Assembly (NCBI GenBank): GCA_003284375.1
Contig: QBVL01000001.1
Coordinates: 62,001 to 126,000, forward strand
Direction of reading: 5' to 3'
Source of the DNA: Prochlorococcus sp. AG-311-J23
Lineage (GTDB): Bacteria; Cyanobacteriota; Cyanobacteriia; PCC-6307; Cyanobiaceae
DNA: 64,000 nucleotides
Shown here: one piece after another, positions 1-64,000 of the stretch
Position numbering within the stretch: the first letter of the stretch is position 1
Layout of the letters: the number at the start of each line of letters is the position of its first letter
Notes under the pieces: model-generated
Seen by the model: the letters and a program-made list of their open reading frames with translations, nothing else
Told to the model about the DNA's origin: nothing
Databases searched by the model: none
Program-made: the position numbers and the translations under genes

Positions 1-435
1 ACGATAAATTTCTTTTTTACTATTTGAACGAGTATCTTCCAGTGCTATCGCATGTCTAAAATATTTACTTGCTTCTTCATATTCTTCTAAATCGTGCTTA
101 CAATAACCTATCGATTTATAAGGGTATGGATCTTGATCATCTAAATTTATTGCACCCTTGAACAACTCAATTGCCTCTTCATATTCTTCTAGGTCATATT
201 TACAATCACCGATATATGAATATATATCTGGATTCTGATTATCTAATTCAAGTGCTCTCTTGAAATACTTTATTGCTTCATCGTATGCTTGACATTTAGA
301 ATTTGATAACCCAAGAACAATACATGCTTCTACACTTTTACATGATTTTATTTCTTCTAAATTCTTTTCATATAACTTACATTCATCTTCTATATTGAAT
401 TCTGTTCCGTCAGCAGCACGATAAATTATATCCAT
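1..435 (-). CDS. TPR-repeat protein, C-terminus cut by window edge
   Basis: This reading frame is absent from the ORF track because it runs off the left edge. It starts at the ATG on the minus strand at 435 and stays open for 145 codons. After an N-terminal segment (MDIIYRAADGTEF) come tandem 34-residue tetratricopeptide units such as YDEAIKYFKRALELD, YEEAIELFKGAINLD and YEEASKYFRHAIALE, so it should form a helical protein-protein interaction scaffold. The DNA itself repeats with a 102-base period, for example near 71 and 173. There is no signal peptide. It lies inside the tRNA-bounded accessory region, so it is probably cargo of the mobile element. The partner is unknown. The family call is sure, the function is not. 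Confidence 0.85.
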   Translation of the reverse strand, partial: MDIIYRAADGTEFNIEDECKLYEKNLEEIKSCKSVEACIVLGLSNSKCQAYDEAIKYFKRALELDNQNPDIYSYIGDCKYDLEEYEEAIELFKGAINLDDQDPYPYKSIGYCKHDLEEYEEASKYFRHAIALEDTRSNSKKEIYR

Positions 436-581
436 TGCAATATTTTACTTCAAAACTTGTATTTGCATTAGATCCGAAATTTACAAATATCTGTCTACAA
501 ATAACAATTACCCCAATTCATGACTAGTGGTTGCTTGCACAATTTGGTTCAGGTGTTATTCATAGGTTCCGCTAAAAAATA

Positions 582-1190
582 TTGCACCTATTCCTTGCTG
601 CTTTAGCAACTCTTACTCCTATAAATCCTTCAATACTAGGAAGAGCAAGGTTGCTCTATCCCTTAGTGCCACCGAGGACTGGTTGTGGTGCTGGATGCCA
701 TTACAAGAATGAAGCATTATCCATGCCTGAAAATGCTAATAATGGTTGGAGAAAAATAAGAGTAAAGAGGAGTCAATACATATGGAATTACAAGACTCAG
801 AAGTTTGAAAATCGTACGTTCTTATCAACTCTTAGTAAGGAACGATTACTAAAACTTGGAAGGAGTGAGGATGATGTGGGCGTTCCTAATACTATAAGAA
901 ATGTATATGTTCACTGCAAAGATAAAAAACTTACGTTCAGCGATAGAGAAATTGCAAGAAACATATTAGGCAGAGAAAGAAATACCAAAGACACCCATGA
1001 TGAGAATGATATTCCTATCATTGGATCTTCTCAGGGATCTCCTTTTTATTGGTATCAAGGTCTATGCCAGAAAGAAGCACAAGCATATAAAATTGATACT
1101 CCAATGCAAAGATATCTTTATTACTTAGAGAAGAATACTGGTAGAAAAGATCTATATGATAAAGACTCTGAAGAGGTTATTGCTTACTGA
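582..1190 (+). CDS. Hypothetical protein with hydrophobic, Cys-rich N-terminus
   Basis: I do not recognise this 202-residue protein. The longest frame starts at a TTG. Residues 3 to 32 are hydrophobic, with a leucine- and alanine-rich stretch, followed by a small Cys/Gly motif (GCGAGCHYK) near residue 34. The rest is hydrophilic and basic, containing WRKIRVKRSQYIWNY and a tyrosine-rich C-terminus. An ATG at codon 48 (723) is an alternative start that would remove the whole hydrophobic part. Neither start has a clear Shine-Dalgarno sequence. If the long form is right, it may be membrane-anchored. It sits alone between the TPR gene and a small two-gene unit in the accessory region. Confidence 0.55.
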   Translation: MHLFLAALATLTPINPSILGRARLLYPLVPPRTGCGAGCHYKNEALSMPENANNGWRKIRVKRSQYIWNYKTQKFENRTFLSTLSKERLLKLGRSEDDVGVPNTIRNVYVHCKDKKLTFSDREIARNILGRERNTKDTHDENDIPIIGSSQGSPFYWYQGLCQKEAQAYKIDTPMQRYLYYLEKNTGRKDLYDKDSEEVIAY

Positions 1191-1284
1191 TTCTTTATAC
1201 TATAAACCTCGTTATAGTACTTCTTGAATGATACCTATACGCCTCTAGAATGCCCCTAAAAGTATAATGGCAAACTAAGTAATC

Positions 1285-1295
1285 TGTGCTATAAT
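1285..1295 (+). promoter_or_regulatory. Promoter-like -10 (TGTGCTATAAT)
   Basis: A perfect TATAAT hexamer within TGTGCTATAAT lies 145 bases upstream of the 73-codon gene. The identical 11-mer occurs on the minus strand upstream of the recombinase (10765-10775). No good -35 TTGACA is visible. It probably drives the small two-gene unit that follows. Confidence 0.45.
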
Positions 1296-1440
1296 AGTAG
1301 CATTCAAGGGGCATCAGCGAAGGTCGTTTCCTGTTACCTGAAGAATGAAAAGTCAATAATTAGACTGACAATAAACCCTCATAGATTTCAGTATTATCTG
1401 TGAACTAATTACCTGTTCAAAATTATCATTTTATTTTTCA

Positions 1441-1662
1441 ATGACTAAAGAATTTGCCGTGAAACTTCACGTGCTTGACGAGCGTGAGGAATTGTTATGT
1501 GGCATGGAAAAGTCCTTCAAGGATAAAGGAAATCGGGATGAACTATTGAAACATTTACTTCTTGCATGGAATATCTTTGAGTACCAAACTCAAACTAAAG
1601 ATGAGATAGAAGAAGAATTCTTACCAAATAGAAAGTATGGACCAATAGGAGGAGGAAACTAA
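1441..1662 (+). CDS. Small hypothetical acidic/charged protein (73 aa)
   Basis: I do not recognise this 73-residue protein. It is charged and probably helical, with a stretch MEKSFKDKGNRDELLKHLLL and an acidic segment before a Gly-rich C-terminus (GPIGGGN). It has no membrane segment. The gene is supported by the next frame, which begins with an ATG overlapping its stop codon (TAATG) and a strong GGAGGAGG ribosome binding site inside its last codons, a classic translational coupling. A TATAAT-like promoter lies upstream at 1290. The long leader shows no Shine-Dalgarno sequence at the ATG. Confidence 0.6.
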   Translation: MTKEFAVKLHVLDEREELLCGMEKSFKDKGNRDELLKHLLLAWNIFEYQTQTKDEIEEEFLPNRKYGPIGGGN

Positions 1663-1841
1663 TGAAAGGAAAAACTAATCATCCCTATGCGGAAGATGCC
1701 ATCTATTGGATTGAGGTGGTAATCAAACAAGAATGTGGGGGTCACTTGAAACCTTACAAATACATCAGTACAGAAGCAAAGTTGGATTTTCTTACAGAGA
1801 AGTTCAACGAACTCAAACTAAAACTAGACGAGGAAATCTAA
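1662..1841 (+). CDS. Small hypothetical protein (59 aa), coupled to the upstream gene
   Basis: This is below the length limit of the ORF track but well supported. ATG at 1662 overlaps the stop codon of the 73-residue gene, and GGAGGAGG lies eight bases upstream. The 59-residue product starts MKGKTNHPYAEDAIYWIEVV and ends in an amphipathic, probably helical tail (FNELKLKLDEEI). A hairpin follows ten bases after the stop. No family is recognised. The track's 61-residue ORF at 1733 is an out-of-frame shadow of this gene. Confidence 0.65.
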   Translation: MKGKTNHPYAEDAIYWIEVVIKQECGGHLKPYKYISTEAKLDFLTEKFNELKLKLDEEI

Positions 1842-1878
1842 AGAAAAAAAAGAGCACTGTAGGGAATTACAGTGCTCT
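1842..1878 (-). terminator. Rho-independent terminator, minus orientation
   Basis: An 11-base-pair perfect stem (AGAGCACTGTA / TACAGTGCTCT, six-base loop) is preceded on the plus strand by eight A residues, giving a U-tract for minus-strand transcripts. It lies 62 bases beyond the 81-codon minus gene. It may also limit plus-strand transcription of the coupled small genes, although no T-run follows on that side. Confidence 0.75.
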
Positions 1879-1939
1879 GATAAAGCGGAAAGTATCACCA
1901 GTAAGACAAAGTTGGTGACAGTTCATATATGGTGTTTTC

Positions 1940-2185
1940 TTATAAGGATCTAGCACTCATTTCTTGTAGTGTTCTTTCTTTCAATGCAAGTATTCCTAAC
2001 TTATGGATATCGCTATAACCACACCTATATTGCTTCATCAACTTGTTCTCATCTTCTTGTATATACCTTTCTTTCCTTGAGTAACTTATATGCTTTCTTT
2101 GAGTGTTTACTGGAAGGTCAATGTGTTCACTACGTTCACACATTGATTTGAACCTTCGGTTCAACGTCTTAGCGTATTTATTCAT
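1940..2185 (-). CDS. Small basic hypothetical protein (81 aa)
   Basis: I do not recognise this 81-residue protein. It is strongly basic in its first half (NRRFKSMCERSEHI, QRKHISYSRKER) and may bind nucleic acid. The C-terminal half (CGYSDIHKLGILALKERTL) could form helices resembling a small DNA-binding fold, but no standard helix-turn-helix is certain. The gene is supported by the strong intrinsic terminator that follows it in the correct orientation. The plus-strand ORF at 1969 overlaps it and has no comparable support. Confidence 0.55.
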   Translation of the reverse strand: MNKYAKTLNRRFKSMCERSEHIDLPVNTQRKHISYSRKERYIQEDENKLMKQYRCGYSDIHKLGILALKERTLQEMSARSL

Positions 2186-2253
2186 ATTAGTAAGCGGTAA
2201 ATCCTAAAGTTAGTCTTTATACAACCCTGATAAACGGCGACATTGTTATTTAT

Positions 2254-2313
2254 GTAAGTACACCTACTAAATGACTATTTTATATACAAAGCGTAACAAA
2301 GTAGTCATACTTA
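2254..2313. repeat. Nested inverted repeat upstream of hsdM
   Basis: GTAAGTA and ATGACTA on the left match TAGTCAT and TACTTAC on the right, forming a two-part imperfect palindrome. It sits in the 290-base spacer between the divergent 81-codon gene and hsdM. It could be an operator or an mRNA hairpin; there is no direct evidence for either. Confidence 0.35.
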
Positions 2314-2475
2314 CTCTCATAAAATTGACTTGTTAGACGTAATGAGTCTTTTGGAATTGTATTTACTCTTGACTGTGATCTTTGATCGCTTATTTGTTAC
2401 TTAGTTCAGATGAAAAGAGAAATATACAAGTTGTGACGCATAATAAGTTATTGATTCATTCACTCAAGAACGTCC

Positions 2476-4059
2476 TTGGCAGTCAAAGGTAATAAAAAGA
2501 AAGAAGCATCTGCTCAAGATTTCAGAGCAGTTCTCTGGGCAAGTGCAGATAAACTTCGTGCTCAGATGGATGCTGCTGAGTATAAGCATCTTGTTTTGGG
2601 GTTGATTTTTCTCAAATATATTTCTGACACTTTTGTTGAGCAGCAGCAAAATGTTTTGAAAATGGTGAGCGACCCAGACTCGGATTATTACCTTGGAGAT
2701 GCCCCTGATGATCATCAAGAAGCATTAGAAGATCGTGATTACTACACGCAAGAGAATGTGTTCTGGGTTCCTTCGGAAGCACGTTGGGAATCTCTTAGAA
2801 ATCAGGCAAAGCAACCAGATATTGGACAACTCATTGATAAAGCATTGGTTGCGATTGAGAACGAAAATATAAATCTACGATCCAAGTTAGATAAACGATT
2901 TGGTGCTGCTCAATTGGAACCAGGTCGAATGGGTGAATTGGTAGATCTGATTTCCACTATTGGGTTTGCTGAAGATAGAAATTCAGGAGACGTATTGGGT
3001 GAGGTTTATGAATATTTCTTAGGTCAATTTGCCAGTGCTGAAGGTAAGAAGGGTGGGCAGTTTTATACACCTGCTCATGTAGTCAAAACTTTAGTTGCTG
3101 TGTTAGCACCAGATGAAGGTCGTGTTTATGACCCATGTTGTGGTTCAGGTGGAATGTTTGTTCAAAGTGAAAGGTTTGTTCAAGCACATGGGGGAAGAAG
3201 AGATCAAATATCCATCTTTGGACAAGAGAGCAATCCCACTACGTGGCGTTTGGCAACAATGAACCTAGCGATCCGTGGATTTGCTGCAAATCTTGGAGAA
3301 GGACCTGCTGATACCTTTGCTCGTGATCAACATCCTGATCAGAAGTTTGATTACATACTTGCTAATCCACCATTCAATATTTCGGATTGGGGTGGAGAGA
3401 AATACGAAAGTAATCCTCGTTGGATTTATGGAAGACCACCGGTAGGAAATGCCAACTATGCATGGTTGCAACACATGCTTTGGAAACTTCGACCAGGTGG
3501 TCAAGCAGGTGTGGTGCTGGCAAACGGATCAATGAGTTCCAACACCTCTGGTGAAGGAAAGATTCGTGAAGCGATGGTACGAGGTGATGTCGTTGAAGTA
3601 ATGGTTGCTTTACCTGGACAGTTGTTCGTCAATACTCCGATTCCAGTTTGCTTATGGTTTTTGACTAACGATAAAACTAAACGAGGACGAAATAGACTTG
3701 GCGAAACTTTGTTCATTGATGCTCGTCAAATGGGCACAATGAAGAATCGTGTTGAGAGAGTTCTAACTGATGAAGATATCTTGAAGATTGCTCATACTGT
3801 TCACTCTTGGCGTAATGATCAGGACTATGAAGACATCTCTGGTTTCTGCTACAACGCAAGTCTTGAGGAGATTGAAAAGAACAGTTTTTTCCTAACTCCT
3901 GGGCGGTATGTAGGTTCACCAGACGAAGAAGACGATGGAGAACCTTTTGACGAAAAGATGAAAAGACTTACTGATTTACTCAAAGAACAACAACAACAAG
4001 GGGTGAATTTAGATCAGCAAATTGCTGAGAATTTGAAGAGGATAGGATATGACATCTAA
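2476..4059 (+). CDS. hsdM: Type I restriction-modification DNA methyltransferase subunit HsdM
   Basis: HsdM transfers methyl groups from S-adenosylmethionine to adenine within the site chosen by HsdS, and forms the HsdM-HsdS-HsdR complex. The 527 residues contain the N-terminal helical domain (residues 10-150), the cofactor-binding motif DPCCGSGGMF near residue 218 and the catalytic NPPF motif near 296, the normal gamma-class N6-adenine methylase order. The length is normal. The start is a TTG with no clear ribosome binding site; no in-frame ATG is better placed. The last 11 bases overlap hsdS. The gene is intact and is element cargo, likely protecting the host and element from HsdR and from phage DNA. 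Confidence 0.95.
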   Translation: MAVKGNKKKEASAQDFRAVLWASADKLRAQMDAAEYKHLVLGLIFLKYISDTFVEQQQNVLKMVSDPDSDYYLGDAPDDHQEALEDRDYYTQENVFWVPSEARWESLRNQAKQPDIGQLIDKALVAIENENINLRSKLDKRFGAAQLEPGRMGELVDLISTIGFAEDRNSGDVLGEVYEYFLGQFASAEGKKGGQFYTPAHVVKTLVAVLAPDEGRVYDPCCGSGGMFVQSERFVQAHGGRRDQISIFGQESNPTTWRLATMNLAIRGFAANLGEGPADTFARDQHPDQKFDYILANPPFNISDWGGEKYESNPRWIYGRPPVGNANYAWLQHMLWKLRPGGQAGVVLANGSMSSNTSGEGKIREAMVRGDVVEVMVALPGQLFVNTPIPVCLWFLTNDKTKRGRNRLGETLFIDARQMGTMKNRVERVLTDEDILKIAHTVHSWRNDQDYEDISGFCYNASLEEIEKNSFFLTPGRYVGSPDEEDDGEPFDEKMKRLTDLLKEQQQQGVNLDQQIAENLKRIGYDI

Positions 4060-5371
4060 TTGGACTCGGAAATTTCTTTCTGAGGTATGTACAAAAATAG
4101 GAAGTGGACAAACACCTCGAGGTGGTAAAGAGTCATATAAGGGGGGGGATTTTTCATTAGTGAGAAGTCAAAATATTTATAATCAAGGTTTTACAAATAC
4201 CGGGTTAGTTTATATCGATGATAAGCAAGCAGATCAGTTATCAAATGTTGAGGTTTTGAGTGGAGATGTATTGATCAATATTACAGGAGATTCTGTAGCA
4301 AGAAGTTGCATGATTCCTGAAAGAATCTTACCTGCCAGAGTCAATCAACATGTTGCTATTTTGCGAGCAGATAAGAAAAATCTTCATAACGGATACCTAA
4401 GATATTTCTTGATATCTCCAAAAGTTCAAAGTTTACTTTCTTCTCTTTCGTCGGGTGGTGCTACGAGGAAAGCACTTACAAAATCAATGTTGGAGTCATT
4501 AGAAATAGTCTTGCCAACTTTTTCTGATCAAAAAGCAATCGCTCATATACTCGGCAAACTTGATGAAAAAATTGAACTAAATCAAAAGACTAATGAAACA
4601 CTTGAAGGAATAGCGACGGCACTTTTCAAATCTTGGTTTATTGATTTCGATCCAGTAAAAGCAAAAGCAGAAGGTCATTCAACTGGATTGCCTGATGAGA
4701 TGAGCGAGTTATTTCCAGACTCATTCGAAAATTCTGAATTAGGTGAGATTCCGTGCGAATGGTCTATCTGTTCAATAGGAGATTTATTGGATCTTGAGAG
4801 AAAGTCAATACAACCTGGGGATGTACCTGAAGAAGTATTTGCTCACTACAGCATTCCTGCTTTTGATGAAACGATGCTTCCTTCAAAAGAATTGGGGCAA
4901 TCCATCAAAAGTAACAAATACCTTGTCAGTGAGGGTGTCTTCTTAGTATCAAAACTAAATCCAAGGTTTCCAAGAATATGGTTGCCATCATTTAGCGACA
5001 AGGAAAGAGGAATATGTTCTACTGAGTTTTTAGTTTGTAGAACTAAGAAATCAATTGGTATTTCATTTGGATATTGTCTATCTAAAAGTCCAGAAGTGAT
5101 TCAACAAATGATTGAATTAGCATCTGGGACATCTAATAGTCATCAACGAGTACGACCAATAGATTTCACATCAATTACTACTATTTGTCCGTCGCAACCT
5201 TTGCTCAATTTATTTACTGAAGAGGTTGCACCTTTTCTTCAAAAGATACCTCACCTTCTTGAGCAAAATCTAATATTGAGTAATTGTCGCGATGTTCTAC
5301 TCCCAAAACTCATCTCAGGTGAACTAAGAGTTCCTGATGCGGAAAAGATGCTTGAGGAGGTTGGCATCTAA
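4049..5371 (+). CDS. hsdS: Type I restriction-modification specificity subunit HsdS
   Basis: HsdS gives the complex its DNA target. The 440-residue protein has the usual two-fold layout: a first target recognition domain (about 1-160), a conserved helical spacer (DQKAIAHILGKLDEKIELNQ, about 160-185, with the following TALFKSWFIDFDPV), a second recognition domain beginning around LGEIPCEWSICSIGDLL (about 230-400), and a second helical spacer near the C-terminus ending in LPKLISGELRV. Both halves are full length, so a bipartite target is expected, but it cannot be predicted by eye. It overlaps hsdM by 11 bases and hsdR by one (TAATG), so all three subunits are translated together. A Gly-rich tract of nine G residues near 4141 is a possible slippage site. 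Confidence 0.94.
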   Translation: MTSNWTRKFLSEVCTKIGSGQTPRGGKESYKGGDFSLVRSQNIYNQGFTNTGLVYIDDKQADQLSNVEVLSGDVLINITGDSVARSCMIPERILPARVNQHVAILRADKKNLHNGYLRYFLISPKVQSLLSSLSSGGATRKALTKSMLESLEIVLPTFSDQKAIAHILGKLDEKIELNQKTNETLEGIATALFKSWFIDFDPVKAKAEGHSTGLPDEMSELFPDSFENSELGEIPCEWSICSIGDLLDLERKSIQPGDVPEEVFAHYSIPAFDETMLPSKELGQSIKSNKYLVSEGVFLVSKLNPRFPRIWLPSFSDKERGICSTEFLVCRTKKSIGISFGYCLSKSPEVIQQMIELASGTSNSHQRVRPIDFTSITTICPSQPLLNLFTEEVAPFLQKIPHLLEQNLILSNCRDVLLPKLISGELRVPDAEKMLEEVGI

Positions 5372-8300
5372 TGGCATTCATGACGGAAGAAGAACTTGAG
5401 ATGTTGTCTCTGGAGTGGTTCAAAGAGATTGGATATTCGTTTATTCATGGTCCACATCTTGCAACAGATGGTAAATCACCAGAAAGAGAAGACTTTCGCC
5501 AAGTAATACTCATAGAACGTCTTCGTACGGCACTAAAAAAACTAAATCCAGAAGTTCCATCAGCAACGATTGAGTCAGCAGTTCTTCAACTTACAAATCC
5601 AAATACTCCTGGACTATTGCCTTCTAACAGGCAGTTTCATAAATGGATCACAAGTGGTCTGCCCATTACATATATGGATGGAGACCAAGAGATTGGTATT
5701 CGCCTCAAGGTTATTGGATTTGATAATCCTGCTTCTAATGATTGGTTGGTAGTAAATCAACTAGAAGTGATAGGTCCTAAACGGACTCGAATTCCTGATG
5801 TGGTCGTATATATCAATGGTCTACCCATAGCAGTAATTGAACTCAAAAATCCTACTGATGAGAAAGCAGATATATGGGCAGCATTCAACCAACTTCAAAC
5901 TTATAAGGACAATATTCCAGATCTATTTACTCCAAATGTTCTTTTAGTGATTAGCGACGGTACTTATGCAAAAGTTGGTTCTCTTTCTGCTTCTCAAGAA
6001 CGTTTTCAACAATGGAGAGTGATTGAGCAGGAGCAAGATCTTGACCCCTTAGGCAAATTCCGAGAATTAGAAACTCTTGTCCGTGGACTATTTGACAAAC
6101 AGCGATTACTTGATTTCATTAGATCTTTTTGTCTTTTTGAGGATGATGGAGAGATCATCAAGAAGATTGCTGCTTATCACCAATTCCATGCAGTAAGAAC
6201 AGCAGTTGAAAGAGTTGTAGAAGCAAGTAAACCCGATGGAGACAGGAAAGGTGGGGTTGTGTGGCATACCCAAGGTGCTGGTAAAAGTATTGAGATGGCA
6301 TGTTTAGCAGGCAAGTTACTAACTGATCCACGTCTAAAAAATCCAACATTGGTAATGGTTACTGACCGTCAAGATTTAGATGGTCAGTTGTTTGGAGTCT
6401 TTGCTGGAGCAAAAGAACTTTTAGGAGAAGCACCAAAGCAAGCAGACTCAAGACAGGACTTACGAGATATTCTTGATAACAGACCTAGTGGTGGAATTAT
6501 TTTCACTACTATTCAGAAATTCGCTACGGAATCAGATGAGGAAAAATTCCCAACTCTGACTGATCGAAAGAATGTAGTAGTGATATGCGATGAAGCACAT
6601 AGAACTCAATACGGATTCAAGGGGCGTATTGACTCAAAAACAGGAGAGATCAAATACGGATTAGCAAAGGCACTAAGAGATGCTCTACCACAAGCAACAT
6701 TTCTTGCTTTTACAGGAACACCTATCTCCCAAGATGATCGAGATACTCAAGCAGTTTTTGGGCATTACGTTTCTATCTACGACATTCAACAAGCAGTAGA
6801 AGATGGTGCAACAGTTCCGATCTACTACGAATCACGATTAGCGAAGTTGACACTCAAAGATAGTGTTTTGCCATTAGTGGATGAAAAAGTTGATGAGATT
6901 TTTGAAGATGAGGATGATATCCCCTCTAATGAAAAAGCAAAAGGTAGATGGGCAGCATTAGAGGCACTTGTAGGTGCTGAACCTCGTCTAAAAGAAGTTG
7001 CATCAGATCTAATCGCTCACTATGAGCAACGTTCTAAGACTCAACCAGGCAAGGCAATGGTAGTAGGAATGAGTCGTGATATTTGTGCTCGTCTTTACAA
7101 CACAATTATTGGTCTACGTCCTGATTGGCATGATTCTGATCATATGAAGGGTGCAATCAAAGTTGTCATGACAGCATCAGCATCTGAGTCAAAACTTCTT
7201 CAACCTCATCACACCAGTAAGCAACAGAAGAAAGATTTAGAAAAACGTTTCAAAGATCCTGCTGATCCTCTCAAGATTGTTCTGGTTCGAGATATGTGGT
7301 TGACGGGATTTGATGCTCCTTGTTTAGCAACTATGTATGTAGATAAACCAATGAAAGGTGCAAATCTTGCTCAAGCAATTGCACGCGTAAACAGGGTTTT
7401 TAGAGATAAACCAGGTGGTCTTATTGTTGATTACATTGGCATTGCTCCTCAACTCAAAGAGGCACTAGTAACGTATACAGCAGCAAAAGGCAAAGGGAGA
7501 CTGAATCTCGAGACAAGTGACGCGGTACGTATTCTCAAAGAGCAACTACAAATTGCCAAAGATATTCTTCATCCAGTGGATTTCAGTGGATTCCAAGAAA
7601 AAAGTAAACGACTAGAGACTTTATCTATTTGTCTCGATCACATACTTGCCATCACGGGTGGTAAGCAAAGATTTTGTGACACTGTTTTGAAAATTACGAA
7701 AGCAAATGCTCTCTGTGGAACAACAGATGAGGTCAAGGATCTTGAAGATGATGTGGTATTTCTTCAAGCACTAAAAGCACTTTTGATCAAAGGTCCTGGA
7801 CAAAAACCTCCAAGAGAAGGAGTTGATTATCAATTGCAGCAACTTCTTTCAGACTCTTTAGTTGCCGAGGGTGTCACCGATGTTTTCAAAGTTGCTGGTC
7901 TCAAGAATCCAGATATCAGCATTATGTCGGATGCTTTCTTAGAAGAAGTCAGCAAAATTCCCCAAAAGAATTTGGCAGTTGAATTACTTCAACGTCTCAT
8001 AAAAGATGAACTGAAAAGTAAGTTCAAAACAAACGTCGTCAAACAAAAACGTTTCAGTGAAATGCTGACTGCATCATTGAATAAATATTCAAATCGAGCA
8101 ATTGAAGCAGCACAGGTTATTGAAGAATTGATAGCAATGGCGAAGAAGTTCCGTGAGGATCTTGAGCGTGGTATTGCCTTAGGACTTGATTCTTCTGAGC
8201 AATCTTTTTATGACGCCCTAGCAGATAATCCATCTGCTCAAGAATTGATGAAAGAAGAGATATTAGTAAAAATGGCAAGGGAACTTGCTGAATTATTGAG

Positions 8301-8469
8301 GCGAGATGCAACTATCGATTGGCAATACAAAGAGAATGTTCAAGCAAAACTAAGACTCAAAATAAAGACTCTACTAAAGCGTTATAAGTATCCTCCTGAT
8401 CAACAAGCAATTGCAGTTGACTTAGTGCTTCAACAAGCGGAGACGTTAGGAGAAGAACTTACATCTTGA
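5371..8469 (+). CDS. hsdR: Type I restriction endonuclease subunit HsdR
   Basis: HsdR translocates DNA using ATP and cuts unmodified DNA at a distance. The 1032-residue protein has an N-terminal PD-(D/E)xK nuclease domain with PDVVVYINGLPIAVIELKNP around residues 140-165, a superfamily 2 motor with Walker A (TQGAGKS) near 300, the DEAH box (CDEAHRTQYGF) near 405, motif III FTGTP near 447 and motif VI AIARVNR near 670, then a long helical C-terminal domain that docks onto the methylase. All catalytic motifs are present and the frame is unbroken. The start overlaps the hsdS stop. The 3' end overlaps a minus-strand small gene by 40 bases. Confidence 0.95.
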   Translation: MAFMTEEELEMLSLEWFKEIGYSFIHGPHLATDGKSPEREDFRQVILIERLRTALKKLNPEVPSATIESAVLQLTNPNTPGLLPSNRQFHKWITSGLPITYMDGDQEIGIRLKVIGFDNPASNDWLVVNQLEVIGPKRTRIPDVVVYINGLPIAVIELKNPTDEKADIWAAFNQLQTYKDNIPDLFTPNVLLVISDGTYAKVGSLSASQERFQQWRVIEQEQDLDPLGKFRELETLVRGLFDKQRLLDFIRSFCLFEDDGEIIKKIAAYHQFHAVRTAVERVVEASKPDGDRKGGVVWHTQGAGKSIEMACLAGKLLTDPRLKNPTLVMVTDRQDLDGQLFGVFAGAKELLGEAPKQADSRQDLRDILDNRPSGGIIFTTIQKFATESDEEKFPTLTDRKNVVVICDEAHRTQYGFKGRIDSKTGEIKYGLAKALRDALPQATFLAFTGTPISQDDRDTQAVFGHYVSIYDIQQAVEDGATVPIYYESRLAKLTLKDSVLPLVDEKVDEIFEDEDDIPSNEKAKGRWAALEALVGAEPRLKEVASDLIAHYEQRSKTQPGKAMVVGMSRDICARLYNTIIGLRPDWHDSDHMKGAIKVVMTASASESKLLQPHHTSKQQKKDLEKRFKDPADPLKIVLVRDMWLTGFDAPCLATMYVDKPMKGANLAQAIARVNRVFRDKPGGLIVDYIGIAPQLKEALVTYTAAKGKGRLNLETSDAVRILKEQLQIAKDILHPVDFSGFQEKSKRLETLSICLDHILAITGGKQRFCDTVLKITKANALCGTTDEVKDLEDDVVFLQALKALLIKGPGQKPPREGVDYQLQQLLSDSLVAEGVTDVFKVAGLKNPDISIMSDAFLEEVSKIPQKNLAVELLQRLIKDELKSKFKTNVVKQKRFSEMLTASLNKYSNRAIEAAQVIEELIAMAKKFREDLERGIALGLDSSEQSFYDALADNPSAQELMKEEILVKMARELAELLRRDATIDWQYKENVQAKLRLKIKTLLKRYKYPPDQQAIAVDLVLQQAETLGEELTS

Positions 8470-8663
8470 TGTATCTCGTATTGTCGCTCTCTTAGTGTTT
8501 TCCAAGTGATTCCTTCGTAATAGAGATAGTTACCACCAATATGAATCTCTTTTGAATCTGCGTCTGGTGCAGCATCACCAACAGAAGTAATTTTTTCGGG
8601 ATCCCTGTTTGTAGTGGATATTTTATTTTTTGAAGATTTCCTCTTTTTCTTAGTAGTTTTCAT
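8430..8663 (-). CDS. Small basic hypothetical protein (77 aa)
   Basis: I do not recognise this protein. The N-terminus is very basic (MKTTKKKRKSSKNK), while the middle, HIGGNYLYYEGITWKTLRERQ, looks like a folded beta-strand/helix unit. The gene begins with an ATG that overlaps the stop of an upstream 50-codon gene (TTATGA), so the two are translationally coupled. Its 3' end overlaps the end of hsdR on the other strand. With the upstream ribbon-helix-helix-like protein it resembles the layout of toxin-antitoxin modules, but no toxin family is recognised. Confidence 0.6.
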   Translation of the reverse strand: MKTTKKKRKSSKNKISTTNRDPEKITSVGDAAPDADSKEIHIGGNYLYYEGITWKTLRERQYEIHQDVSSSPNVSAC

Positions 8664-8812
8664 AAGACTCTCCCACCAGTTTTTTTCATCTTGGAATGAG
8701 TGTCATAGATAAAGTCTTCAATGATTTTCGATTCTTTGATGTATGCATGTCTTCTAGAAATTTCTTTCAGAGCATTCATAGCATCACTAGAGATGTAGAC
8801 AGGATTAGTCAT
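8660..8812 (-). CDS. Very small ribbon-helix-helix-like protein (50 aa)
   Basis: This is too short for the ORF track. ATG at 8812 gives a 50-residue product, MTNPVYISSDAMNALKEISR followed by a second helix, SKIIEDFIYDTHSKM. A short beta-strand plus two helices is the pattern of ribbon-helix-helix DNA-binding proteins, which are often antitoxins or repressors. Its TGA stop overlaps the ATG of the 77-codon gene. The fold is inferred from the pattern alone; the coding call is supported by the coupling and by sensible amino-acid composition. Confidence 0.6.
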   Translation of the reverse strand: MTNPVYISSDAMNALKEISRRHAYIKESKIIEDFIYDTHSKMKKTGGRVL

Positions 8813-8899
8813 TGTGAGAATTGATAGTTTTATGAATTAGTTGTTTTACGAACCCAGATTTTGTTGTGTAGTTCTTTTGGCAATAAACCTCGAAATCTT

Positions 8900-9169
8900 C
8901 TAATAGTTGTTGATCCGCTCCCCTGAAAGAGATGCAGATATTCGATCTTGCTGGTACTTGAGTTTGCATTCGTGTTCTTTGATAAGAGAAATTTGATGAT
9001 TCAGTCTTCGTACTTCATTCGCAATTATTGAAAGCAACGCACCATAAAAATAGTTTGCGGATTCATTTTGCGGATTATCCGCAATTTCATTGAAATAAGT
9101 ATGCGTCAGAAGCAAATGATTTTTTATATCGACTAAATAACTACAAGATGAACTTTTTGAATAGACCAT
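8900..9169 (-). CDS. Hypothetical helical protein (89 aa)
   Basis: I do not recognise this protein. The second half (YFYGALLSIIANEVRRLNHQISLIKEHECKL) is likely a long helix or coiled coil. No signal peptide is apparent. Its ATG lies next to a strong hairpin (9171-9195) that would hold its ribosome binding sequence GAGG in base pairs, so translation might be controlled, or the true start is downstream. It reads in the same direction as the 50- and 77-codon genes below it, with about 90 bases between, and may belong to the same transcript. Confidence 0.5.
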   Translation of the reverse strand: MVYSKSSSCSYLVDIKNHLLLTHTYFNEIADNPQNESANYFYGALLSIIANEVRRLNHQISLIKEHECKLKYQQDRISASLSGERINNY

Positions 9170-9170
9170 G

Positions 9171-9201
9171 CCTCTACCTCACAAATAGGTAGGGGTTTTT
9201 T
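9171..9201 (+). terminator. Strong hairpin with T-tract
   Basis: CCTCTACCT pairs with AGGTAGGGG (nine pairs, one G-T) around a seven-base loop, and six T residues follow on the plus strand. It fits an intrinsic terminator for plus-strand transcription, possibly read-through from the hsd operon. On the minus strand the same hairpin covers the ribosome binding region of the 89-codon gene. Confidence 0.7.
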
Positions 9202-9230
9202 GTTTGCCCATGATATTTATATGCAAAATT

Positions 9231-9254
9231 TATGCATGTTTATTTGTATGCATG
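9231..9254. repeat. Tandem TATGCATG palindromic repeats
   Basis: Two identical copies of TATGCATG (9231-9238 and 9247-9254) lie 16 bases apart, in a very AT-rich spacer downstream of the recombinase gene and upstream of the 89-codon gene. A partial copy, TATATGCA, precedes them. A spacing of about one and a half helical turns suggests a protein-binding site. The function is not known. Confidence 0.4.
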
Positions 9255-9345
9255 ACTATTTATATAAATGTGGGATTTAGAATGTATATTTTTTCGTGAA
9301 AACGCTGCCTGAGACTGAATAGAACAATATTTTTTTGACCTTTTT

Positions 9346-10710
9346 TTATCTTACGGATTTAGTAAGTGTGTACACACTTGTCGGAACATTTTGCCGAATT
9401 TTAGAAGCAAGTTTCTTATCAGCAATGTATTTCAGATAAGTCTTCTGCAACTGATCAGGACTTGTATGACCATTACTTGCAAATGAAGTGATGTCTGGGT
9501 ACTTGCCCAAAGTAGGTGCATCTTCAAGCATTAGTCGGAATGCTGTATGTCTAATAGTTGTCCATGATTGTCCGCCTTGAAACTTTATATCTGATGCTTC
9601 AATGGCATATTTCAGAAGATGATTCAAAAGATCCCTGACACCATTTTCAGATTGTCTACTGACATGAGGAGCAACTAAAAAACCTTGTGGTTTTCTTTTG
9701 TTCAATCTTCTCCAGAACTTATAAGCATCAGGTCTGTAGTGGGTTGTCTCATGGATTTCTCTGTCACCTTTAGTCTTCTGAAGATTACAAGTAACCTCAT
9801 CATCAGACTCCTCAAACCATTCACTCGTTAGTCTTCCCATATCTTCAGATCTAAAAAAGAAGAACCACTGAAGAAGTAGAGCATCATGTAGATCAACCCA
9901 ATTACGTTGGTTATATCTATTGAACTTGAAATCAAGGTTGAAGTATTCCTCAGGAGTAAGAGAATTTTTTGCAGTACCACCAGAAAGTTCATTCACTGTT
10001 TTGAGTAATGCCTCCCACTGACTTTTCTTCAAGTGAGCAACCTGTTTGTATTGTTTGGTGATCTCTGGAAAATCAGGAAATTTATGACCTGAATAATCAT
10101 CAGCAGCAATATCAAAAAGTTTGTTTATAAGAGTCTTCAGTTCTGCTTTAGTTCCACTGCCATTACTGTTATTTCTCGTCTTTGCTTGAAGTTCTAGTAA
10201 GTCGAAATAGTCTCGAAAATGTTGTTTAGTTATCTCATCAAGGGTGATTGAAGAAAAAGGTTGATCAGCAAGACCATAACCAGAAGCATTCCACTTCCTA
10301 AGTTCCTCACGTTTCCACTTCTTGAAACCTCGCTTCGGTTCTTGTATTGGTACTTCCCTTCTCCAATACTGATCCCAGTAATGCGACAAACAGTGCTTAC
10401 CAGAATTGGCATCTTTTATTGCTAATAATTTCTTCTGCTGCTCAGTACACCAATGAATAGCAATCTTCGCTGCCTCCTTAGGTTCATCAGTTCGAGTAGA
10501 CCATGAGATAGACCTACGTTTCTTAGAAGTTCTCTTGCGATTATCAATGTCTTCTGGTGGCAACCAATCAGCAAATAAGTAAGGAGAATTACTTTGCTTT
10601 TTTATGACCAGATTTGTTGGATATCCAGTGTGCTTATTCCCAATAGATAGAGCATTCCTATGGTCATGAACATTCAATCTATTCCATTTTTCAGGTAATG
10701 AACTCTTCAT
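9346..10710 (-). CDS. Tyrosine recombinase (integrase) of a tRNA-targeted element
   Basis: This enzyme would integrate and excise the element by strand exchange through a covalent 3'-phosphotyrosine. In its 454 residues, the C-terminal catalytic domain shows the first arginine (FRSEDMGRLT, about 290), a beta-hairpin lysine (KTKGDREIH), box II as TTIRHTAFRL, a GHTSPDQLQ motif and the nucleophile in KTYLKY (about 430). Box II has Thr where the usual HxxR motif has His. The N-terminal 200 residues fit arm-binding and core-binding domains. The gene starts at ATG 10710 and faces the tRNA fragment about 150 bases away. No excisionase is recognised nearby. It resembles recombinases of Prochlorococcus tycheposons, which is an inference from context. 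Confidence 0.88.
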   Translation of the reverse strand: MKSSLPEKWNRLNVHDHRNALSIGNKHTGYPTNLVIKKQSNSPYLFADWLPPEDIDNRKRTSKKRRSISWSTRTDEPKEAAKIAIHWCTEQQKKLLAIKDANSGKHCLSHYWDQYWRREVPIQEPKRGFKKWKREELRKWNASGYGLADQPFSSITLDEITKQHFRDYFDLLELQAKTRNNSNGSGTKAELKTLINKLFDIAADDYSGHKFPDFPEITKQYKQVAHLKKSQWEALLKTVNELSGGTAKNSLTPEEYFNLDFKFNRYNQRNWVDLHDALLLQWFFFFRSEDMGRLTSEWFEESDDEVTCNLQKTKGDREIHETTHYRPDAYKFWRRLNKRKPQGFLVAPHVSRQSENGVRDLLNHLLKYAIEASDIKFQGGQSWTTIRHTAFRLMLEDAPTLGKYPDITSFASNGHTSPDQLQKTYLKYIADKKLASKIRQNVPTSVYTLTKSVR

Positions 10711-10711
10711 A

Positions 10712-10800
10712 CTTACCGACCAGAAGTCTTGCTACTACAGCGATTTCACCGTTTCCTTGTCCACATTATAGCACACTTTGGTCGGTAAGCAGTCGGTAAG
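10712..10800 (-). promoter_or_regulatory. Recombinase control region with three TTACCGAC motifs
   Basis: Read on the minus strand, two direct copies of CTTACCGAC (10792-10800, and 10780-10789 as CTTACCGACC) overlap the -35 region of a promoter whose -10 is TATAAT (10765-10770). A third copy, inverted (GGTCGGTAAG on the minus strand, 10712-10721), lies just before the start codon. No good -35 hexamer is present, so the repeats may bind an activator, a repressor or the recombinase itself as arm sites. Confidence 0.6.
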
Positions 10801-10856
10801 TTGGCGTTTTAGGACCTGGGAAACCATTGCTATAACTAAGTTTCTAAAACTAAATT

Positions 10857-10880
10857 CCCCCTTCGAATCTGGGTGCCGCC
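10857..10880 (+). other. 3' fragment of a tRNA gene (probable tRNA-Cys), element attachment site
   Basis: CCCCC, the T-loop TTCGAAT, the T-stem strand CTGGG and the acceptor strand TGCCGCC appear in correct order and spacing. They match the 3' end of cyanobacterial/chloroplast tRNA-Cys(GCA) as I recall it. Two bases are missing in the 5' half of the T-stem and no D-arm or anticodon arm precedes it, so it is not a functional tRNA. It fits the duplicated 3' end left at the far side of an element integrated into an intact tRNA lying left of the window. Confidence 0.75.
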
Positions 10881-11218
10881 TTAATTATTATTCGTTTAAT
10901 TTTCCTGCAAAACCCTTCCAGTAAAATGCTCCATGTGTAGCGAGTAGCAAGTTTCAAGAAGGTTCAGAAATTAATAAATTGATTTTGATACCAGATCTTA
11001 ATATTGATCACATAACCATTCTTACAGTTAGCGTCTAAAAGAACCACTAGCAAAAGCTTGTAAGTAATCAGGATGACAAATGTTTACATCTTATATTAAC
11101 TACTTGATTAAATATTTTTCTATGTTGTGAAGGTTTTTTTTCATTACAATAAAATAGAAGGATTCACATAGAAACATTATTCATGAATTAATATTAATTA
11201 TATTAATCAATAAGAACA
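10881..11218. other. Intergenic region at the island/core junction
   Basis: This is 338 AT-rich bases between the tRNA fragment and the next gene. No ORF, RNA gene or clear hairpin is seen. TATATTAA-like sequences just before 11219 could be part of a promoter for the downstream gene. This is where ordinary chromosome appears to resume. Confidence 0.5.
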
Positions 11219-11650
11219 GTGTCTGATCAAATTGAATTCAGTTCTTTTTATAAATTATTAAATTTAATAAAGGAAGGCAAATCCGAGCAAATATCTTTAT
11301 TAGATGAAAAAATCAATGACTTCAAAAATGGCAATAACTCGAAAAGTTTTCTTGATGAATTAGGATCTCTTTACCTTTCTATTGGCATGACAGAATTATA
11401 TAATTTTACGAATACAAGAGATCTCCAGGAAATTGGACTGATTGACAAAGAAGGATGGGAAACTCTTTCTTCTACAAATCAACAAGAATTACCTGTATAT
11501 CTAGCAAATAAAATGATTGAGTACATTAAAGAAAACAAAAAAGTAAAGGAACTTTCCTGCAAGTGGAATATTAAAGAAGGTGAAATAAGAACGCATATAA
11601 CTAAAATGGCAAGATATATAACTGAAGGGATTATTGATGCAATTGAATAG
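11219..11650 (+). CDS. Hypothetical protein with possible C-terminal helix-turn-helix (143 aa)
   Basis: I do not recognise this 143-residue protein. It starts with GTG and is soluble and helical. The C-terminal stretch ENKKVKELSCKWNIKEGEIRTHITKM has the spacing of a helix-turn-helix, with a turn around CKWNIKEGEI. It is the first gene on the chromosomal side of the island. The codon use is AT-rich like the core. It could be a small regulator, but this is only a pattern-based suggestion. Confidence 0.6.
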   Translation: MSDQIEFSSFYKLLNLIKEGKSEQISLLDEKINDFKNGNNSKSFLDELGSLYLSIGMTELYNFTNTRDLQEIGLIDKEGWETLSSTNQQELPVYLANKMIEYIKENKKVKELSCKWNIKEGEIRTHITKMARYITEGIIDAIE

Positions 11651-11724
11651 TATTAGATCCTGATTAATACTTTATATAAAAAACCTATTTTAATACTTTT
11701 ATCTTTAAATAGATAAATTATAAA

Positions 11725-11904
11725 TTAATAATCATTATCTGCCACGCAAATACCTAGACACCTTATTCCGTTACCAGAAGTTCTTCCACAATGATTACAT
11801 AAAACTTTTTCTTGTTGATCTTTACCTTCATTGTCTTTATTTTTTCGTTCAATATTCTGATTTTTTTCAAAATAAGAATCTTGAAAAATATTTAATTTAT
11901 TCAT
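11725..11904 (-). CDS. Small zinc-ribbon-like protein (59 aa)
   Basis: This gene is missing from the ORF track by one residue. ATG at 11904 gives a 59-residue protein with a charged, Asn/Lys/Glu-rich N-terminal half and a Cys-rich tail: CNHCGRTSGNGIRCLGICVADNDY. The CxxC ... CxGxC spacing suggests a four-cysteine metal site. I recall similar Cys-rich small tails in marine picocyanobacteria, but no function. It lies in the 300-base gap between the 143-codon gene and the aldo/keto reductase. Confidence 0.65.
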   Translation of the reverse strand: MNKLNIFQDSYFEKNQNIERKNKDNEGKDQQEKVLCNHCGRTSGNGIRCLGICVADNDY

Positions 11905-11954
11905 GTAAAATACTGATATTAGTTTTCTTTATTTGTATTAACATTAACGAAGTC

Positions 11955-12926
11955 ATGCCTAAAAAAACAATTGGGATTGGTTTTGGAACTTGGGCGTGGG
12001 GGAATAAGCTTGTCTGGGGCTACAAAGCTGGAACAGATGATATTTTACTTAAAAAAACTTTTTTCGAGGCAATAAATGGAGGATTAGATCTAGTTGACAG
12101 TGCAGATTCATATGGCACTGGAAGTTTATTTGGGCAAAGCGAAAAGCTGATCGGGGATTTCTTAGAAGAGTTACCCAAAAGAAAGCTCAAAAAAATTACT
12201 ATCGCAACAAAGCTTGCGCCCTTTCCATGGAGAATTGGTCGCAATGGTCTAAATAAAGCTTTTCAACAAAGTAATCAACGTCTAAAAGGTAATATGACAA
12301 GAGTACAACTTCATTGGAGTACTTATCGATATGCACCCTGGCAAGAAGAACAATTACTAAATGGACTAGGAGATTTGTACGAAAAAGGTTTAATTAAAGA
12401 AATTGGACTCTCTAATACTGGTCCAAAAAGACTAAATTTTTTATTCCAAAACCTGAAAAAAAGAGGAATTAAAATTAGTAGTATACAAATGCAACTTTCG
12501 TTGCTGACAAAACCATCTTTAGAAGATGAAAATATCAAAAATATATGTGAAGAAAATGAAATTGAATATTTAGCTTATAGTCCATTAGGACTGGGAATAC
12601 TAACAGTTCCACCTGATAAACATCCTGAGCCTAAAACATTCTTACGACAAAAATTATTCCAAAGAATACTTCCTAAGACAGTAGAATTGAGAACATTACT
12701 AACTAATATTGCTAAAAAGTATTCAGTTTCTCAGGCGCAAGTTGCCTTGAATTGGATAAGATCTCATGGAGCTAAACCAATAGTCGGGATTCGTAATCCT
12801 TTTCAAGCTAAAGATGCAATTTCTGCACTTAATTGGTCTTTAACTAAAAGTGAAAAACAAAATCTTGATTTTTGCAGGAAAGAATGTCTAGCAAATATGC
12901 CTCAGAATCCTTTTACTAGTCCATAA
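11955..12926 (+). CDS. Aldo/keto reductase family oxidoreductase
   Basis: The 323-residue protein is a TIM-barrel, NADPH-dependent oxidoreductase that reduces an aldehyde or ketone; the substrate cannot be read from sequence. The catalytic tetrad is visible: Asp and Tyr in DSADSYGTG (about residues 52-60), Lys in IATKLAPFPW (about 88) and His in VQLHWSTYR (about 120). The C-terminal NADP-binding part includes GAKPIVGIRNPFQAKDA. The length is normal and the start is ATG. It is a stand-alone gene, convergent with the following minus-strand gene seven bases away. Confidence 0.9.
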   Translation: MPKKTIGIGFGTWAWGNKLVWGYKAGTDDILLKKTFFEAINGGLDLVDSADSYGTGSLFGQSEKLIGDFLEELPKRKLKKITIATKLAPFPWRIGRNGLNKAFQQSNQRLKGNMTRVQLHWSTYRYAPWQEEQLLNGLGDLYEKGLIKEIGLSNTGPKRLNFLFQNLKKRGIKISSIQMQLSLLTKPSLEDENIKNICEENEIEYLAYSPLGLGILTVPPDKHPEPKTFLRQKLFQRILPKTVELRTLLTNIAKKYSVSQAQVALNWIRSHGAKPIVGIRNPFQAKDAISALNWSLTKSEKQNLDFCRKECLANMPQNPFTSP

Positions 12927-12933
12927 AATGAAT

Positions 12934-13566
12934 TCAAGTATCGGAACTGACAATAACCTTCATTGAATCTGAAGAGGTAGGGAGACTAATGACTTTTGCT
13001 GGTGGAGTTGGCTGAGAAATTGAGCTTTTTTCAACAATTTCTTTATCAGGCTCTTTTTCATCTTTAGCACACGCCTCCAAAGCTTCCCTCAACAACGAGT
13101 CAAAGGTTGCACCTGGCAATCTATGCCTAGCGACCTCAAGGAATGTAAGTGGTAAAGACTCAGATGCCGCATCTTTTAATGCAGGATTATTCTTTCTATG
13201 ATCTTGTTCATCCTGAATGGCTCGAATGAATCTGAGAGTTACTTCATGCTTCGTCGACGCTTTAATCAAAGTATCGTTATCTCTTTGACCGTTATTTGCC
13301 TCTTGTTCTAAATCATTAATTCTACTCTCCAAACTTGTAAGTACTTCATCAGCTTCTTTCCCAATATGAGAAAGTTGTCCGTCAGACAAGTTTGGTAAAT
13401 CAGCTACATAAACTTTGCCATGATCTCTAAGGGTTAAAAAAGTTGGTCTTGGGCCACTATTTTGTCGCATACCCGAATCTGATTGACCTCCTAAAGGCTT
13501 TCTAGGGGGTGTCGGACCTGCAGAACTTCTCCTACGCGTTAGACGCTGTTGATTTTCAAAAGACAT
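12934..13566 (-). CDS. Cyanobacterial conserved hypothetical protein (210 aa)
   Basis: There is no recognised family name. The N-terminal 45 residues are basic, Pro/Ser-rich and probably disordered (RRRSSAGPTPPRKP). A central region, HGKVYVADLPNLSDGQLSHIG followed by a Glu-rich helix (about 70-110), could be a coiled coil. The C-terminal 40 residues are again low-complexity. It has no signal peptide or membrane span, so it is probably cytoplasmic. A 160-base spacer separates it from purM upstream. Confidence 0.65.
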   Translation of the reverse strand: MSFENQQRLTRRRSSAGPTPPRKPLGGQSDSGMRQNSGPRPTFLTLRDHGKVYVADLPNLSDGQLSHIGKEADEVLTSLESRINDLEQEANNGQRDNDTLIKASTKHEVTLRFIRAIQDEQDHRKNNPALKDAASESLPLTFLEVARHRLPGATFDSLLREALEACAKDEKEPDKEIVEKSSISQPTPPAKVISLPTSSDSMKVIVSSDT

Positions 13567-13728
13567 AGAGCTAATTAAGATCTAACTTCGCATTACCCGA
13601 ACTTATATCCGGCTTGCGTTTTTTTTACATCTTACTGTCTTTTCACCCTTATAGAAAATCTTTTTTAACCTTCATTTAATTTATGCAAAAACTGTAATGG
13701 AGAATTTTATAAAATTACCCTCATAACC

Positions 13729-14769
13729 TCAGCTAGATATTCCTAAAATATTAATATGCTTTGAATTATTCTGACTTTCAACAACTTGACCTATATTCCA
13801 AGCCTCAAAATCATTTTTTGTACATATTTCTAATGCAGAATTAACTTCATTTTTAGGAACAATTAGACAAAAACCTATCCCCATATTAAAAGTATTCCAA
13901 AGATCAATTTCAGGAATATCTCCAGCATTTTGTAACCAATTAAAAATTGCAGTTTTTTCCCAAGTAGTTGTATCTATTTGAGGTGACAATCCTGAAGGGA
14001 AAACTCTAGGAAGATTCTCTGGCAAACCTCCACCAGTAATATGCGTCATTCCATGAATTGGTAAATTTTCTCTCAACAATTTTTCAACAAGTTGAACATA
14101 AATTGCTGTTGGTTCAAGCAAGGATTGGATCAAGTTTCTGTTATCTTTCCCATAAAGAGTACTTTCATCCACATTCGCCATAGAAAGAACTTTACGAACA
14201 AGACTAAAGCCATTGCTATGAACTCCGTTACTTTTAATCCCAATAATCTGATCTTCACAATTAATGTTCTTTCCGTCTATTAAGTCATGGTTTTCAACGA
14301 TCCCAACACAAAAGCCTGCGAGGTCATATCTTCCACTGGGATAAAAACCTGGCATCTCAGCAGTTTCGCCTCCTAAGAGAGAACAATCCGATTGGCAACA
14401 GCCTTCTGAAATCCCCTCTATCACCTCAGCCAAAGCATCAGGAGTTAAAGTTCCGCTTGCTATGTAATCAAGAAAAAATAAAGGCTTAGCCCCATTAGTT
14501 ATTACATCATTGACGCACATTGCAACTAAGTCTATTCCAACCCCAAAATGACAACCATATTGTTGAGCTAATTCTAATTTTGTACCAACACCATCCGTCC
14601 CAGAGACCAAGACTGGACTTTCATAGCCTTTTGGAATTCTTATACATCCTCCAAAACCACCTAGCCCGCCTATGACCTCACTTTTATGAGTTTTTTCAAC
14701 GGATGATTTAATTCTCTCCACAAAGGCTCTTCCAGCAGTAACATCAACTCCCGCAGTTTTGTAATCCAT
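13729..14769 (-). CDS. purM: Phosphoribosylformylglycinamidine cyclo-ligase (AIR synthetase)
   Basis: PurM closes the imidazole ring in purine synthesis: FGAM + ATP to AIR + ADP + phosphate. The 346-residue protein starts [17 protein letters not shown] and contains the glycine-rich [10 protein letters not shown] and the ATP/Mg-binding [13 protein letters not shown] near residue 55, plus GGETAEMPG near 135 and the C-terminal [14 protein letters not shown]. The length is typical. It is divergent from panC-cmk, with 108 bases between, so both promoters lie in that gap. Confidence 0.97.
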
Positions 14770-14877
14770 CAGTAAAAAGCTTTCTTATCAAAAAGATATG
14801 AACCCTAATATGAAATCCATATGGGATCAGTATGCAATCAACTTATTTCATTTCAATCATAAGTTGATGAAATTAAT

Positions 14878-16443
14878 TTGTTTACCAACATAGTGGTACA
14901 AAAAATCTTCCAAACTAATGCTGAATTAAAAGATTGGCTTAGTGAACAAAATTCAGAAATAATTTTCATCCCTACTATGGGGGGACTTCACCCTGGACAC
15001 CAATACTTAATTAAGAAAGCAAAAGAAAGAAAAACTAATAAAAACCAAATTGTTCTTGTAAGTATTTTTGTAAATCCATTACAATTTGGCAATGGTGAAG
15101 ACTTCAAAAAATATCCCAGAAATCTAAATAGAGATGCTGAATTAGCTTTTAGTGCAGGAGCAGATGCAATTTGGGCTCCAGATTATGATGAAGTGTTTCC
15201 CGGTGGCGAAGATTCACATTTTAAAATTGAAGTTCCTAAAACATTGCATAATCAATTATGTGGTGCTGAAAGGAAAGGTCATTTTGATGGAGTCGCAACC
15301 GTTATTATTCGATTGATAAAAATTATCCAACCAAAAAAACTTATTCTGGGAGAAAAAGATTGGCAACAATTAATTATAATTAGAAAACTGTTTCAAGAAC
15401 TATCAATACCTGTAAAAATTGAATCCTATTCCACACAAAGAGACCAAAGTGGATTTGCTTATAGTTCAAGAAATTCTTATCTTAGTCATTCTGAAAGAGT
15501 AAATGCTCAATCATTACCTAATGCAATCAAAGAAGCAAAAACAGAATTTGATAAAAGGAAAGTAATAAATCTCACAAAAATAGCTTCGATATTTAAAGAA
15601 AATAATTTGAAAATTGAATATCTCAAAATCGTAGATCCATTTTCATTAAAAGAAACAGAAAATATCAATAGACTATGCCTTTTGGCAGTGGCAGTAAAAT
15701 GTGGGTCTACGAGGCTAATTGATCACACTTTTCTTATGCAAAGAAAACCAATTATTGCGATTGATGGTCCTGCTGGTGCAGGGAAAAGCACAGTAACTAA
15801 AGCATTTGCCAAGAAACTTGGTTTTATTTATTTAGATACTGGCGCAATGTATCGAGCAGTGACTTGGTTAATCATAAGCAATTCTATTGATCCAAATGAT
15901 CAAGCGGAAATCAAAAATATCTTGCAAGATTCAAAATTAGAATTTAAGACCTCAAGCTTTGTGGAGCAAAAAATATTCATTAATAATATTGACGTAACAG
16001 AGAAGATACGATCCCCTCAAGTGACTTCAATGGTTTCCGAAATTGCCAAACAACAATTTGTAAGAGAATTATTGACGCGAAAACAAAAAGTAATTGGAAA
16101 TAATGGGGGCTTGGTTGCAGAAGGAAGAGACATAGGCACAGCTGTATTTCCAGATGCAGAAGTAAAAATTTTTCTTACTGCATCTCCAACAGAAAGAGCA
16201 AAAAGAAGAGCCCTTGATTTAAACAAAAGAGGTTATGAATTCTCCAGCATTGAAGATCTTGAAAAAGAAATTAAAGAAAGAGATAAAAAGGATAGTGAAC
16301 GAAAAATAGCTCCTTTAAAAAAAGCTCAAGATGCAATAGAGCTCGTAACAGATGGTATGAATATTGAAGATGTATTAAAAGAGCTGATTGATATTTTCAG
16401 ATCAAAGATTCCAGAGGAAGTCTGGCCAACGCCTAATCCGTGA
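14878..16443 (+). CDS. panC-cmk: Bifunctional pantoate-beta-alanine ligase / cytidylate kinase
   Basis: This is a fusion typical of cyanobacteria. Residues 1 to about 280 are pantothenate synthetase (pantoate + beta-alanine + ATP), with PTMGGLHPGHQYL near 32 carrying the HxGH nucleotidyl-transfer motif, and the GAERKGHFDGVATV pantoate site. Residues from about 288 are CMP kinase, with P-loop DGPAGAGKSTV, LDTGAMYRAVT and AEGRDIGTAVFPDA. The first frame start is TTG; a GTG five codons later (14893) is equally possible, and neither has a strong ribosome binding site. The last 11 bases overlap the convergent phosphatase gene. Confidence 0.95.
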   Translation: MFTNIVVQKIFQTNAELKDWLSEQNSEIIFIPTMGGLHPGHQYLIKKAKERKTNKNQIVLVSIFVNPLQFGNGEDFKKYPRNLNRDAELAFSAGADAIWAPDYDEVFPGGEDSHFKIEVPKTLHNQLCGAERKGHFDGVATVIIRLIKIIQPKKLILGEKDWQQLIIIRKLFQELSIPVKIESYSTQRDQSGFAYSSRNSYLSHSERVNAQSLPNAIKEAKTEFDKRKVINLTKIASIFKENNLKIEYLKIVDPFSLKETENINRLCLLAVAVKCGSTRLIDHTFLMQRKPIIAIDGPAGAGKSTVTKAFAKKLGFIYLDTGAMYRAVTWLIISNSIDPNDQAEIKNILQDSKLEFKTSSFVEQKIFINNIDVTEKIRSPQVTSMVSEIAKQQFVRELLTRKQKVIGNNGGLVAEGRDIGTAVFPDAEVKIFLTASPTERAKRRALDLNKRGYEFSSIEDLEKEIKERDKKDSERKIAPLKKAQDAIELVTDGMNIEDVLKELIDIFRSKIPEEVWPTPNP

Positions 16444-16906
16444 GACTATCTATTAATCCATCCATAGCATCATCAAGTAAATCTATAACTTTGTCGAATC
16501 CATTTTGACCACCATAATAAGGGTCAGGGACTTCATCTAATTGAAAGTTTTTTGAGTAACTTAGAATAAGCTTTATTTTAGAATTTACAGGATTATTTTG
16601 ATCTTTAGTTAATGATTTAACAGCGTCGAGATTATCCTTATCCATAACAAGAATCAGATCAAATTCATATAAATCATTTTCTTCGATTTGTCTCGACCTA
16701 CTGGTAAGTTCTATCCCCCTTGATAACGCTGTTGATCGCATTCTTTTATCAGGAAGATTTCCTACATGCCAACTACCAGTTCCTGCGGAATCAACTACAA
16801 ACAATTTTTCTAAATCTCTCTCTTTAATTTTTTGATTAAAAATGCCTTCAGCGGCAGGCGAACGACAAATATTTCCCAAGCAAACAAAGAGAATTTTTTT
16901 TACCAT
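16433..16906 (-). CDS. Low-molecular-weight protein-tyrosine phosphatase
   Basis: The 157-residue enzyme hydrolyses phosphotyrosine through a cysteinyl-phosphate. The signature C(x)5R appears at once as VCLGNICRSPAAE (residues 8-20), with Cys13 as nucleophile, and the general-acid Asp is in VPDPYYGG near 128. Members are often linked to polysaccharide export kinases (Wzb/Ptp) but no such partner is nearby, so the substrate is unknown. It overlaps panC-cmk by 11 bases tail to tail and lies 18 bases downstream of pebB, possibly on the same transcript. Confidence 0.92.
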   Translation of the reverse strand: MVKKILFVCLGNICRSPAAEGIFNQKIKERDLEKLFVVDSAGTGSWHVGNLPDKRMRSTALSRGIELTSRSRQIEENDLYEFDLILVMDKDNLDAVKSLTKDQNNPVNSKIKLILSYSKNFQLDEVPDPYYGGQNGFDKVIDLLDDAMDGLIDSLTD

Positions 16907-16924
16907 TTTTCGAATGTCTTTACT

Positions 16925-17701
16925 TTATTTTAAGTCAAAAAGGATATTATTTATATAGCTTTCAGTCCATAGCTCTCCAAAAAAGCTTCGCAACATTCCT
17001 CTTGCAGGATCTTTTTCCGCCCTATATCGCATATATTTTTTTTGACCATTTAACAGTTGAAAAGATCTTTCCTTAGAAGTTATTTTTGCATCTCTTAATA
17101 AATCAAAGAAACAATTCAAGTATTCATCAAAAGCAGGTTTAATTGTCTGATTAATTAAGTTGTCACCTTCTTCTCCTAATGGAATCCTAGACCAAAGAAA
17201 AGCTGGAGAAAAGTATTGTCTAGCATCAGAAGGTATATCACCTCCTGATGGAATTTTAGATTGCCAATGAGCATGTATAGGTTTTAATTTATTCCAAACA
17301 TGTTGAGTATGAGTTATATCATCTTTTAAAGCTGGTTGAAGATCTAATGCAATAAGATGTCCATTTGGAAGTGTGACAAAATCGGCTCCAAAAAAAGGCA
17401 GATCATAATTATTGAGAGGTGAAATTACCAAATTCATGACAGAAGTAATTTCACCTGCTTGCAAGCAAGCACATCTAGCCTGTCGTATTTTTTCCATCTT
17501 TAGAGCCCATGTTTCCAAAATAACTTTTTTAGGATTAGAACTTGAACCAAAAAAAGATTCTCTAAACAGAAAATCATTATCTATTTGATAAGGTCTAGTT
17601 TGAAAAGTAGAAAAGGCCTTAATAGTTTCATCTAAGAAATAAGACCAACGCCAATTACTTATTGAAATAGGATCCTGACTATTATTTCGAATAATTTGCA
17701 T
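16925..17701 (-). CDS. pebB: Phycoerythrobilin:ferredoxin oxidoreductase
   Basis: PebB reduces 15,16-dihydrobiliverdin to phycoerythrobilin with electrons from ferredoxin, the second step of PEB synthesis. The 258 residues fit the ferredoxin-dependent bilin reductase family, with WALKMEKIRQARC, the conserved GADFVTLPNGHLIALDLQP core near 115-135, and a C-terminal EKDPARGMLRSFFGELWTESYI. It follows pebA by 13 bases and ho1 is upstream, so the three steps from heme to PEB are encoded together. In low-light Prochlorococcus, PEB serves the residual phycoerythrin. Confidence 0.95.
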   Translation of the reverse strand: MQIIRNNSQDPISISNWRWSYFLDETIKAFSTFQTRPYQIDNDFLFRESFFGSSSNPKKVILETWALKMEKIRQARCACLQAGEITSVMNLVISPLNNYDLPFFGADFVTLPNGHLIALDLQPALKDDITHTQHVWNKLKPIHAHWQSKIPSGGDIPSDARQYFSPAFLWSRIPLGEEGDNLINQTIKPAFDEYLNCFFDLLRDAKITSKERSFQLLNGQKKYMRYRAEKDPARGMLRSFFGELWTESYINNILFDLK

Positions 17702-17714
17702 TTAAAAAATAAAC

Positions 17715-18431
17715 TTAAGAATTAATGTTTTCTAGGCTTAAAGGAAATAAAAATTCTTTCATATATTTCTCTGACCATTCTTTACCGAAAAAGCCAGAAA
17801 ACAAACCATGAGCAGGATCTTTTTCAGCACTATATTTATCATAGTCTATATGCAATAAGCTGACCTCTTGAGATTTAATATGATTCTCGTTAGCTTTAGA
17901 CAAATCAAGATTTTTCCAATAACATTTAAGAAAAGAACTAAAAATTTTTGGTAAAATATTTTCCGCTTCAAAATTACCTCCTTTGCAAAATAGAGCCCAT
18001 GGCGAGAAGTACTTAGTTGGATCATATATATTACTTTTCATATCAGAATTAAACTCACTAAAACATTTTTTCAGGCTTTTCAAGCCATCAAAATATCTAT
18101 CTAAATATTCTTTATCTTGAACTAGAGGCTGAAAATCAAGAATAGCAACTAGCTTTTGTTTTTTTTCAAACCACAAAAGGTCAATACCCATAATTGGCAT
18201 ATCATTTTGTTCATTAGGATAAGCAACTGAATTTAATACCTGAAGGCGATCTCCTGCGTCCAATCTGGTGACTCTCCATCTTCGAAATCCTGGAACATCC
18301 CATAACCAGCTGTTGAGTTTACAATTACCTTGTTTTGAAACGCATTCACAAAATTCATTCGGAACAATCAACCCTTTACCGCCATGTTCAAGAATATTTT
18401 TTGTTAACTCACTTAACAGGTCATTAAACAT
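17715..18431 (-). CDS. pebA: 15,16-dihydrobiliverdin:ferredoxin oxidoreductase
   Basis: PebA reduces biliverdin IXalpha at C15-C16 to 15,16-dihydrobiliverdin, which is handed directly to PebB. The 238-residue protein shows the family core MPIMGIDLLWFEKKQKLVAILDFQPL (about 92-117) and the C-terminal EKDPAHGLFSGFFGKEWSEKYM, paralogous to PebB. N-terminal KLNSWLWDVPGFRRWRVTRLDAG is typical for PebA. The ATG at 18431 is preceded by AAGGAGAT, a good ribosome binding site. pebB follows within 14 bases. Confidence 0.95.
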   Translation of the reverse strand: MFNDLLSELTKNILEHGGKGLIVPNEFCECVSKQGNCKLNSWLWDVPGFRRWRVTRLDAGDRLQVLNSVAYPNEQNDMPIMGIDLLWFEKKQKLVAILDFQPLVQDKEYLDRYFDGLKSLKKCFSEFNSDMKSNIYDPTKYFSPWALFCKGGNFEAENILPKIFSSFLKCYWKNLDLSKANENHIKSQEVSLLHIDYDKYSAEKDPAHGLFSGFFGKEWSEKYMKEFLFPLSLENINS

Positions 18432-18597
18432 ATACAGTCATCTCCTTACAGAGTTTAATAACGTCTTCTCACTTAAAATAATTAAATCAGTTAAAGAGAG
18501 TAAATACAAACCTTTTACACTTTTATATCTCATAATAGATATCTTAATAGATAATGAATATAAATAAAATAATGGTCTTAAAAAAATATAAATTTTA

Positions 18598-19305
18598 TTA
18601 CTCCGTGCTACCTTTTCGCTTTTTATTTGCAAAAAATCTAAATAAAACTTTCCCTATCGCTGCAATTAAATTTCCTTCTAATTCATTAAAAATATCCATA
18701 TTATATTTAAAAGATCTATTGGCCTCTTCTATAATTGAATCTGCTATCTTTTGATCAATAGGAAGATTGTCTAGGGTATTTCTATACTTAATCTTAAATT
18801 CTTTTTCATCGCTGATTTCATCAAAAATATAAAAGCTAAGTCCATCATCACCAGGAAGATTCATAGCTTTTTTAGTAATTGTTTTCAAAAGCTGTCCTCC
18901 AGACAAGTCACCTATATATCGGCTGTAATGATGCCCAATTAAAAGTTCAGGATTATCTTTCGCGATTTCTCGAATTCTTGCTTCATATTCAACAGCTGGC
19001 TTTGAGGGTTTTACCAATTCAGACCAATTACTACCAAAGTAGAACGACAAATCTTGCTCTAATTTTTTCTTTCGAAAAAGCTCTTTAAATCCAATTGGAG
19101 AAATTATCGGATGAGAATTTTCACAAAGTTTTTCTATCTCTTCCTCCATCGCAGAGTAAACAAAATACAAATCAGCTAATAAATTTCTGTATGAGGACTT
19201 ATCAACTACTCCCTTAAGGAAACAACTTATAAAACCTGTATTTTCAGCCATCGTATGAGACTTTTTAGTCCCTTCACGAAGTTGACTAGCGAAGGCTAGT
19301 GCCAT
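18598..19305 (-). CDS. ho1: Heme oxygenase, biliverdin-forming
   Basis: This enzyme opens heme with ferredoxin electrons and oxygen to give biliverdin IXalpha, CO and iron, feeding PebA and PebB downstream. The 235 residues are all helical; the proximal heme ligand His lies in GTKKSHTMAENTGF near residue 16, and the distal helix glycine motif is RYIGDLSGGQLL near 130-140. The C-terminus is extended and basic (FFANKKRKGS). A 166-base gap to pebA leaves room for a separate promoter. Confidence 0.95.
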   Translation of the reverse strand: MALAFASQLREGTKKSHTMAENTGFISCFLKGVVDKSSYRNLLADLYFVYSAMEEEIEKLCENSHPIISPIGFKELFRKKKLEQDLSFYFGSNWSELVKPSKPAVEYEARIREIAKDNPELLIGHHYSRYIGDLSGGQLLKTITKKAMNLPGDDGLSFYIFDEISDEKEFKIKYRNTLDNLPIDQKIADSIIEEANRSFKYNMDIFNELEGNLIAAIGKVLFRFFANKKRKGSTE

Positions 19306-19384
19306 GAGTTCAAAATCATTTAATCAAAACTTACCACTTAGACATAAGCTCAACATTATATGAATTAATCGCTGAATAAAAATC

Positions 19385-20809
19385 ATGGCAAAATTTGAAA
19401 AGCTTACTGCTCCATCAGAAGGCCAAAGAATTACTTTTCTTGATGGAAACCCAGTAGTCCCAGACCACCCAATTATTCCATTTATCAGAGGGGATGGAAC
19501 AGGAATAGATATTTGGCCAGCCACACAATTAGTCATCGATAAAGCTATTGAAAAAGCTTATGGGAAAAATCGATCCATTGAATGGTTCAAAATCTATGCA
19601 GGTGATGAAGCTTGCGAGTTATACGGAACTTATCAATATTTACCAAACGATACCCTCGAAGCGATACGAACTTACGGAATAGCAATCAAAGGACCTTTAA
19701 CAACTCCTGTAGGTGGTGGGATTAGATCTTTAAACGTATCTCTAAGACAGATTTTTGATCTATATTCATGTGTTAGGCCTTGTAAGTATTACGAAGGGAC
19801 TCCAAGCCCTCATAAAAAGCCTCAGGATTTAGATGTAATTGTTTATAGAGAAAATACTGAAGATATTTATATGGGTATTGAATGGGAATCTGAAGATCCT
19901 GAATGCATCAAATTGATTGACAAACTCAATAATGAAATAATTCCAGCCAGCCAAAAACTAAAAAACAGGAAAATTCCAAGCGGATCAGGAATAGGCATTA
20001 AACCAGTTAGTAAAAGTGGTAGTCAAAGACATATCAGACGTGCAATTAAACATGCACTCACCCTTGAAGGGAACAAAAGACATGTGACCTTAGTTCACAA
20101 GGGAAATATCATGAAATTCACTGAAGGAGCTTTCAGAGATTGGGGATACGAATTAGCAACCACAGAGTTTAGGAATGAATGCGTTACCGAGAGAGAAAGT
20201 TGGATTTTAGATAATGTAGAAAAAAATCCTCACATCTCCTACGAGGAAAATGCTGAGTTAATTGATCCAGGTTATTCGTCTTTAACAGAAGAGAAAAAGA
20301 AAGCTATTTGTGATGAGGTTTGTTCCGTTCTTACAATCATTGGAAGTAGTCATGGCAGTGGTAAATGGAAAGATATGGTGATGGTTGATGACCGAATAGC
20401 AGATAGTATTTTTCAACAAATTCAAACTCGTCCTCAAGAGTATTCCATACTTGCAACCCTGAATCTTAATGGTGACTACATATCGGATGCGGCCGCTGCA
20501 ATTGTTGGTGGACTGGGGATGGCACCTGGTGCAAACATTGGAGATAAAGCGGCTATTTTCGAAGCCACCCATGGAACAGCTCCTAAACATGCAGGCTTGG
20601 ACAGAATAAATCCAGGTTCAGTAATACTAAGTGGAGTAATGATGCTCGAATATTTGGGCTGGAATGAGGCAGCAAAATTAATTACAAATGGATTGAGCAA
20701 ATCTATTTCAGACAAACAAGTTACTTATGATCTAGCTCGATTAATGGAACCACGCGTAGAGCCTCTTAGTTGTAGTGATTTTGCTAAATCAATTGTTGAA
20801 AGATTCTAA
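19385..20809 (+). CDS. icd: Isocitrate dehydrogenase (NADP-dependent)
   Basis: This enzyme converts isocitrate to 2-oxoglutarate and CO2, supplying the carbon skeleton for ammonium assimilation; cyanobacteria have no standard 2-oxoglutarate dehydrogenase. The 474-residue protein has the substrate loop SLNVSLRQIFDLY (about 117-130), the metal-site aspartates in LNLNGDYISDAAAAIVGG (about 360), and EATHGTAPKHAG in the NADP site. The length matches cyanobacterial Icd, which has an insertion relative to E. coli. It is divergent from ho1. A weak stem (TTGCTTA/TAAGCAA) follows the stop before the convergent gene. Confidence 0.97.
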   Translation: MAKFEKLTAPSEGQRITFLDGNPVVPDHPIIPFIRGDGTGIDIWPATQLVIDKAIEKAYGKNRSIEWFKIYAGDEACELYGTYQYLPNDTLEAIRTYGIAIKGPLTTPVGGGIRSLNVSLRQIFDLYSCVRPCKYYEGTPSPHKKPQDLDVIVYRENTEDIYMGIEWESEDPECIKLIDKLNNEIIPASQKLKNRKIPSGSGIGIKPVSKSGSQRHIRRAIKHALTLEGNKRHVTLVHKGNIMKFTEGAFRDWGYELATTEFRNECVTERESWILDNVEKNPHISYEENAELIDPGYSSLTEEKKKAICDEVCSVLTIIGSSHGSGKWKDMVMVDDRIADSIFQQIQTRPQEYSILATLNLNGDYISDAAAAIVGGLGMAPGANIGDKAAIFEATHGTAPKHAGLDRINPGSVILSGVMMLEYLGWNEAAKLITNGLSKSISDKQVTYDLARLMEPRVEPLSCSDFAKSIVERF

Positions 20810-20835
20810 CTAATTTTGCTTAGAGTCTTCACAAA

Positions 20836-22188
20836 TTAAGCAATTGAATCCATCAATTTTAATACTTCTAGTAGTGTTTTCTCATTTCCAAGATTGCCTG
20901 GGAAAGTAACTACTGGTAAATTATATTGATCAGAATCACCTGTTACTATTGACAACCCTGGTAATATTTGTCCTTGTAAATTTACATAATTAAAATTCAA
21001 CCCTTTCTGAAGTAAGATTTGTGTTGTAATACCTCCTTTACTAATAATATAACCCAATTTATTAGTTATTTTTCTAACTAGAATTGACATAAACTCTGCA
21101 AGTTCAAGCCCAAAAGTCATTCTTTCAGAGTAAGAAGAAAACTTCATTTCTTCTCGAGAAGTATATAAAACAGGTACTTTTTCTAAATCCAAAATATCAT
21201 CTATTTTCGATAATAAAGTATACTCAATTTCTAAGATTGCCTGTTGACGATCTTCTAAAGCAAATATATTAGCTAATTTACTGACTGGTATTTCCAACCC
21301 TTTGCAGCAATTATCTATCAATAAAACCTTTAATTGATCTGTCGCTAATTTCACATGGGAGCCAACTATTATCAAACCTGGCTTATATTCATACTCATTA
21401 TTTTTCGATTTCAAAGAAACTAAATCTGCAGTGCATTTAGGGTTAGTTGGCAATGCAGATAAACAATTTATAAAGCTTGCTGCAGTCCTAAAAAGAAATC
21501 TTTTTTCTTTAGAAACTACTTTTATCGCATTCACTAGTGTTTCTAGATGATGAGGTAATTTAGCATCCACAATCACTGAAGTATTATTTTCTAATTTAGA
21601 CAAAAATTTTAAAAGAGATTCAAAACCATCTTCATCATTAAAAGCCATGTCTAATTGTTTAATTTTAACGTGCAATATATTTTTCGCCTGAATCTTTCCA
21701 AAACTTTTTTCTTCAATCCATTTAGCTAAATTACTAGTAGAAAATCCAAAAATATTATCATGACCAAAATCAGTAGTATGGACAGGTATACCATTCAAAT
21801 AATGAACACCGTTTTCAGTTGTTCTTCCACCTTCCAAAAAAGCTGGAATGTGAAATGTTGCATCAAATGGTCCTAATTCTTCGGCAAGAATTGCAGGTTC
21901 CAAAACACCATGACCACGTAAGGTTGAATCACCTCTACTAATATAAAAGAAATCATTTTTGGAATATCCTTGTCTTACAAAAAATTTCTTAATAGATGAG
22001 CATATTTCTCTAGTTTTTTTAACAGCCAAAACAGAAGATAAAGCTCTTGTGTTCGCAAGTATAAATATTAAAGGAGAAGACTGTTTAAATGCTCTCTCTA
22101 GATTTTGTTCATCCCAATTTAACAATAATGGGCATCCATAAACAGTTTGAGATCCAGTTGGATCATCATCAAAAATAATTATTTTCAT
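20836..22188 (-). CDS. Four-carbon acid sugar kinase family protein (DUF1537)
   Basis: Known members phosphorylate four-carbon sugar acids such as threonate or erythronate. The 450-residue protein has the N-terminal substrate domain starting IIIFDDDPTGSQTV, with RGDSTLRGHG near residue 95, and a C-terminal nucleotide domain (about 265-450) ending in ISKGGITTQILL and SIVTGDSDQYNLPVVTFPGNLG. The glycine-rich ATP-binding features are present. The usual partners, a PdxA2-type dehydrogenase and an aldolase, are not adjacent. Instead, an FMN 2-hydroxyacid oxidase lies 30 bases upstream in the same direction, suggesting a shared, uncharacterised hydroxyacid pathway. Confidence 0.82.
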   Translation of the reverse strand: MKIIIFDDDPTGSQTVYGCPLLLNWDEQNLERAFKQSSPLIFILANTRALSSVLAVKKTREICSSIKKFFVRQGYSKNDFFYISRGDSTLRGHGVLEPAILAEELGPFDATFHIPAFLEGGRTTENGVHYLNGIPVHTTDFGHDNIFGFSTSNLAKWIEEKSFGKIQAKNILHVKIKQLDMAFNDEDGFESLLKFLSKLENNTSVIVDAKLPHHLETLVNAIKVVSKEKRFLFRTAASFINCLSALPTNPKCTADLVSLKSKNNEYEYKPGLIIVGSHVKLATDQLKVLLIDNCCKGLEIPVSKLANIFALEDRQQAILEIEYTLLSKIDDILDLEKVPVLYTSREEMKFSSYSERMTFGLELAEFMSILVRKITNKLGYIISKGGITTQILLQKGLNFNYVNLQGQILPGLSIVTGDSDQYNLPVVTFPGNLGNEKTLLEVLKLMDSIA

Positions 22189-22218
22189 AAAAAATAAATC
22201 TATTATTCAATCAAAGAT

Positions 22219-23403
22219 TTATTCAAATCTCTCCCAACTTTCAGGAACTTGAATATAAGATTTATTTAAATCGGCAACAGACCCACATCCCAATAGTTTC
22301 ATAGTTCTCACTATATCTGTTTGAAGAATTTCTATAGCTCTGGCAACGCCTTTCCCTCCTGCAGCAGCAAGTCCATACGCGTATGCTCTACCGATCAAAA
22401 CTCCTTTCGCGCCAAGACATAATGCTTTAACAACGTCACTACCCCTGCGAATACCTCCATCTAGCAACACATCTATTTTCCCGTCAACTGCAGCTAAAAT
22501 TTCGGGCAAAACACGAATCGTGGGAGCAACGCTATCAAGTTGCCTGGCTCCATGATTAGAAATAACGATCGCATCAGCCCCTAGCTCTACCGCTTTTTTT
22601 GCGTCATCACCAATATGTATACCCTTAACAATAATTTTTCCACCCCACGCTTCTCTTATCCATTGAAGATCATCCCAAGTAACCACTGATTGCTCTAAAG
22701 CAGGACCAATTGCCGTGTAACCCATAGGGCCATCATCTAGTTGAACATTAGGAAAACTCATTAAGCCTCCATCACTTAACCATTGAGTCATCCAGCATGG
22801 TTTAACTAATATTTGAGGAATATAAGGAAGCATCTCCAAAGGATTCATTGATAAAAGCTGTTGAGTTCCTGATCGCATATCTCTTTCCCTCAAACCAGAT
22901 ACGGGTGTATCAATAGTTACAACTATTGCCGAGAATCCTGCTTCTTTAGCTCTAGCAATTGTTTTTAACGCGACTTCTTTACCACCAAGCAAATAAAGCT
23001 GATACCAAGCTGGCCCGTTTGTAGCAGCTTTAACGTCTTCCAATAAACAACCTGAGAGAGTCGACAAGGTATATCCAGTTCCAGCTTTTCCTGCCTCTCT
23101 AGCTGCAACAACTTCTCCTTGAGGATAAAACATTCTGCTACTCCCTACTGGTCCCAACAAGAAAGGAAGTTGAAATTGCTGATCTAAAACAGATATTCCA
23201 AGATCACACGATGGAACAGAAACTGCACATCTAGGTCTAAATAAAATTTCATTATATGCGTTGCAATTTTGCGAAAGTGTTTGTTCTCTATCTGCACCAC
23301 TATCTATATAGTTAAAAACCATTGCCGGGAGACGATTTTTAGCTCTAGACCTGAGGTCATCAATATTAAGTACCCCAGGAGAGGAAACATCTGCTCCTAA
23401 CAT
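22219..23403 (-). CDS. FMN-dependent alpha-hydroxyacid dehydrogenase/oxidase
   Basis: The enzyme family oxidises L-2-hydroxyacids such as glycolate or lactate to 2-ketoacids with FMN. The 394-residue TIM barrel shows the N-terminal FNYIDSGADREQT (about 30-42), IVVTIDTPVSGLRERDMRSG, the active-site histidine motif ISNHGARQLDS near 283 and the phosphate-binding LLDGGIRRGSDVVKAL and GAKGVLIGRAYAYGL. Whether it prefers glycolate (photorespiration) or lactate is not decidable by eye; cyanobacterial members have been reported with either preference. It precedes the DUF1537 kinase by 30 bases and so probably shares its transcript. Confidence 0.9.
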   Translation of the reverse strand: MLGADVSSPGVLNIDDLRSRAKNRLPAMVFNYIDSGADREQTLSQNCNAYNEILFRPRCAVSVPSCDLGISVLDQQFQLPFLLGPVGSSRMFYPQGEVVAAREAGKAGTGYTLSTLSGCLLEDVKAATNGPAWYQLYLLGGKEVALKTIARAKEAGFSAIVVTIDTPVSGLRERDMRSGTQQLLSMNPLEMLPYIPQILVKPCWMTQWLSDGGLMSFPNVQLDDGPMGYTAIGPALEQSVVTWDDLQWIREAWGGKIIVKGIHIGDDAKKAVELGADAIVISNHGARQLDSVAPTIRVLPEILAAVDGKIDVLLDGGIRRGSDVVKALCLGAKGVLIGRAYAYGLAAAGGKGVARAIEILQTDIVRTMKLLGCGSVADLNKSYIQVPESWERFE

Positions 23404-23549
23404 TATTCATCACAAATTCATGAATTATGAATCTATAATATATTGAACATAGTTGCAAAAACGAACAAAATATTGAAATATTTGTGATACAAAAAGCTAT
23501 AAATTAAATTTAATTAGTTAGAAACTATACTCATCAAAAACTTAAATAA

Positions 23550-24407
23550 CTAAAAAGAATTATGCTGAAAAGTGGTAGATAAATCTATATATTCTTCTGG
23601 CTTGATTTCCAGCTTTCTATCTCCAGTAACCAGAGAATTCCTTGGGCTAGTCCAAGGCTCTAGACAAACCATTTGTCTAGGAGGGTCAGTCCATATGACT
23701 GTTGTATCCATAGGCTCTTGATGAATTAATTCAATTACATTCCTAGATAAACAATCAATCAGTTTAACCGAAGAAGAAGGATAAGAAAGAAAATCAACAC
23801 CTTTATCTAAAATTCTTATCTGATCAGAGACATTAGTAACTTTCATATTAGTTTGATCAATACATTTTTCAGGCAAACCATCTATCTTTATTTTTTGTGT
23901 ATTTGAAACTTGAAAATATGGATGCAGACCAAAACTGAAAGGCATAGAATCTTGGCTCTGATTATGAATTTTAATAGATATTTGAAGACTTTTTTCTTTC
24001 AAGCACACGTCCATCCACACAGTAAAAAAGAAGGGAAAATAAGACCGTGTATCCTTTGTATCACTGAGTTTGAGCCTTATTCCTAGTTTATCTTTTAACA
24101 AACCTATTGACCAAGGTAAATCTCTTGCGAAACCATGCTGTTTTAAAAAATACTTCTTGCCGCCATTTGAATAGCCCTCAGACAAATCACCGCATATGGG
24201 GAAGAGGATAGGTATTCCTCCTCTGACACTTTTATCTTTGTCTAGAAAACGCTCTAAATCAAAGTACAAAAGTTCCTTCCCTTCGCTGTGCCATTCAGTA
24301 ATCAACCCTCCTCTTTCAGGAACAATTCTTATTGATGAATCGAATTCAGGATTTGAATATTCCCAATGAGGATAAGGCTTTGTCTTTTTTTCGAAACTGA
24401 CGGTCAT
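23550..24407 (-). CDS. Aldose 1-epimerase family protein
   Basis: The 285-residue beta-sandwich protein is a galactose mutarotase-like enzyme, interconverting alpha and beta anomers of a sugar or sugar phosphate. A conserved GGIPILFPICGDLSEG lies near residue 62, the catalytic His is in FSFGLHPYFQV near 168, and the general base Glu is in MVCLEPWTSPRNSL near 250. The sequence is nearer to the hexose-6-phosphate epimerase (YeaD-like) side of the family, but this is an impression. It follows the alpha/beta hydrolase by three bases, so the two are probably co-transcribed. Confidence 0.82.
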   Translation of the reverse strand: MTVSFEKKTKPYPHWEYSNPEFDSSIRIVPERGGLITEWHSEGKELLYFDLERFLDKDKSVRGGIPILFPICGDLSEGYSNGGKKYFLKQHGFARDLPWSIGLLKDKLGIRLKLSDTKDTRSYFPFFFTVWMDVCLKEKSLQISIKIHNQSQDSMPFSFGLHPYFQVSNTQKIKIDGLPEKCIDQTNMKVTNVSDQIRILDKGVDFLSYPSSSVKLIDCLSRNVIELIHQEPMDTTVIWTDPPRQMVCLEPWTSPRNSLVTGDRKLEIKPEEYIDLSTTFQHNSF

Positions 24408-24410
24408 CGA

Positions 24411-25322
24411 TTAGAGCTGATTAATCCATTCTAAAAGAGCGGAATTAACCTGATCGGGCACTTCATCATGCGGACAATGACCAGCATCTAAAACAACTTC
24501 TTTTGTATTTGTAGGAGTGTGTTTTTTATAAGTAGCCCTTTTACCAGGGGCATTCATCCAAGGATCTCTATTACCCCAAAGCAATAACAATGGTGCCTTC
24601 AACTGAGCAAATAACTCATCAAGTGGTTTTCCCTGAGGTCCTGCTGGATCGAAAACACTTTTGAAGACATTAAAAGCACCCTTATCCAAAGATGGTTTTC
24701 GAATCGCTTCGACTAGTTCATCATCTACGTTAGATGTATCAATATAAACTTGATTTAAAGTACGTTTAATTGTTGAGGGCTGTCTAAGGTTTTCAAAAAT
24801 TATTCTTTGCAATAAGGCATTTTTGAGAAAGATACCAGCAACAGTTTTTCTAGCTGTCGCCCAAGTTCCTTTAGTTGTTTTCTTGTCTTCACTAAAATAA
24901 CCAGCAGCATTTAATAAAACCACACCTGCTGCTTCTGGACCCATAGCCGCACCACTAGCAAGCGCAGCATATCCCCCTAGAGAGTTACCTACAAGTATTG
25001 TAGGTCTCCCAATTTTTTCTTTTACGTAAGCAACTATTTGATCTTTCCAAAGTGGACCTCCATAAGCAAGACCACTCGGTTTGGAGCTTTTACCAAACCC
25101 GAGAAGATCTAAAGCGTGAACTTCATACTGCTTTCCTAGTACTGGTAAGTTGTACCTCCAGTGAGTTGTAGAGGCACCAAAGCCATGAATTAAAAGAATC
25201 GCTGGACCTTTTTCTTCATCGGTCTTAGTTTTATGAGCTTCAGGAAAAATGCTCAGACTATGAACGGAATGACCTAAGAATTTCCAATCAGAAAGATTTT
25301 TTTCTACAACTGAGGAAACCAT
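24411..25322 (-). CDS. Alpha/beta hydrolase
   Basis: This 303-residue hydrolase has the oxyanion region ILLIHGFGASTTHWRYNL (about 43-60), the nucleophile elbow VGNSLGGYAAL near residue 115, the acid Asp in LLLWGNRDPWM and the catalytic His in DAGHCPHDEVPDQV. The substrate is unknown; cyanobacterial relatives are annotated only as hydrolases. A paralogue with the same HGFGA and GHCPHDE signatures is at 56150. It leads a two-gene unit with the epimerase downstream. Confidence 0.9.
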   Translation of the reverse strand: MVSSVVEKNLSDWKFLGHSVHSLSIFPEAHKTKTDEEKGPAILLIHGFGASTTHWRYNLPVLGKQYEVHALDLLGFGKSSKPSGLAYGGPLWKDQIVAYVKEKIGRPTILVGNSLGGYAALASGAAMGPEAAGVVLLNAAGYFSEDKKTTKGTWATARKTVAGIFLKNALLQRIIFENLRQPSTIKRTLNQVYIDTSNVDDELVEAIRKPSLDKGAFNVFKSVFDPAGPQGKPLDELFAQLKAPLLLLWGNRDPWMNAPGKRATYKKHTPTNTKEVVLDAGHCPHDEVPDQVNSALLEWINQL

Positions 25323-25437
25323 TTAAAAATAAATTCTAACCTTTAAATCTTAGTAAATAATTGATAGAAAAAGATTAATGGTTTTATTTCTTTTTTTCGA
25401 AATTCCCTCACCTTTTTCAAAGAGTTTTCCATGATTT

Positions 25438-26811
25438 CTAAACTAATCCAACTGGATCAGCTGCTATGTCATCAGGAATAGAATTGCCTCCCGAAGGGGG
25501 TTTATCTTTCAAGACAACTCTTAGCAAAACAGGAGCTAAAAATGTTGTGCCAATGACCATTAACAAAATGGCAGCCTCAAGTGAAGGGGTAAGCAAACCA
25601 GCACTTGTTCCCAATCCTAGAAAAATTAATCCGACCTCACCTCGAGGCATCATTCCCAACCCAACTACTAATCTATTGGTTGGTTTATCAATGACAAAGC
25701 ACCAACCAGCAGCGATTTTCCCAATAATTGCCACAATAAATAAGAAACCAGCCACAACTAGAGCAGAGCGACTCTGTGGATCAAGAGGGTTGATGACAGA
25801 AAGATCCATACCTGCTCCAACAAGCACGAAGAAGATAGTTGCGAAGAGCGATACCAATGGCAAAACAGATTGTTGAATTGCGTGATTATTTTTTGAACTA
25901 CTTAATATCAATCCAGCGGCAAAAGCACCCAAAGCAGCTTCTAAACCTATTGCAGTAGCAACAAAACAACTTAAGACTAAAATCACGAAAGAAGCTACAA
26001 CAACAGCCCCAGGAGCTTTAAGTCTCTCAAGTAACCAATCAAAGGCTGGAGCCGCTGTTCGACTTAAAGCAATTGCAGCAAATACAAAAACAGTTGCAGC
26101 TAGTACTAATTTAACAATGGGAGAGATTTGTAATGATCCACCCGTAGCAAGAGCTACTACAACGGCAAGAATAACAATCCCAAGTATGTCGTCTAACACT
26201 GCTGCGCCAATAACAATTTGACCCTCACGAGTTTTTAAATAACCAAGCTCACCAAACACACTTGCAGTAATACCTATGCTAGTCGCAGTCATAGATGCAC
26301 CTGCAAATATCGCGGGAATTATATCCACTTGGAAAAGAAACATTAATCCAAAAGTTCCAAAAGCAAATGGCAAAATCACTCCTGCCATTGCAACAGTGAA
26401 AGCTTGAGCTCCAACTGCTACGAGTTCCTCTAATTCACTCTCCAGACCTGTTAGAAATAACAACGCGTATAGACCTAAAGTTGCTACTGCTTGTAATGAT
26501 GGAAAAGTTTCAAAATAAATATCCGGGACTGCTTCTTTGGGTACTGAAGCAAGTGTGCTAATAACAGAAACAAAACCTTGATTTAACTCAGCATTAGCAC
26601 TTGGCGGCAATAGAAGATGTAATCCTGAGGCACCAATTAAAACTCCCGCAAGAAGTTCGCCGACGATTGTAGGCAAACTTAGTCGAACCAAAATCTCGGC
26701 TAAAGTCCTTGCCGCTACAAAGATCATCAAGAAATTAATGACCCCTATCAGCGTTTCTGCCACCTCAACATCATGAGTATTAAGTGCTGAGACTAAAGGA
26801 GTTAATACCAT
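25438..26811 (-). CDS. Na+/H+ antiporter (CPA2 / NapA-type)
   Basis: The 457-residue membrane protein exchanges Na+ (or K+) for H+ and helps hold pH and ion balance in seawater. About 12 to 13 transmembrane segments are seen. Typical CPA2 features are LSLPTIVGELLAGVLIGASGLHLL (about 45-68), GLYALLFLTGLESELEEL near 120 and a conserved Asp pair region, GAAVLDDILGIVILAV near 205, where Asp residues carry the ions. FAAGLILSS and GMMPRGEVGLIFLGLG follow. There is no C-terminal TrkA domain, so it is the short form. It is divergent from glgP. Confidence 0.9.
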   Translation of the reverse strand: MVLTPLVSALNTHDVEVAETLIGVINFLMIFVAARTLAEILVRLSLPTIVGELLAGVLIGASGLHLLLPPSANAELNQGFVSVISTLASVPKEAVPDIYFETFPSLQAVATLGLYALLFLTGLESELEELVAVGAQAFTVAMAGVILPFAFGTFGLMFLFQVDIIPAIFAGASMTATSIGITASVFGELGYLKTREGQIVIGAAVLDDILGIVILAVVVALATGGSLQISPIVKLVLAATVFVFAAIALSRTAAPAFDWLLERLKAPGAVVVASFVILVLSCFVATAIGLEAALGAFAAGLILSSSKNNHAIQQSVLPLVSLFATIFFVLVGAGMDLSVINPLDPQSRSALVVAGFLFIVAIIGKIAAGWCFVIDKPTNRLVVGLGMMPRGEVGLIFLGLGTSAGLLTPSLEAAILLMVIGTTFLAPVLLRVVLKDKPPSGGNSIPDDIAADPVGLV

Positions 26812-26975
26812 CAGGGTTTTTGGAAAAGCCTTTTCTTTAAAACATAAATTACCTAATCACAGGGCATATTTGGCATAAATATCAAAGGTGACTTAATCAA
26901 CAAGGTGTGGATCTGAAGTTACTCACTGATTACTAAGGCTTTATTGGCTAGCGTCCATAGACATTTGAAGCCCTT

Positions 26976-29495
26976 ATGAGCAGCTCCCAGTCACTAGACC
27001 TGCGTCTACCGACCCCAGGATGCTATGCGGATCCTGTTCGGGCTGGCATGGATGCTGATGCAGTATTCGATGGAATGACTGAGCATCTCTTTTTTACTCT
27101 TGGCAAACTTGCTACATCTGCAAGCCTGAGAGATCTCTACATGGCTTTGAGCTTTGCTGTTAGAGACAGATTGATGAGTAGATATTTAACAAGTCAAGAA
27201 ACAATAAGAGCTAGACCTCAAAAAACAGTCGCATATCTTTCAGCTGAATTTCTCATAGGACCTCAACTAAATAATAATTTATTAAATCTAGGCATAAAAA
27301 AAGAGGCAGAAGAAGCACTTAAAAGGTTTGGGATTGAATCTTTAAATGAGATATTGGAAGTAGAAGAAGAGCCTGGGCTTGGAAATGGAGGGTTAGGAAG
27401 ACTTGCAGCCTGCTATATGGAATCACTTGCCAGCCTTCAGGTTCCTGCAGTGGGATATGGCATTAGGTACGAGTTTGGAATTTTCAACCAATTGATAAGA
27501 GATGGTTGGCAAGTAGAAGTTACTGATAAATGGCTCAAAGGTGGATGGCCTTGGGAATTACCCCAACCAGATGAAGCTTGCTTGGTCGGTTTTGGAGGCC
27601 AAACTGAGAGTTATACGGATGACAATGGAAATTATCGATCTCGATGGATTCCAAGCGAACATGCTATTGGTGTTCCACATGATGTGCCTGTTCTTGGTTA
27701 TCGAGTAAACAGCTGCGATAGATTGAGATTATGGAGAGCTGATGCAACCGAAAGTTTTGATTTCTACGCTTTCAACATTGGCGATTACTACGGAGCAGTA
27801 GAAGAGAAAGTAGCATCAGAAACACTATCAAAGGTTCTATACCCCAATGATGGAACTGACGAAGGAAGAAGACTACGTTTAAAGCAACAACACTTCTTCG
27901 TAAGTTGTTCCTTGCAGGACATGCTTAGAAGTTTAGAAAAGCGGGCAATAGCTGTTGAGGAGTTCCCAAATCACTGGACAGTTCAATTGAATGACACTCA
28001 CCCAGCTATCGCAGTTGCAGAGTTAATGAGACTATTAATTGATCAACACAGATTGGATTGGGATAAAGCCTGGGAAATCACCAATAGATCAGTTGCGTAT
28101 ACAAACCACACTTTGTTGCCCGAAGCTCTGGAGAAATGGGACCTTAGCCTGTTTAAAAACTTATTACCTAGACATTTAGAACTTATTTATGAAATAAACA
28201 GACGATTCTTGCAACAAGTAAGACTAAAATATCCAGGCAATGACTCAATTTTAAGGAAGCTTTCAATTATTGATGAAGATGGAGGAAAAGCTATACGAAT
28301 GGCTCATTTAGCTACAATTGGAGCACATCATGTCAATGGAGTAGCTGCTCTCCATTCAGATTTAATCAAGAGACAATTACTACCAGAATTTGCAGAACTC
28401 TGGCCTGAGAAATTCACTAATGTCACAAATGGAGTTACTCCACGTAGATGGGTAGCTTTAGCAAATCCTGAACTTTCTAAACTTCTTGACAAAGAAATAG
28501 GTCCTAATTGGATTACCAATATGGATTTATTACTAGGGTTAGAAAAAAAAGAAAATGACTCTAACTTTTTAGATCTTTTTGCATCGGCTAAGTTATCTGG
28601 CAAAAGAAAACTAGCTGGTTATATACATAGACAAACTGGAGTGCTTGTAGATCCCTCAAGTTTATTTGATGTTCAAGTTAAAAGGATTCACCAGTACAAA
28701 AGGCAACACTTGAATGCTTTGCAAGTCATCGCACAATATTTAAGAATTAAAAATGGAATAACAAAAAATATTGCACCTCGTACCGTCATTTTTGGTGGTA
28801 AAGCTGCGCCAGGTTATTTCATGGCCAAGCTAATGATTAGATTTATTAATGGAATAGCAGATGTAGTTAATGCAGATCCAGATATGGATGGATTACTAAG
28901 GGTAGTTTTTCTTCCCGATTACAATGTAAAGCTTGGTGAGCAAGTCTATCCAGCAACTGATCTTTCTGAGCAGATTTCAACTGCTGGGAAAGAAGCCTCA
29001 GGGACTGGAAACATGAAATTCGCAATGAATGGAGCATTAACAATTGGAACCCTTGACGGAGCTAATGTAGAAATCAGGGATAGAGTTGGTGCAGATAATT
29101 TCTTTTTGTTTGGTAAGACAGAATCAGAGATCATGGATTTAAGAGATCATGAATACAATCCAAATAGCTTTATTGCAGAATCGAATGAACTACAAGAAAC
29201 TCTTAAGTTAATAGAAGTTGGGCATTTTAGTAACGGAGATAGTGAGCTGTTTAGACCAATAATAAATATCTTGACAGGGAACGATCCTTTCTTTGTCATG
29301 GCTGATTTTGATGATTACCTACGCGCACAAGATGAGGTTAGTAAAGCTTGGAAAAAAAGTAAAAAATGGAATCGTATGGCATTGTTAAATACTGCTAGAT
29401 CTGGGTTTTTCTCTTCAGACAGATCAATAAGAGAATATTGTCAATCAATATGGAAAGTTAAGCCATTACCTGTAGAGATAAGTTGTGAAAAATAA
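26976..29495 (+). CDS. glgP: Glycogen phosphorylase
   Basis: GlgP releases glucose-1-phosphate from glycogen at night using phosphate and pyridoxal phosphate. The 839-residue protein has the usual length. It shows KTVAYLSAEFLIG near residue 88, GNGGLGRLAACYMES near 130, VQVKRIHQYKRQ near 567 and the PLP lysine motif EASGTGNMKFAMNGALTIGT near 670. The start at 26976 follows GAAGCCCTTATG without a strong Shine-Dalgarno sequence. It is convergent with the next gene with only four bases between, so termination must occur within coding DNA. Confidence 0.97.
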   Translation: MSSSQSLDLRLPTPGCYADPVRAGMDADAVFDGMTEHLFFTLGKLATSASLRDLYMALSFAVRDRLMSRYLTSQETIRARPQKTVAYLSAEFLIGPQLNNNLLNLGIKKEAEEALKRFGIESLNEILEVEEEPGLGNGGLGRLAACYMESLASLQVPAVGYGIRYEFGIFNQLIRDGWQVEVTDKWLKGGWPWELPQPDEACLVGFGGQTESYTDDNGNYRSRWIPSEHAIGVPHDVPVLGYRVNSCDRLRLWRADATESFDFYAFNIGDYYGAVEEKVASETLSKVLYPNDGTDEGRRLRLKQQHFFVSCSLQDMLRSLEKRAIAVEEFPNHWTVQLNDTHPAIAVAELMRLLIDQHRLDWDKAWEITNRSVAYTNHTLLPEALEKWDLSLFKNLLPRHLELIYEINRRFLQQVRLKYPGNDSILRKLSIIDEDGGKAIRMAHLATIGAHHVNGVAALHSDLIKRQLLPEFAELWPEKFTNVTNGVTPRRWVALANPELSKLLDKEIGPNWITNMDLLLGLEKKENDSNFLDLFASAKLSGKRKLAGYIHRQTGVLVDPSSLFDVQVKRIHQYKRQHLNALQVIAQYLRIKNGITKNIAPRTVIFGGKAAPGYFMAKLMIRFINGIADVVNADPDMDGLLRVVFLPDYNVKLGEQVYPATDLSEQISTAGKEASGTGNMKFAMNGALTIGTLDGANVEIRDRVGADNFFLFGKTESEIMDLRDHEYNPNSFIAESNELQETLKLIEVGHFSNGDSELFRPIINILTGNDPFFVMADFDDYLRAQDEVSKAWKKSKKWNRMALLNTARSGFFSSDRSIREYCQSIWKVKPLPVEISCEK

Positions 29496-29499
29496 ATAA

Positions 29500-29958
29500 C
29501 TATTTATCTGGCAAGTCTGGTGTTTGATGTAATAATCTGTTTAATCTTAACCGATCAATATTAAATGGATCTGGAGCAAGCTCACCAGCAACCTCTCGAA
29601 ATGTATCTTCAACTTCATCAGAAACTTTGACATCAAAAATTCTTTCCATTAAAGCTTCAATAGAATATAAATGAGCATTAATATTTTCTAGGTCAGCAAT
29701 TACTTGTGTAATTGATTTATCTTTTTTCTCAATAGTTCCAGTTTGAAAAATCTCTTCAGATCGATCGGATGAGTTGAGATTCATTTTCTTTTGCAAATCT
29801 TCTAAAACACGTCCACATAAAGTTCGAAAAGATTGAAGTCCAGCCCAATTGATCTCTTGCTGTTGACGCAAAGTGGGAAACTCTCTAATTAGACGATCAT
29901 GTTCCCTGTAAAATCTTTGGCAATCTGGACATTGGCATGGTTCTTCAGACACCTTCAT
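29500..29958 (-). CDS. Conserved hypothetical protein (152 aa)
   Basis: No family name is recognised. The N-terminus has a CxCPDCQRFYREH motif (residues 8-20), with three cysteines that could bind metal. The rest is helical and acidic, including IEALMERIFDVKVSDEVEDTF near 100-125. It lies 30 bases downstream of the 112-codon gene on the same strand and probably forms an operon with it. It is soluble, with no signal peptide. Confidence 0.7.
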   Translation of the reverse strand: MKVSEEPCQCPDCQRFYREHDRLIREFPTLRQQQEINWAGLQSFRTLCGRVLEDLQKKMNLNSSDRSEEIFQTGTIEKKDKSITQVIADLENINAHLYSIEALMERIFDVKVSDEVEDTFREVAGELAPDPFNIDRLRLNRLLHQTPDLPDK

Positions 29959-29988
29959 CGAGGCAGCTTAAAACCATCATTGCATTTC

Positions 29989-30327
29989 TTAGGCCGTCAT
30001 AGGGGGCTCACCGTTAAAGAAATCTCCTCCTTCGTCTTTATCATCCAATTCAGAGCTTTCTGGAAGAGGCATTTCAATGCTAGAGACAACTTGAATGACA
30101 TCTCTTAATCTCATTGAGTCAGCAAACCAACCCATCGCTTGCTCTGTATCACTTCTTCCTTCCGCATCATTAGCTTGATCTTCATGAGCTTCGGCTAGAA
30201 GTGTTAACCAACACAAGCATCGAGCTTGAACAATTGATAAATCTAAATCACTAGGTTGAGAATTGGATATTTGCTCACTCTCTTGTTGAACAAGCAATCG
30301 CAAGCGAAGATCGTGAAGCTGGGCCAT
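29989..30327 (-). CDS. Conserved hypothetical helical protein (112 aa)
   Basis: There is no recognised family. The 112 residues are helical with a conserved-looking core, LSIVQARCLCWLTLLAEAHEDQA (about 28-50) and MGWFADSMRLRDVIQ, and an acidic C-terminus. The pattern suggests a small helical bundle, perhaps an assembly or regulatory protein, but this is a guess. It is the first gene of the pair with the 152-codon gene. The start ATG at 30327 is clear. Confidence 0.7.
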   Translation of the reverse strand: MAQLHDLRLRLLVQQESEQISNSQPSDLDLSIVQARCLCWLTLLAEAHEDQANDAEGRSDTEQAMGWFADSMRLRDVIQVVSSIEMPLPESSELDDKDEGGDFFNGEPPMTA

Positions 30328-30428
30328 GTTGACTTATTCACTAAAACAACGCTAGCGAGAGAGTAATGATTTTGCACATCCACCAGATATAGGACTAAAT
30401 ATTTTTAGTTTTTATTCGTTTTTCGCAC

Positions 30429-30501
<73 letters not shown>

Positions 30502-30534
30502 CTGAAATTAATTATGCCTTGAGGCATGATGGAG

Positions 30535-30938
30535 GTGAAAGCAGGGGAGGTGATCGCAATTGAACTTCAGCAAAAAGCTGAAGAATTCTATTGAGGAAAG
30601 TCCGGGCTCCTATTTGGCCAGGCTTGCTGGGTAATTCCCAGTGCGGGTGACCGTGAGGATAGTGCCACAGAAACACACCGCCTAATGCTTGATGGGGAAA
30701 TCCCGACAAGCGCGGCAAGGGTGCAAAGGTGCGGTAAGAGCGCACCAGCAGCATCGAGAGGTGCTGGCTAGGTAAACCCCGGCCAGGAGCAAGGCGAGGG
30801 GCAATGGATGGCCATAGACCTTGCCCCTAAAGAGAGCCGCTTGAGGCTAGCGGTAACGTTAGTCCCAGATAGATGATTACCCATTCGCTTTCTTAAGAAA
30901 GAAGAATGAACAGAACCCGGCTTATGACCTGCTTTCAC
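30535..30938 (+). ncRNA. rnpB: RNase P RNA (type A)
   Basis: This is the catalytic RNA of RNase P, which trims the 5' leader of tRNA precursors. The conserved core GAGGAAAGTCCGGGCTCC is at 30594, the P4-pairing partner and J regions include GGTAAACCCCGGCC and CAGAACCCGGCTTATGACC near the 3' end, and the ends pair (GTGAAAGCAGG with CCTGCTTTCAC). The total is about 404 bases, normal for cyanobacteria. The track ORF at 30512 is a shadow of this RNA. Confidence 0.96.
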
Positions 30939-31013
30939 TTTTATTAAGTTTAAACAAAAATATTACAGGCAAAATTCTACTTTTATCACTTAAATAATAT
31001 GCTTTAATTCATT

Positions 31014-31757
31014 ATGAAAATTTCAAATCACAGAGTAGAGGAAATAATTAATTTTATTAAAACTCTAAATTTAGATCAAAAATTTCAAAAGGAGTTTACA
31101 AAAGAAAAAATTAAAAATATTTTATATATAAATGAATCATTAACTCATAGTTCAGCAAATAGTGAAATTAATTATGAAAATCTTGAATTTCTTGGTGACG
31201 CAGTTTTAAGACTCATTGCATCAGATTTCATAAAAAATAAATATCCATATATGCAAGTAGGAGAACGATCTGAACTTCGCTCACATCTTGTAAGTGATCA
31301 ATGGCTAGAAGAAGTTGGTAAAAAAATAGAAATCAACAATGTATTAGTAATTGGGAATAAAGCCCTTAGAGATAAATCAGCAAACGGAACTATTCAAGCG
31401 CAAGCAACCGAAGCATTAATAGGAGCTTTGTATGAAAGTCTGACGATTGTAGAACCTATAAAAGATTGGCTTATTCCATTCTGGGATGAAACAAGTAAAG
31501 AAGTTCTAGCTGATCCTCATAAGAAGAATTACAAATCAGCACTTCAAGAATTGACTCAAAGTAAAGGCTTATCAATTCCAATGTATAAAACAATTGAAAT
31601 TGATAAAAAGCATGACAATCCAAAACGATTTTTGTGTAGTGTTTATGTCAAAAATCAATCGATAGCTGAAGGAAGTGGAAAGTCAATAAAACAAGCAGAA
31701 AAAGATGCTGCAAATAAAGCATTGAAGTATTTCGAGAAAAACGTAATTGATCAGTAA
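31014..31757 (+). CDS. rnc: Ribonuclease III
   Basis: RNase III cuts double-stranded RNA in rRNA precursors and regulatory duplexes. The 247-residue protein has the catalytic signature NLEFLGDAVLRLI near residues 55-67 (metal-binding Glu and Asp), a second acidic site in QATEALIGALYES near 130, and a C-terminal dsRNA-binding domain (about 175-242) ending in SIKQAEKDAANKALKYF. The start ATG at 31014 follows rnpB by 76 bases. It converges on ndhS. Confidence 0.95.
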   Translation: MKISNHRVEEIINFIKTLNLDQKFQKEFTKEKIKNILYINESLTHSSANSEINYENLEFLGDAVLRLIASDFIKNKYPYMQVGERSELRSHLVSDQWLEEVGKKIEINNVLVIGNKALRDKSANGTIQAQATEALIGALYESLTIVEPIKDWLIPFWDETSKEVLADPHKKNYKSALQELTQSKGLSIPMYKTIEIDKKHDNPKRFLCSVYVKNQSIAEGSGKSIKQAEKDAANKALKYFEKNVIDQ

Positions 31758-31781
31758 TTAGTTTCCTTACAAAAAAGAAAA

Positions 31782-31967
31782 TCAGCTTTTTATAAGATCT
31801 TTTAGAGGAAGTGTTAATAATTTATCCCAATTACCCCCTTCAAAAAGCACTGCCGCTTTATCACCACTTATTCTTTGAACAAATCCTTCATAACCATTGT
31901 AAATTGACTCTTGGTTATTAACAGTTACTGTAGTCCCAGGAAGAATAGGATCTTTTGAATCAGTCAT
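31782..31967 (-). CDS. ndhS: NAD(P)H dehydrogenase-like complex subunit S
   Basis: NdhS is the SH3-like subunit of the cyanobacterial/chloroplast NDH-1 complex that helps dock reduced ferredoxin for cyclic electron flow. The 61-residue protein matches the family as I recall it: LPGTTVTVNNQESIYNGYEG then VQRISGDKAAVLFEGGNWDK, a compact beta barrel with the characteristic FEGGNWDKL end. It acts on the stromal/cytoplasmic face of the thylakoid. It is a small single gene between rnc and rimM. Confidence 0.88.
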   Translation of the reverse strand: MTDSKDPILPGTTVTVNNQESIYNGYEGFVQRISGDKAAVLFEGGNWDKLLTLPLKDLIKS

Positions 31968-32014
31968 AATTAACCATATTCAAATAAACTTTTAAATAAA
32001 GTCTACTCATAAAA

Positions 32015-32545
32015 ATGATCGAAAAAGATAAATGGATGTCAATAGGTGAAATTGTTGCTCCGCAAGGTTTAAGAGGAGATATTAGAATTAAACCCAGTAC
32101 TGACTTTCCTGAGAGATTTACAAAACCTGGGAAACGATGGATTCAAAAAACCGACGAATTACCTACTGAAATCAAATTAACAAAAGGAACGCTTATTCCA
32201 GGTAAATCAATCTATGTACTTTCTATCGAGGGAGTATCCAGTAGAAGTTCTGCTGAAGAAATTATTGGTTGGAAATTTGTTATCCCAATTGATAGCAGAC
32301 CGAGATTGAGTAAAGATGAGTACCATTATTTTGATTTAATTGGTCTAGAAGCAAGACGTGGTCCAAAAAAAGCTCTAATTGGTCACGTAACTGACTTAAT
32401 CAAGGGAGGGAATGACCTTCTAGAGATAGAGTTAGTGGAAGGTAAAAAAGTTTTGGTACCCTTTGTTAAAGAAATTGTCCCAGAAATAGAAATCAAAGAA
32501 AAATGGCTGCTAATCAAACCACCTCCAGGCTTATTGGAACTCTAA
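32015..32545 (+). CDS. rimM: Ribosome maturation factor RimM
   Basis: RimM helps process 16S rRNA and assemble the 30S head, binding S19. The 176-residue protein has the N-terminal RimM beta barrel starting IGEIVAPQGLRGDIRI (residues 10-25) and a C-terminal PRC-barrel domain (about 100-170) with YHYFDLIGLEAR and GGNDLLEIEL. The length is normal. It lies 52 bases upstream of the manC-type gene on the same strand. Confidence 0.95.
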   Translation: MIEKDKWMSIGEIVAPQGLRGDIRIKPSTDFPERFTKPGKRWIQKTDELPTEIKLTKGTLIPGKSIYVLSIEGVSSRSSAEEIIGWKFVIPIDSRPRLSKDEYHYFDLIGLEARRGPKKALIGHVTDLIKGGNDLLEIELVEGKKVLVPFVKEIVPEIEIKEKWLLIKPPPGLLEL

Positions 32546-32597
32546 TAATTATTCAGGTTTTTAATCAGAACCTCACAAATAGATTACAAAGTTCTTT

Positions 32598-34052
32598 ATG
32601 AAAATAACTGATAACTCCGTAATTCCTGTAATTCTTAGTGGTGGATCAGGAACAAGACTTTGGCCACTTTCAAGAGAAAGTTATCCTAAACAATTTCTAG
32701 CATTAGATTCTCGAACAAAGAAAACACTTTTGCAGAAAACTTATGAAAGGCTTCTAGGTTTAGAGGGACTTGGAAATCCCATATTAATATGCAATGAGGA
32801 TCATAGATTTATAGTTGCAGAGCAATTTAGAGAAATAAATACTGATCCACAGGCAATTATTCTTGAACCCGTAGGGCGTAACACTGCACCAGCAATTGCA
32901 GTTGCTGCTCTTCACGCAATTTCTTTAGGAAAAGATCCTTTGCTATTAATTTTGGCAGCCGATCACTTGATAGAAAATATCATTGAATTTCAAAGAGTAA
33001 TTCAATCAGCAAAAGTATATGCAAAGCAGGGTAGATTAGTGACTTTTGGGATTGTTCCAACTTGTGCAGAAACTGGTTACGGTTACATTGAAGCAAAAGA
33101 ATTAGTTGATGGCGATCAAATAGATGGTATAGAAATAAACAAATTTATAGAAAAACCTAATCAAGAAATAGCTGAAAAATTAATAAAAGATTCTCGCTAT
33201 ACTTGGAATAGTGGTATGTTTCTTTTTAAATCAAGTTCAATAATAAGTGAATTAGAAAAATTTTCTCCAGAAATAATAAATTATTGCAAAGTTGCTATTG
33301 AAAAAGATGTAGAAGATCTTGACTTTCTACGGTTAGAGCCAGATTCATTCAAGAAATGTCCGAAAATATCTTTAGATATAGCAGTTATGGAAAAAACAAA
33401 GTTAGGTACCGTTCTTCCTTTAAATGCAGGATGGAGTGATATTGGAAGTTGGAAATCTTTGTGGGATATTAGTCAAAAAAATAAAGATGGAAACTACATA
33501 AACGGGAAAATAATAGCTGAAAAAAGTAAAAATTGTTATCTAGAAAGCGAACAACGTCTCATTGTAGGAATAGGGATAGAAAATCTAATAGTTATAGATA
33601 CAAATGATGCTATATTGGTTGCCAATAGAGATCAATCACAAAATATTGGAAATATAATCAAAAACCTTTGCTCGAAAGACTTTCCAGAAGGTAAAATTCA
33701 CAAGAAAATTTATAGGCCTTGGGGTAATTACACTACAATAGTTGAGGGAAATAGATGGTTAGTAAAGCTCATAGAAGTAAAGCCAAATGCTTCTCTTTCT
33801 TTACAAATGCATCATTTCAGAGCTGAACATTGGGTTGTCGTTAACGGAACAGCATTAATAGAAAAAAATGGAGAAAAACAACTTTTAAATGAGAATGAAA
33901 GCACGTTCATTCCTTTAGGTTGCAAGCATAGATTAAGCAATCCAGGAAGAATTAAACTTGAGCTAATTGAAGTTCAAAGTGGAGAGTATTTAGACGAAGA
34001 AGACATCATTCGCTTTGAAGATTCTTATGGCAGGACAGAAAATCTTAGTTGA
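32598..34052 (+). CDS. manC: Mannose-1-phosphate guanylyltransferase / mannose-6-phosphate isomerase
   Basis: This bifunctional enzyme makes GDP-mannose from mannose-1-phosphate and GTP, and its second domain can interconvert fructose-6-P and mannose-6-P, supplying surface polysaccharide synthesis. Residues 1 to about 350 are the nucleotidyltransferase with ILSGGSGTRLWPLSRESYPKQ (13-33) and FIEKPN near 191. A C-terminal cupin (about 370-480) contains RPWGNYTT and the metal motif SLQMHHFRAEHWVVV. No sugar gene cluster surrounds it. Confidence 0.92.
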   Translation: MKITDNSVIPVILSGGSGTRLWPLSRESYPKQFLALDSRTKKTLLQKTYERLLGLEGLGNPILICNEDHRFIVAEQFREINTDPQAIILEPVGRNTAPAIAVAALHAISLGKDPLLLILAADHLIENIIEFQRVIQSAKVYAKQGRLVTFGIVPTCAETGYGYIEAKELVDGDQIDGIEINKFIEKPNQEIAEKLIKDSRYTWNSGMFLFKSSSIISELEKFSPEIINYCKVAIEKDVEDLDFLRLEPDSFKKCPKISLDIAVMEKTKLGTVLPLNAGWSDIGSWKSLWDISQKNKDGNYINGKIIAEKSKNCYLESEQRLIVGIGIENLIVIDTNDAILVANRDQSQNIGNIIKNLCSKDFPEGKIHKKIYRPWGNYTTIVEGNRWLVKLIEVKPNASLSLQMHHFRAEHWVVVNGTALIEKNGEKQLLNENESTFIPLGCKHRLSNPGRIKLELIEVQSGEYLDEEDIIRFEDSYGRTENLS

Positions 34053-34122
34053 TTAAAAATAAATTTTATTATTTTAAATTCCTGGTAATTAATTAGATAA
34101 AATAATTTATAGTTAAAAATTT

Positions 34123-36027
34123 TTATTCCACGGTTACACATTTTGCTAAATTTCGAGGCTGATCAACATCTAAACCTTTATGTGCTGCTATGTGATAACT
34201 AAATAACTGTAAAGGTACAACGGTTAATAGAGGACTCACCCATTCACTAACTTTTGGAATAGTAAATAATTCATCAAATATTTCCGATTCCGGTCCAGAT
34301 ATAGATACCCCAATTAAACGAGCATCTCTAGCTTTCGCCTCTTGAGAGTTACTCAGAACTTTTTCATAAACAACTCCAGGAACAGCTAAAGATACCACTG
34401 GAACATGTTGGTCTAAGAGTGCTATTGGTCCGTGTTTTAGCTCTCCCGCTGGATAGCCTTGAGCATGGATGTAGCTGATTTCCTTTAGTTTAAGAGCACC
34501 TTCGAGTGCAATTGGATAATTTATTCCTCTACCTAAGAAAATTACATCCTTGGTTTCAACAAATAAATGTGCTATTTCCTGTGATAGGGAATCATGCTTT
34601 TTTATAAGATCTGTTAGCTGTTTAGGAATTAATCTCAAATCATTAGAGAGATCTAAAATTTCTTGAGGGCTTCTCTTTTGTCTAAACGAAGCAAATTGAA
34701 GTGTTAGACCATAAAAGGACAACATTTGACCAAGAAAGGTTTTAGTTGCTGCAACACCTATTTCGATTCCTGATCCAATATCAATCACATTATCTAATTC
34801 GCGACCAAATGAACTATCAATCCTATTAGTAATTCCCAATTGATGAAAAGAAAAATTAGCATCTTTAGTCGAATCCCTTCTCCTTTTTTCCATCCTTAAG
34901 GCAGCTAAGGTATCTGCGGTTTCACCTGATTGACTTACTCCTATTGTCAAAGTATTGGGGGAAAGTGGTGGGGGAGCATACCGAAATTCACTCGCGAAGT
35001 ATACCTTTGTAGGAACTCCTGAAAACTGTTCCAACAAATAAGCTCCAACCATACCTGCATGTCTACTCGTACCACAGGCAAGTATTTGTATTTGTTCTAT
35101 TTTTTCAAGGCTAGACTTAGATATCGGAAAAGCTACTGGATTTTCAGTGAGAACATCCATAGGCAAAAATCTATCTATCCATAGCTGTGCCGTCTCTGGC
35201 TGCTCATAAATTTCTTTAAGCATGAAATGACGGAAATTTCTTTTATCCGCAAAAAATTCCGTTCCCTTGAAAAGCGATGGTGCTCTGTGCTGCCTATTTC
35301 CATCATCATCATAAAGTTCAATTCCTAATGGAGTTAAAAGTGCAATTTCATGATCTCTTAAAGGTAAAAATGTACGGGTAAAACCTACTAATGCTGGCGT
35401 ATCACTTGCACAGAAAAACTCACCTTCCCCGAAGCCAAGCACTAATGGTGCTTGCCCCCTTGCGACTACTAAAGCATTCGGTGTTCTAGACCAAATCACT
35501 GCTATCGAATAAGTCCCCTCTAATACCGCCATAACCTTTTGAACAGCTAATAATAATGTTTGTTCATTAGGGGACAATCCATTAGCCAAAGACTCTTCTA
35601 TCTCTAACCCTATTAAATGTGGGATTATCTCAGTGTCAGTTTCCGAGATCAATTTTATTCCTTTAACTTTCAGACGTTTAGATAACTCTCTGTAATTTTC
35701 AATAATCCCATTTTGCACGACTGCAAATTGCCCTGAAGAATCAAGATGAGGATGAGCATTCCTTTCATTAGGTTTACCATGCGTAGCCCATCTGGTATGG
35801 GCAATACCCACATGGCCTTTTGGGGGGTTTTTTTTAATTAAATTGGAGAGATTAATCAGCTTTCCTTTAGATTTTATGACATTTAATTGTCCATTCTGGT
35901 CGTTATTTAAATTATTAATTGTTGCTATTCCTGCTGAGTCATATCCGCGATATTCCAGTTTCCTTAATCCATCAATAAGTAAAGAAGAAACTTCTCTTGA
36001 TCCAATAACCGCAAAAATGCCACACAT
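34123..36027 (-). CDS. glmS: Glutamine-fructose-6-phosphate aminotransferase (isomerizing)
   Basis: GlmS commits fructose-6-phosphate to amino sugar synthesis for peptidoglycan and lipid A. The 634-residue protein begins MCGIFAVIG, with Cys2 as the glutaminase nucleophile after Met removal, and HTRWATHGKPNERNAHPH near 75. Two SIS sugar isomerase domains follow, with CGTSRHAG near 325 and QSGETADTLAALR near 370; the C-terminus DVDQPRNLAKCVTVE carries the channel motif. The leader before the ATG is short and shows no glmS ribozyme. Confidence 0.97.
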   Translation of the reverse strand: MCGIFAVIGSREVSSLLIDGLRKLEYRGYDSAGIATINNLNNDQNGQLNVIKSKGKLINLSNLIKKNPPKGHVGIAHTRWATHGKPNERNAHPHLDSSGQFAVVQNGIIENYRELSKRLKVKGIKLISETDTEIIPHLIGLEIEESLANGLSPNEQTLLLAVQKVMAVLEGTYSIAVIWSRTPNALVVARGQAPLVLGFGEGEFFCASDTPALVGFTRTFLPLRDHEIALLTPLGIELYDDDGNRQHRAPSLFKGTEFFADKRNFRHFMLKEIYEQPETAQLWIDRFLPMDVLTENPVAFPISKSSLEKIEQIQILACGTSRHAGMVGAYLLEQFSGVPTKVYFASEFRYAPPPLSPNTLTIGVSQSGETADTLAALRMEKRRRDSTKDANFSFHQLGITNRIDSSFGRELDNVIDIGSGIEIGVAATKTFLGQMLSFYGLTLQFASFRQKRSPQEILDLSNDLRLIPKQLTDLIKKHDSLSQEIAHLFVETKDVIFLGRGINYPIALEGALKLKEISYIHAQGYPAGELKHGPIALLDQHVPVVSLAVPGVVYEKVLSNSQEAKARDARLIGVSISGPESEIFDELFTIPKVSEWVSPLLTVVPLQLFSYHIAAHKGLDVDQPRNLAKCVTVE

Positions 36028-36091
36028 ATATTTAAGTTCACATAAAAAATATTTGTATAAAATAAACTTACTTTAAGAAAAATACTAATTT

Positions 36092-36346
<255 letters not shown>

Positions 36347-36472
36347 CTAGTTTCTTGATGTATAAAACTATACCTAAAGATTTGCTTCATAAAAGAAATT
36401 AGTTGCAATCTAGTCACTTTTGTTAACTCGACACTCTAACCCGTAGGATTAGAAGTCAGGTCTAAGAAGGTT

Positions 36473-36715
36473 ATGTCCCAGGAAGCAATCCTTGAAAAAG
36501 TTCGTTCTATCGTCGCAGAACAACTTAGTGTTGAAGCTGGTGAAGTTAAGCCGGATTCAAATTTCCAAAACGATCTCGGTGCGGACTCTCTCGACACTGT
36601 CGAACTAGTGATGGCTCTCGAAGAGGCTTTTGACATAGAGATCCCTGACGAGGCTGCAGAAGGCATTGCCACTGTTGGGGATGCAGTCAAATACATCGAA
36701 GAAAAACAGTCTTGA
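36473..36715 (+). CDS. acpP: Acyl carrier protein
   Basis: ACP carries growing fatty acyl chains on a phosphopantetheine arm. The 80-residue acidic protein has the attachment serine in [20 protein letters not shown] (about 34-53, Ser38 region), and an acidic four-helix layout with the usual length. It is followed after seven bases by fabF, the condensing enzyme that uses it, in a classic fatty-acid operon. Confidence 0.97.
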
Positions 36716-36722
36716 GGTTTAA

Positions 36723-37970
36723 ATGATGGAGAAACTCCATCGAGTTGTTGTTACAGGTCTTGGAGCAATAACTCCAATTGGCAACAACATCGAAAGTTAC
36801 CTAAAAGGACTTCAATCTGGGCTCAATGGGGTTGATCAAATAACCCTCTTTGATGCCTCATCTCATGCATGCAGATTTGCAGCAGAAGTGAAAAGTTTTG
36901 ATCCAACAGGCAAATTAGAACCAAAAGAATCCAAAAGATGGGATCGTTTCTCGAAATTTGGAGTAGTTGCCGCCAAAGAAGCCCTGAATCATTCGGGTCT
37001 AGTAATTGACGATTCAAATGCTGCAAAAATTGGTGTGATTATTGGTTCTGGAGTTGGCGGATTGCTAACGATGGAAACTCAAGCTCATGTTTTAAACAAC
37101 AAAGGACCTAATCGAGTTAGTCCGTTTACTGTTCCCATGATGATTCCCAACATGGCTACTGGTCTGGCTGCAATTGCATTGGGTGCAAAAGGTCCGAGTT
37201 CAGCAGTTTCTACTGCTTGTGCCGCCGGATCAAATGCTATTGGTGATGCATTCAGGCTGCTCCAACTAGGCAAAGCAGATGCAATGGTTTGCGGAGGAGC
37301 AGAAGCAAGTATTACTCCCTTAGGAGTCGCAGGTTTTGCAAGTGCCAAAGCCCTATCATTCAGGAATGATGATCCATCAACGGCAAGTAGACCTTTTGAT
37401 TCTCAAAGAGATGGTTTTGTAATTGGAGAAGGAGCAGGAATATTAATCCTAGAAACTCTTGAACATGCCTTGAAAAGAGATGCCACAATCCATGCAGAAA
37501 TAATTGGCTATGGAACTACATGTGACGCCCATCACATTACCTCCCCTACTCCAGGTGGAGTAGGGGGTGCAGAAGCTATGAAGCTTGCATTAATTGATGG
37601 ACAAATTAATCCAGAAGAAGTTGATTACATCAATGCTCATGGAACTAGCACTCCAGCCAATGACAGCAATGAAACATCTGCAATAAAAAGTGCTTTAGGA
37701 AATCATGCATATCAAGTGCCTACAAGCTCAACAAAATCCATGACTGGACATTTATTAGGGGGTTCTGGTGGGATAGAAGCTGTAGCTTGTGCTCTGGCAA
37801 TAAAACATGAAATAATTCCGCCAACAATTAACTATTCCAATCCAGACCCAAATTGTGATCTTGATTATGTACCCAACACAGCAAGAGAGAAGAAATTAGG
37901 CATTGTCCTATCTAACTCATTCGGGTTTGGCGGTCACAATGTCTGTCTAGCTTTTCGACAAATGATCTAA
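36723..37970 (+). CDS. fabF: 3-oxoacyl-[acyl-carrier-protein] synthase II
   Basis: FabF condenses malonyl-ACP with acyl-ACP for chain elongation, including the cis-vaccenate step. The 415 residues have thiolase fold with the active Cys in VSTACAAGSNAIGDAF (near 165), His in NAHGTSTPANDSNE (near 305), and the second His in KSMTGHLLGGSGG (near 340). Two consecutive ATG codons start it; either may be used. It is translated with acpP, seven bases upstream. Confidence 0.97.
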   Translation: MMEKLHRVVVTGLGAITPIGNNIESYLKGLQSGLNGVDQITLFDASSHACRFAAEVKSFDPTGKLEPKESKRWDRFSKFGVVAAKEALNHSGLVIDDSNAAKIGVIIGSGVGGLLTMETQAHVLNNKGPNRVSPFTVPMMIPNMATGLAAIALGAKGPSSAVSTACAAGSNAIGDAFRLLQLGKADAMVCGGAEASITPLGVAGFASAKALSFRNDDPSTASRPFDSQRDGFVIGEGAGILILETLEHALKRDATIHAEIIGYGTTCDAHHITSPTPGGVGGAEAMKLALIDGQINPEEVDYINAHGTSTPANDSNETSAIKSALGNHAYQVPTSSTKSMTGHLLGGSGGIEAVACALAIKHEIIPPTINYSNPDPNCDLDYVPNTAREKKLGIVLSNSFGFGGHNVCLAFRQMI

Positions 37971-38025
37971 CCAATTTCATTTTCTCTTTCCACTAAAAAT
38001 TCTTTTCCTCAATTCTTAATTCACA

Positions 38026-40038
38026 ATGGTTGCCTTGACTACTTCCCTAGACACGCTTTGTGTCAACAGCATCAGGATGCTCGCTGTTGATGCAATTAAT
38101 AAATCAAAAAGTGGTCACCCAGGACTCCCTATGGGTTGCGCACCAATGGGTTATGCATTGTGGGATAAACACTTAAGTCACAATCCAAAAAACCCAAAAT
38201 GGTTTAATCGAGACAGATTTGTTCTTTCAGCAGGACATGGATGCATGCTTTTGTATGCCCTTCTGCATTTGACTGGTTATGACTCGGTAACCATTGATGA
38301 TATTAAAGAATTTAGACAGTGGGGAGCTAAAACTCCAGGACATCCAGAAACATTTGAAACTCCTGGTGTCGAAGTAACCGCAGGACCTTTGGGAGCAGGA
38401 ATTTCAAATGCAGTGGGATTAGCGATTGCAGAATCACACCTAGCTGCAAAATTCAATAAGTCTGATTCAACAATTGTGGACCATTACACCTATGTGATCA
38501 TGGGAGATGGGTGCAATCAAGAAGGTATTTCTTCAGAGGCCTGTTCTCTTGCCGGTCATTTGAAACTCGGAAAATTAATAGCTTTATACGATGACAACAA
38601 CATCACTATTGATGGAAGGACTGACGTCTCATTTACAGAGGATGTCTTAAAAAGATATGAAGCATATGGATGGCATGTACAAGAAATTCCCGAGGGGAAT
38701 ACAGACGTAGAGGGAATATCTAAAGCTATTGAAAATGCAAAAGCAGTCACAGATAAGCCATCCATAATCAAAGTAACTACAACGATTGGCTACGGTTCCC
38801 CCAATAAAAGTGATACTGCAGGTATTCACGGCGCCCCTTTAGGTGAAGAAGAATCGGAACTCACAAGGAAGCAACTAGGTTGGTCTTACAAGCCTTTCGA
38901 GGTCCCTCAAGATGTCTACGATCAATATCGTCAAGCTATTCAAAAAGGCGCAAAACTCGAAGAAAAATGGAATGAAACTCTTTCTACCTATAAAGAAAAA
39001 TATCCCAATGAAGCATCTCAATTTGAGCGTATGTTGAGAGGCGAACTCCCTGAAGGATGGGATAAAGATTTACCAACCTATTCAGCTGATGATAAAGGGG
39101 TCGCTACTAGAAAACATTCTCAAATATGTCTAGGAGCTCTCGGTCCAAACATTCCTGAACTAATAGGAGGTTCTGCTGATTTAACTCATTCAAATTACAC
39201 AGATATAAAAGGTGAAACTGGATCTTTTCAATATGACAGTCCTGAAAAACGTTATTTACATTTTGGTGTCAGAGAACATGCCATGGCAGCCATATTGAAT
39301 GGTATTGCCTATCACGATAGTGGATTAATTCCTTATGGTGGAACCTTCTTAGTCTTCGCAGACTACATGAGAGGATCCATGCGTCTTTCCGCACTTAGTG
39401 AGCTAGGGGTAATTTACGTTCTAACCCATGATTCCATAGGTGTTGGTGAAGATGGCCCAACACATCAACCCATAGAAACCATTCCATCATTGAGAGCAAT
39501 GCCAAATATGATGGTTTTCCGTCCAGGCGATGGCAATGAAACCAGTGGTGCTTATAAAGTTGCAATAAAAAATCGTAAGAGACCAAGTTCCTTATGCCTA
39601 AGTAGGCAGGGTATGGCGAATCAACAAAATTCGTCCGTAGACAAAGTTGCTTTAGGTGGATACGTTCTTGAAGAGTGCGATGGCACCCCTGAACTAATAC
39701 TTATCGGTACCGGAACTGAACTTGATTTATGCGTTCAAGCAGCGAAAAAACTAACTACCGAAGGTAGAAAAGTGCGTGTTGTTTCTATGCCATGCGTTGA
39801 ACTTTTTGAAGAACAAAGCGATAATTATAAAGAAGAAGTTTTGCCTTCAAATATAAGAAAACGCATAGTAGTTGAAGCTGCAGAAAGCTTCGGATGGCAT
39901 AAATTTATTGGTCTTGATGGTGACAGCGTAACTATGAATAGCTTTGGAGCATCTGCTCCAGGTGGCTTATGTATGGAAAAATTTGGATTTACAGTTGAAA
40001 ACGTAATTGAGAAATCTAGAAATCTTCTCAACAAATAA
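38026..40038 (+). CDS. tkt: Transketolase
   Basis: Transketolase moves two-carbon units in the Calvin cycle and the pentose phosphate pathway with thiamine diphosphate. The 670 residues include [19 protein letters not shown] near 28, the TPP/metal motif [13 protein letters not shown] near 155, the C-terminal domain [20 protein letters not shown] near 470 and the catalytic Glu in [10 protein letters not shown]. Normal length. The stop is followed by a 20-base-pair hairpin shared with thiC, whose product makes the cofactor precursor. Confidence 0.97.
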
Positions 40039-40073
40039 AATTAATCATATAATTTCTAATTAATTAATCCAAA

Positions 40074-41497
<1,424 letters not shown>

Positions 41498-41550
41498 CTA
41501 AAAAGCTATTGAATAAAAAAGGAGCGATATGCATAAAGATCACAAGATTT

Positions 41551-41638
41551 CACTTTCCTTACACTGGTACAAACCAGATCAAGTTCAGAGGGTGTGATCT
41601 CAGCCATATAGCAAAGCGATATGGCACCCCTAGTGATA
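41551..41638 (-). promoter_or_regulatory. TPP riboswitch (THI element)
   Basis: Read on the minus strand, the leader 56 bases before thiC contains the conserved TPP aptamer: ACTAGGGGTGCC, the pyrimidine-sensing GGCTGAGATCACACCC, then TGAACTTGATCTGGTTTGTACCAGTGTAAGGAAAGT. TPP binding should lower ThiC expression. No obvious terminator hairpin lies between it and the ATG, so control may be translational. Confidence 0.94.
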
Positions 41639-41700
41639 AATACAAATTAGCTCGAAATCCGGAACTAAACCCTAAAGTTTTTATAGATAAAATTTTCGAA

Positions 41701-41922
41701 TCAAAATTTTTGATCATTCATATCTTTTTTTATCTCTAAAAACAACATTCTGCGTCGACTAAATCTTCTAACCGCGCCAGTCAAAACCAATCCACTTCCA
41801 AAAGCTAAAGCAGGTATGGCTTGGACTTTATTTTTGCCCTCTCTATGCAAAAAACCTGTAATTGCTAATAAAATTAGCAAGGGTGCTGAAATTGAGATTA
41901 ATGGGTTCCCAAATTTGTTCAT
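41701..41922 (-). CDS. Small two-helix membrane protein (73 aa)
   Basis: The function is not recognised. The protein has two likely membrane segments, PLISISAPLLILLAITGFL (about 7-25) and VQAIPALAFGSGLVLTGAV (about 33-51), followed by a basic Arg-rich cytoplasmic tail (RRFSRRRMLFLEIKKDM). This is typical of the small unknown membrane proteins of picocyanobacteria. It is on the same strand as the upstream M20 hydrolase but divided from thiC by the riboswitch region. Confidence 0.65.
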   Translation of the reverse strand: MNKFGNPLISISAPLLILLAITGFLHREGKNKVQAIPALAFGSGLVLTGAVRRFSRRRMLFLEIKKDMNDQKF

Positions 41923-41943
41923 ACAATCAAGCGTCTAGATGTC

Positions 41944-43119
41944 TTAGAGAGTTTTAGATGCCATGACTAATGTTTGAGACAAAATTTTTATTCCTAATTC
42001 CAGGCTTTTTTCATCCAAAGAAAAATATCCACTGTGCAATGGAGCACAACCTTGATCGCCAGCTACTCCTAATCTAAACATGGTGCCTGGAACATCTTGC
42101 AAGAAGAAAGCAAAATCTTCAGCTCCTAGTGATGGATTTTCTAAATAAACAATGTTTTCTTGATCCATAAAATTTTTTGCACAGGTAGATAACAAATTAG
42201 TCAGCTCTGGATCGTTATAAACTGGAGGCGCGATCGACTTGAATTTTATATTCGCCTTACCTCCATAATTAGAGGCTATATTTTGTACTATTTCCTCAAT
42301 CCATTGAGGCAAATTTTCATAAAGGCTTTTATCAAGACACCTTACTGTACCAAGAAGCTTAACCCTCTCAGCAATTACATTAAAAGCATTGCCTCCTGAA
42401 ATCTTCCCAAAGCTAATAACTACTGGCTTAAGAGCATCCAAACGTCTACTAATAGCCTCTTGAAGTCCACTAATAACTTTTGCAGAAATCCAAATTGAAT
42501 CTATGCCTTCATGTGGTCTAGCTCCATGCCCTCCATTGCCAATAATATCTATTTCCAATTCAGCCGCGGCGGCTGTAAAAGTACCAGGTCTTATTCCAAT
42601 CTTGCCAACTGACAAATCGGGATAAACATGCACACCGAAGAGAGCTTGAACTCCTTCAAGAACTTTTTCAGCTCTCATCCAATTTGCACCTTGAGCAATC
42701 TCTTCAGCAGGTTGAAAAATGATTCGGATTCGAGAATTTGTAAATTTGTTTTTTGCTAATACTTTAGCCACACCTAAACCAATACAAGTATGTAAATCAT
42801 GGCCACATGCATGCATCAGACCTTGAATTGAAGAAGAATAATCTAAATCTGTTCTCTCCTCTATTGGCAAAGCATCCATATCAACTCGCAAGCCAACAAC
42901 AGGTCCGTTTTTATTACCCATTTCAGCTACCACGCCCGTTTTGCCAACAGCTTCTTTTACTTCCCAACCTGATTTTCTTAGCTCACCTGCAACAAGAGCA
43001 GCAGTTTGATATTCCTGACCGCTTAGCTCTGGGTGAGCATGGAGATGACGACGTAATTGAATCAAATCAGGCAGCATATTCTTGGTTGAAGCGTCAATTT
43101 TTTTTTCTAAATCTTTCAT
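41944..43119 (-). CDS. M20 family amidohydrolase (hippurate/IAA-amino acid hydrolase-like)
   Basis: The 391-residue metalloenzyme belongs to the M20D amidohydrolases, which cut N-acyl amino acids. Metal ligands are in GLMHACGHDLHTCIGLG near residue 105, PAEEIAQGANWM near 138, and GNGGHGARPHEG in the dimerisation domain; the C-terminal Glu/His are in SLGAEDFAFFL and APLHSGYF. The physiological substrate is unknown. Its ATG overlaps the stop codon of the TPR gene by four bases, and ruvB is coupled upstream. Confidence 0.9.
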   Translation of the reverse strand: MKDLEKKIDASTKNMLPDLIQLRRHLHAHPELSGQEYQTAALVAGELRKSGWEVKEAVGKTGVVAEMGNKNGPVVGLRVDMDALPIEERTDLDYSSSIQGLMHACGHDLHTCIGLGVAKVLAKNKFTNSRIRIIFQPAEEIAQGANWMRAEKVLEGVQALFGVHVYPDLSVGKIGIRPGTFTAAAAELEIDIIGNGGHGARPHEGIDSIWISAKVISGLQEAISRRLDALKPVVISFGKISGGNAFNVIAERVKLLGTVRCLDKSLYENLPQWIEEIVQNIASNYGGKANIKFKSIAPPVYNDPELTNLLSTCAKNFMDQENIVYLENPSLGAEDFAFFLQDVPGTMFRLGVAGDQGCAPLHSGYFSLDEKSLELGIKILSQTLVMASKTL

Positions 43120-43904
43120 TTATCGTCCAACGCAAGAAATGCAATCAAATCATTTGTAGGTCTTGGAGGCCAACGGCGAATATTCAACAACCAATCTTTC
43201 TCACGATATCGAATATCTAATCCAGCCGCCGCAGCCCAATTACTTTCAGCTTCACCTGAGAAGCCTTTACTCCATAGAAGAGCACTTAATGCTGCTCTCG
43301 CATCTGCAAACAAAGGATATTTACGGATTAATATTCTGATTTTCTTTTCAGCGAGTTCAATATCGCCCAATTGATAAATTGCAAGCGCCTCACTAGACCT
43401 AGCCATAGCTATAACATTATCTGAAGAGGCAGCTTGAGCAAACAAATTCTTCGCTTCTTTCCAATTATTCATGGAACCCATCACATTACCTAAGTTATAT
43501 AAAGCTGAAACATCTTTAGGATTAATGTCTAAAACATAGTTGTAATCTTTACTGGCGTCCTCCCAACGATGCAAGGCTTCTTCGGCAATTCCTCTGTTCA
43601 GATAAGGATCTAAATCTTCAGGCGAAATTTCAATAGCCCTAGTTTGATCTTTAATTGCTCCTTTAGGATCACCAAGAGCTAGACGAATATTACCTCTATT
43701 ACTTAAGGCCGCCGCATCATCGGGGTATTCATTTAAGTAAGAGCTCCAATCTTTTTCAGCTCGAATGAAATCTCCTTCTTTACTTTCTTGAAGAGCCTTC
43801 TCGAATAAAACTTTAGGAAGAACTTTGGCTTGGGTAGAAAATGGTACGAAAACAAAAAATATTGAAAGTAAAAGTAGTAATTTAAAAACTCTTCCAGAAA
43901 TCAT
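43116..43904 (-). CDS. TPR-repeat protein with N-terminal signal/anchor
   Basis: The 262-residue protein has a hydrophobic N-terminus ([21 protein letters not shown], residues 6-26) that looks like a cleavable signal peptide ending AQA-like, followed by tetratricopeptide repeats (about 35-190), for example [27 protein letters not shown]. It should work in the periplasm or thylakoid lumen as a scaffold. It overlaps ruvB upstream and the M20 gene downstream by four bases each (ATGA), so translation is coupled. The partner is unknown. Confidence 0.85.
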
Positions 43905-44971
43905 GTATCTATATTATTTGAGGAGGTTAGCAAATAATGTTTTTCAGCTGCTGGAGTAACAACCCTTCCCCTAGAAGTTCTCTGCAAAAAACCAATTTGC
44001 ATTAAATAAGGCTCAACCACAGTTTCAAGCGTGGTTGAATCCTCTCCAAGTGCAGCAGCCAAAGTCTCAAGTCCGACTGGGCCGCCTTGATATTGATTAA
44101 CTAACAAACCTAAATAACTTCTATCTGTTGCATCTAAACCTCTTTGATCCACACGATGTAGATCAAGTGCATCGTTGACAATTTCAATATCAATCTTTTT
44201 AAAAGAAGAATGCACTTCTGCATAATCTCTTACTCTTCGAATCAGCCTATTTGCAATTCGGGGAGTACCTCGACTTCTTTTGGCTAATTGATGAGAGGCT
44301 TCCTCTGAAATTAATAAATTAATGAGTTTTGCAGATCTTTTAATGATATTTTCAAGATCTAAATAATTGTAAAAATCTAGTCGCTGCGTTATGCCAAAAC
44401 GATCTCGCATAGGGGAGCTTAATGCTGCAGGTTTAGTCGTAGCACCTACTAAGGTAAAAGGTGGTATTTCGATTGATCGCATTCTCGAAGAAGTACCCTT
44501 CCCTATAGTTAAATCTAATCTTCTATCTTCCATCGCTGGATACAAAAGTTCCTGTGATACTCGATTTAATCTGTGAATCTCATCAACAAAAATCAATTCA
44601 CGTGGCTGCATATTAATCAATAATCCAACAATATCCCTTGGCCGTTCAAGAGCAGGAGCGCTTGTAACTCTGGCTTTAACCCCCAATTCCTCGGCAATAA
44701 CAAGAGCCATGGTAGTTTTACCCAATCCTGGTGGCCCGTAAAGCATTAAATGATCAAGTGCTTCACCTCTTTTTAATGATGCTTTGACTGAAATCTCAAG
44801 AACTTTTTTTAATTCGGATTGACCTACAAAATCATTAAAAGATTTAGGCCTGAGTGAATCTTGTTGAGATGATTTAAGCTCCTCCTTTAAAAGACTGGGA
44901 CCAACCAATCTCTCCTTTCCTTTATCATTAGGAAGAGAGGAATGATTAGTAATTGAAGACACAATTGCCAT
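43901..44971 (-). CDS. ruvB: Holliday junction branch-migration helicase RuvB
   Basis: RuvB is the AAA+ motor that drives branch migration with RuvA. The ORF track starts at TTG 44995; I chose ATG 44971 ([10 protein letters not shown]), giving 356 residues, nearer the usual length. Walker A is [11 protein letters not shown] near 85, Walker [10 protein letters not shown], the sensor 1 [19 protein letters not shown], and the C-terminal winged helix ends in [12 protein letters not shown]. The N-terminal ~20 residues are variable. It leads an operon with the TPR and M20 genes. Confidence 0.95.
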
Positions 44972-45018
44972 GAACGAAGGGTAGTGGCATCTCAACTAAA
45001 ATGGAGGAAAATTGAAGA

Positions 45019-45516
45019 ATGAGCAAAAAAGAAAAGAAAAAGTCCAAAAAAGATTCCTCAGTTGATAGAAATCGTCGATTAGCAGAAAATCGACAAGCAA
45101 GATATGAATATGAAATCCTAGAAACACTTGAAACTGGATTAGAGCTTCTTGGAACAGAAGTTAAATCAATTAGAGCTGGAAAAGTAAATTTAAAAGATGG
45201 ATTTTGTCTAATTAAAAAAGATCAAATTCAACTTCATAATGTTCATATATCACCTCATAATCATGCAGGTAAATTTTTCAATCACGAACCACTGAGAATC
45301 AAAAAACTTCTTGCACATCGAAAAGAAATCGAGAAATTAAAAATCAACTTAGATAGAAAGGGTTTAACAATAGTACCTTTAAGTCTTTATCTCAAAGGCT
45401 CATGGATCAAGTTAAAAATAGGTATAGGCAAAGGAAGGAAGCTTCATGACAAAAGAGAGCGAGAAAAGATTAATGACTCAAAAAGAGATTTAGCTAATGC
45501 TCTAAAACGTTTTTAA
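45019..45516 (+). CDS. smpB: SsrA-binding protein SmpB
   Basis: SmpB binds tmRNA and carries it to stalled ribosomes for trans-translation. The 165-residue protein has a long basic N-terminal extension ([12 protein letters not shown]), then the beta-barrel core [21 protein letters not shown] (18-38), [19 protein letters not shown] and a basic C-terminal tail [16 protein letters not shown] that enters the decoding centre. The tmRNA gene is not in the window. It is divergent from ruvB by about 50 bases. Confidence 0.95.
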
Positions 45517-45578
45517 AAGAAAAAATTATTAGTTTTTATTCGAATTTTCGTAAAAAATCAAACTTTAATAATCCTTTC

Positions 45579-45830
45579 TCATGTGACATCCAAACTAACA
45601 TTTTCTGGTGGGGGTGTTGGATCAGGATCAGCAATGAGCATGTGTTGTAAAACGATTTCAGGACGCTCGCTATCTCTCCATCTAATTCGATAAGCAGGCA
45701 TTTTTGTGCCCCTGCTTGTCGTTTGCTCAACCGGTTCCATAACCCAACCGCGTCTTGAACGCCCTTGGGGGTTCCTTTTCACAACAGCATCTGCATGCTT
45801 GAAACGGAAACCAACTCTCTCGCCACTCAT
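45579..45830 (-). CDS. Cyanobacterial conserved hypothetical protein (83 aa)
   Basis: No named family is recognised. The protein is basic in its first half (VGFRFKHADAVVKRNPQGRSRRGWVMEP) and ends in an acidic, Pro-rich tail (DPDPTPPPENVS). The predicted beta-strand pattern in GVRW-like segments (YRIRWRDSERPEIVLQHMLI) would fit a small barrel. It is 41 bases downstream of lysS and may share its transcript. Confidence 0.65.
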   Translation of the reverse strand: MSGERVGFRFKHADAVVKRNPQGRSRRGWVMEPVEQTTSRGTKMPAYRIRWRDSERPEIVLQHMLIADPDPTPPPENVSLDVT

Positions 45831-45871
45831 CTGAACAAAATACTTACTCGCCTATTATCCACTCTGATGGG

Positions 45872-47392
45872 TCACTTTCCAGTTTGTTTTAAATTTGATT
45901 CTGGTCGTAAAAGTGGAAATGCTATGACATCTCTTATGGAAGGACTATCCGTCAACAGCATTACAAATCTATCTATTCCTATTCCTAGACCTCCTGTTGG
46001 AGGCATTCCTACTTCAAGAGCATTGATAAAATCCTCATCCAAGCTTTGAGCCTCAAGATCGCCTGCTTCCTTTTTCTCTTGCTGTAAAAGTAAACGTTCT
46101 CTTTGATCAATAGGGTCTATTAATTCGCTAAAAGCATTAGCAATTTCTCTTCCAACAATAAAAAGTTCAAATCTTTCAACTAAACCTTTTTTGGTCCTGT
46201 GTTTTCTAGCCAATGGAGAAATCTCAATTGGATAATCCATCACAAACGTGGGTTGAACCAGTTCAGACTCTACCGCTTGCTCAAAAGCTTCATTTAATAG
46301 GAATCCGACATTATCGGCATTATCGGGCACTTGAAGCCCCTTTCGACGCATTTCAGCCCTGGCAAAATCAACATTGTCTCCAAACGATTCAAAATCAATT
46401 CCAGTAAATTCCTTAACCAAATCATGCATCGTGGCCCTTCTCCAAGGAGGTTGCAAATCTATTTTTTGCTCTTGATAATTAATTTTGGTCGATCCACAAA
46501 TCTTTTCGCAAACTGACGAAAGCAAGTCTTCCGTTAAATCCATCATGTCGAAATAATCTGAAAAGGCCTCATAAATTTCAACAGATGTAAATTCAGGATT
46601 ATGCCTAGTGCTAATTCCTTCATTTCTAAAAATTCTTCCAAGTTCATAGACCTTTTGAAATCCACCAACCACAAGTCTTTTAAGATGCAATTCTGTTGCA
46701 ATCCTCAAATACAAAGGCAAATCGAGTGTGTTGTGATGAGTTATGAAAGGCCTTGCATCCGCTCCTCCAGCTTCTGATTGTAAAACTGGGGTCTCGATTT
46801 CAAGAAAGTCTTTTTCATCTAACCATCGTCTAATTGAACTAACTAATAAAGCCCTAGTTCGAAAAGTTTTTCTTGACTGCGGATTCACAATTAAATCTAA
46901 ATATCTTTGTCTATACCGCTTTTCTACATCTGCAAGTCCATGCCATTTATCTGGTAGGGGTTGCAAAGATTTTGATAGCATTGACCATCCAAAAACCTTT
47001 ATTGAAAGTTCACCTCTATCAGTTCTTCTTAATATTCCACTGACTCCTATCCAATCACCAGAATCAACGAGAGAGGTAATGTTCTCAAAATTATTCTTTG
47101 GATTCTCACTTTCTTCATTACGATTTAAGGTTGCCTTTTCCAAAAAAAGCTGAACTGTGCCTGTTTCATCGGCAAGAGTAAAAAAAGCAAGTTTTCCCAT
47201 CACTCTTCTCGAAGTTACTCGCCCTGCGATAGATACTTCGTCTTTTTTTTCTTCGCCATTTGGCAAGTCTTTATATTTTTCCTGCAAAATAACGGCAGAG
47301 TCAGTTGGTCTAAAATTCAAACCATAGGGACCTTGACCAAGGTTTTTTAGTGCTTTTGCCTTCTCAAGGCGGGTATCTCTTAATTCAGACAA
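45872..47392 (-). CDS. lysS: Lysyl-tRNA synthetase (class II)
   Basis: LysRS charges tRNA-Lys. The 506-residue protein has an OB-fold anticodon-binding N-terminal domain (about 50-150) and class II motifs: motif 2 [22 protein letters not shown] near 255 and motif 3 [24 protein letters not shown] near 475. The best start is TTG at 47392 ([15 protein letters not shown]); no in-frame ATG or GTG occurs just upstream. It lies 69 bases downstream of rpaB on the same strand. Confidence 0.96.
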
Positions 47393-47461
47393 GGCAATGG
47401 GTACATACAGCAGGATTAAACAATTTCAAATGCAAACCTATCAATTTTGAGCTATTAATCT

Positions 47462-48202
47462 TTAACTGGCAATAGCAGTAGGAAATTCCCCAGTTCTTTG
47501 AGAAGCATAGCCAATACCTCTTACAGTTAAAATCAATTCTGGATTCCTTGGATCAGGTTCAAGCTTGCCTCTTAAGCGAGCTACATAGACATCCACAACT
47601 CTTAAATCTGCCGCTCTTCTGGGAGGGTAACCCCAAAGCTGTTCCAAAATTTCTGCTCGTGGTACAACACGACCAGGGTCACGAAATAATAATTCCAGCA
47701 AGCTAAATTCTGTATATGTAAGCCCTATCCTTTCTCCTCCTCTACTGACTTGCCTTCTATTAGTGTCTACAACCAGATCACCAAGCTTCATCACTCCTTG
47801 ACCTGATGGAACCTCTCTGGGCTCATCAACAGTCGGAGCAGGTCCGACTCTTCTCAAAATTGTCGCAATTCTTGCTTCTAACTCCTTTGGGCTGAATGGT
47901 TTAGCTAGGTAATCATCAGCGCCTAAATCCAAACCTGCGACTCTTTCTGAAATCGCTTCAAGAGCAGTCAAGAAAATTATTGGAACACAAGACTCTGCTC
48001 TTATTCTTCGACAAACTGCAAAGCCATCCATCTTAGGGAGCATGACATCCAGAACCACTAAGTCTGGTGCTTCTCTGTGAAAAACCTCTAGCGCTTGTTC
48101 CCCATCCTGTGCAGATAAAACTTTATAACCAGCAAGATTTAGTCTTGTAACCAAGACTTTCAACACTGCTGGTTCATCATCAACAACCAAAATGCAGGTC
48201 AT
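47462..48202 (-). CDS. rpaB: Response regulator RpaB (Ycf27-like)
   Basis: RpaB is an OmpR-type regulator that binds HLR1 sites and controls high-light and photosystem genes; it is essential in cyanobacteria. The 246-residue protein has a receiver domain (1-120) with phosphoacceptor Asp in VVLDVMLPKMDG and Lys in DYLAKPFSPKE, and a winged-helix DNA-binding domain (140-235) with YTEFSLLELLFRDPGRVVPR and RVVDVYVARLRGKLE. It lies 179 bases downstream of mreD, before lysS. Confidence 0.93.
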   Translation of the reverse strand: MTCILVVDDEPAVLKVLVTRLNLAGYKVLSAQDGEQALEVFHREAPDLVVLDVMLPKMDGFAVCRRIRAESCVPIIFLTALEAISERVAGLDLGADDYLAKPFSPKELEARIATILRRVGPAPTVDEPREVPSGQGVMKLGDLVVDTNRRQVSRGGERIGLTYTEFSLLELLFRDPGRVVPRAEILEQLWGYPPRRAADLRVVDVYVARLRGKLEPDPRNPELILTVRGIGYASQRTGEFPTAIAS

Positions 48203-48381
48203 GAGATTAGCTGTTTCTTTAGTGACAGGACCATCGAAATTTTATGTCGACATGGCTTATTGTTATATGACGATATCATCTTCAAGTAAGGTATTCAAAG
48301 CCATTTGACTAATCTAAAAGACAGAGTCCCCACTAATAAATAAGTATTTATTCTATTTTTAAAGCTTTAAAAAATTTTTCA

Positions 48382-48882
48382 TTAGTTTTTTTTATAAGTA
48401 AGAAGAAGCCATGAGGAGAAAAATGGGGCAACTAATCCAGTAATTATGACCTCGGAAATTAATACAAAAATAGACCATGAATGAAACCAATTATTTCTCA
48501 AGACGCTATAAAAAAAAATTTTTTGAATCCAAATAGAAAAGCCAACAAAAGCAGTTCCCAAAATAGCCATCAAACCAATATTTAGAAATAATTCAATTTT
48601 TTTATTATGCAATCTATATGTACTCCAGACAACAGATAAAAGTAGTAAAGATGGAACATAAGAAACATCATCAATTGTAAAAGAATCTATAAAGACACCC
48701 AACCAAACTGCAGCTATGGAAGACTTCAAACGACTATTTCGAAGAGAAAAAGGCAACAATAAGATAACAGGCCAACATGGAGTTATTCCATTTATCTTAA
48801 GCCAATCAGGAGCTGTGATTATACAAAATTGTAAACAAATTAAAATCAAAAATATTAATATGTTTTTATTATTTTTGAGCAT
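48382..48882 (-). CDS. mreD: Rod shape-determining protein MreD
   Basis: MreD is a small inner-membrane protein of the elongasome that links cell-wall synthesis to MreB. The 166 residues have about five hydrophobic segments, including ILIFLILICLQFCIITAP at the start and IAAVWLGVFIDSFTI. Sequence conservation is always weak, and the assignment relies on its position after mreB-mreC; it overlaps mreC by 14 bases. It reads SWLLLTYKKN at the end. Confidence 0.85.
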   Translation of the reverse strand: MLKNNKNILIFLILICLQFCIITAPDWLKINGITPCWPVILLLPFSLRNSRLKSSIAAVWLGVFIDSFTIDDVSYVPSLLLLSVVWSTYRLHNKKIELFLNIGLMAILGTAFVGFSIWIQKIFFYSVLRNNWFHSWSIFVLISEVIITGLVAPFFSSWLLLTYKKN

Positions 48883-49624
48883 TATTTTTCAAGATTTGAA
48901 CCCAATCGATCGCCTCAGGTGATGCAGTTAATTGAACTATTGCATATGGAGATGGCAAGGCTTTTTCATTCACAGACTTAACAACTCCAATTGTTAAGTT
49001 CGGGGGTAATAAAGTACTTGCTGGAGATGTAGTAACAGCATCTCCAATTCTAGCTAAACTGTTTTTATTTAAGAAAATTAATTTTGGTCTATTTGTACCC
49101 ATCCCAGTCAAAATCCCATGGTGCTGAGTGCGATCAATCCAAGCTCCTACCTGATGACCAGGATCAGTCAACAATCTAACTCTTGCGGTCAGTGGAGTTA
49201 CGCTGTCAATTAGACCAATTAAGCCGCCTGGACCAATTACTGTTAGTCCTTTTAAAACACCATCTTTTGAGCCCTTGTTAATTTCTAACTGTTGCCACCA
49301 ATTTCTTGAAGATCGTGATATCACAGCAGCTGAAATTCTTTGACCAGTATTAAAGTCTTTTAAAGAAAGAGCTCTTCTTAAACGAGTATTATCTTCTTCA
49401 AGTAATTTTAATCGAATGCTTCTTTCAACATTATCTCCTTCCTTAATCCACTCGCGTTGAGCTGTACCTGGGAGTATGGGTTTTAGTAAAACAGAGTATA
49501 AATCTAAGTATCCTGCTCCTTTTGACCAACGAATCCCAAATAATAAAGCTCCAGATAAAAATATTACCCAAAACCTTCCTCTTAAAAGCAAATTAAAAGC
49601 TATTTGCTTTCGGGATTTAATCAT
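48869..49624 (-). CDS. mreC: Cell shape-determining protein MreC
   Basis: MreC is a periplasmic scaffold of the rod complex, anchored by one membrane segment. The 251-residue protein has that segment near residues 15-27 (FWVIFLSGALLFG), a helical region with LRRALSLKDF (about 75-95), and beta-barrel domains with VISRSSRNWWQQLEINKGSKDGV and GGLIGLIDSVTPLTARVRLLTD, the family core. It starts three bases after the mreB stop and overlaps mreD. Confidence 0.92.
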   Translation of the reverse strand: MIKSRKQIAFNLLLRGRFWVIFLSGALLFGIRWSKGAGYLDLYSVLLKPILPGTAQREWIKEGDNVERSIRLKLLEEDNTRLRRALSLKDFNTGQRISAAVISRSSRNWWQQLEINKGSKDGVLKGLTVIGPGGLIGLIDSVTPLTARVRLLTDPGHQVGAWIDRTQHHGILTGMGTNRPKLIFLNKNSLARIGDAVTTSPASTLLPPNLTIGVVKSVNEKALPSPYAIVQLTASPEAIDWVQILKNNAQK

Positions 49625-49627
49625 TAT

Positions 49628-50689
49628 TCAATCTCTAATTACATTCCTAGCAAAATCAGGCGTATCTAAAACTCTTCGCATTGATTTAAAATCATCTAGA
49701 ACCAAACCACAGCCGTTTACGACACAAAGTAATGGCTCCTCCGCTACGTGAGTAAAAATTCCTGTTTCATGACTTAATAGATCACTAATTCCTCTAACTA
49801 GAGCCCCGCCTCCGGCAAGCATAATTCCCCTATCAACAATGTCTGCCGCTAGTTCGGGTGGAGTTCTTTCTAGAGTTCTTTTTACCGCATCAACAATCTT
49901 ATTCAAAGGCTCTGACATGGCTTCGCGTAAATCGCCTGCTTTCAAGTTAATTGATCGAGGCAAACCTGAAAGTAAATGTAGTCCTCTTACATCTATTGAT
50001 TGCAAATCAAATTCATTAGATGGAAAAGCTGATCCAATTTTAATTTTTATCTCTTCAGCTGTTCTCTCGCCAACAACTAAATTATGTACTTTTTTTAAAT
50101 AGGTTGCGATGGAATCATTGAGTTCATCGCCTGCAATTCTCACAGATTCACTTAAGACTGTCCCGCCAAGACTTAAAACAGCTACTTCAGTAGTTCCTCC
50201 ACCAATATCAACAATCATTGTGCCTATAGGCTCTGTCACTGGCAAAGAAGCTCCAATCGCAGCTGCAACAGGTTCGTCAATCAAATGCACCTCTCTTGCT
50301 CCCGCGAGACCAGCCTCGCGCACTGCTCGTCTTTCTACGCCAGTCACGCCACTGGGAATACCAACTACTAGTCGAGGTGCAATTATTCCGCGGCCCTCAT
50401 TGCATTTTTGAATAAATGTCTTAAGCATTTGCTCAGCCGCATCAAAGTCGGCTATTACACCATCCCGAAGCGGCCGAACGGCACGAATATTTCCTGGTGT
50501 TCGCCCTAACATTAATTTCGCTTCATCGCCCACTGCAAGAGGGATCCCCTCTTCCAAGTCCATTGCTACAACCGAAGGTTCTTGCAGGACGATTCCCTTG
50601 CCAGAAACATAAATCAAGGTATTTGCTGTACCTAAATCAATCCCAATATCCCGGGAGAATTTGAAACGGTTAAAAAACACGGATTTCAA
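49628..50689 (-). CDS. mreB: Rod shape-determining protein MreB
   Basis: MreB is the bacterial actin that forms membrane-associated filaments and directs wall synthesis. The 353-residue frame has phosphate-1 DIGIDLGTANTLIYVSGKG near residue 15, phosphate-2 IVDIGGGTTEVAVLSLGG near 168, and adenosine-binding MLAGGGALVRGISDLL near 292. The first possible start is TTG at 50689; GTG at 50680 (MFFNRFKFSRDIG) is a credible alternative. It begins the mreB-mreC-mreD operon and is divergent from ssb. Confidence 0.95.
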   Translation of the reverse strand: MKSVFFNRFKFSRDIGIDLGTANTLIYVSGKGIVLQEPSVVAMDLEEGIPLAVGDEAKLMLGRTPGNIRAVRPLRDGVIADFDAAEQMLKTFIQKCNEGRGIIAPRLVVGIPSGVTGVERRAVREAGLAGAREVHLIDEPVAAAIGASLPVTEPIGTMIVDIGGGTTEVAVLSLGGTVLSESVRIAGDELNDSIATYLKKVHNLVVGERTAEEIKIKIGSAFPSNEFDLQSIDVRGLHLLSGLPRSINLKAGDLREAMSEPLNKIVDAVKRTLERTPPELAADIVDRGIMLAGGGALVRGISDLLSHETGIFTHVAEEPLLCVVNGCGLVLDDFKSMRRVLDTPDFARNVIRD

Positions 50690-50765
50690 TCATTTGAGCC
50701 ATCATAAAGAGAGTTGAACTAAGATAGATATATCATTTAGCAACCAGTAAATAGAGGAAGTAATG

Positions 50766-51155
50766 ATGGCAATAAATTCAGTCACTCTTGTTGGCAGAGC
50801 AGGAAGAGATCCTGAAGTTAGATATTTTGAATCTGGAACTGTAGTAGCAAATCTAACAATGGCTGTAAATAGAAGGAATCGCAACGATGAACCAGATTGG
50901 TTCAATCTAGAAATTTGGGGAAAGCAAGCCCAAGTAGCTGCTGATTATGTAAAAAAAGGCTCTTTGATAGGCATCACTGGTAGCTTCAAATTGGATAGTT
51001 GGAAGGATCGTAATACTGGAGAGGATAGAAATAAGCCAGTTGTTAGAGTTGATCGTCTTGAATTATTAGGATCCAAAAGAGATTCAGAAAATAGTAATTT
51101 TCAAAACAACAATTTTAATCAGCAACCAAGTAATAACGACGAAATTCCATTTTAA
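50766..51155 (+). CDS. ssb: Single-stranded DNA-binding protein
   Basis: SSB coats single-stranded DNA during replication and repair. The OB-fold begins INSVTLVGRAGRDPEVRYFESG and includes VNRRNRNDEPDWFNLEIWGKQA (about 37-57). A low-complexity Asn/Gln linker leads to the acidic C-terminal tip DEIPF, which recruits partner proteins. Two successive ATGs occur; I prefer the second (50766), which is eight bases from GAGG and gives the usual MAINS start; the track uses 50763. Confidence 0.96.
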   Translation: MAINSVTLVGRAGRDPEVRYFESGTVVANLTMAVNRRNRNDEPDWFNLEIWGKQAQVAADYVKKGSLIGITGSFKLDSWKDRNTGEDRNKPVVRVDRLELLGSKRDSENSNFQNNNFNQQPSNNDEIPF

Positions 51156-51164
51156 AATATCTTT

Positions 51165-51821
51165 TTAATTGTTAATTAATTTACGGAGAGTTTTATAAAT
51201 TAAAGTTATCAAAGCTGCAGAAATAGTTAAGATGATGATTATCTTAAATATACTTGAGAAAGGACTAATCAAAGTTTCAATATTTGCATAATTATCCCCT
51301 AAATAGAATCCTGTAATTGTTAAAAACAACGTCCAAATCAAGCTTCCTGCGGTTGTCCAAATTAGAAAAGGAGTGATAGGCATTAACTCAACCCCTGCTG
51401 GAACTGAAATCAAAGTACGAATTCCAGGTACTAATCTTCCCCAGAAGACTAAAGAAACTCCATACCTGTTGAACCATTTACGACTGCGAGCAAGTTCCTG
51501 AGGCTTAATTCCAAGCCAACGTCCATTCTTCTCAAGCCATTTCTCAAGTCTTTCTTCATTCACTAATCTGCCAATTCCATACCAAGGCAACGCCCCAATA
51601 ACAGTTCCGATTAAACCTGCTAAAACAACTGGTAAAAAATCTAATTGACCTTGAGACACATAAAAGCCTCCAAGAGGCATAATCAACTCCGAAGGAATTG
51701 GCGGAATTAGGTTTTCCAAAAACATTGCCAATAAGATCGCCCCATAACCAATCCACTGATTGGTCTCAACTGCATTTCCTATAAATACTGGTAAAGAAGA
51801 AATAAATTCAGATATTTCCAT
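51165..51821 (-). CDS. DedA family (SNARE-associated) membrane protein
   Basis: DedA proteins are membrane transporters or scramblases, several of which move undecaprenyl phosphate or affect envelope homeostasis. The 218-residue protein has several membrane spans and the family motifs FLENLIPPIPSELIMPLGGF (about 34-53), GTVIGALPWYGIGR, and the conserved FWGRLVPGIRTLISVPAGV near 130, with conserved Glu, Arg and Pro residues. It converges on ssb, nine bases apart. Confidence 0.92.
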   Translation of the reverse strand: MEISEFISSLPVFIGNAVETNQWIGYGAILLAMFLENLIPPIPSELIMPLGGFYVSQGQLDFLPVVLAGLIGTVIGALPWYGIGRLVNEERLEKWLEKNGRWLGIKPQELARSRKWFNRYGVSLVFWGRLVPGIRTLISVPAGVELMPITPFLIWTTAGSLIWTLFLTITGFYLGDNYANIETLISPFSSIFKIIIILTISAALITLIYKTLRKLINN

Positions 51822-51845
51822 TTAGTTTCAACTGTTTAAATAAAA

Positions 51846-53279
51846 TCAATAACGATATTGCTCTGTCTTGTAGGGACCTTCGATTGGAACATTAATATAT
51901 TCAGCTTGCTCTTGAGTTAACTTAGTTAACTTTGCTCCAATCTTATCTAGATGAAGAACAGCCACCATTTCATCTAAATGTTTGGGCAAGACATAAACTT
52001 TGTTCAAATATTTAACGCCATATTTAAATAGTTCAATTTGAGCTAATACTTGATTAGTAAAAGAATTACTCATAACAAAACTAGGATGACCAGTTGCACA
52101 TCCAAGATTAACTAATCTCCCTTCTGCTAGAAGAATAATTTTGTTACCGCTTGGTAAAGTTATGTGATCTACTTGGGGTTTAATATTTTCCCATTCATAA
52201 GACTTTAAAGAGGAAACCTCTATTTCATTATCAAAATGGCCAATATTACAAACAATCGATTCATTCTTCATCCTAATCAAATGCTCATGACGAATCACTT
52301 GGAAATTTCCAGTGGCAGTAACAAAAATATCTACATCTTCCACCACTTCATTTAATCTCACAACTCTATAACCCTCCATTGCGGCTTGAAGAGCACATAT
52401 TGGATCTATCTCAGCAATCATTACTGTCGCGCCTAAACCCCTTAAAGACTGCGCAGAACCTTTTCCAACATCTCCATATCCCATAACAAGGGCTACCTTG
52501 CCAGCCACCATGACATCTGTAGCTCTTTTGATTCCATCCACCAAGGACTCTCGGCAACCATAAAGATTATCAAACTTACTTTTAGTCACAGAATCATTTA
52601 CGTTGATTGCTGGGAAAACAAGTTCTCCATTTTTTTCCATTTGGTAAAGCCGAGCTACACCTGTTGTGGTTTCCTCAGTAATTCCTTTGATAAAAGATTT
52701 AGCTTTTGAATAAAAAGTTGGATCTTGTGAAAGTTTTTTCTTAATGGAAGCAAATAATGCAATTTCCTCTTCATTTGAAGGGTTATTAAGAACTGAAATA
52801 TCTTCTTCCGCTTTGCTCCCAAGAATAATCAATCCAGTCGCATCACCACCATCGTCAAGAATCATATTTGCAGATTCACCATCTCTCCACTCAAAAATTT
52901 TATGGGTATATTCCCAGTATTCATCTAAAGTCTCACCCTTCTTGGCAAATACTGGGACTCCTGAATTTGCAATAGCTGCAGCAGCATGATCCTGAGTGGA
53001 AAAAATATTACATGAAGCCCATCTCACTTTCGCACCAAGTTCAACGAGAGTCTCAATAAGAACTCCTGTTTGAATAGTCATGTGGAGACTACCTGCTATG
53101 AAAGCCCCTTTTAAAGGTTTTTGGGATCCATATTTTTTTCTCAGTGCCATTAAACCAGGCATTTCTGTTTCAGCGATCAAAAGTTCTTTTCGCCCGAATT
53201 CTGCTTCGGTTATATCGTTAACTACGTAATCAGTATTATTCTCAATACTGTTGAGATTTGACTTGGTTGCTGCGAACAT
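51846..53279 (-). CDS. ahcY: S-adenosylhomocysteine hydrolase
   Basis: AhcY splits S-adenosylhomocysteine to adenosine and homocysteine, removing the inhibitor produced by methyltransferases. The 477-residue, NAD-bound enzyme shows [20 protein letters not shown] near residue 65, the Rossmann [20 protein letters not shown] near 268, [17 protein letters not shown] near 228 and the C-terminal [13 protein letters not shown]. Normal length. It is divergent from tsaE with only three bases between the ends of the ORF starts, so the promoter regions overlap. Confidence 0.97.
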
Positions 53280-53282
53280 AAG

Positions 53283-53828
53283 TTGAACTCTCTATGGGAG
53301 ATGGTGGAAAAAGATACTGAAAAACAATTCAAGGTTTTTAATTCATTTGCTCAGCAAACCAATAATTTCTGCTGGACTCTAGATAAACCTGAATCAACGA
53401 TGTCATTAGGATCAACGTTAACAAAAATATTTCCAGATCTATGCATTCTCCTTTTAAATGGGCCTCTTGGAGCAGGAAAAACCACATTAGTTAAAGGAAT
53501 TGCAAAAAGTCTAAAAATTCAAGAGCCCATTACTTCTCCAACTTTTCCTTTATCCCAACATTATCCTTTGGGATCGCCTCCATTGGTACATCTTGATTTG
53601 TACAGAATTGAAGAAAAAAATGCGGCAAACGAATTTTTTTTACAAGAGGAAGAGGAAGCTAAAGCCATTGGTGCATTGATGGTTGTTGAATGGCCAGAAA
53701 GGTTATCACTGCCAATGCCTGATGCTTGGAGAGGAAAATTAGAATATTCCTCAGAAAATCAATCCCGTTTTTTTCAGCTAATTCCTCCTTTAGATAAAGA
53801 CAATAAATTATCAATATCATCTAAGTAA
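53283..53828 (+). CDS. tsaE: tRNA threonylcarbamoyladenosine biosynthesis ATPase TsaE
   Basis: TsaE is the P-loop ATPase that supports the TsaD-TsaB complex making t6A37 in tRNAs. The 181-residue protein has Walker [20 protein letters not shown] (about 60-78), [14 protein letters not shown] and HLDLYRIEE near 105, all family signatures. The longest frame starts at TTG; an ATG six codons later (53301) is possible. The 3' end overlaps the convergent PfkB gene by 55 bases, an unusually long tail-to-tail overlap. Confidence 0.92.
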
Positions 53829-54790
53829 GGTTGTGGTTCTATCGCTCCAACTCCCTTGCAAACATGCGAGCCACATGCAATTCCAAATTGAATAATATCT
53901 TTAGCACTTTGTTCACTGATTTGATCTAATTCAACAGAGATGAGTTTATAAATTAATCCTGCAGTGAATGCATCACCAGCTCCAGTTGTATCAATCACAG
54001 AAGAGGGGATAATCGCAAATGATTTGCCAAGGTGATTATTGAGTCGCCATAAAATGGGATTTGATCCATCGGTAACTACAACAGATGGTCTTTGTGGAAG
54101 AGATGAAGAGATTTCAGTTGGATCAGAGGTATGAAAAAACCATTGAGCCTCCTCTTTAGCGAGTTTTATTAACGAAACGTTTTTTAAAATTGACAATATT
54201 TGATTTTTTTCTTTCACAGAGGGTTCTGAGACGGTTGAAACTTGGTTTCGCCAAAAAGTTGGACGCCAATTCAAATCAAGGGCAATCTTTATTCCTGAAT
54301 GCATAGCATTTTCGATACACCACAAAAAAGCTTTGGATGATATTTCTGAAGCCAAAGGAATTGTTCCTGCCACTAACCATTGCGCATTTTCCGCAACCAA
54401 TGGCCAGTCTCGAATAATTTGTTCCAAAGATATGGCTTGATCGGCAAATCCCAAGCCTTTATCACCCTCAAAGCCTTCAAAACATCTTTCTCCATCAGAG
54501 TCTCTACGAACCAATACAACTCTTGTTGGACGAAGAGTATCTTGCTGTAATCCAGAGGTATTAATTCCCTTTTGGATTAATAGATTATTAAAATCCTCTC
54601 CAAAAGCATCATTTCCTAAAGAGCCAATAAAAGAAACCTTCGCTCCTAGTCTGCTCAAGGCACAAGCAACATTAGCTGGAGCGCCACCAAAACAATCTGT
54701 TATTGGCAAATCACTAGATGGGTCTCCACCAAGAGGACCAAGTCGATCTATTAAAGCTTCTCCAATCGCAATGACACTTCCAGCACGCAT
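53774..54790 (-). CDS. PfkB-family carbohydrate kinase (fructokinase-like)
   Basis: PfkB kinases phosphorylate a sugar with ATP. The 338 residues carry the N-terminal CFGGAPANVACALSRLGAKV (about 33-52) with the substrate loop, and the catalytic DTTGAGDAFTAGLIYKL near 265 with the general-base Asp. The best guess is fructokinase, from GGAPANVA and the length, but other sugars are possible. Its 3' end overlaps tsaE. mutY lies 36 bases upstream on the same strand. Confidence 0.88.
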   Translation of the reverse strand: MRAGSVIAIGEALIDRLGPLGGDPSSDLPITDCFGGAPANVACALSRLGAKVSFIGSLGNDAFGEDFNNLLIQKGINTSGLQQDTLRPTRVVLVRRDSDGERCFEGFEGDKGLGFADQAISLEQIIRDWPLVAENAQWLVAGTIPLASEISSKAFLWCIENAMHSGIKIALDLNWRPTFWRNQVSTVSEPSVKEKNQILSILKNVSLIKLAKEEAQWFFHTSDPTEISSSLPQRPSVVVTDGSNPILWRLNNHLGKSFAIIPSSVIDTTGAGDAFTAGLIYKLISVELDQISEQSAKDIIQFGIACGSHVCKGVGAIEPQPYLDDIDNLLSLSKGGIS

Positions 54791-54826
54791 GTCTAATTAA
54801 ATATCAATAGCGTTATTATTGGTGAT

Positions 54827-55984
54827 TTACAGTTTTTTATTTCCAATACAAAGATGTTTATGTAATTCAGAAATAATTTTAGTGTTAGCAGCAGGGAAAG
54901 GAAAATCAAAAAGTCTGTCCGGAGATACCCAAAGTAATTTTTGACTCGCTAATGGTTTTGGCTGACCTGATATCCATGCACAAATATGAACAGTAAAATA
55001 AAGCTTCTTATGGGTATAAGCGTGTTCAAAAGATAAAAGCTTTTCTCCAACGTTGACAACAATCCCAAGCTCTTCTTTTAATTCTCGCTCGATAGTTTTC
55101 TCAATCGATTCGTTGGGAATTTTTTTTCCTCCTGGAAATTCCCACATTCCGCCCATACTTGAGCTTTCTAATCGCTGATCTATAAGCAATTCACCTTTTT
55201 GATTAAAAACAAGCCCAATTCCAATTTCTTGCAGAGGCTTTATTTTGGTCATTTCTTTTTTAGGAAAATCTTCAGGATCGTACTTTGTATAAGCAACACA
55301 AAAATTTTGTAGTGGGCAAGAAGAACAACTTGGTTTTTTGGGAGTACAAATAATTGCCCCTAAATCCATCAAAGCCTGATTGAAATCCCTTGGACTTAGC
55401 GTTTCAATCAATAACGAGCTGAATTCCCATAATTTTCTTTCATATTTAATAGATTTTCTTTCAATGGCTAGCAATCTAGACAAAATTCTTTTTACATTCC
55501 CATCCAATATTGGGGTTGGCAGGTCAAAGGCAGATGAGATGATACTACCTGCAGTACTTCTACCGATACCAGGAAGAGACATCCACTTATCTATTTGATT
55601 AGGCCAAGAATCTGGATCTTGATCTCTATTTTTGCCAACAAATTCAACTAATATTTTAGAGGATTGATGTATTCGTTTCGCACGTGAATAATAACCAAGA
55701 CCTTGCCATATCATAAGAAGATTCTCCAAATCAGCCTCTGCTAAACACGACAAGGTAGGAAAAACCTTCATCCATTTTTTCCAGTAAGGAATTACGACCT
55801 TCAACTGAGTCTGCTGAAGCATGACCTCGGCGATCCAAATTCCATAGGGAGATATACTTTCGCCCAATTGAGGAATAGAACCATCTTTCTTCAATTTCCA
55901 GGGTATCCAGTATCTACCATTTGCCCTGAACCATTCCAGAAGTAAATTTTGGATATCTTGAGGAGAGTCAATAATGTCCGTCAA
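54827..55984 (-). CDS. mutY: A/G-specific adenine glycosylase MutY
   Basis: MutY removes adenine paired with 8-oxoguanine. The 385 residues have the HhH-GPD glycosylase domain with LMIWQGLGYYSRAKRIHQSS near 95 and LPGIGRSTAGSIISSAFDLP near 145, which includes the catalytic Asp; the 4Fe-4S cluster motif CTPKKPSCSSCPLQNFC near 215-230; and a C-terminal Nudix-like domain for 8-oxoG recognition with GGMWEFPGGKK near 275. All parts are present. It precedes the PfkB kinase gene. Confidence 0.95.
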   Translation of the reverse strand: MTDIIDSPQDIQNLLLEWFRANGRYWIPWKLKKDGSIPQLGESISPYGIWIAEVMLQQTQLKVVIPYWKKWMKVFPTLSCLAEADLENLLMIWQGLGYYSRAKRIHQSSKILVEFVGKNRDQDPDSWPNQIDKWMSLPGIGRSTAGSIISSAFDLPTPILDGNVKRILSRLLAIERKSIKYERKLWEFSSLLIETLSPRDFNQALMDLGAIICTPKKPSCSSCPLQNFCVAYTKYDPEDFPKKEMTKIKPLQEIGIGLVFNQKGELLIDQRLESSSMGGMWEFPGGKKIPNESIEKTIERELKEELGIVVNVGEKLLSFEHAYTHKKLYFTVHICAWISGQPKPLASQKLLWVSPDRLFDFPFPAANTKIISELHKHLCIGNKKL

Positions 55985-56149
55985 AATTGAAAAAATGTTT
56001 TTAACACTATTATTATTTTAATAATTTTTATCAACTCAAATTAATACTTATTGAACAGCTAATGCATAAAATAATATGAATAAAAAATCTATTCACTTTA
56101 CTAAAGATATATCTTTAAGTAAAAATAATTTATATCCTTCTCTAAAAAT

Positions 56150-57049
56150 ATGAAGCAATTCTGGAATTGGAAAAATTATCAAATTGCATGGCAAGTAGAA
56201 GATAAAGATAAGGATTCTAAAATCGCAATAGTGTTAATTCATGGTTTTGGAGCATGTAAAGATCATTGGAGATTCAATCAAAAAAATATTAGCTCAATTG
56301 CACCATGCTATGCATTAGATTTGATAGGTTTTGGAGACAGTAGTCAGCCAAATTCACAGATTTCATATGAAAAGAAAACCTCTAAAAATTTTAATTATTG
56401 TTTCGATAATTGGAGTCAACTAGTTTATGATTTCTGTAACGAAATAGTTAAAAAACCTGTCCTATTAATAGGAAATTCGATTGGGGGGGTAATTGCCTTA
56501 AATACATCGAAAAAATTATCTCAAAAATGCTTAGGGGTAATATTAATTGATTGCGCCCAAAGGACAATGGATGATAAGCGATTGGCGGAGCAATCATTAT
56601 TAATGAGATTTTTTAGACCAGTGATTAAAACTCTTATAAGACAACGATTTCTTAGTTCCAACATTTTTAAAAATGCAGCAAACCCTACTTTTATTGCAAA
56701 AATTTTAAAAATGGCTTATCCAAGTGGAAATAATATTGATGAGGAGTTAATAGACTTGCTCTTCAAACCAACCCAAGGGAAAGGAGCTCCTGAGGCTTTT
56801 AGAGGGTTTATCAACTTATTTGATGATTATTTAGCTCCAGATTTACTAATGCAATTGGATAATCCAGTATATTTAGTCTGGGGTGAAAAAGATCCTTGGG
56901 AACCTGTTAAAGAAGCTCAGAAATGGCTTGAAACTTTTGAGTGTGTAGAAAGTTTGGATATTATTCCTGGAGCTGGACATTGCCCTCATGATGAAATGCC
57001 AGAGAAAGTTAACCCTATTCTTACAAGAATAATTCAAGAAGCCATATAA
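56150..57049 (+). CDS. Alpha/beta hydrolase
   Basis: This 299-residue hydrolase has IVLIHGFGACKDHWRFNQ (about 28-45), the nucleophile serine in IGNSIGGVIAL near 105, the acid in LVWGEKDPWEPV near 245 and the histidine in GAGHCPHDEMPEKV near 275. It is clearly paralogous to the hydrolase at 24411 through the shared HGFGA...HWR and GHCPHDE motifs. The substrate is unknown. Its last 16 bases overlap the convergent sigma factor gene. Confidence 0.9.
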   Translation: MKQFWNWKNYQIAWQVEDKDKDSKIAIVLIHGFGACKDHWRFNQKNISSIAPCYALDLIGFGDSSQPNSQISYEKKTSKNFNYCFDNWSQLVYDFCNEIVKKPVLLIGNSIGGVIALNTSKKLSQKCLGVILIDCAQRTMDDKRLAEQSLLMRFFRPVIKTLIRQRFLSSNIFKNAANPTFIAKILKMAYPSGNNIDEELIDLLFKPTQGKGAPEAFRGFINLFDDYLAPDLLMQLDNPVYLVWGEKDPWEPVKEAQKWLETFECVESLDIIPGAGHCPHDEMPEKVNPILTRIIQEAI

Positions 57050-58041
57050 GCTTCAACCGATTCTCCAGTTTTTCGTAAGCCTCTTAAACCGTCTCTTTCT
57101 AAATTTCTAACCCTATCTCTACTAATACCCAACACTCGACCAATACCTGTGAGACTCATTGGATCATCACCATCCATGCCATATCTCATTCTTAAAACAC
57201 GGTTTTGTAATTCCGGTAATTGTTCAAGTAGTGTCTCCAAATCACCTTTCATGCAGTCGCTTTCTATTTGTTCAGAAGGCATATCAATTTCGTTAGATAA
57301 TAAGTCCAACAAAATAGTGTCTTCACCATCACCAATTTTGGTTTCTAAACTAACTGGCTGTCCAGCTCTACTCATTAAATCTTTCACATCATTCTCAGGA
57401 AGTTCTACGTATTCAGATAGCTCTTTCAATGTTGGAGTCCTAGAAAGTTCTTGACTTAACTCTCTTTGCCCTTTTTTAAGCTTATTTAGCATTTCAGTTA
57501 TATGAATAGGGAGTCTTATAGACCTGCTTTTCTCCGCAATTGCTCGTGTAATGCCTTGGCGAATCCACCAATAAGCATAAGTTGAAAACTTATACCCTCT
57601 TGTAGGATCGAATTTTTCAACGCCCCTAACTAAACCAATAGTTCCTTCTTGAATCAAATCTAAGAGTTCCATATTTCTTTTTGTATATTTCTTAGCAACA
57701 CTGACCACGAGGCGAAGATTAGCTGCAACCATCCTTTCTTTTGCCCTTTTACCACTTTTCAACTTCTTTTTTAACTGTATGGGAGATAATCCAGCCTTAT
57801 CGGCGAAAAAGTTAATGTCTGGCTTTTCACCTAAATCACTCTCAAGTTCAGCCTCAAGATTTTCTAGAACCACTAAATCTTGGACTTGTCTTCCTAATGT
57901 AATTTCCTGCTCGTGAGACAACAATGGAACTCTTCCGATATCTCTTAAATATGAACGAACTAGGTCAATATCCGTTACGGACCTTACAGAAGCAGCGGAA
58001 GATGTATTTTTCGTCTTAGTAGCCTCTACTGCCGTTGTCAT
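57034..58041 (-). CDS. Group 2 sigma-70 factor (RpoD-like)
   Basis: This nonessential-type sigma factor directs RNA polymerase to a subset of promoters, typically in stress, light or circadian responses. The 335 residues contain region 1.2 (VRSYLRDIGRVPLLSHEQE, 30-48), region 2 (ANLRLVVSVAKKYTKRNMEL ... STYAYWWIRQGITRAI, 115-170), region 3, and region 4 (LTGIGRVLGISRDRVRNLE, 298-316). It lacks the long N-terminal region 1.1 of the principal factor, hence group 2. Several such factors exist in Prochlorococcus; I cannot say which. Confidence 0.92.
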   Translation of the reverse strand: MTTAVEATKTKNTSSAASVRSVTDIDLVRSYLRDIGRVPLLSHEQEITLGRQVQDLVVLENLEAELESDLGEKPDINFFADKAGLSPIQLKKKLKSGKRAKERMVAANLRLVVSVAKKYTKRNMELLDLIQEGTIGLVRGVEKFDPTRGYKFSTYAYWWIRQGITRAIAEKSRSIRLPIHITEMLNKLKKGQRELSQELSRTPTLKELSEYVELPENDVKDLMSRAGQPVSLETKIGDGEDTILLDLLSNEIDMPSEQIESDCMKGDLETLLEQLPELQNRVLRMRYGMDGDDPMSLTGIGRVLGISRDRVRNLERDGLRGLRKTGESVEAYMAS

Positions 58042-58141
58042 AGGATTGTTGAGTTTTGTAAAGCTTACTACTAAGAATTGTAAAGATCAAATGAGAATAG
58101 CTCGGCTTTCCACACTTTGAGTAAAAATACTCATTCGACTT

Positions 58142-59551
58142 CTACGTCAGTCTGCCCAAAAGCCAAGAAGCGGTTTTCAAATAAATCAAAACTCCTGCAA
58201 CATCTGTGGCGGTAGTAATAAATGGAGCCGACATTAAAGCAGGGTCTAATCCCATGCGATCAAAAAGCAAAGGTAAAGCTGCTCCTGCAGTAGCAGCAAG
58301 AGTGGTAATAGCAATCAAGCTTATTCCCACAGCTGTTGCGACCAAAGGTCCCTGTCCTTGCCACCAAGCAAAAGGCACAACGAATACAGCCATCAAGACT
58401 CCTAGCAAAACTCCTGCCAAAGCTTCTTTTGCAATAGCTTTAAAAAGACCAAGTCGTTGTATTCGTTGAGTACTCAAACCTCGAATAACAACCGTTGAAC
58501 TTTGAGCTCCAACATTGCCTCCCGCGCCAATTAGTAAAGGAATAAAAGCAGTCAACAAAACTACTTGCTTTAAAACCTCATCATTCATAGCAATAACTTG
58601 AGTTGTTAATCCATTTGCCAAAACCAAAACTGCAAGCCATACAATTCGACGTCTGGTCACCACGAATAAGTTGCTCTGAAAGTAATCATCTTCATCCCCA
58701 GCCTGAACCGCTCCAGCTGCATAAATATCTCTAGTCGCCTCTTGCTCAATAACATCAATCACATCATCAACAGTGACAATGCCAACTAGTCTTTTTTCAA
58801 GATCTACAACTGGTAAAGCTAAAAAATCATATCTTTGTATTGCCCTTGCAACTTCCTCTTGATCAGTATCGGTTCTTACATTGACAACTTCTCTTGTCAT
58901 GACTTCCCCTATCAGTGATTCAGGATCAGCTACTACTAGATCCCTTAACGATAAAATTCCAGTTAAATGCCTCTCTTTGTCGGTCACATAAAGACTATAA
59001 ATTGTTTCTGAAAAAGTAGCTCTTTGCCTAACTAGTTTTAAAGCTTGTGAGACACTAAGAAACTCTTTCAAATCAATAAATTCCGTAGTCATTAATCTGC
59101 CAGCGGTTTCAGACTCATACCCCAAAAGCTGAGCAGTGACTCGTCTTTCTTCAGGACTAAGTTCTGCAAGTAAACGCCTGACAACTTTTGCAGGCAACTC
59201 ATCAAATAGTCGGACACGATCATCGGGTGACATTTTTTCAACCAAATCGAGTACTTCGTTTGACCTCAAACGATCTAAAAGATTTTGTTGTACTGAAGGA
59301 TCTAAGTATTCGTAAACTTCAATTGCTTCGTTTTTGTTCAAAAGCCTGAAAGCCAAGGCCTGCAAAATCATGGGCAAAGTTCCAATAGCCTGAGCTATAT
59401 CGACAGGTTGCACAGGGCTCAGAAGTAATTTGACGCCGTCATAATTCCCAGCAGAAAGCATTGCCTCTAATTGCTGGGCAACCGCATCAGCAACCAAACT
59501 GCCATTAGCCAAGGACTGATTCTCACCAGATGCCCCTGTTTGTTCGTTCAT
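58142..59551 (-). CDS. mgtE: Magnesium transporter MgtE
   Basis: MgtE is a Mg2+-gated Mg2+ channel. The 469-residue protein has an N-terminal superhelical domain (about 30-140; SPDDRVRLFDELPAKVVRRLL), two CBS domains (about 145-265; GRLMTTEF and VVDLEKRLVGIVTVDDVIDVIE), and five membrane segments from about 300 containing the pore residues in ALLFDRMGLDPALMSAPFITTATDV. The domain order and length are canonical. It is divergent from the glutathione peroxidase gene by 63 bases. Confidence 0.95.
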   Translation of the reverse strand: MNEQTGASGENQSLANGSLVADAVAQQLEAMLSAGNYDGVKLLLSPVQPVDIAQAIGTLPMILQALAFRLLNKNEAIEVYEYLDPSVQQNLLDRLRSNEVLDLVEKMSPDDRVRLFDELPAKVVRRLLAELSPEERRVTAQLLGYESETAGRLMTTEFIDLKEFLSVSQALKLVRQRATFSETIYSLYVTDKERHLTGILSLRDLVVADPESLIGEVMTREVVNVRTDTDQEEVARAIQRYDFLALPVVDLEKRLVGIVTVDDVIDVIEQEATRDIYAAGAVQAGDEDDYFQSNLFVVTRRRIVWLAVLVLANGLTTQVIAMNDEVLKQVVLLTAFIPLLIGAGGNVGAQSSTVVIRGLSTQRIQRLGLFKAIAKEALAGVLLGVLMAVFVVPFAWWQGQGPLVATAVGISLIAITTLAATAGAALPLLFDRMGLDPALMSAPFITTATDVAGVLIYLKTASWLLGRLT

Positions 59552-59614
59552 ATTTGGAGCAGCAAGCCATTATTATTTTATGGCTAACTCTAGTTTTTTA
59601 TTACTTCCATATCC

Positions 59615-60091
59615 ATGTCCGTAAATATCAGCAAAGTGGAGGTCTTCACTTTTAAAAATCAGAAAATAACTTTTGATCATTACAAAGGAAATGTTCTATT
59701 GATTGTCAATGTCGCAAGCAAGTGTGGATTTACAAAGCAATACAAAGCTCTTCAAAATCTTCAGGATAAGTATGAATCCAAAGGCTTCAAAGTTTTAGGA
59801 TTTCCTTGTAATGACTTTGGGAACCAAGAGCCGGGGCCATTGGAAGAAATAAAAGAATTCTGTTCAACAACTTATGGAGTAAATTTCCAACTTTTCCAAA
59901 AAGTTCATGCCAGAGGCCAAACAACAGAACCTTTTACAACCTTGAATCAAGTAAGTCCAAGCGGAGAAGTTGAGTGGAACTTTGAAAAATTCCTCATTAA
60001 TACTAAGGGAGATGCAGTCGCAAGATTTAAAAGTTCAATAGAACCAGACAGTATTGAAATCAAACAAGAAATTGAAAAATTACTCAATTAA
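59615..60091 (+). CDS. Glutathione peroxidase family protein (thioredoxin-dependent type)
   Basis: This enzyme reduces hydrogen or lipid peroxides. The 158-residue thioredoxin-fold protein has the peroxidatic Cys in VNVASKCGFTKQYKAL near 38, the catalytic Gln/Trp motifs in FPCNDFGNQEPG (second Cys near 72) and EWNFEKFLI. With Cys rather than selenocysteine and the second Cys present, it is probably thioredoxin-dependent. It overlaps the first crcB gene by four bases tail to tail. Confidence 0.92.
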   Translation: MSVNISKVEVFTFKNQKITFDHYKGNVLLIVNVASKCGFTKQYKALQNLQDKYESKGFKVLGFPCNDFGNQEPGPLEEIKEFCSTTYGVNFQLFQKVHARGQTTEPFTTLNQVSPSGEVEWNFEKFLINTKGDAVARFKSSIEPDSIEIKQEIEKLLN

Positions 60092-60432
60092 GCATTTAAT
60101 TTCTTAGCAAGGATGTGACCTAAACCGATAGCCAAAACTCCAATGAGAACAATTGTTATCGAGTTAAATAAAAACAATTTATAAAGGCCTTTATTTAGCA
60201 ACTCATATAAGCTAGAAGACCAGCCACTAAAAGTAGTCATAGAGCCACAAAGTCCAACACCAAGTGTTAATTTATACCTCTTTAAAATGTCTAATGAATT
60301 AAAAAATCCTAATAAAAAGCAACCAATTAAATTGATTATAAAAATTTCATCAATTTGCCATCGAAATAAAGCTCCTGGAATTGCTCCTAGAGAGATTAAA
60401 AAAAATGTATTGTTTTTAATCTCTCTACCCAT
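60088..60432 (-). CDS. crcB: Fluoride ion channel CrcB/Fluc, copy 1
   Basis: CrcB channels export toxic fluoride. The 114-residue protein has four membrane segments and the signature GLCGSMTTFSGWSSSLYELL (about 63-82), close to the G-x-x-G-x-x-TTFS-x-(F/W) ion-coordination motif. It starts one base after the end of copy 2, so the tandem pair is transcribed together and could form a heterodimer, which is known in some bacteria with paired crcB genes. Confidence 0.9.
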   Translation of the reverse strand: MGREIKNNTFFLISLGAIPGALFRWQIDEIFIINLIGCFLLGFFNSLDILKRYKLTLGVGLCGSMTTFSGWSSSLYELLNKGLYKLFLFNSITIVLIGVLAIGLGHILAKKLNA

Positions 60433-60807
60433 CTATTGATTACCTAAGAAAAGTCCAAAAGCAAAAGCAATGATTCCTATAGACGTAGAAATTATAAATA
60501 ACTTTAAAGCTCTAATAAATTTCAATCGCAAGCATAAATCAAAAAGATCGTTAACAAATGAAGAAAAAGAACTGAGACTACCCAAAAAACCAATTGAAAA
60601 GAATAATACTAGTTGATAATAATAAGTAAGAGCTCTAAGTTGCTCTACAAGGGAAAGGAATAAGCCAAGGCAAAAAGAAGCAAAAGTATTAATTATTAGG
60701 ATTAAAAAATCTTTACTTACAGTTATTTTTTCTAATTTACTAGAAATTTTAAATCTAATATTAGCACCTAAAATTGCTCCAATAGAAACAAATAAAATCT
60801 CATCCAT
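60433..60807 (-). CDS. crcB: Fluoride ion channel CrcB/Fluc, copy 2
   Basis: The 124-residue paralogue also has four membrane helices. The signature is GFLGSLSSFSSFVNDLFDL near 74, in which the usual TTFS has become SSFS. The Phe box residues are kept. It is immediately followed by copy 1 and lies 12 bases downstream of the SH3-like gene. Two divergent copies suit a heterodimer of opposite orientation in the membrane. No fluoride riboswitch is visible. Confidence 0.88.
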   Translation of the reverse strand: MDEILFVSIGAILGANIRFKISSKLEKITVSKDFLILIINTFASFCLGLFLSLVEQLRALTYYYQLVLFFSIGFLGSLSSFSSFVNDLFDLCLRLKFIRALKLFIISTSIGIIAFAFGLFLGNQ

Positions 60808-60819
60808 TTATAATATTAG

Positions 60820-63158
<2,339 letters not shown>

Positions 63159-63287
63159 TTAGCCGAAACCTTTCCCGAATTTCAATTTAACATCGGTATC
63201 AAGGAAAGTCTCAGGAAAAATTTAAAACCAAATTAAAAAAATTTAAGTTCATGCAATTACTGCTAATAAAACCCCTAAAAGACAATC

Positions 63288-64000
63288 ATGCAAGCCAATA
63301 AACCTATTCTCATAGCTCTTATGGGCCCGACGGCAAGCGGTAAAACTGAACTTGCTATTGAGATTGCAAAAAAAATCAATTCAAATATTCACAATATCGA
63401 TTCTCGCCAAATCTATATTGATATGGACATTGGCACTGCCAAGCCAACAGAAGTTCAACAAAGCCAAGTAAAACATTTTCTAATTGATGTTTGCTTACCA
63501 TCTAAACCAATCAATCTTCATGATTTTCAATCCATAGCCAAAACATCAATCGAGAGAGATCTAGAACAAAAAGGTATAACTTTACTTGTAGGAGGAAGTG
63601 GCTTATATTTTCAAGCCTTGATTCGAGGACTTAATCCTCCAGCGGTATCTCCTCAAAAATTCTTAAGAGATCAACTGGAAAATATAGATAAAACCGAACG
63701 ACACAAATTGTTAAAGCTTTGTGACCCTTTATCAGCGCAGAGAATACATCCAGAAGACTCAATAAGAATAATCCGTGCTCTTGAAGTTTTTTATGCAACA
63801 GGAAAAATGTTTTCGAAACAAAAAAGCTTGATACCTACTCCTTGGAGAGTTTTGGAACTTGGATTAAATCCTGATAATTTAGTCAGTAGAATCCAACGTA
63901 GAACTGAAGAAATGTATAAAAAAGGTTTAATAGAAGAAACAGAAGATTTGATCAATAAATACGGAAATGATTTACAGTTGATAAAAACTATTGGATATGG
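63288..64000 (+). CDS. miaA: tRNA dimethylallyltransferase, 3' end beyond window
   Basis: MiaA transfers a dimethylallyl group to A37 of tRNAs reading U-starting codons. The frame is open to the window edge (about 237 codons), so it is partial. The P-loop [11 protein letters not shown] lies at residues 13-23, [16 protein letters not shown] near 43-58 and the conserved [17 protein letters not shown] near 100. It was missed by the ORF track only because it runs off the end. It is divergent from gyrB with about 170 bases between starts. Confidence 0.95.

Follow-up and report, generated by a model that had tools for sequence, protein, structure and literature searches.

A family of picocyanobacterial integrases that is missed by PHROGs and encoded near tRNA-Phe or tRNA-Cys has been described (PMC10187409). 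A small serine recombinase is frequent but not universal among its elements, the cargo is variable and includes restriction systems, and the integrases are separate from those of tycheposons. The same study states that the mechanism of integration of the family is not known, and neither 'repeat' nor 'att' occurs in its main text. Tycheposons (Hackl et al. 2023), as citing papers describe them, are cargo islands with a tyrosine recombinase that use the 3′ end of a tRNA as their site. A different kind of precedent is given by SXT/R391 at prfC (PMC2791158) and IMEVchUSA3 at dusA (PMC8409611), where the element replaces the 5′ end of a gene: integration takes place at the 5′ end and the element provides a replacement N-terminus, the protein gene itself being the target and a new promoter having been shown.

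Here we analyze a stretch of 64,000 nucleotides of Prochlorococcus sp. AG-311-J23 (the window), which is contig C1:62001–126000 of the host genome and contains the right end of an integrative element. Like the cluster158946 element (PMC10187409), this element combines a PHROGs-missed integrase with a tRNA-Cys/tRNA-Phe neighbour, a small serine recombinase, restriction cargo and the residues R, K, R and Y; the difference is that att repeats, core, arm sites, empty site and a 5′ cassette are defined here. It also has the layout of a tycheposon, with integration at a tRNA 3′ end, an intact tRNA at one end and a fragment at the other, but its integrase belongs to a family that PMC10187409 sets apart from the tycheposon integrases. 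Because the published integrase tree (PMC10187409) separates the two families, canonical tycheposon was not adopted as the first label. The preliminary description had pointed to tycheposons as well as to integration at a tRNA 3′ end; the latter stands, whereas the repeat extends beyond the tRNA fragment and the element fits the PMC10187409 family better, a match made by described traits. As in SXT/R391 and IMEVchUSA3, a new in-frame 5′ coding end comes from the element, but here integration is targeted to a tRNA, and the gene whose 5′ end is restored overlaps that tRNA in antisense. New here are an extension of the repeat by about 80 bp of coding sequence past the tRNA, with an apparent double restoration, motif pairs spaced 11 bp with an inverted copy at each end of the element, and a T-arm core shared by tRNA-Cys and tRNA-Phe elements.

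Boundaries of the element and the empty site

The sequence that marks the right end, TTCGAATCTGGGTGCCGCC, lies at 10862–10880 on the plus strand. It has a single exact match in the window, and in 100 shuffles of the sequence it found no match at up to three mismatches. It consists of the T-loop, the 3′ strand of the T-stem and the 3′ strand of the acceptor, and since ARAGORN predicts no tRNA at this position it is a 3′ fragment. It had earlier been drawn as 10857–10880; the first five bases of that interval read CCCCC, compared with CCCAG in the intact tRNA-Cys gene, so the identity to that gene (21 bp, 10862–10882) begins exactly at the T-loop. The distance of 147 bases between the fragment as first drawn and a recombinase start agrees with an integrase start at 10710 on the minus strand.

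When up to two mismatches are allowed, the 19-mer has two copies only in the whole genome, at C1:72862 and C1:60079. The copy at C1:60079 is the 3′ end of an intact tRNA-Cys(GCA) gene (C1:60028–60098, plus strand). A complete plus-strand gene with this 3′ end had been predicted to the left, and it is found there, 12,783 bp from the window copy; it lies 1.9 kb to the left of the first base of the window, which itself begins 1.9 kb inside the element.

The uninterrupted site can be seen in relatives. In 31 same-genus genomes a tRNA-Cys is located close to the genes that form the right flank here (a 143-aa ORF, an aldo/keto reductase and purM), and most of these genomes lack a large insert; G025 is a same-genus genome that carries one. 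If the host flanks are joined at the T-loop, they align to the four nearest relatives as one HSP of 1,677 bp with 91.4–91.9% identity. The intact tRNA, the empty sites and this alignment support the single element proposed to run from before base 1 to about 10,880. The window fragment is thus confirmed as attR, and the integrative element that it closes on the right measures 12,783 bp and lies in the Prochlorococcus chromosome. In G019 (L064, 3456–4428) frameshifts have split the right-flank aldo/keto reductase into three pieces.

From left to right the element encodes a 102-aa ORF, a serine recombinase (L004:1895–2473, 192 aa, phrog_125 DNA invertase, E 3.8e-49), a TPR protein, a 202-aa ORF, HsdM, HsdS, HsdR, small ORFs and the integrase, which sits at the right end and is oriented inwards. 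Distant relatives of the 202-aa cargo ORF (26–32%) occur near the tRNA-Cys site of two other genomes, at L060:4252–4581 and in L100 (reverse complement, 11719–12144); the one in Synechococcus sp. UW105 lies just outside the element there. Neither the structural (virion) genes of a prophage nor the transfer (conjugation) genes of an ICE were found among the larger ORFs of the element and the small ORFs that were scanned.

Table 1. Features of the right part of the element in window coordinates.
Feature	Position	Strand	Remarks
5′ part of TPR-repeat protein (270 aa, L004:2624–3436)	1..435	−	crosses left window edge
Cargo ORF, 202 aa	582..1190	+	distant relatives near tRNA-Cys site in two other genomes
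HsdM, type I methyltransferase subunit	2476..4059	+	
HsdS, type I specificity subunit	4049..5371	+	
HsdR, type I restriction subunit	5371..8469	+	
Small ORF, 54 aa	8805..8969	−	weak matches to small regulators (aCcr1, NikR models)
Small ORF, 89 aa	8900..9169	−	
Tyrosine integrase, 454 aa	9346..10710	−	R287, K314, R387-H388, Y425 at catalytic positions
Right arm, inverted motif copy	10712..10721	−	1 bp upstream of integrase start codon
Right arm, two direct copies of (G)GTCGGTAAG	10780..10800	+	cores 11 bp apart (10780–10789, 10792–10800); putative integrase arm-binding sites
attR core, displaced tRNA-Cys 3′ fragment (TTCGAAT T-loop to acceptor end plus TT)	10862..10882	+	21 bp identical to C1:60028–60098
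Displaced native 5′ cassette of TIGR03492 gene: TTG start (10957–10955) and 25 codons LKLATRYTWSILLEGFCRKIKRIIIK	10880..10957	−	severed from rest of gene

The long repeat and the antisense gene

The two ends of the element share about 110 bp at 85% identity, some 80 bp of this outside the tRNA. In this outer part the empty sites of the nearest relatives match the right copy at 91.5–92.7% identity and the left copy at 74–76%; the left copy is 90–93% identical to G028, G002 and G003. Because the right copy is relative-like and the left one divergent, the copy beside the intact tRNA is, on this comparison, the one that arrived with the element and the window copy is the displaced native one; this assignment in turn would place the crossover within the tRNA. 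A repeat that runs from the T-loop through the tRNA 3′ end is reportedly typical of the T-loop class of tRNA-integrating elements that Williams is said to have distinguished in 2002. The difference is that the att homology here continues for about 80 bp past the tRNA and codes for part of another gene.

The minus strand of this extension reads TTG followed by (K/R)LATRYTWSI.L...RKIKR, in a frame that runs through the antisense of the tRNA (KAAPRFELGIKDLQSSALPLGHAA) into the LpxB-related gene TIGR03492. The predicted N-terminal peptides, with LATRYTWS or RIRKRDLIIEFLQ, would be joined to the antisense-tRNA stretch KAAPRFELGIKDLQSS. All 32 genus genomes have a start codon (TTG in 31, GTG in one) and an open frame into TIGR03492, and the spacer between the tRNA and the conserved start of the gene has a constant length of 17 codons; the TIGR03492 model begins at residue 69. 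We infer that the tRNA lies wholly antisense inside the TIGR03492 frame and that translation would begin at the TTG, while in-frame TTG codons further downstream could act as alternative starts. In G153 the frame next to the tRNA neither has a start nor connects to the gene, which shows that the antisense overlap is not universal. Our search of open-licence articles returned nothing on a coding sequence antisense to a tRNA or on the TIGR03492 gene family, and no description of a 5′-end replacement by an element combined with an antisense tRNA.

The interval could instead have been kept for reasons other than coding, such as the geometry of the att nucleoprotein complex, a tRNA terminator or a small RNA, with the antisense frame being incidental. 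The spacing from core to arm is indeed nearly fixed in Prochlorococcus-type sites, at 85–90 bp, and both Synechococcus sp. UW105 and the tRNA-Phe elements have a strong hairpin with a T-run in this interval. The coding signature of the cassette is nevertheless far outside neutral expectation: its normalised N/S is 0.187, a value that none of 300 neutral simulations reached (mean 0.92, minimum 0.43), and it contains no stops, whereas in the simulations 19.5 of the 32 sequences have them on average. The other frames have stops and give a normalised N/S of 0.38 to 4.3. The start codon is retained, including one change from TTG to GTG, and the Prochlorococcus cassette has no RNA-fold signal (z +0.6 and 0.05), for which reason RNA structure or a terminator was rejected as the cause of the long repeat in Prochlorococcus. 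Rfam gave no match above the gathering score of any family beyond the tRNA itself. Copies that have been displaced are broken in three of six cases (two stops; one frameshift with start loss), compared with none of the 32 beside a tRNA. We therefore regard a purely non-coding role as unlikely.

We propose the following sequence of events. The tyrosine integrase would recombine the T-loop core CCCAG-TTCGAAT-CTGGG common to attP and the tRNA-Cys(GCA) 3′ end, so that the tRNA would be rebuilt from the copy of the element while the native 3′ end is shifted 12.8 kb to the right. Because the TIGR03492 start lies beyond the tRNA, and the tRNA inside the frame, integration would also sever the start codon and the first ~25 codons of this minus-strand gene. 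Between its tRNA core and the arm sites of its left end the element carries a substitute 5′ cassette, and with it both genes would be restored: the 3′ end of the tRNA and the 5′ end of the opposite gene appear to be repaired together. The element may also supply a promoter; the left end (L004:1000–1500) contains no sigma-70-like promoter match, and such scans are weak evidence. It may still be mobile today and able to excise. Taken as a whole, the account of an attR left by a tRNA-Cys element whose cassette restores both ends seems to us very probable.

Core, putative arm sites and integrase

Elements of the family that can be delimited sit at tRNA-Cys or tRNA-Phe, with CCCCAGTTCGAATCTGGGTGCCGCCTT and CCCCAGTTCAAATCTGGGTCCTGGCAT as the best-case repeats. 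The integrase group follows the tRNA: the window element is at tRNA-Cys, and homologous integrases are at tRNA-Cys or tRNA-Phe. What the two repeats have in common is the T-arm, whose inverted repeat encloses a 7-base loop; this suits the core of a tyrosine recombinase and suggests a crossover in the T-loop. At the tRNA-Phe sites we looked for an overlapping reading frame and found none; the interval from core to arm is a terminator-like hairpin. Strong hairpins with a T-run are found in UW105 and the tRNA-Phe elements at L152:528–610 and L161:7650–7745 (minus), with z-scores of −3.0 and −3.6, as if the element supplied the terminator of the tRNA.

Motifs of the GGTCGGTAAG type occur in 81 kb at the two ends of the element only. 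Each end has two direct copies with an 11-bp period, and an inverted copy that is complete at the right end and nearly complete at the left. The same layout, with its own motif, is found in G025; G067 has direct pairs at both ends and the inverted copy at the right, and in UW105 the layout is the same with motifs that differ between the two ends. The motif pairs are probably arm sites to which the integrase would bind. Through the inverted copy next to its start codon (10708–10721) the integrase could regulate its own gene.

A direct motif pair 85–90 bp beyond the tRNA is present in many sites, several of which have no integrase nearby. Specifically, L039, L040, L043, L054 and L060 have an 11-bp motif pair after the tRNA-Cys and no nearby integrase, and three of them retain a second repeat copy 1–3 kb away. 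Such sites look like remnants of former elements.

The integrase itself has no match in Pfam, NCBIfam or PHROGs. The residues at its catalytic positions (Table 1) read R-K-R-H-Y and are all kept across 15 relatives. Its profile matches canonical tyrosine recombinases weakly (probability 8.6%, E 0.0039), with K314, R387 and Y425 in catalytic register. A structure model from three sequences is poor (pLDDT 41.6), and the best-modelled part even of this poor model is residues 31–100 (confidence about 62–80), a unit of three strands plus a helix whose topology would resemble that of arm-binding domains. Searches against solved structures with two- and fifteen-member profiles gave nothing usable. 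PF00589 matches only a different gene in the host genome, a second and canonical tyrosine recombinase at G000:C22:9231–9707 (L178). Integrases of the family were found in 38 of the 400 family genomes searched. Viral contigs contained no related integrase, and a viral origin of the element was rejected on this ground.

Exchange of cassettes among genomes

If the cassettes were inherited with the gene to which they are attached, their distances would follow those of the gene. Cassette and gene distances have a Spearman correlation of 0.43, compared with 0.66–0.90 for 16 gene segments of equal length. Between the host (G000) and G009 the gene is 92.4% identical and the cassette 74.4%, and between the host and G008 the gene is 61% identical and the cassette 88.5%. 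By these distances, cassettes move independently of the attached gene. In other genera, too, the frame enters the antisense tRNA: the ~150 matches listed, from 251 genomes, begin at query residue 26 or earlier. The residues that precede the tRNA belong to several types with no relation to each other, and the change from one type to another falls at the end of the tRNA. In Synechococcus sp. UW105, MEIQNTPKNPFRGLKEMK adjoins the tRNA and MQYQSPLSGIISK is the displaced version; in G137, MQSQSALSGNFLK adjoins it, and the displaced sequence loosely resembles the first type.

Ordinary homologous recombination between cells could also spread cassettes, with no delivery by elements. Some element-free sites do have chimeric cassettes (G028), as recombination inside the repeat would produce. 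The donor-type cassette, however, directly adjoins the arm sites of the element, flanking gene sequence does not accompany it, and the exchanges in UW105 and G137 run in opposite directions, with a second, displaced copy beyond an element in each genome. We consider this route quite improbable and prefer delivery by the element. A chance match, or a decayed tRNA with no relation to insertion, is an extremely improbable origin of the fragment and was rejected: the shuffled sequences gave no match, the genome has just one other copy, relatives have the empty site, and the junction is clean. After the tRNA-Cys in L053 (G028) and L049 (G026), cassettes appear chimeric, resembling the element close to the tRNA and the native sequence at a greater distance; these are possible scars of loss by recombination between repeats.

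The att architecture of the family described in PMC10187409 now becomes concrete, with a T-loop core, a core-to-arm interval and 11-bp arm pairs, and two different tRNAs are used because their T-arms share the core. The locus also suggests that a tRNA site can bring along a second, antisense gene, in which case an element would do no harm only if it carried a repair for each of the two. We think it likely that tRNA-Cys lies wholly antisense in the 5′ coding end of TIGR03492, a glycosyltransferase-like gene, across much of the marine picocyanobacterial family, and that the N-terminus of this core protein is rewritten again and again by elements that use that tRNA, bring exchangeable N-terminal cassettes, some of them unrelated to each other, and repair the tRNA on the opposite strand at the same time. 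If the TIGR03492 start does lie on the far side of the tRNA, many of the annotations of this gene are likely to be too short, and mobile elements would be swapping its N-terminal part.
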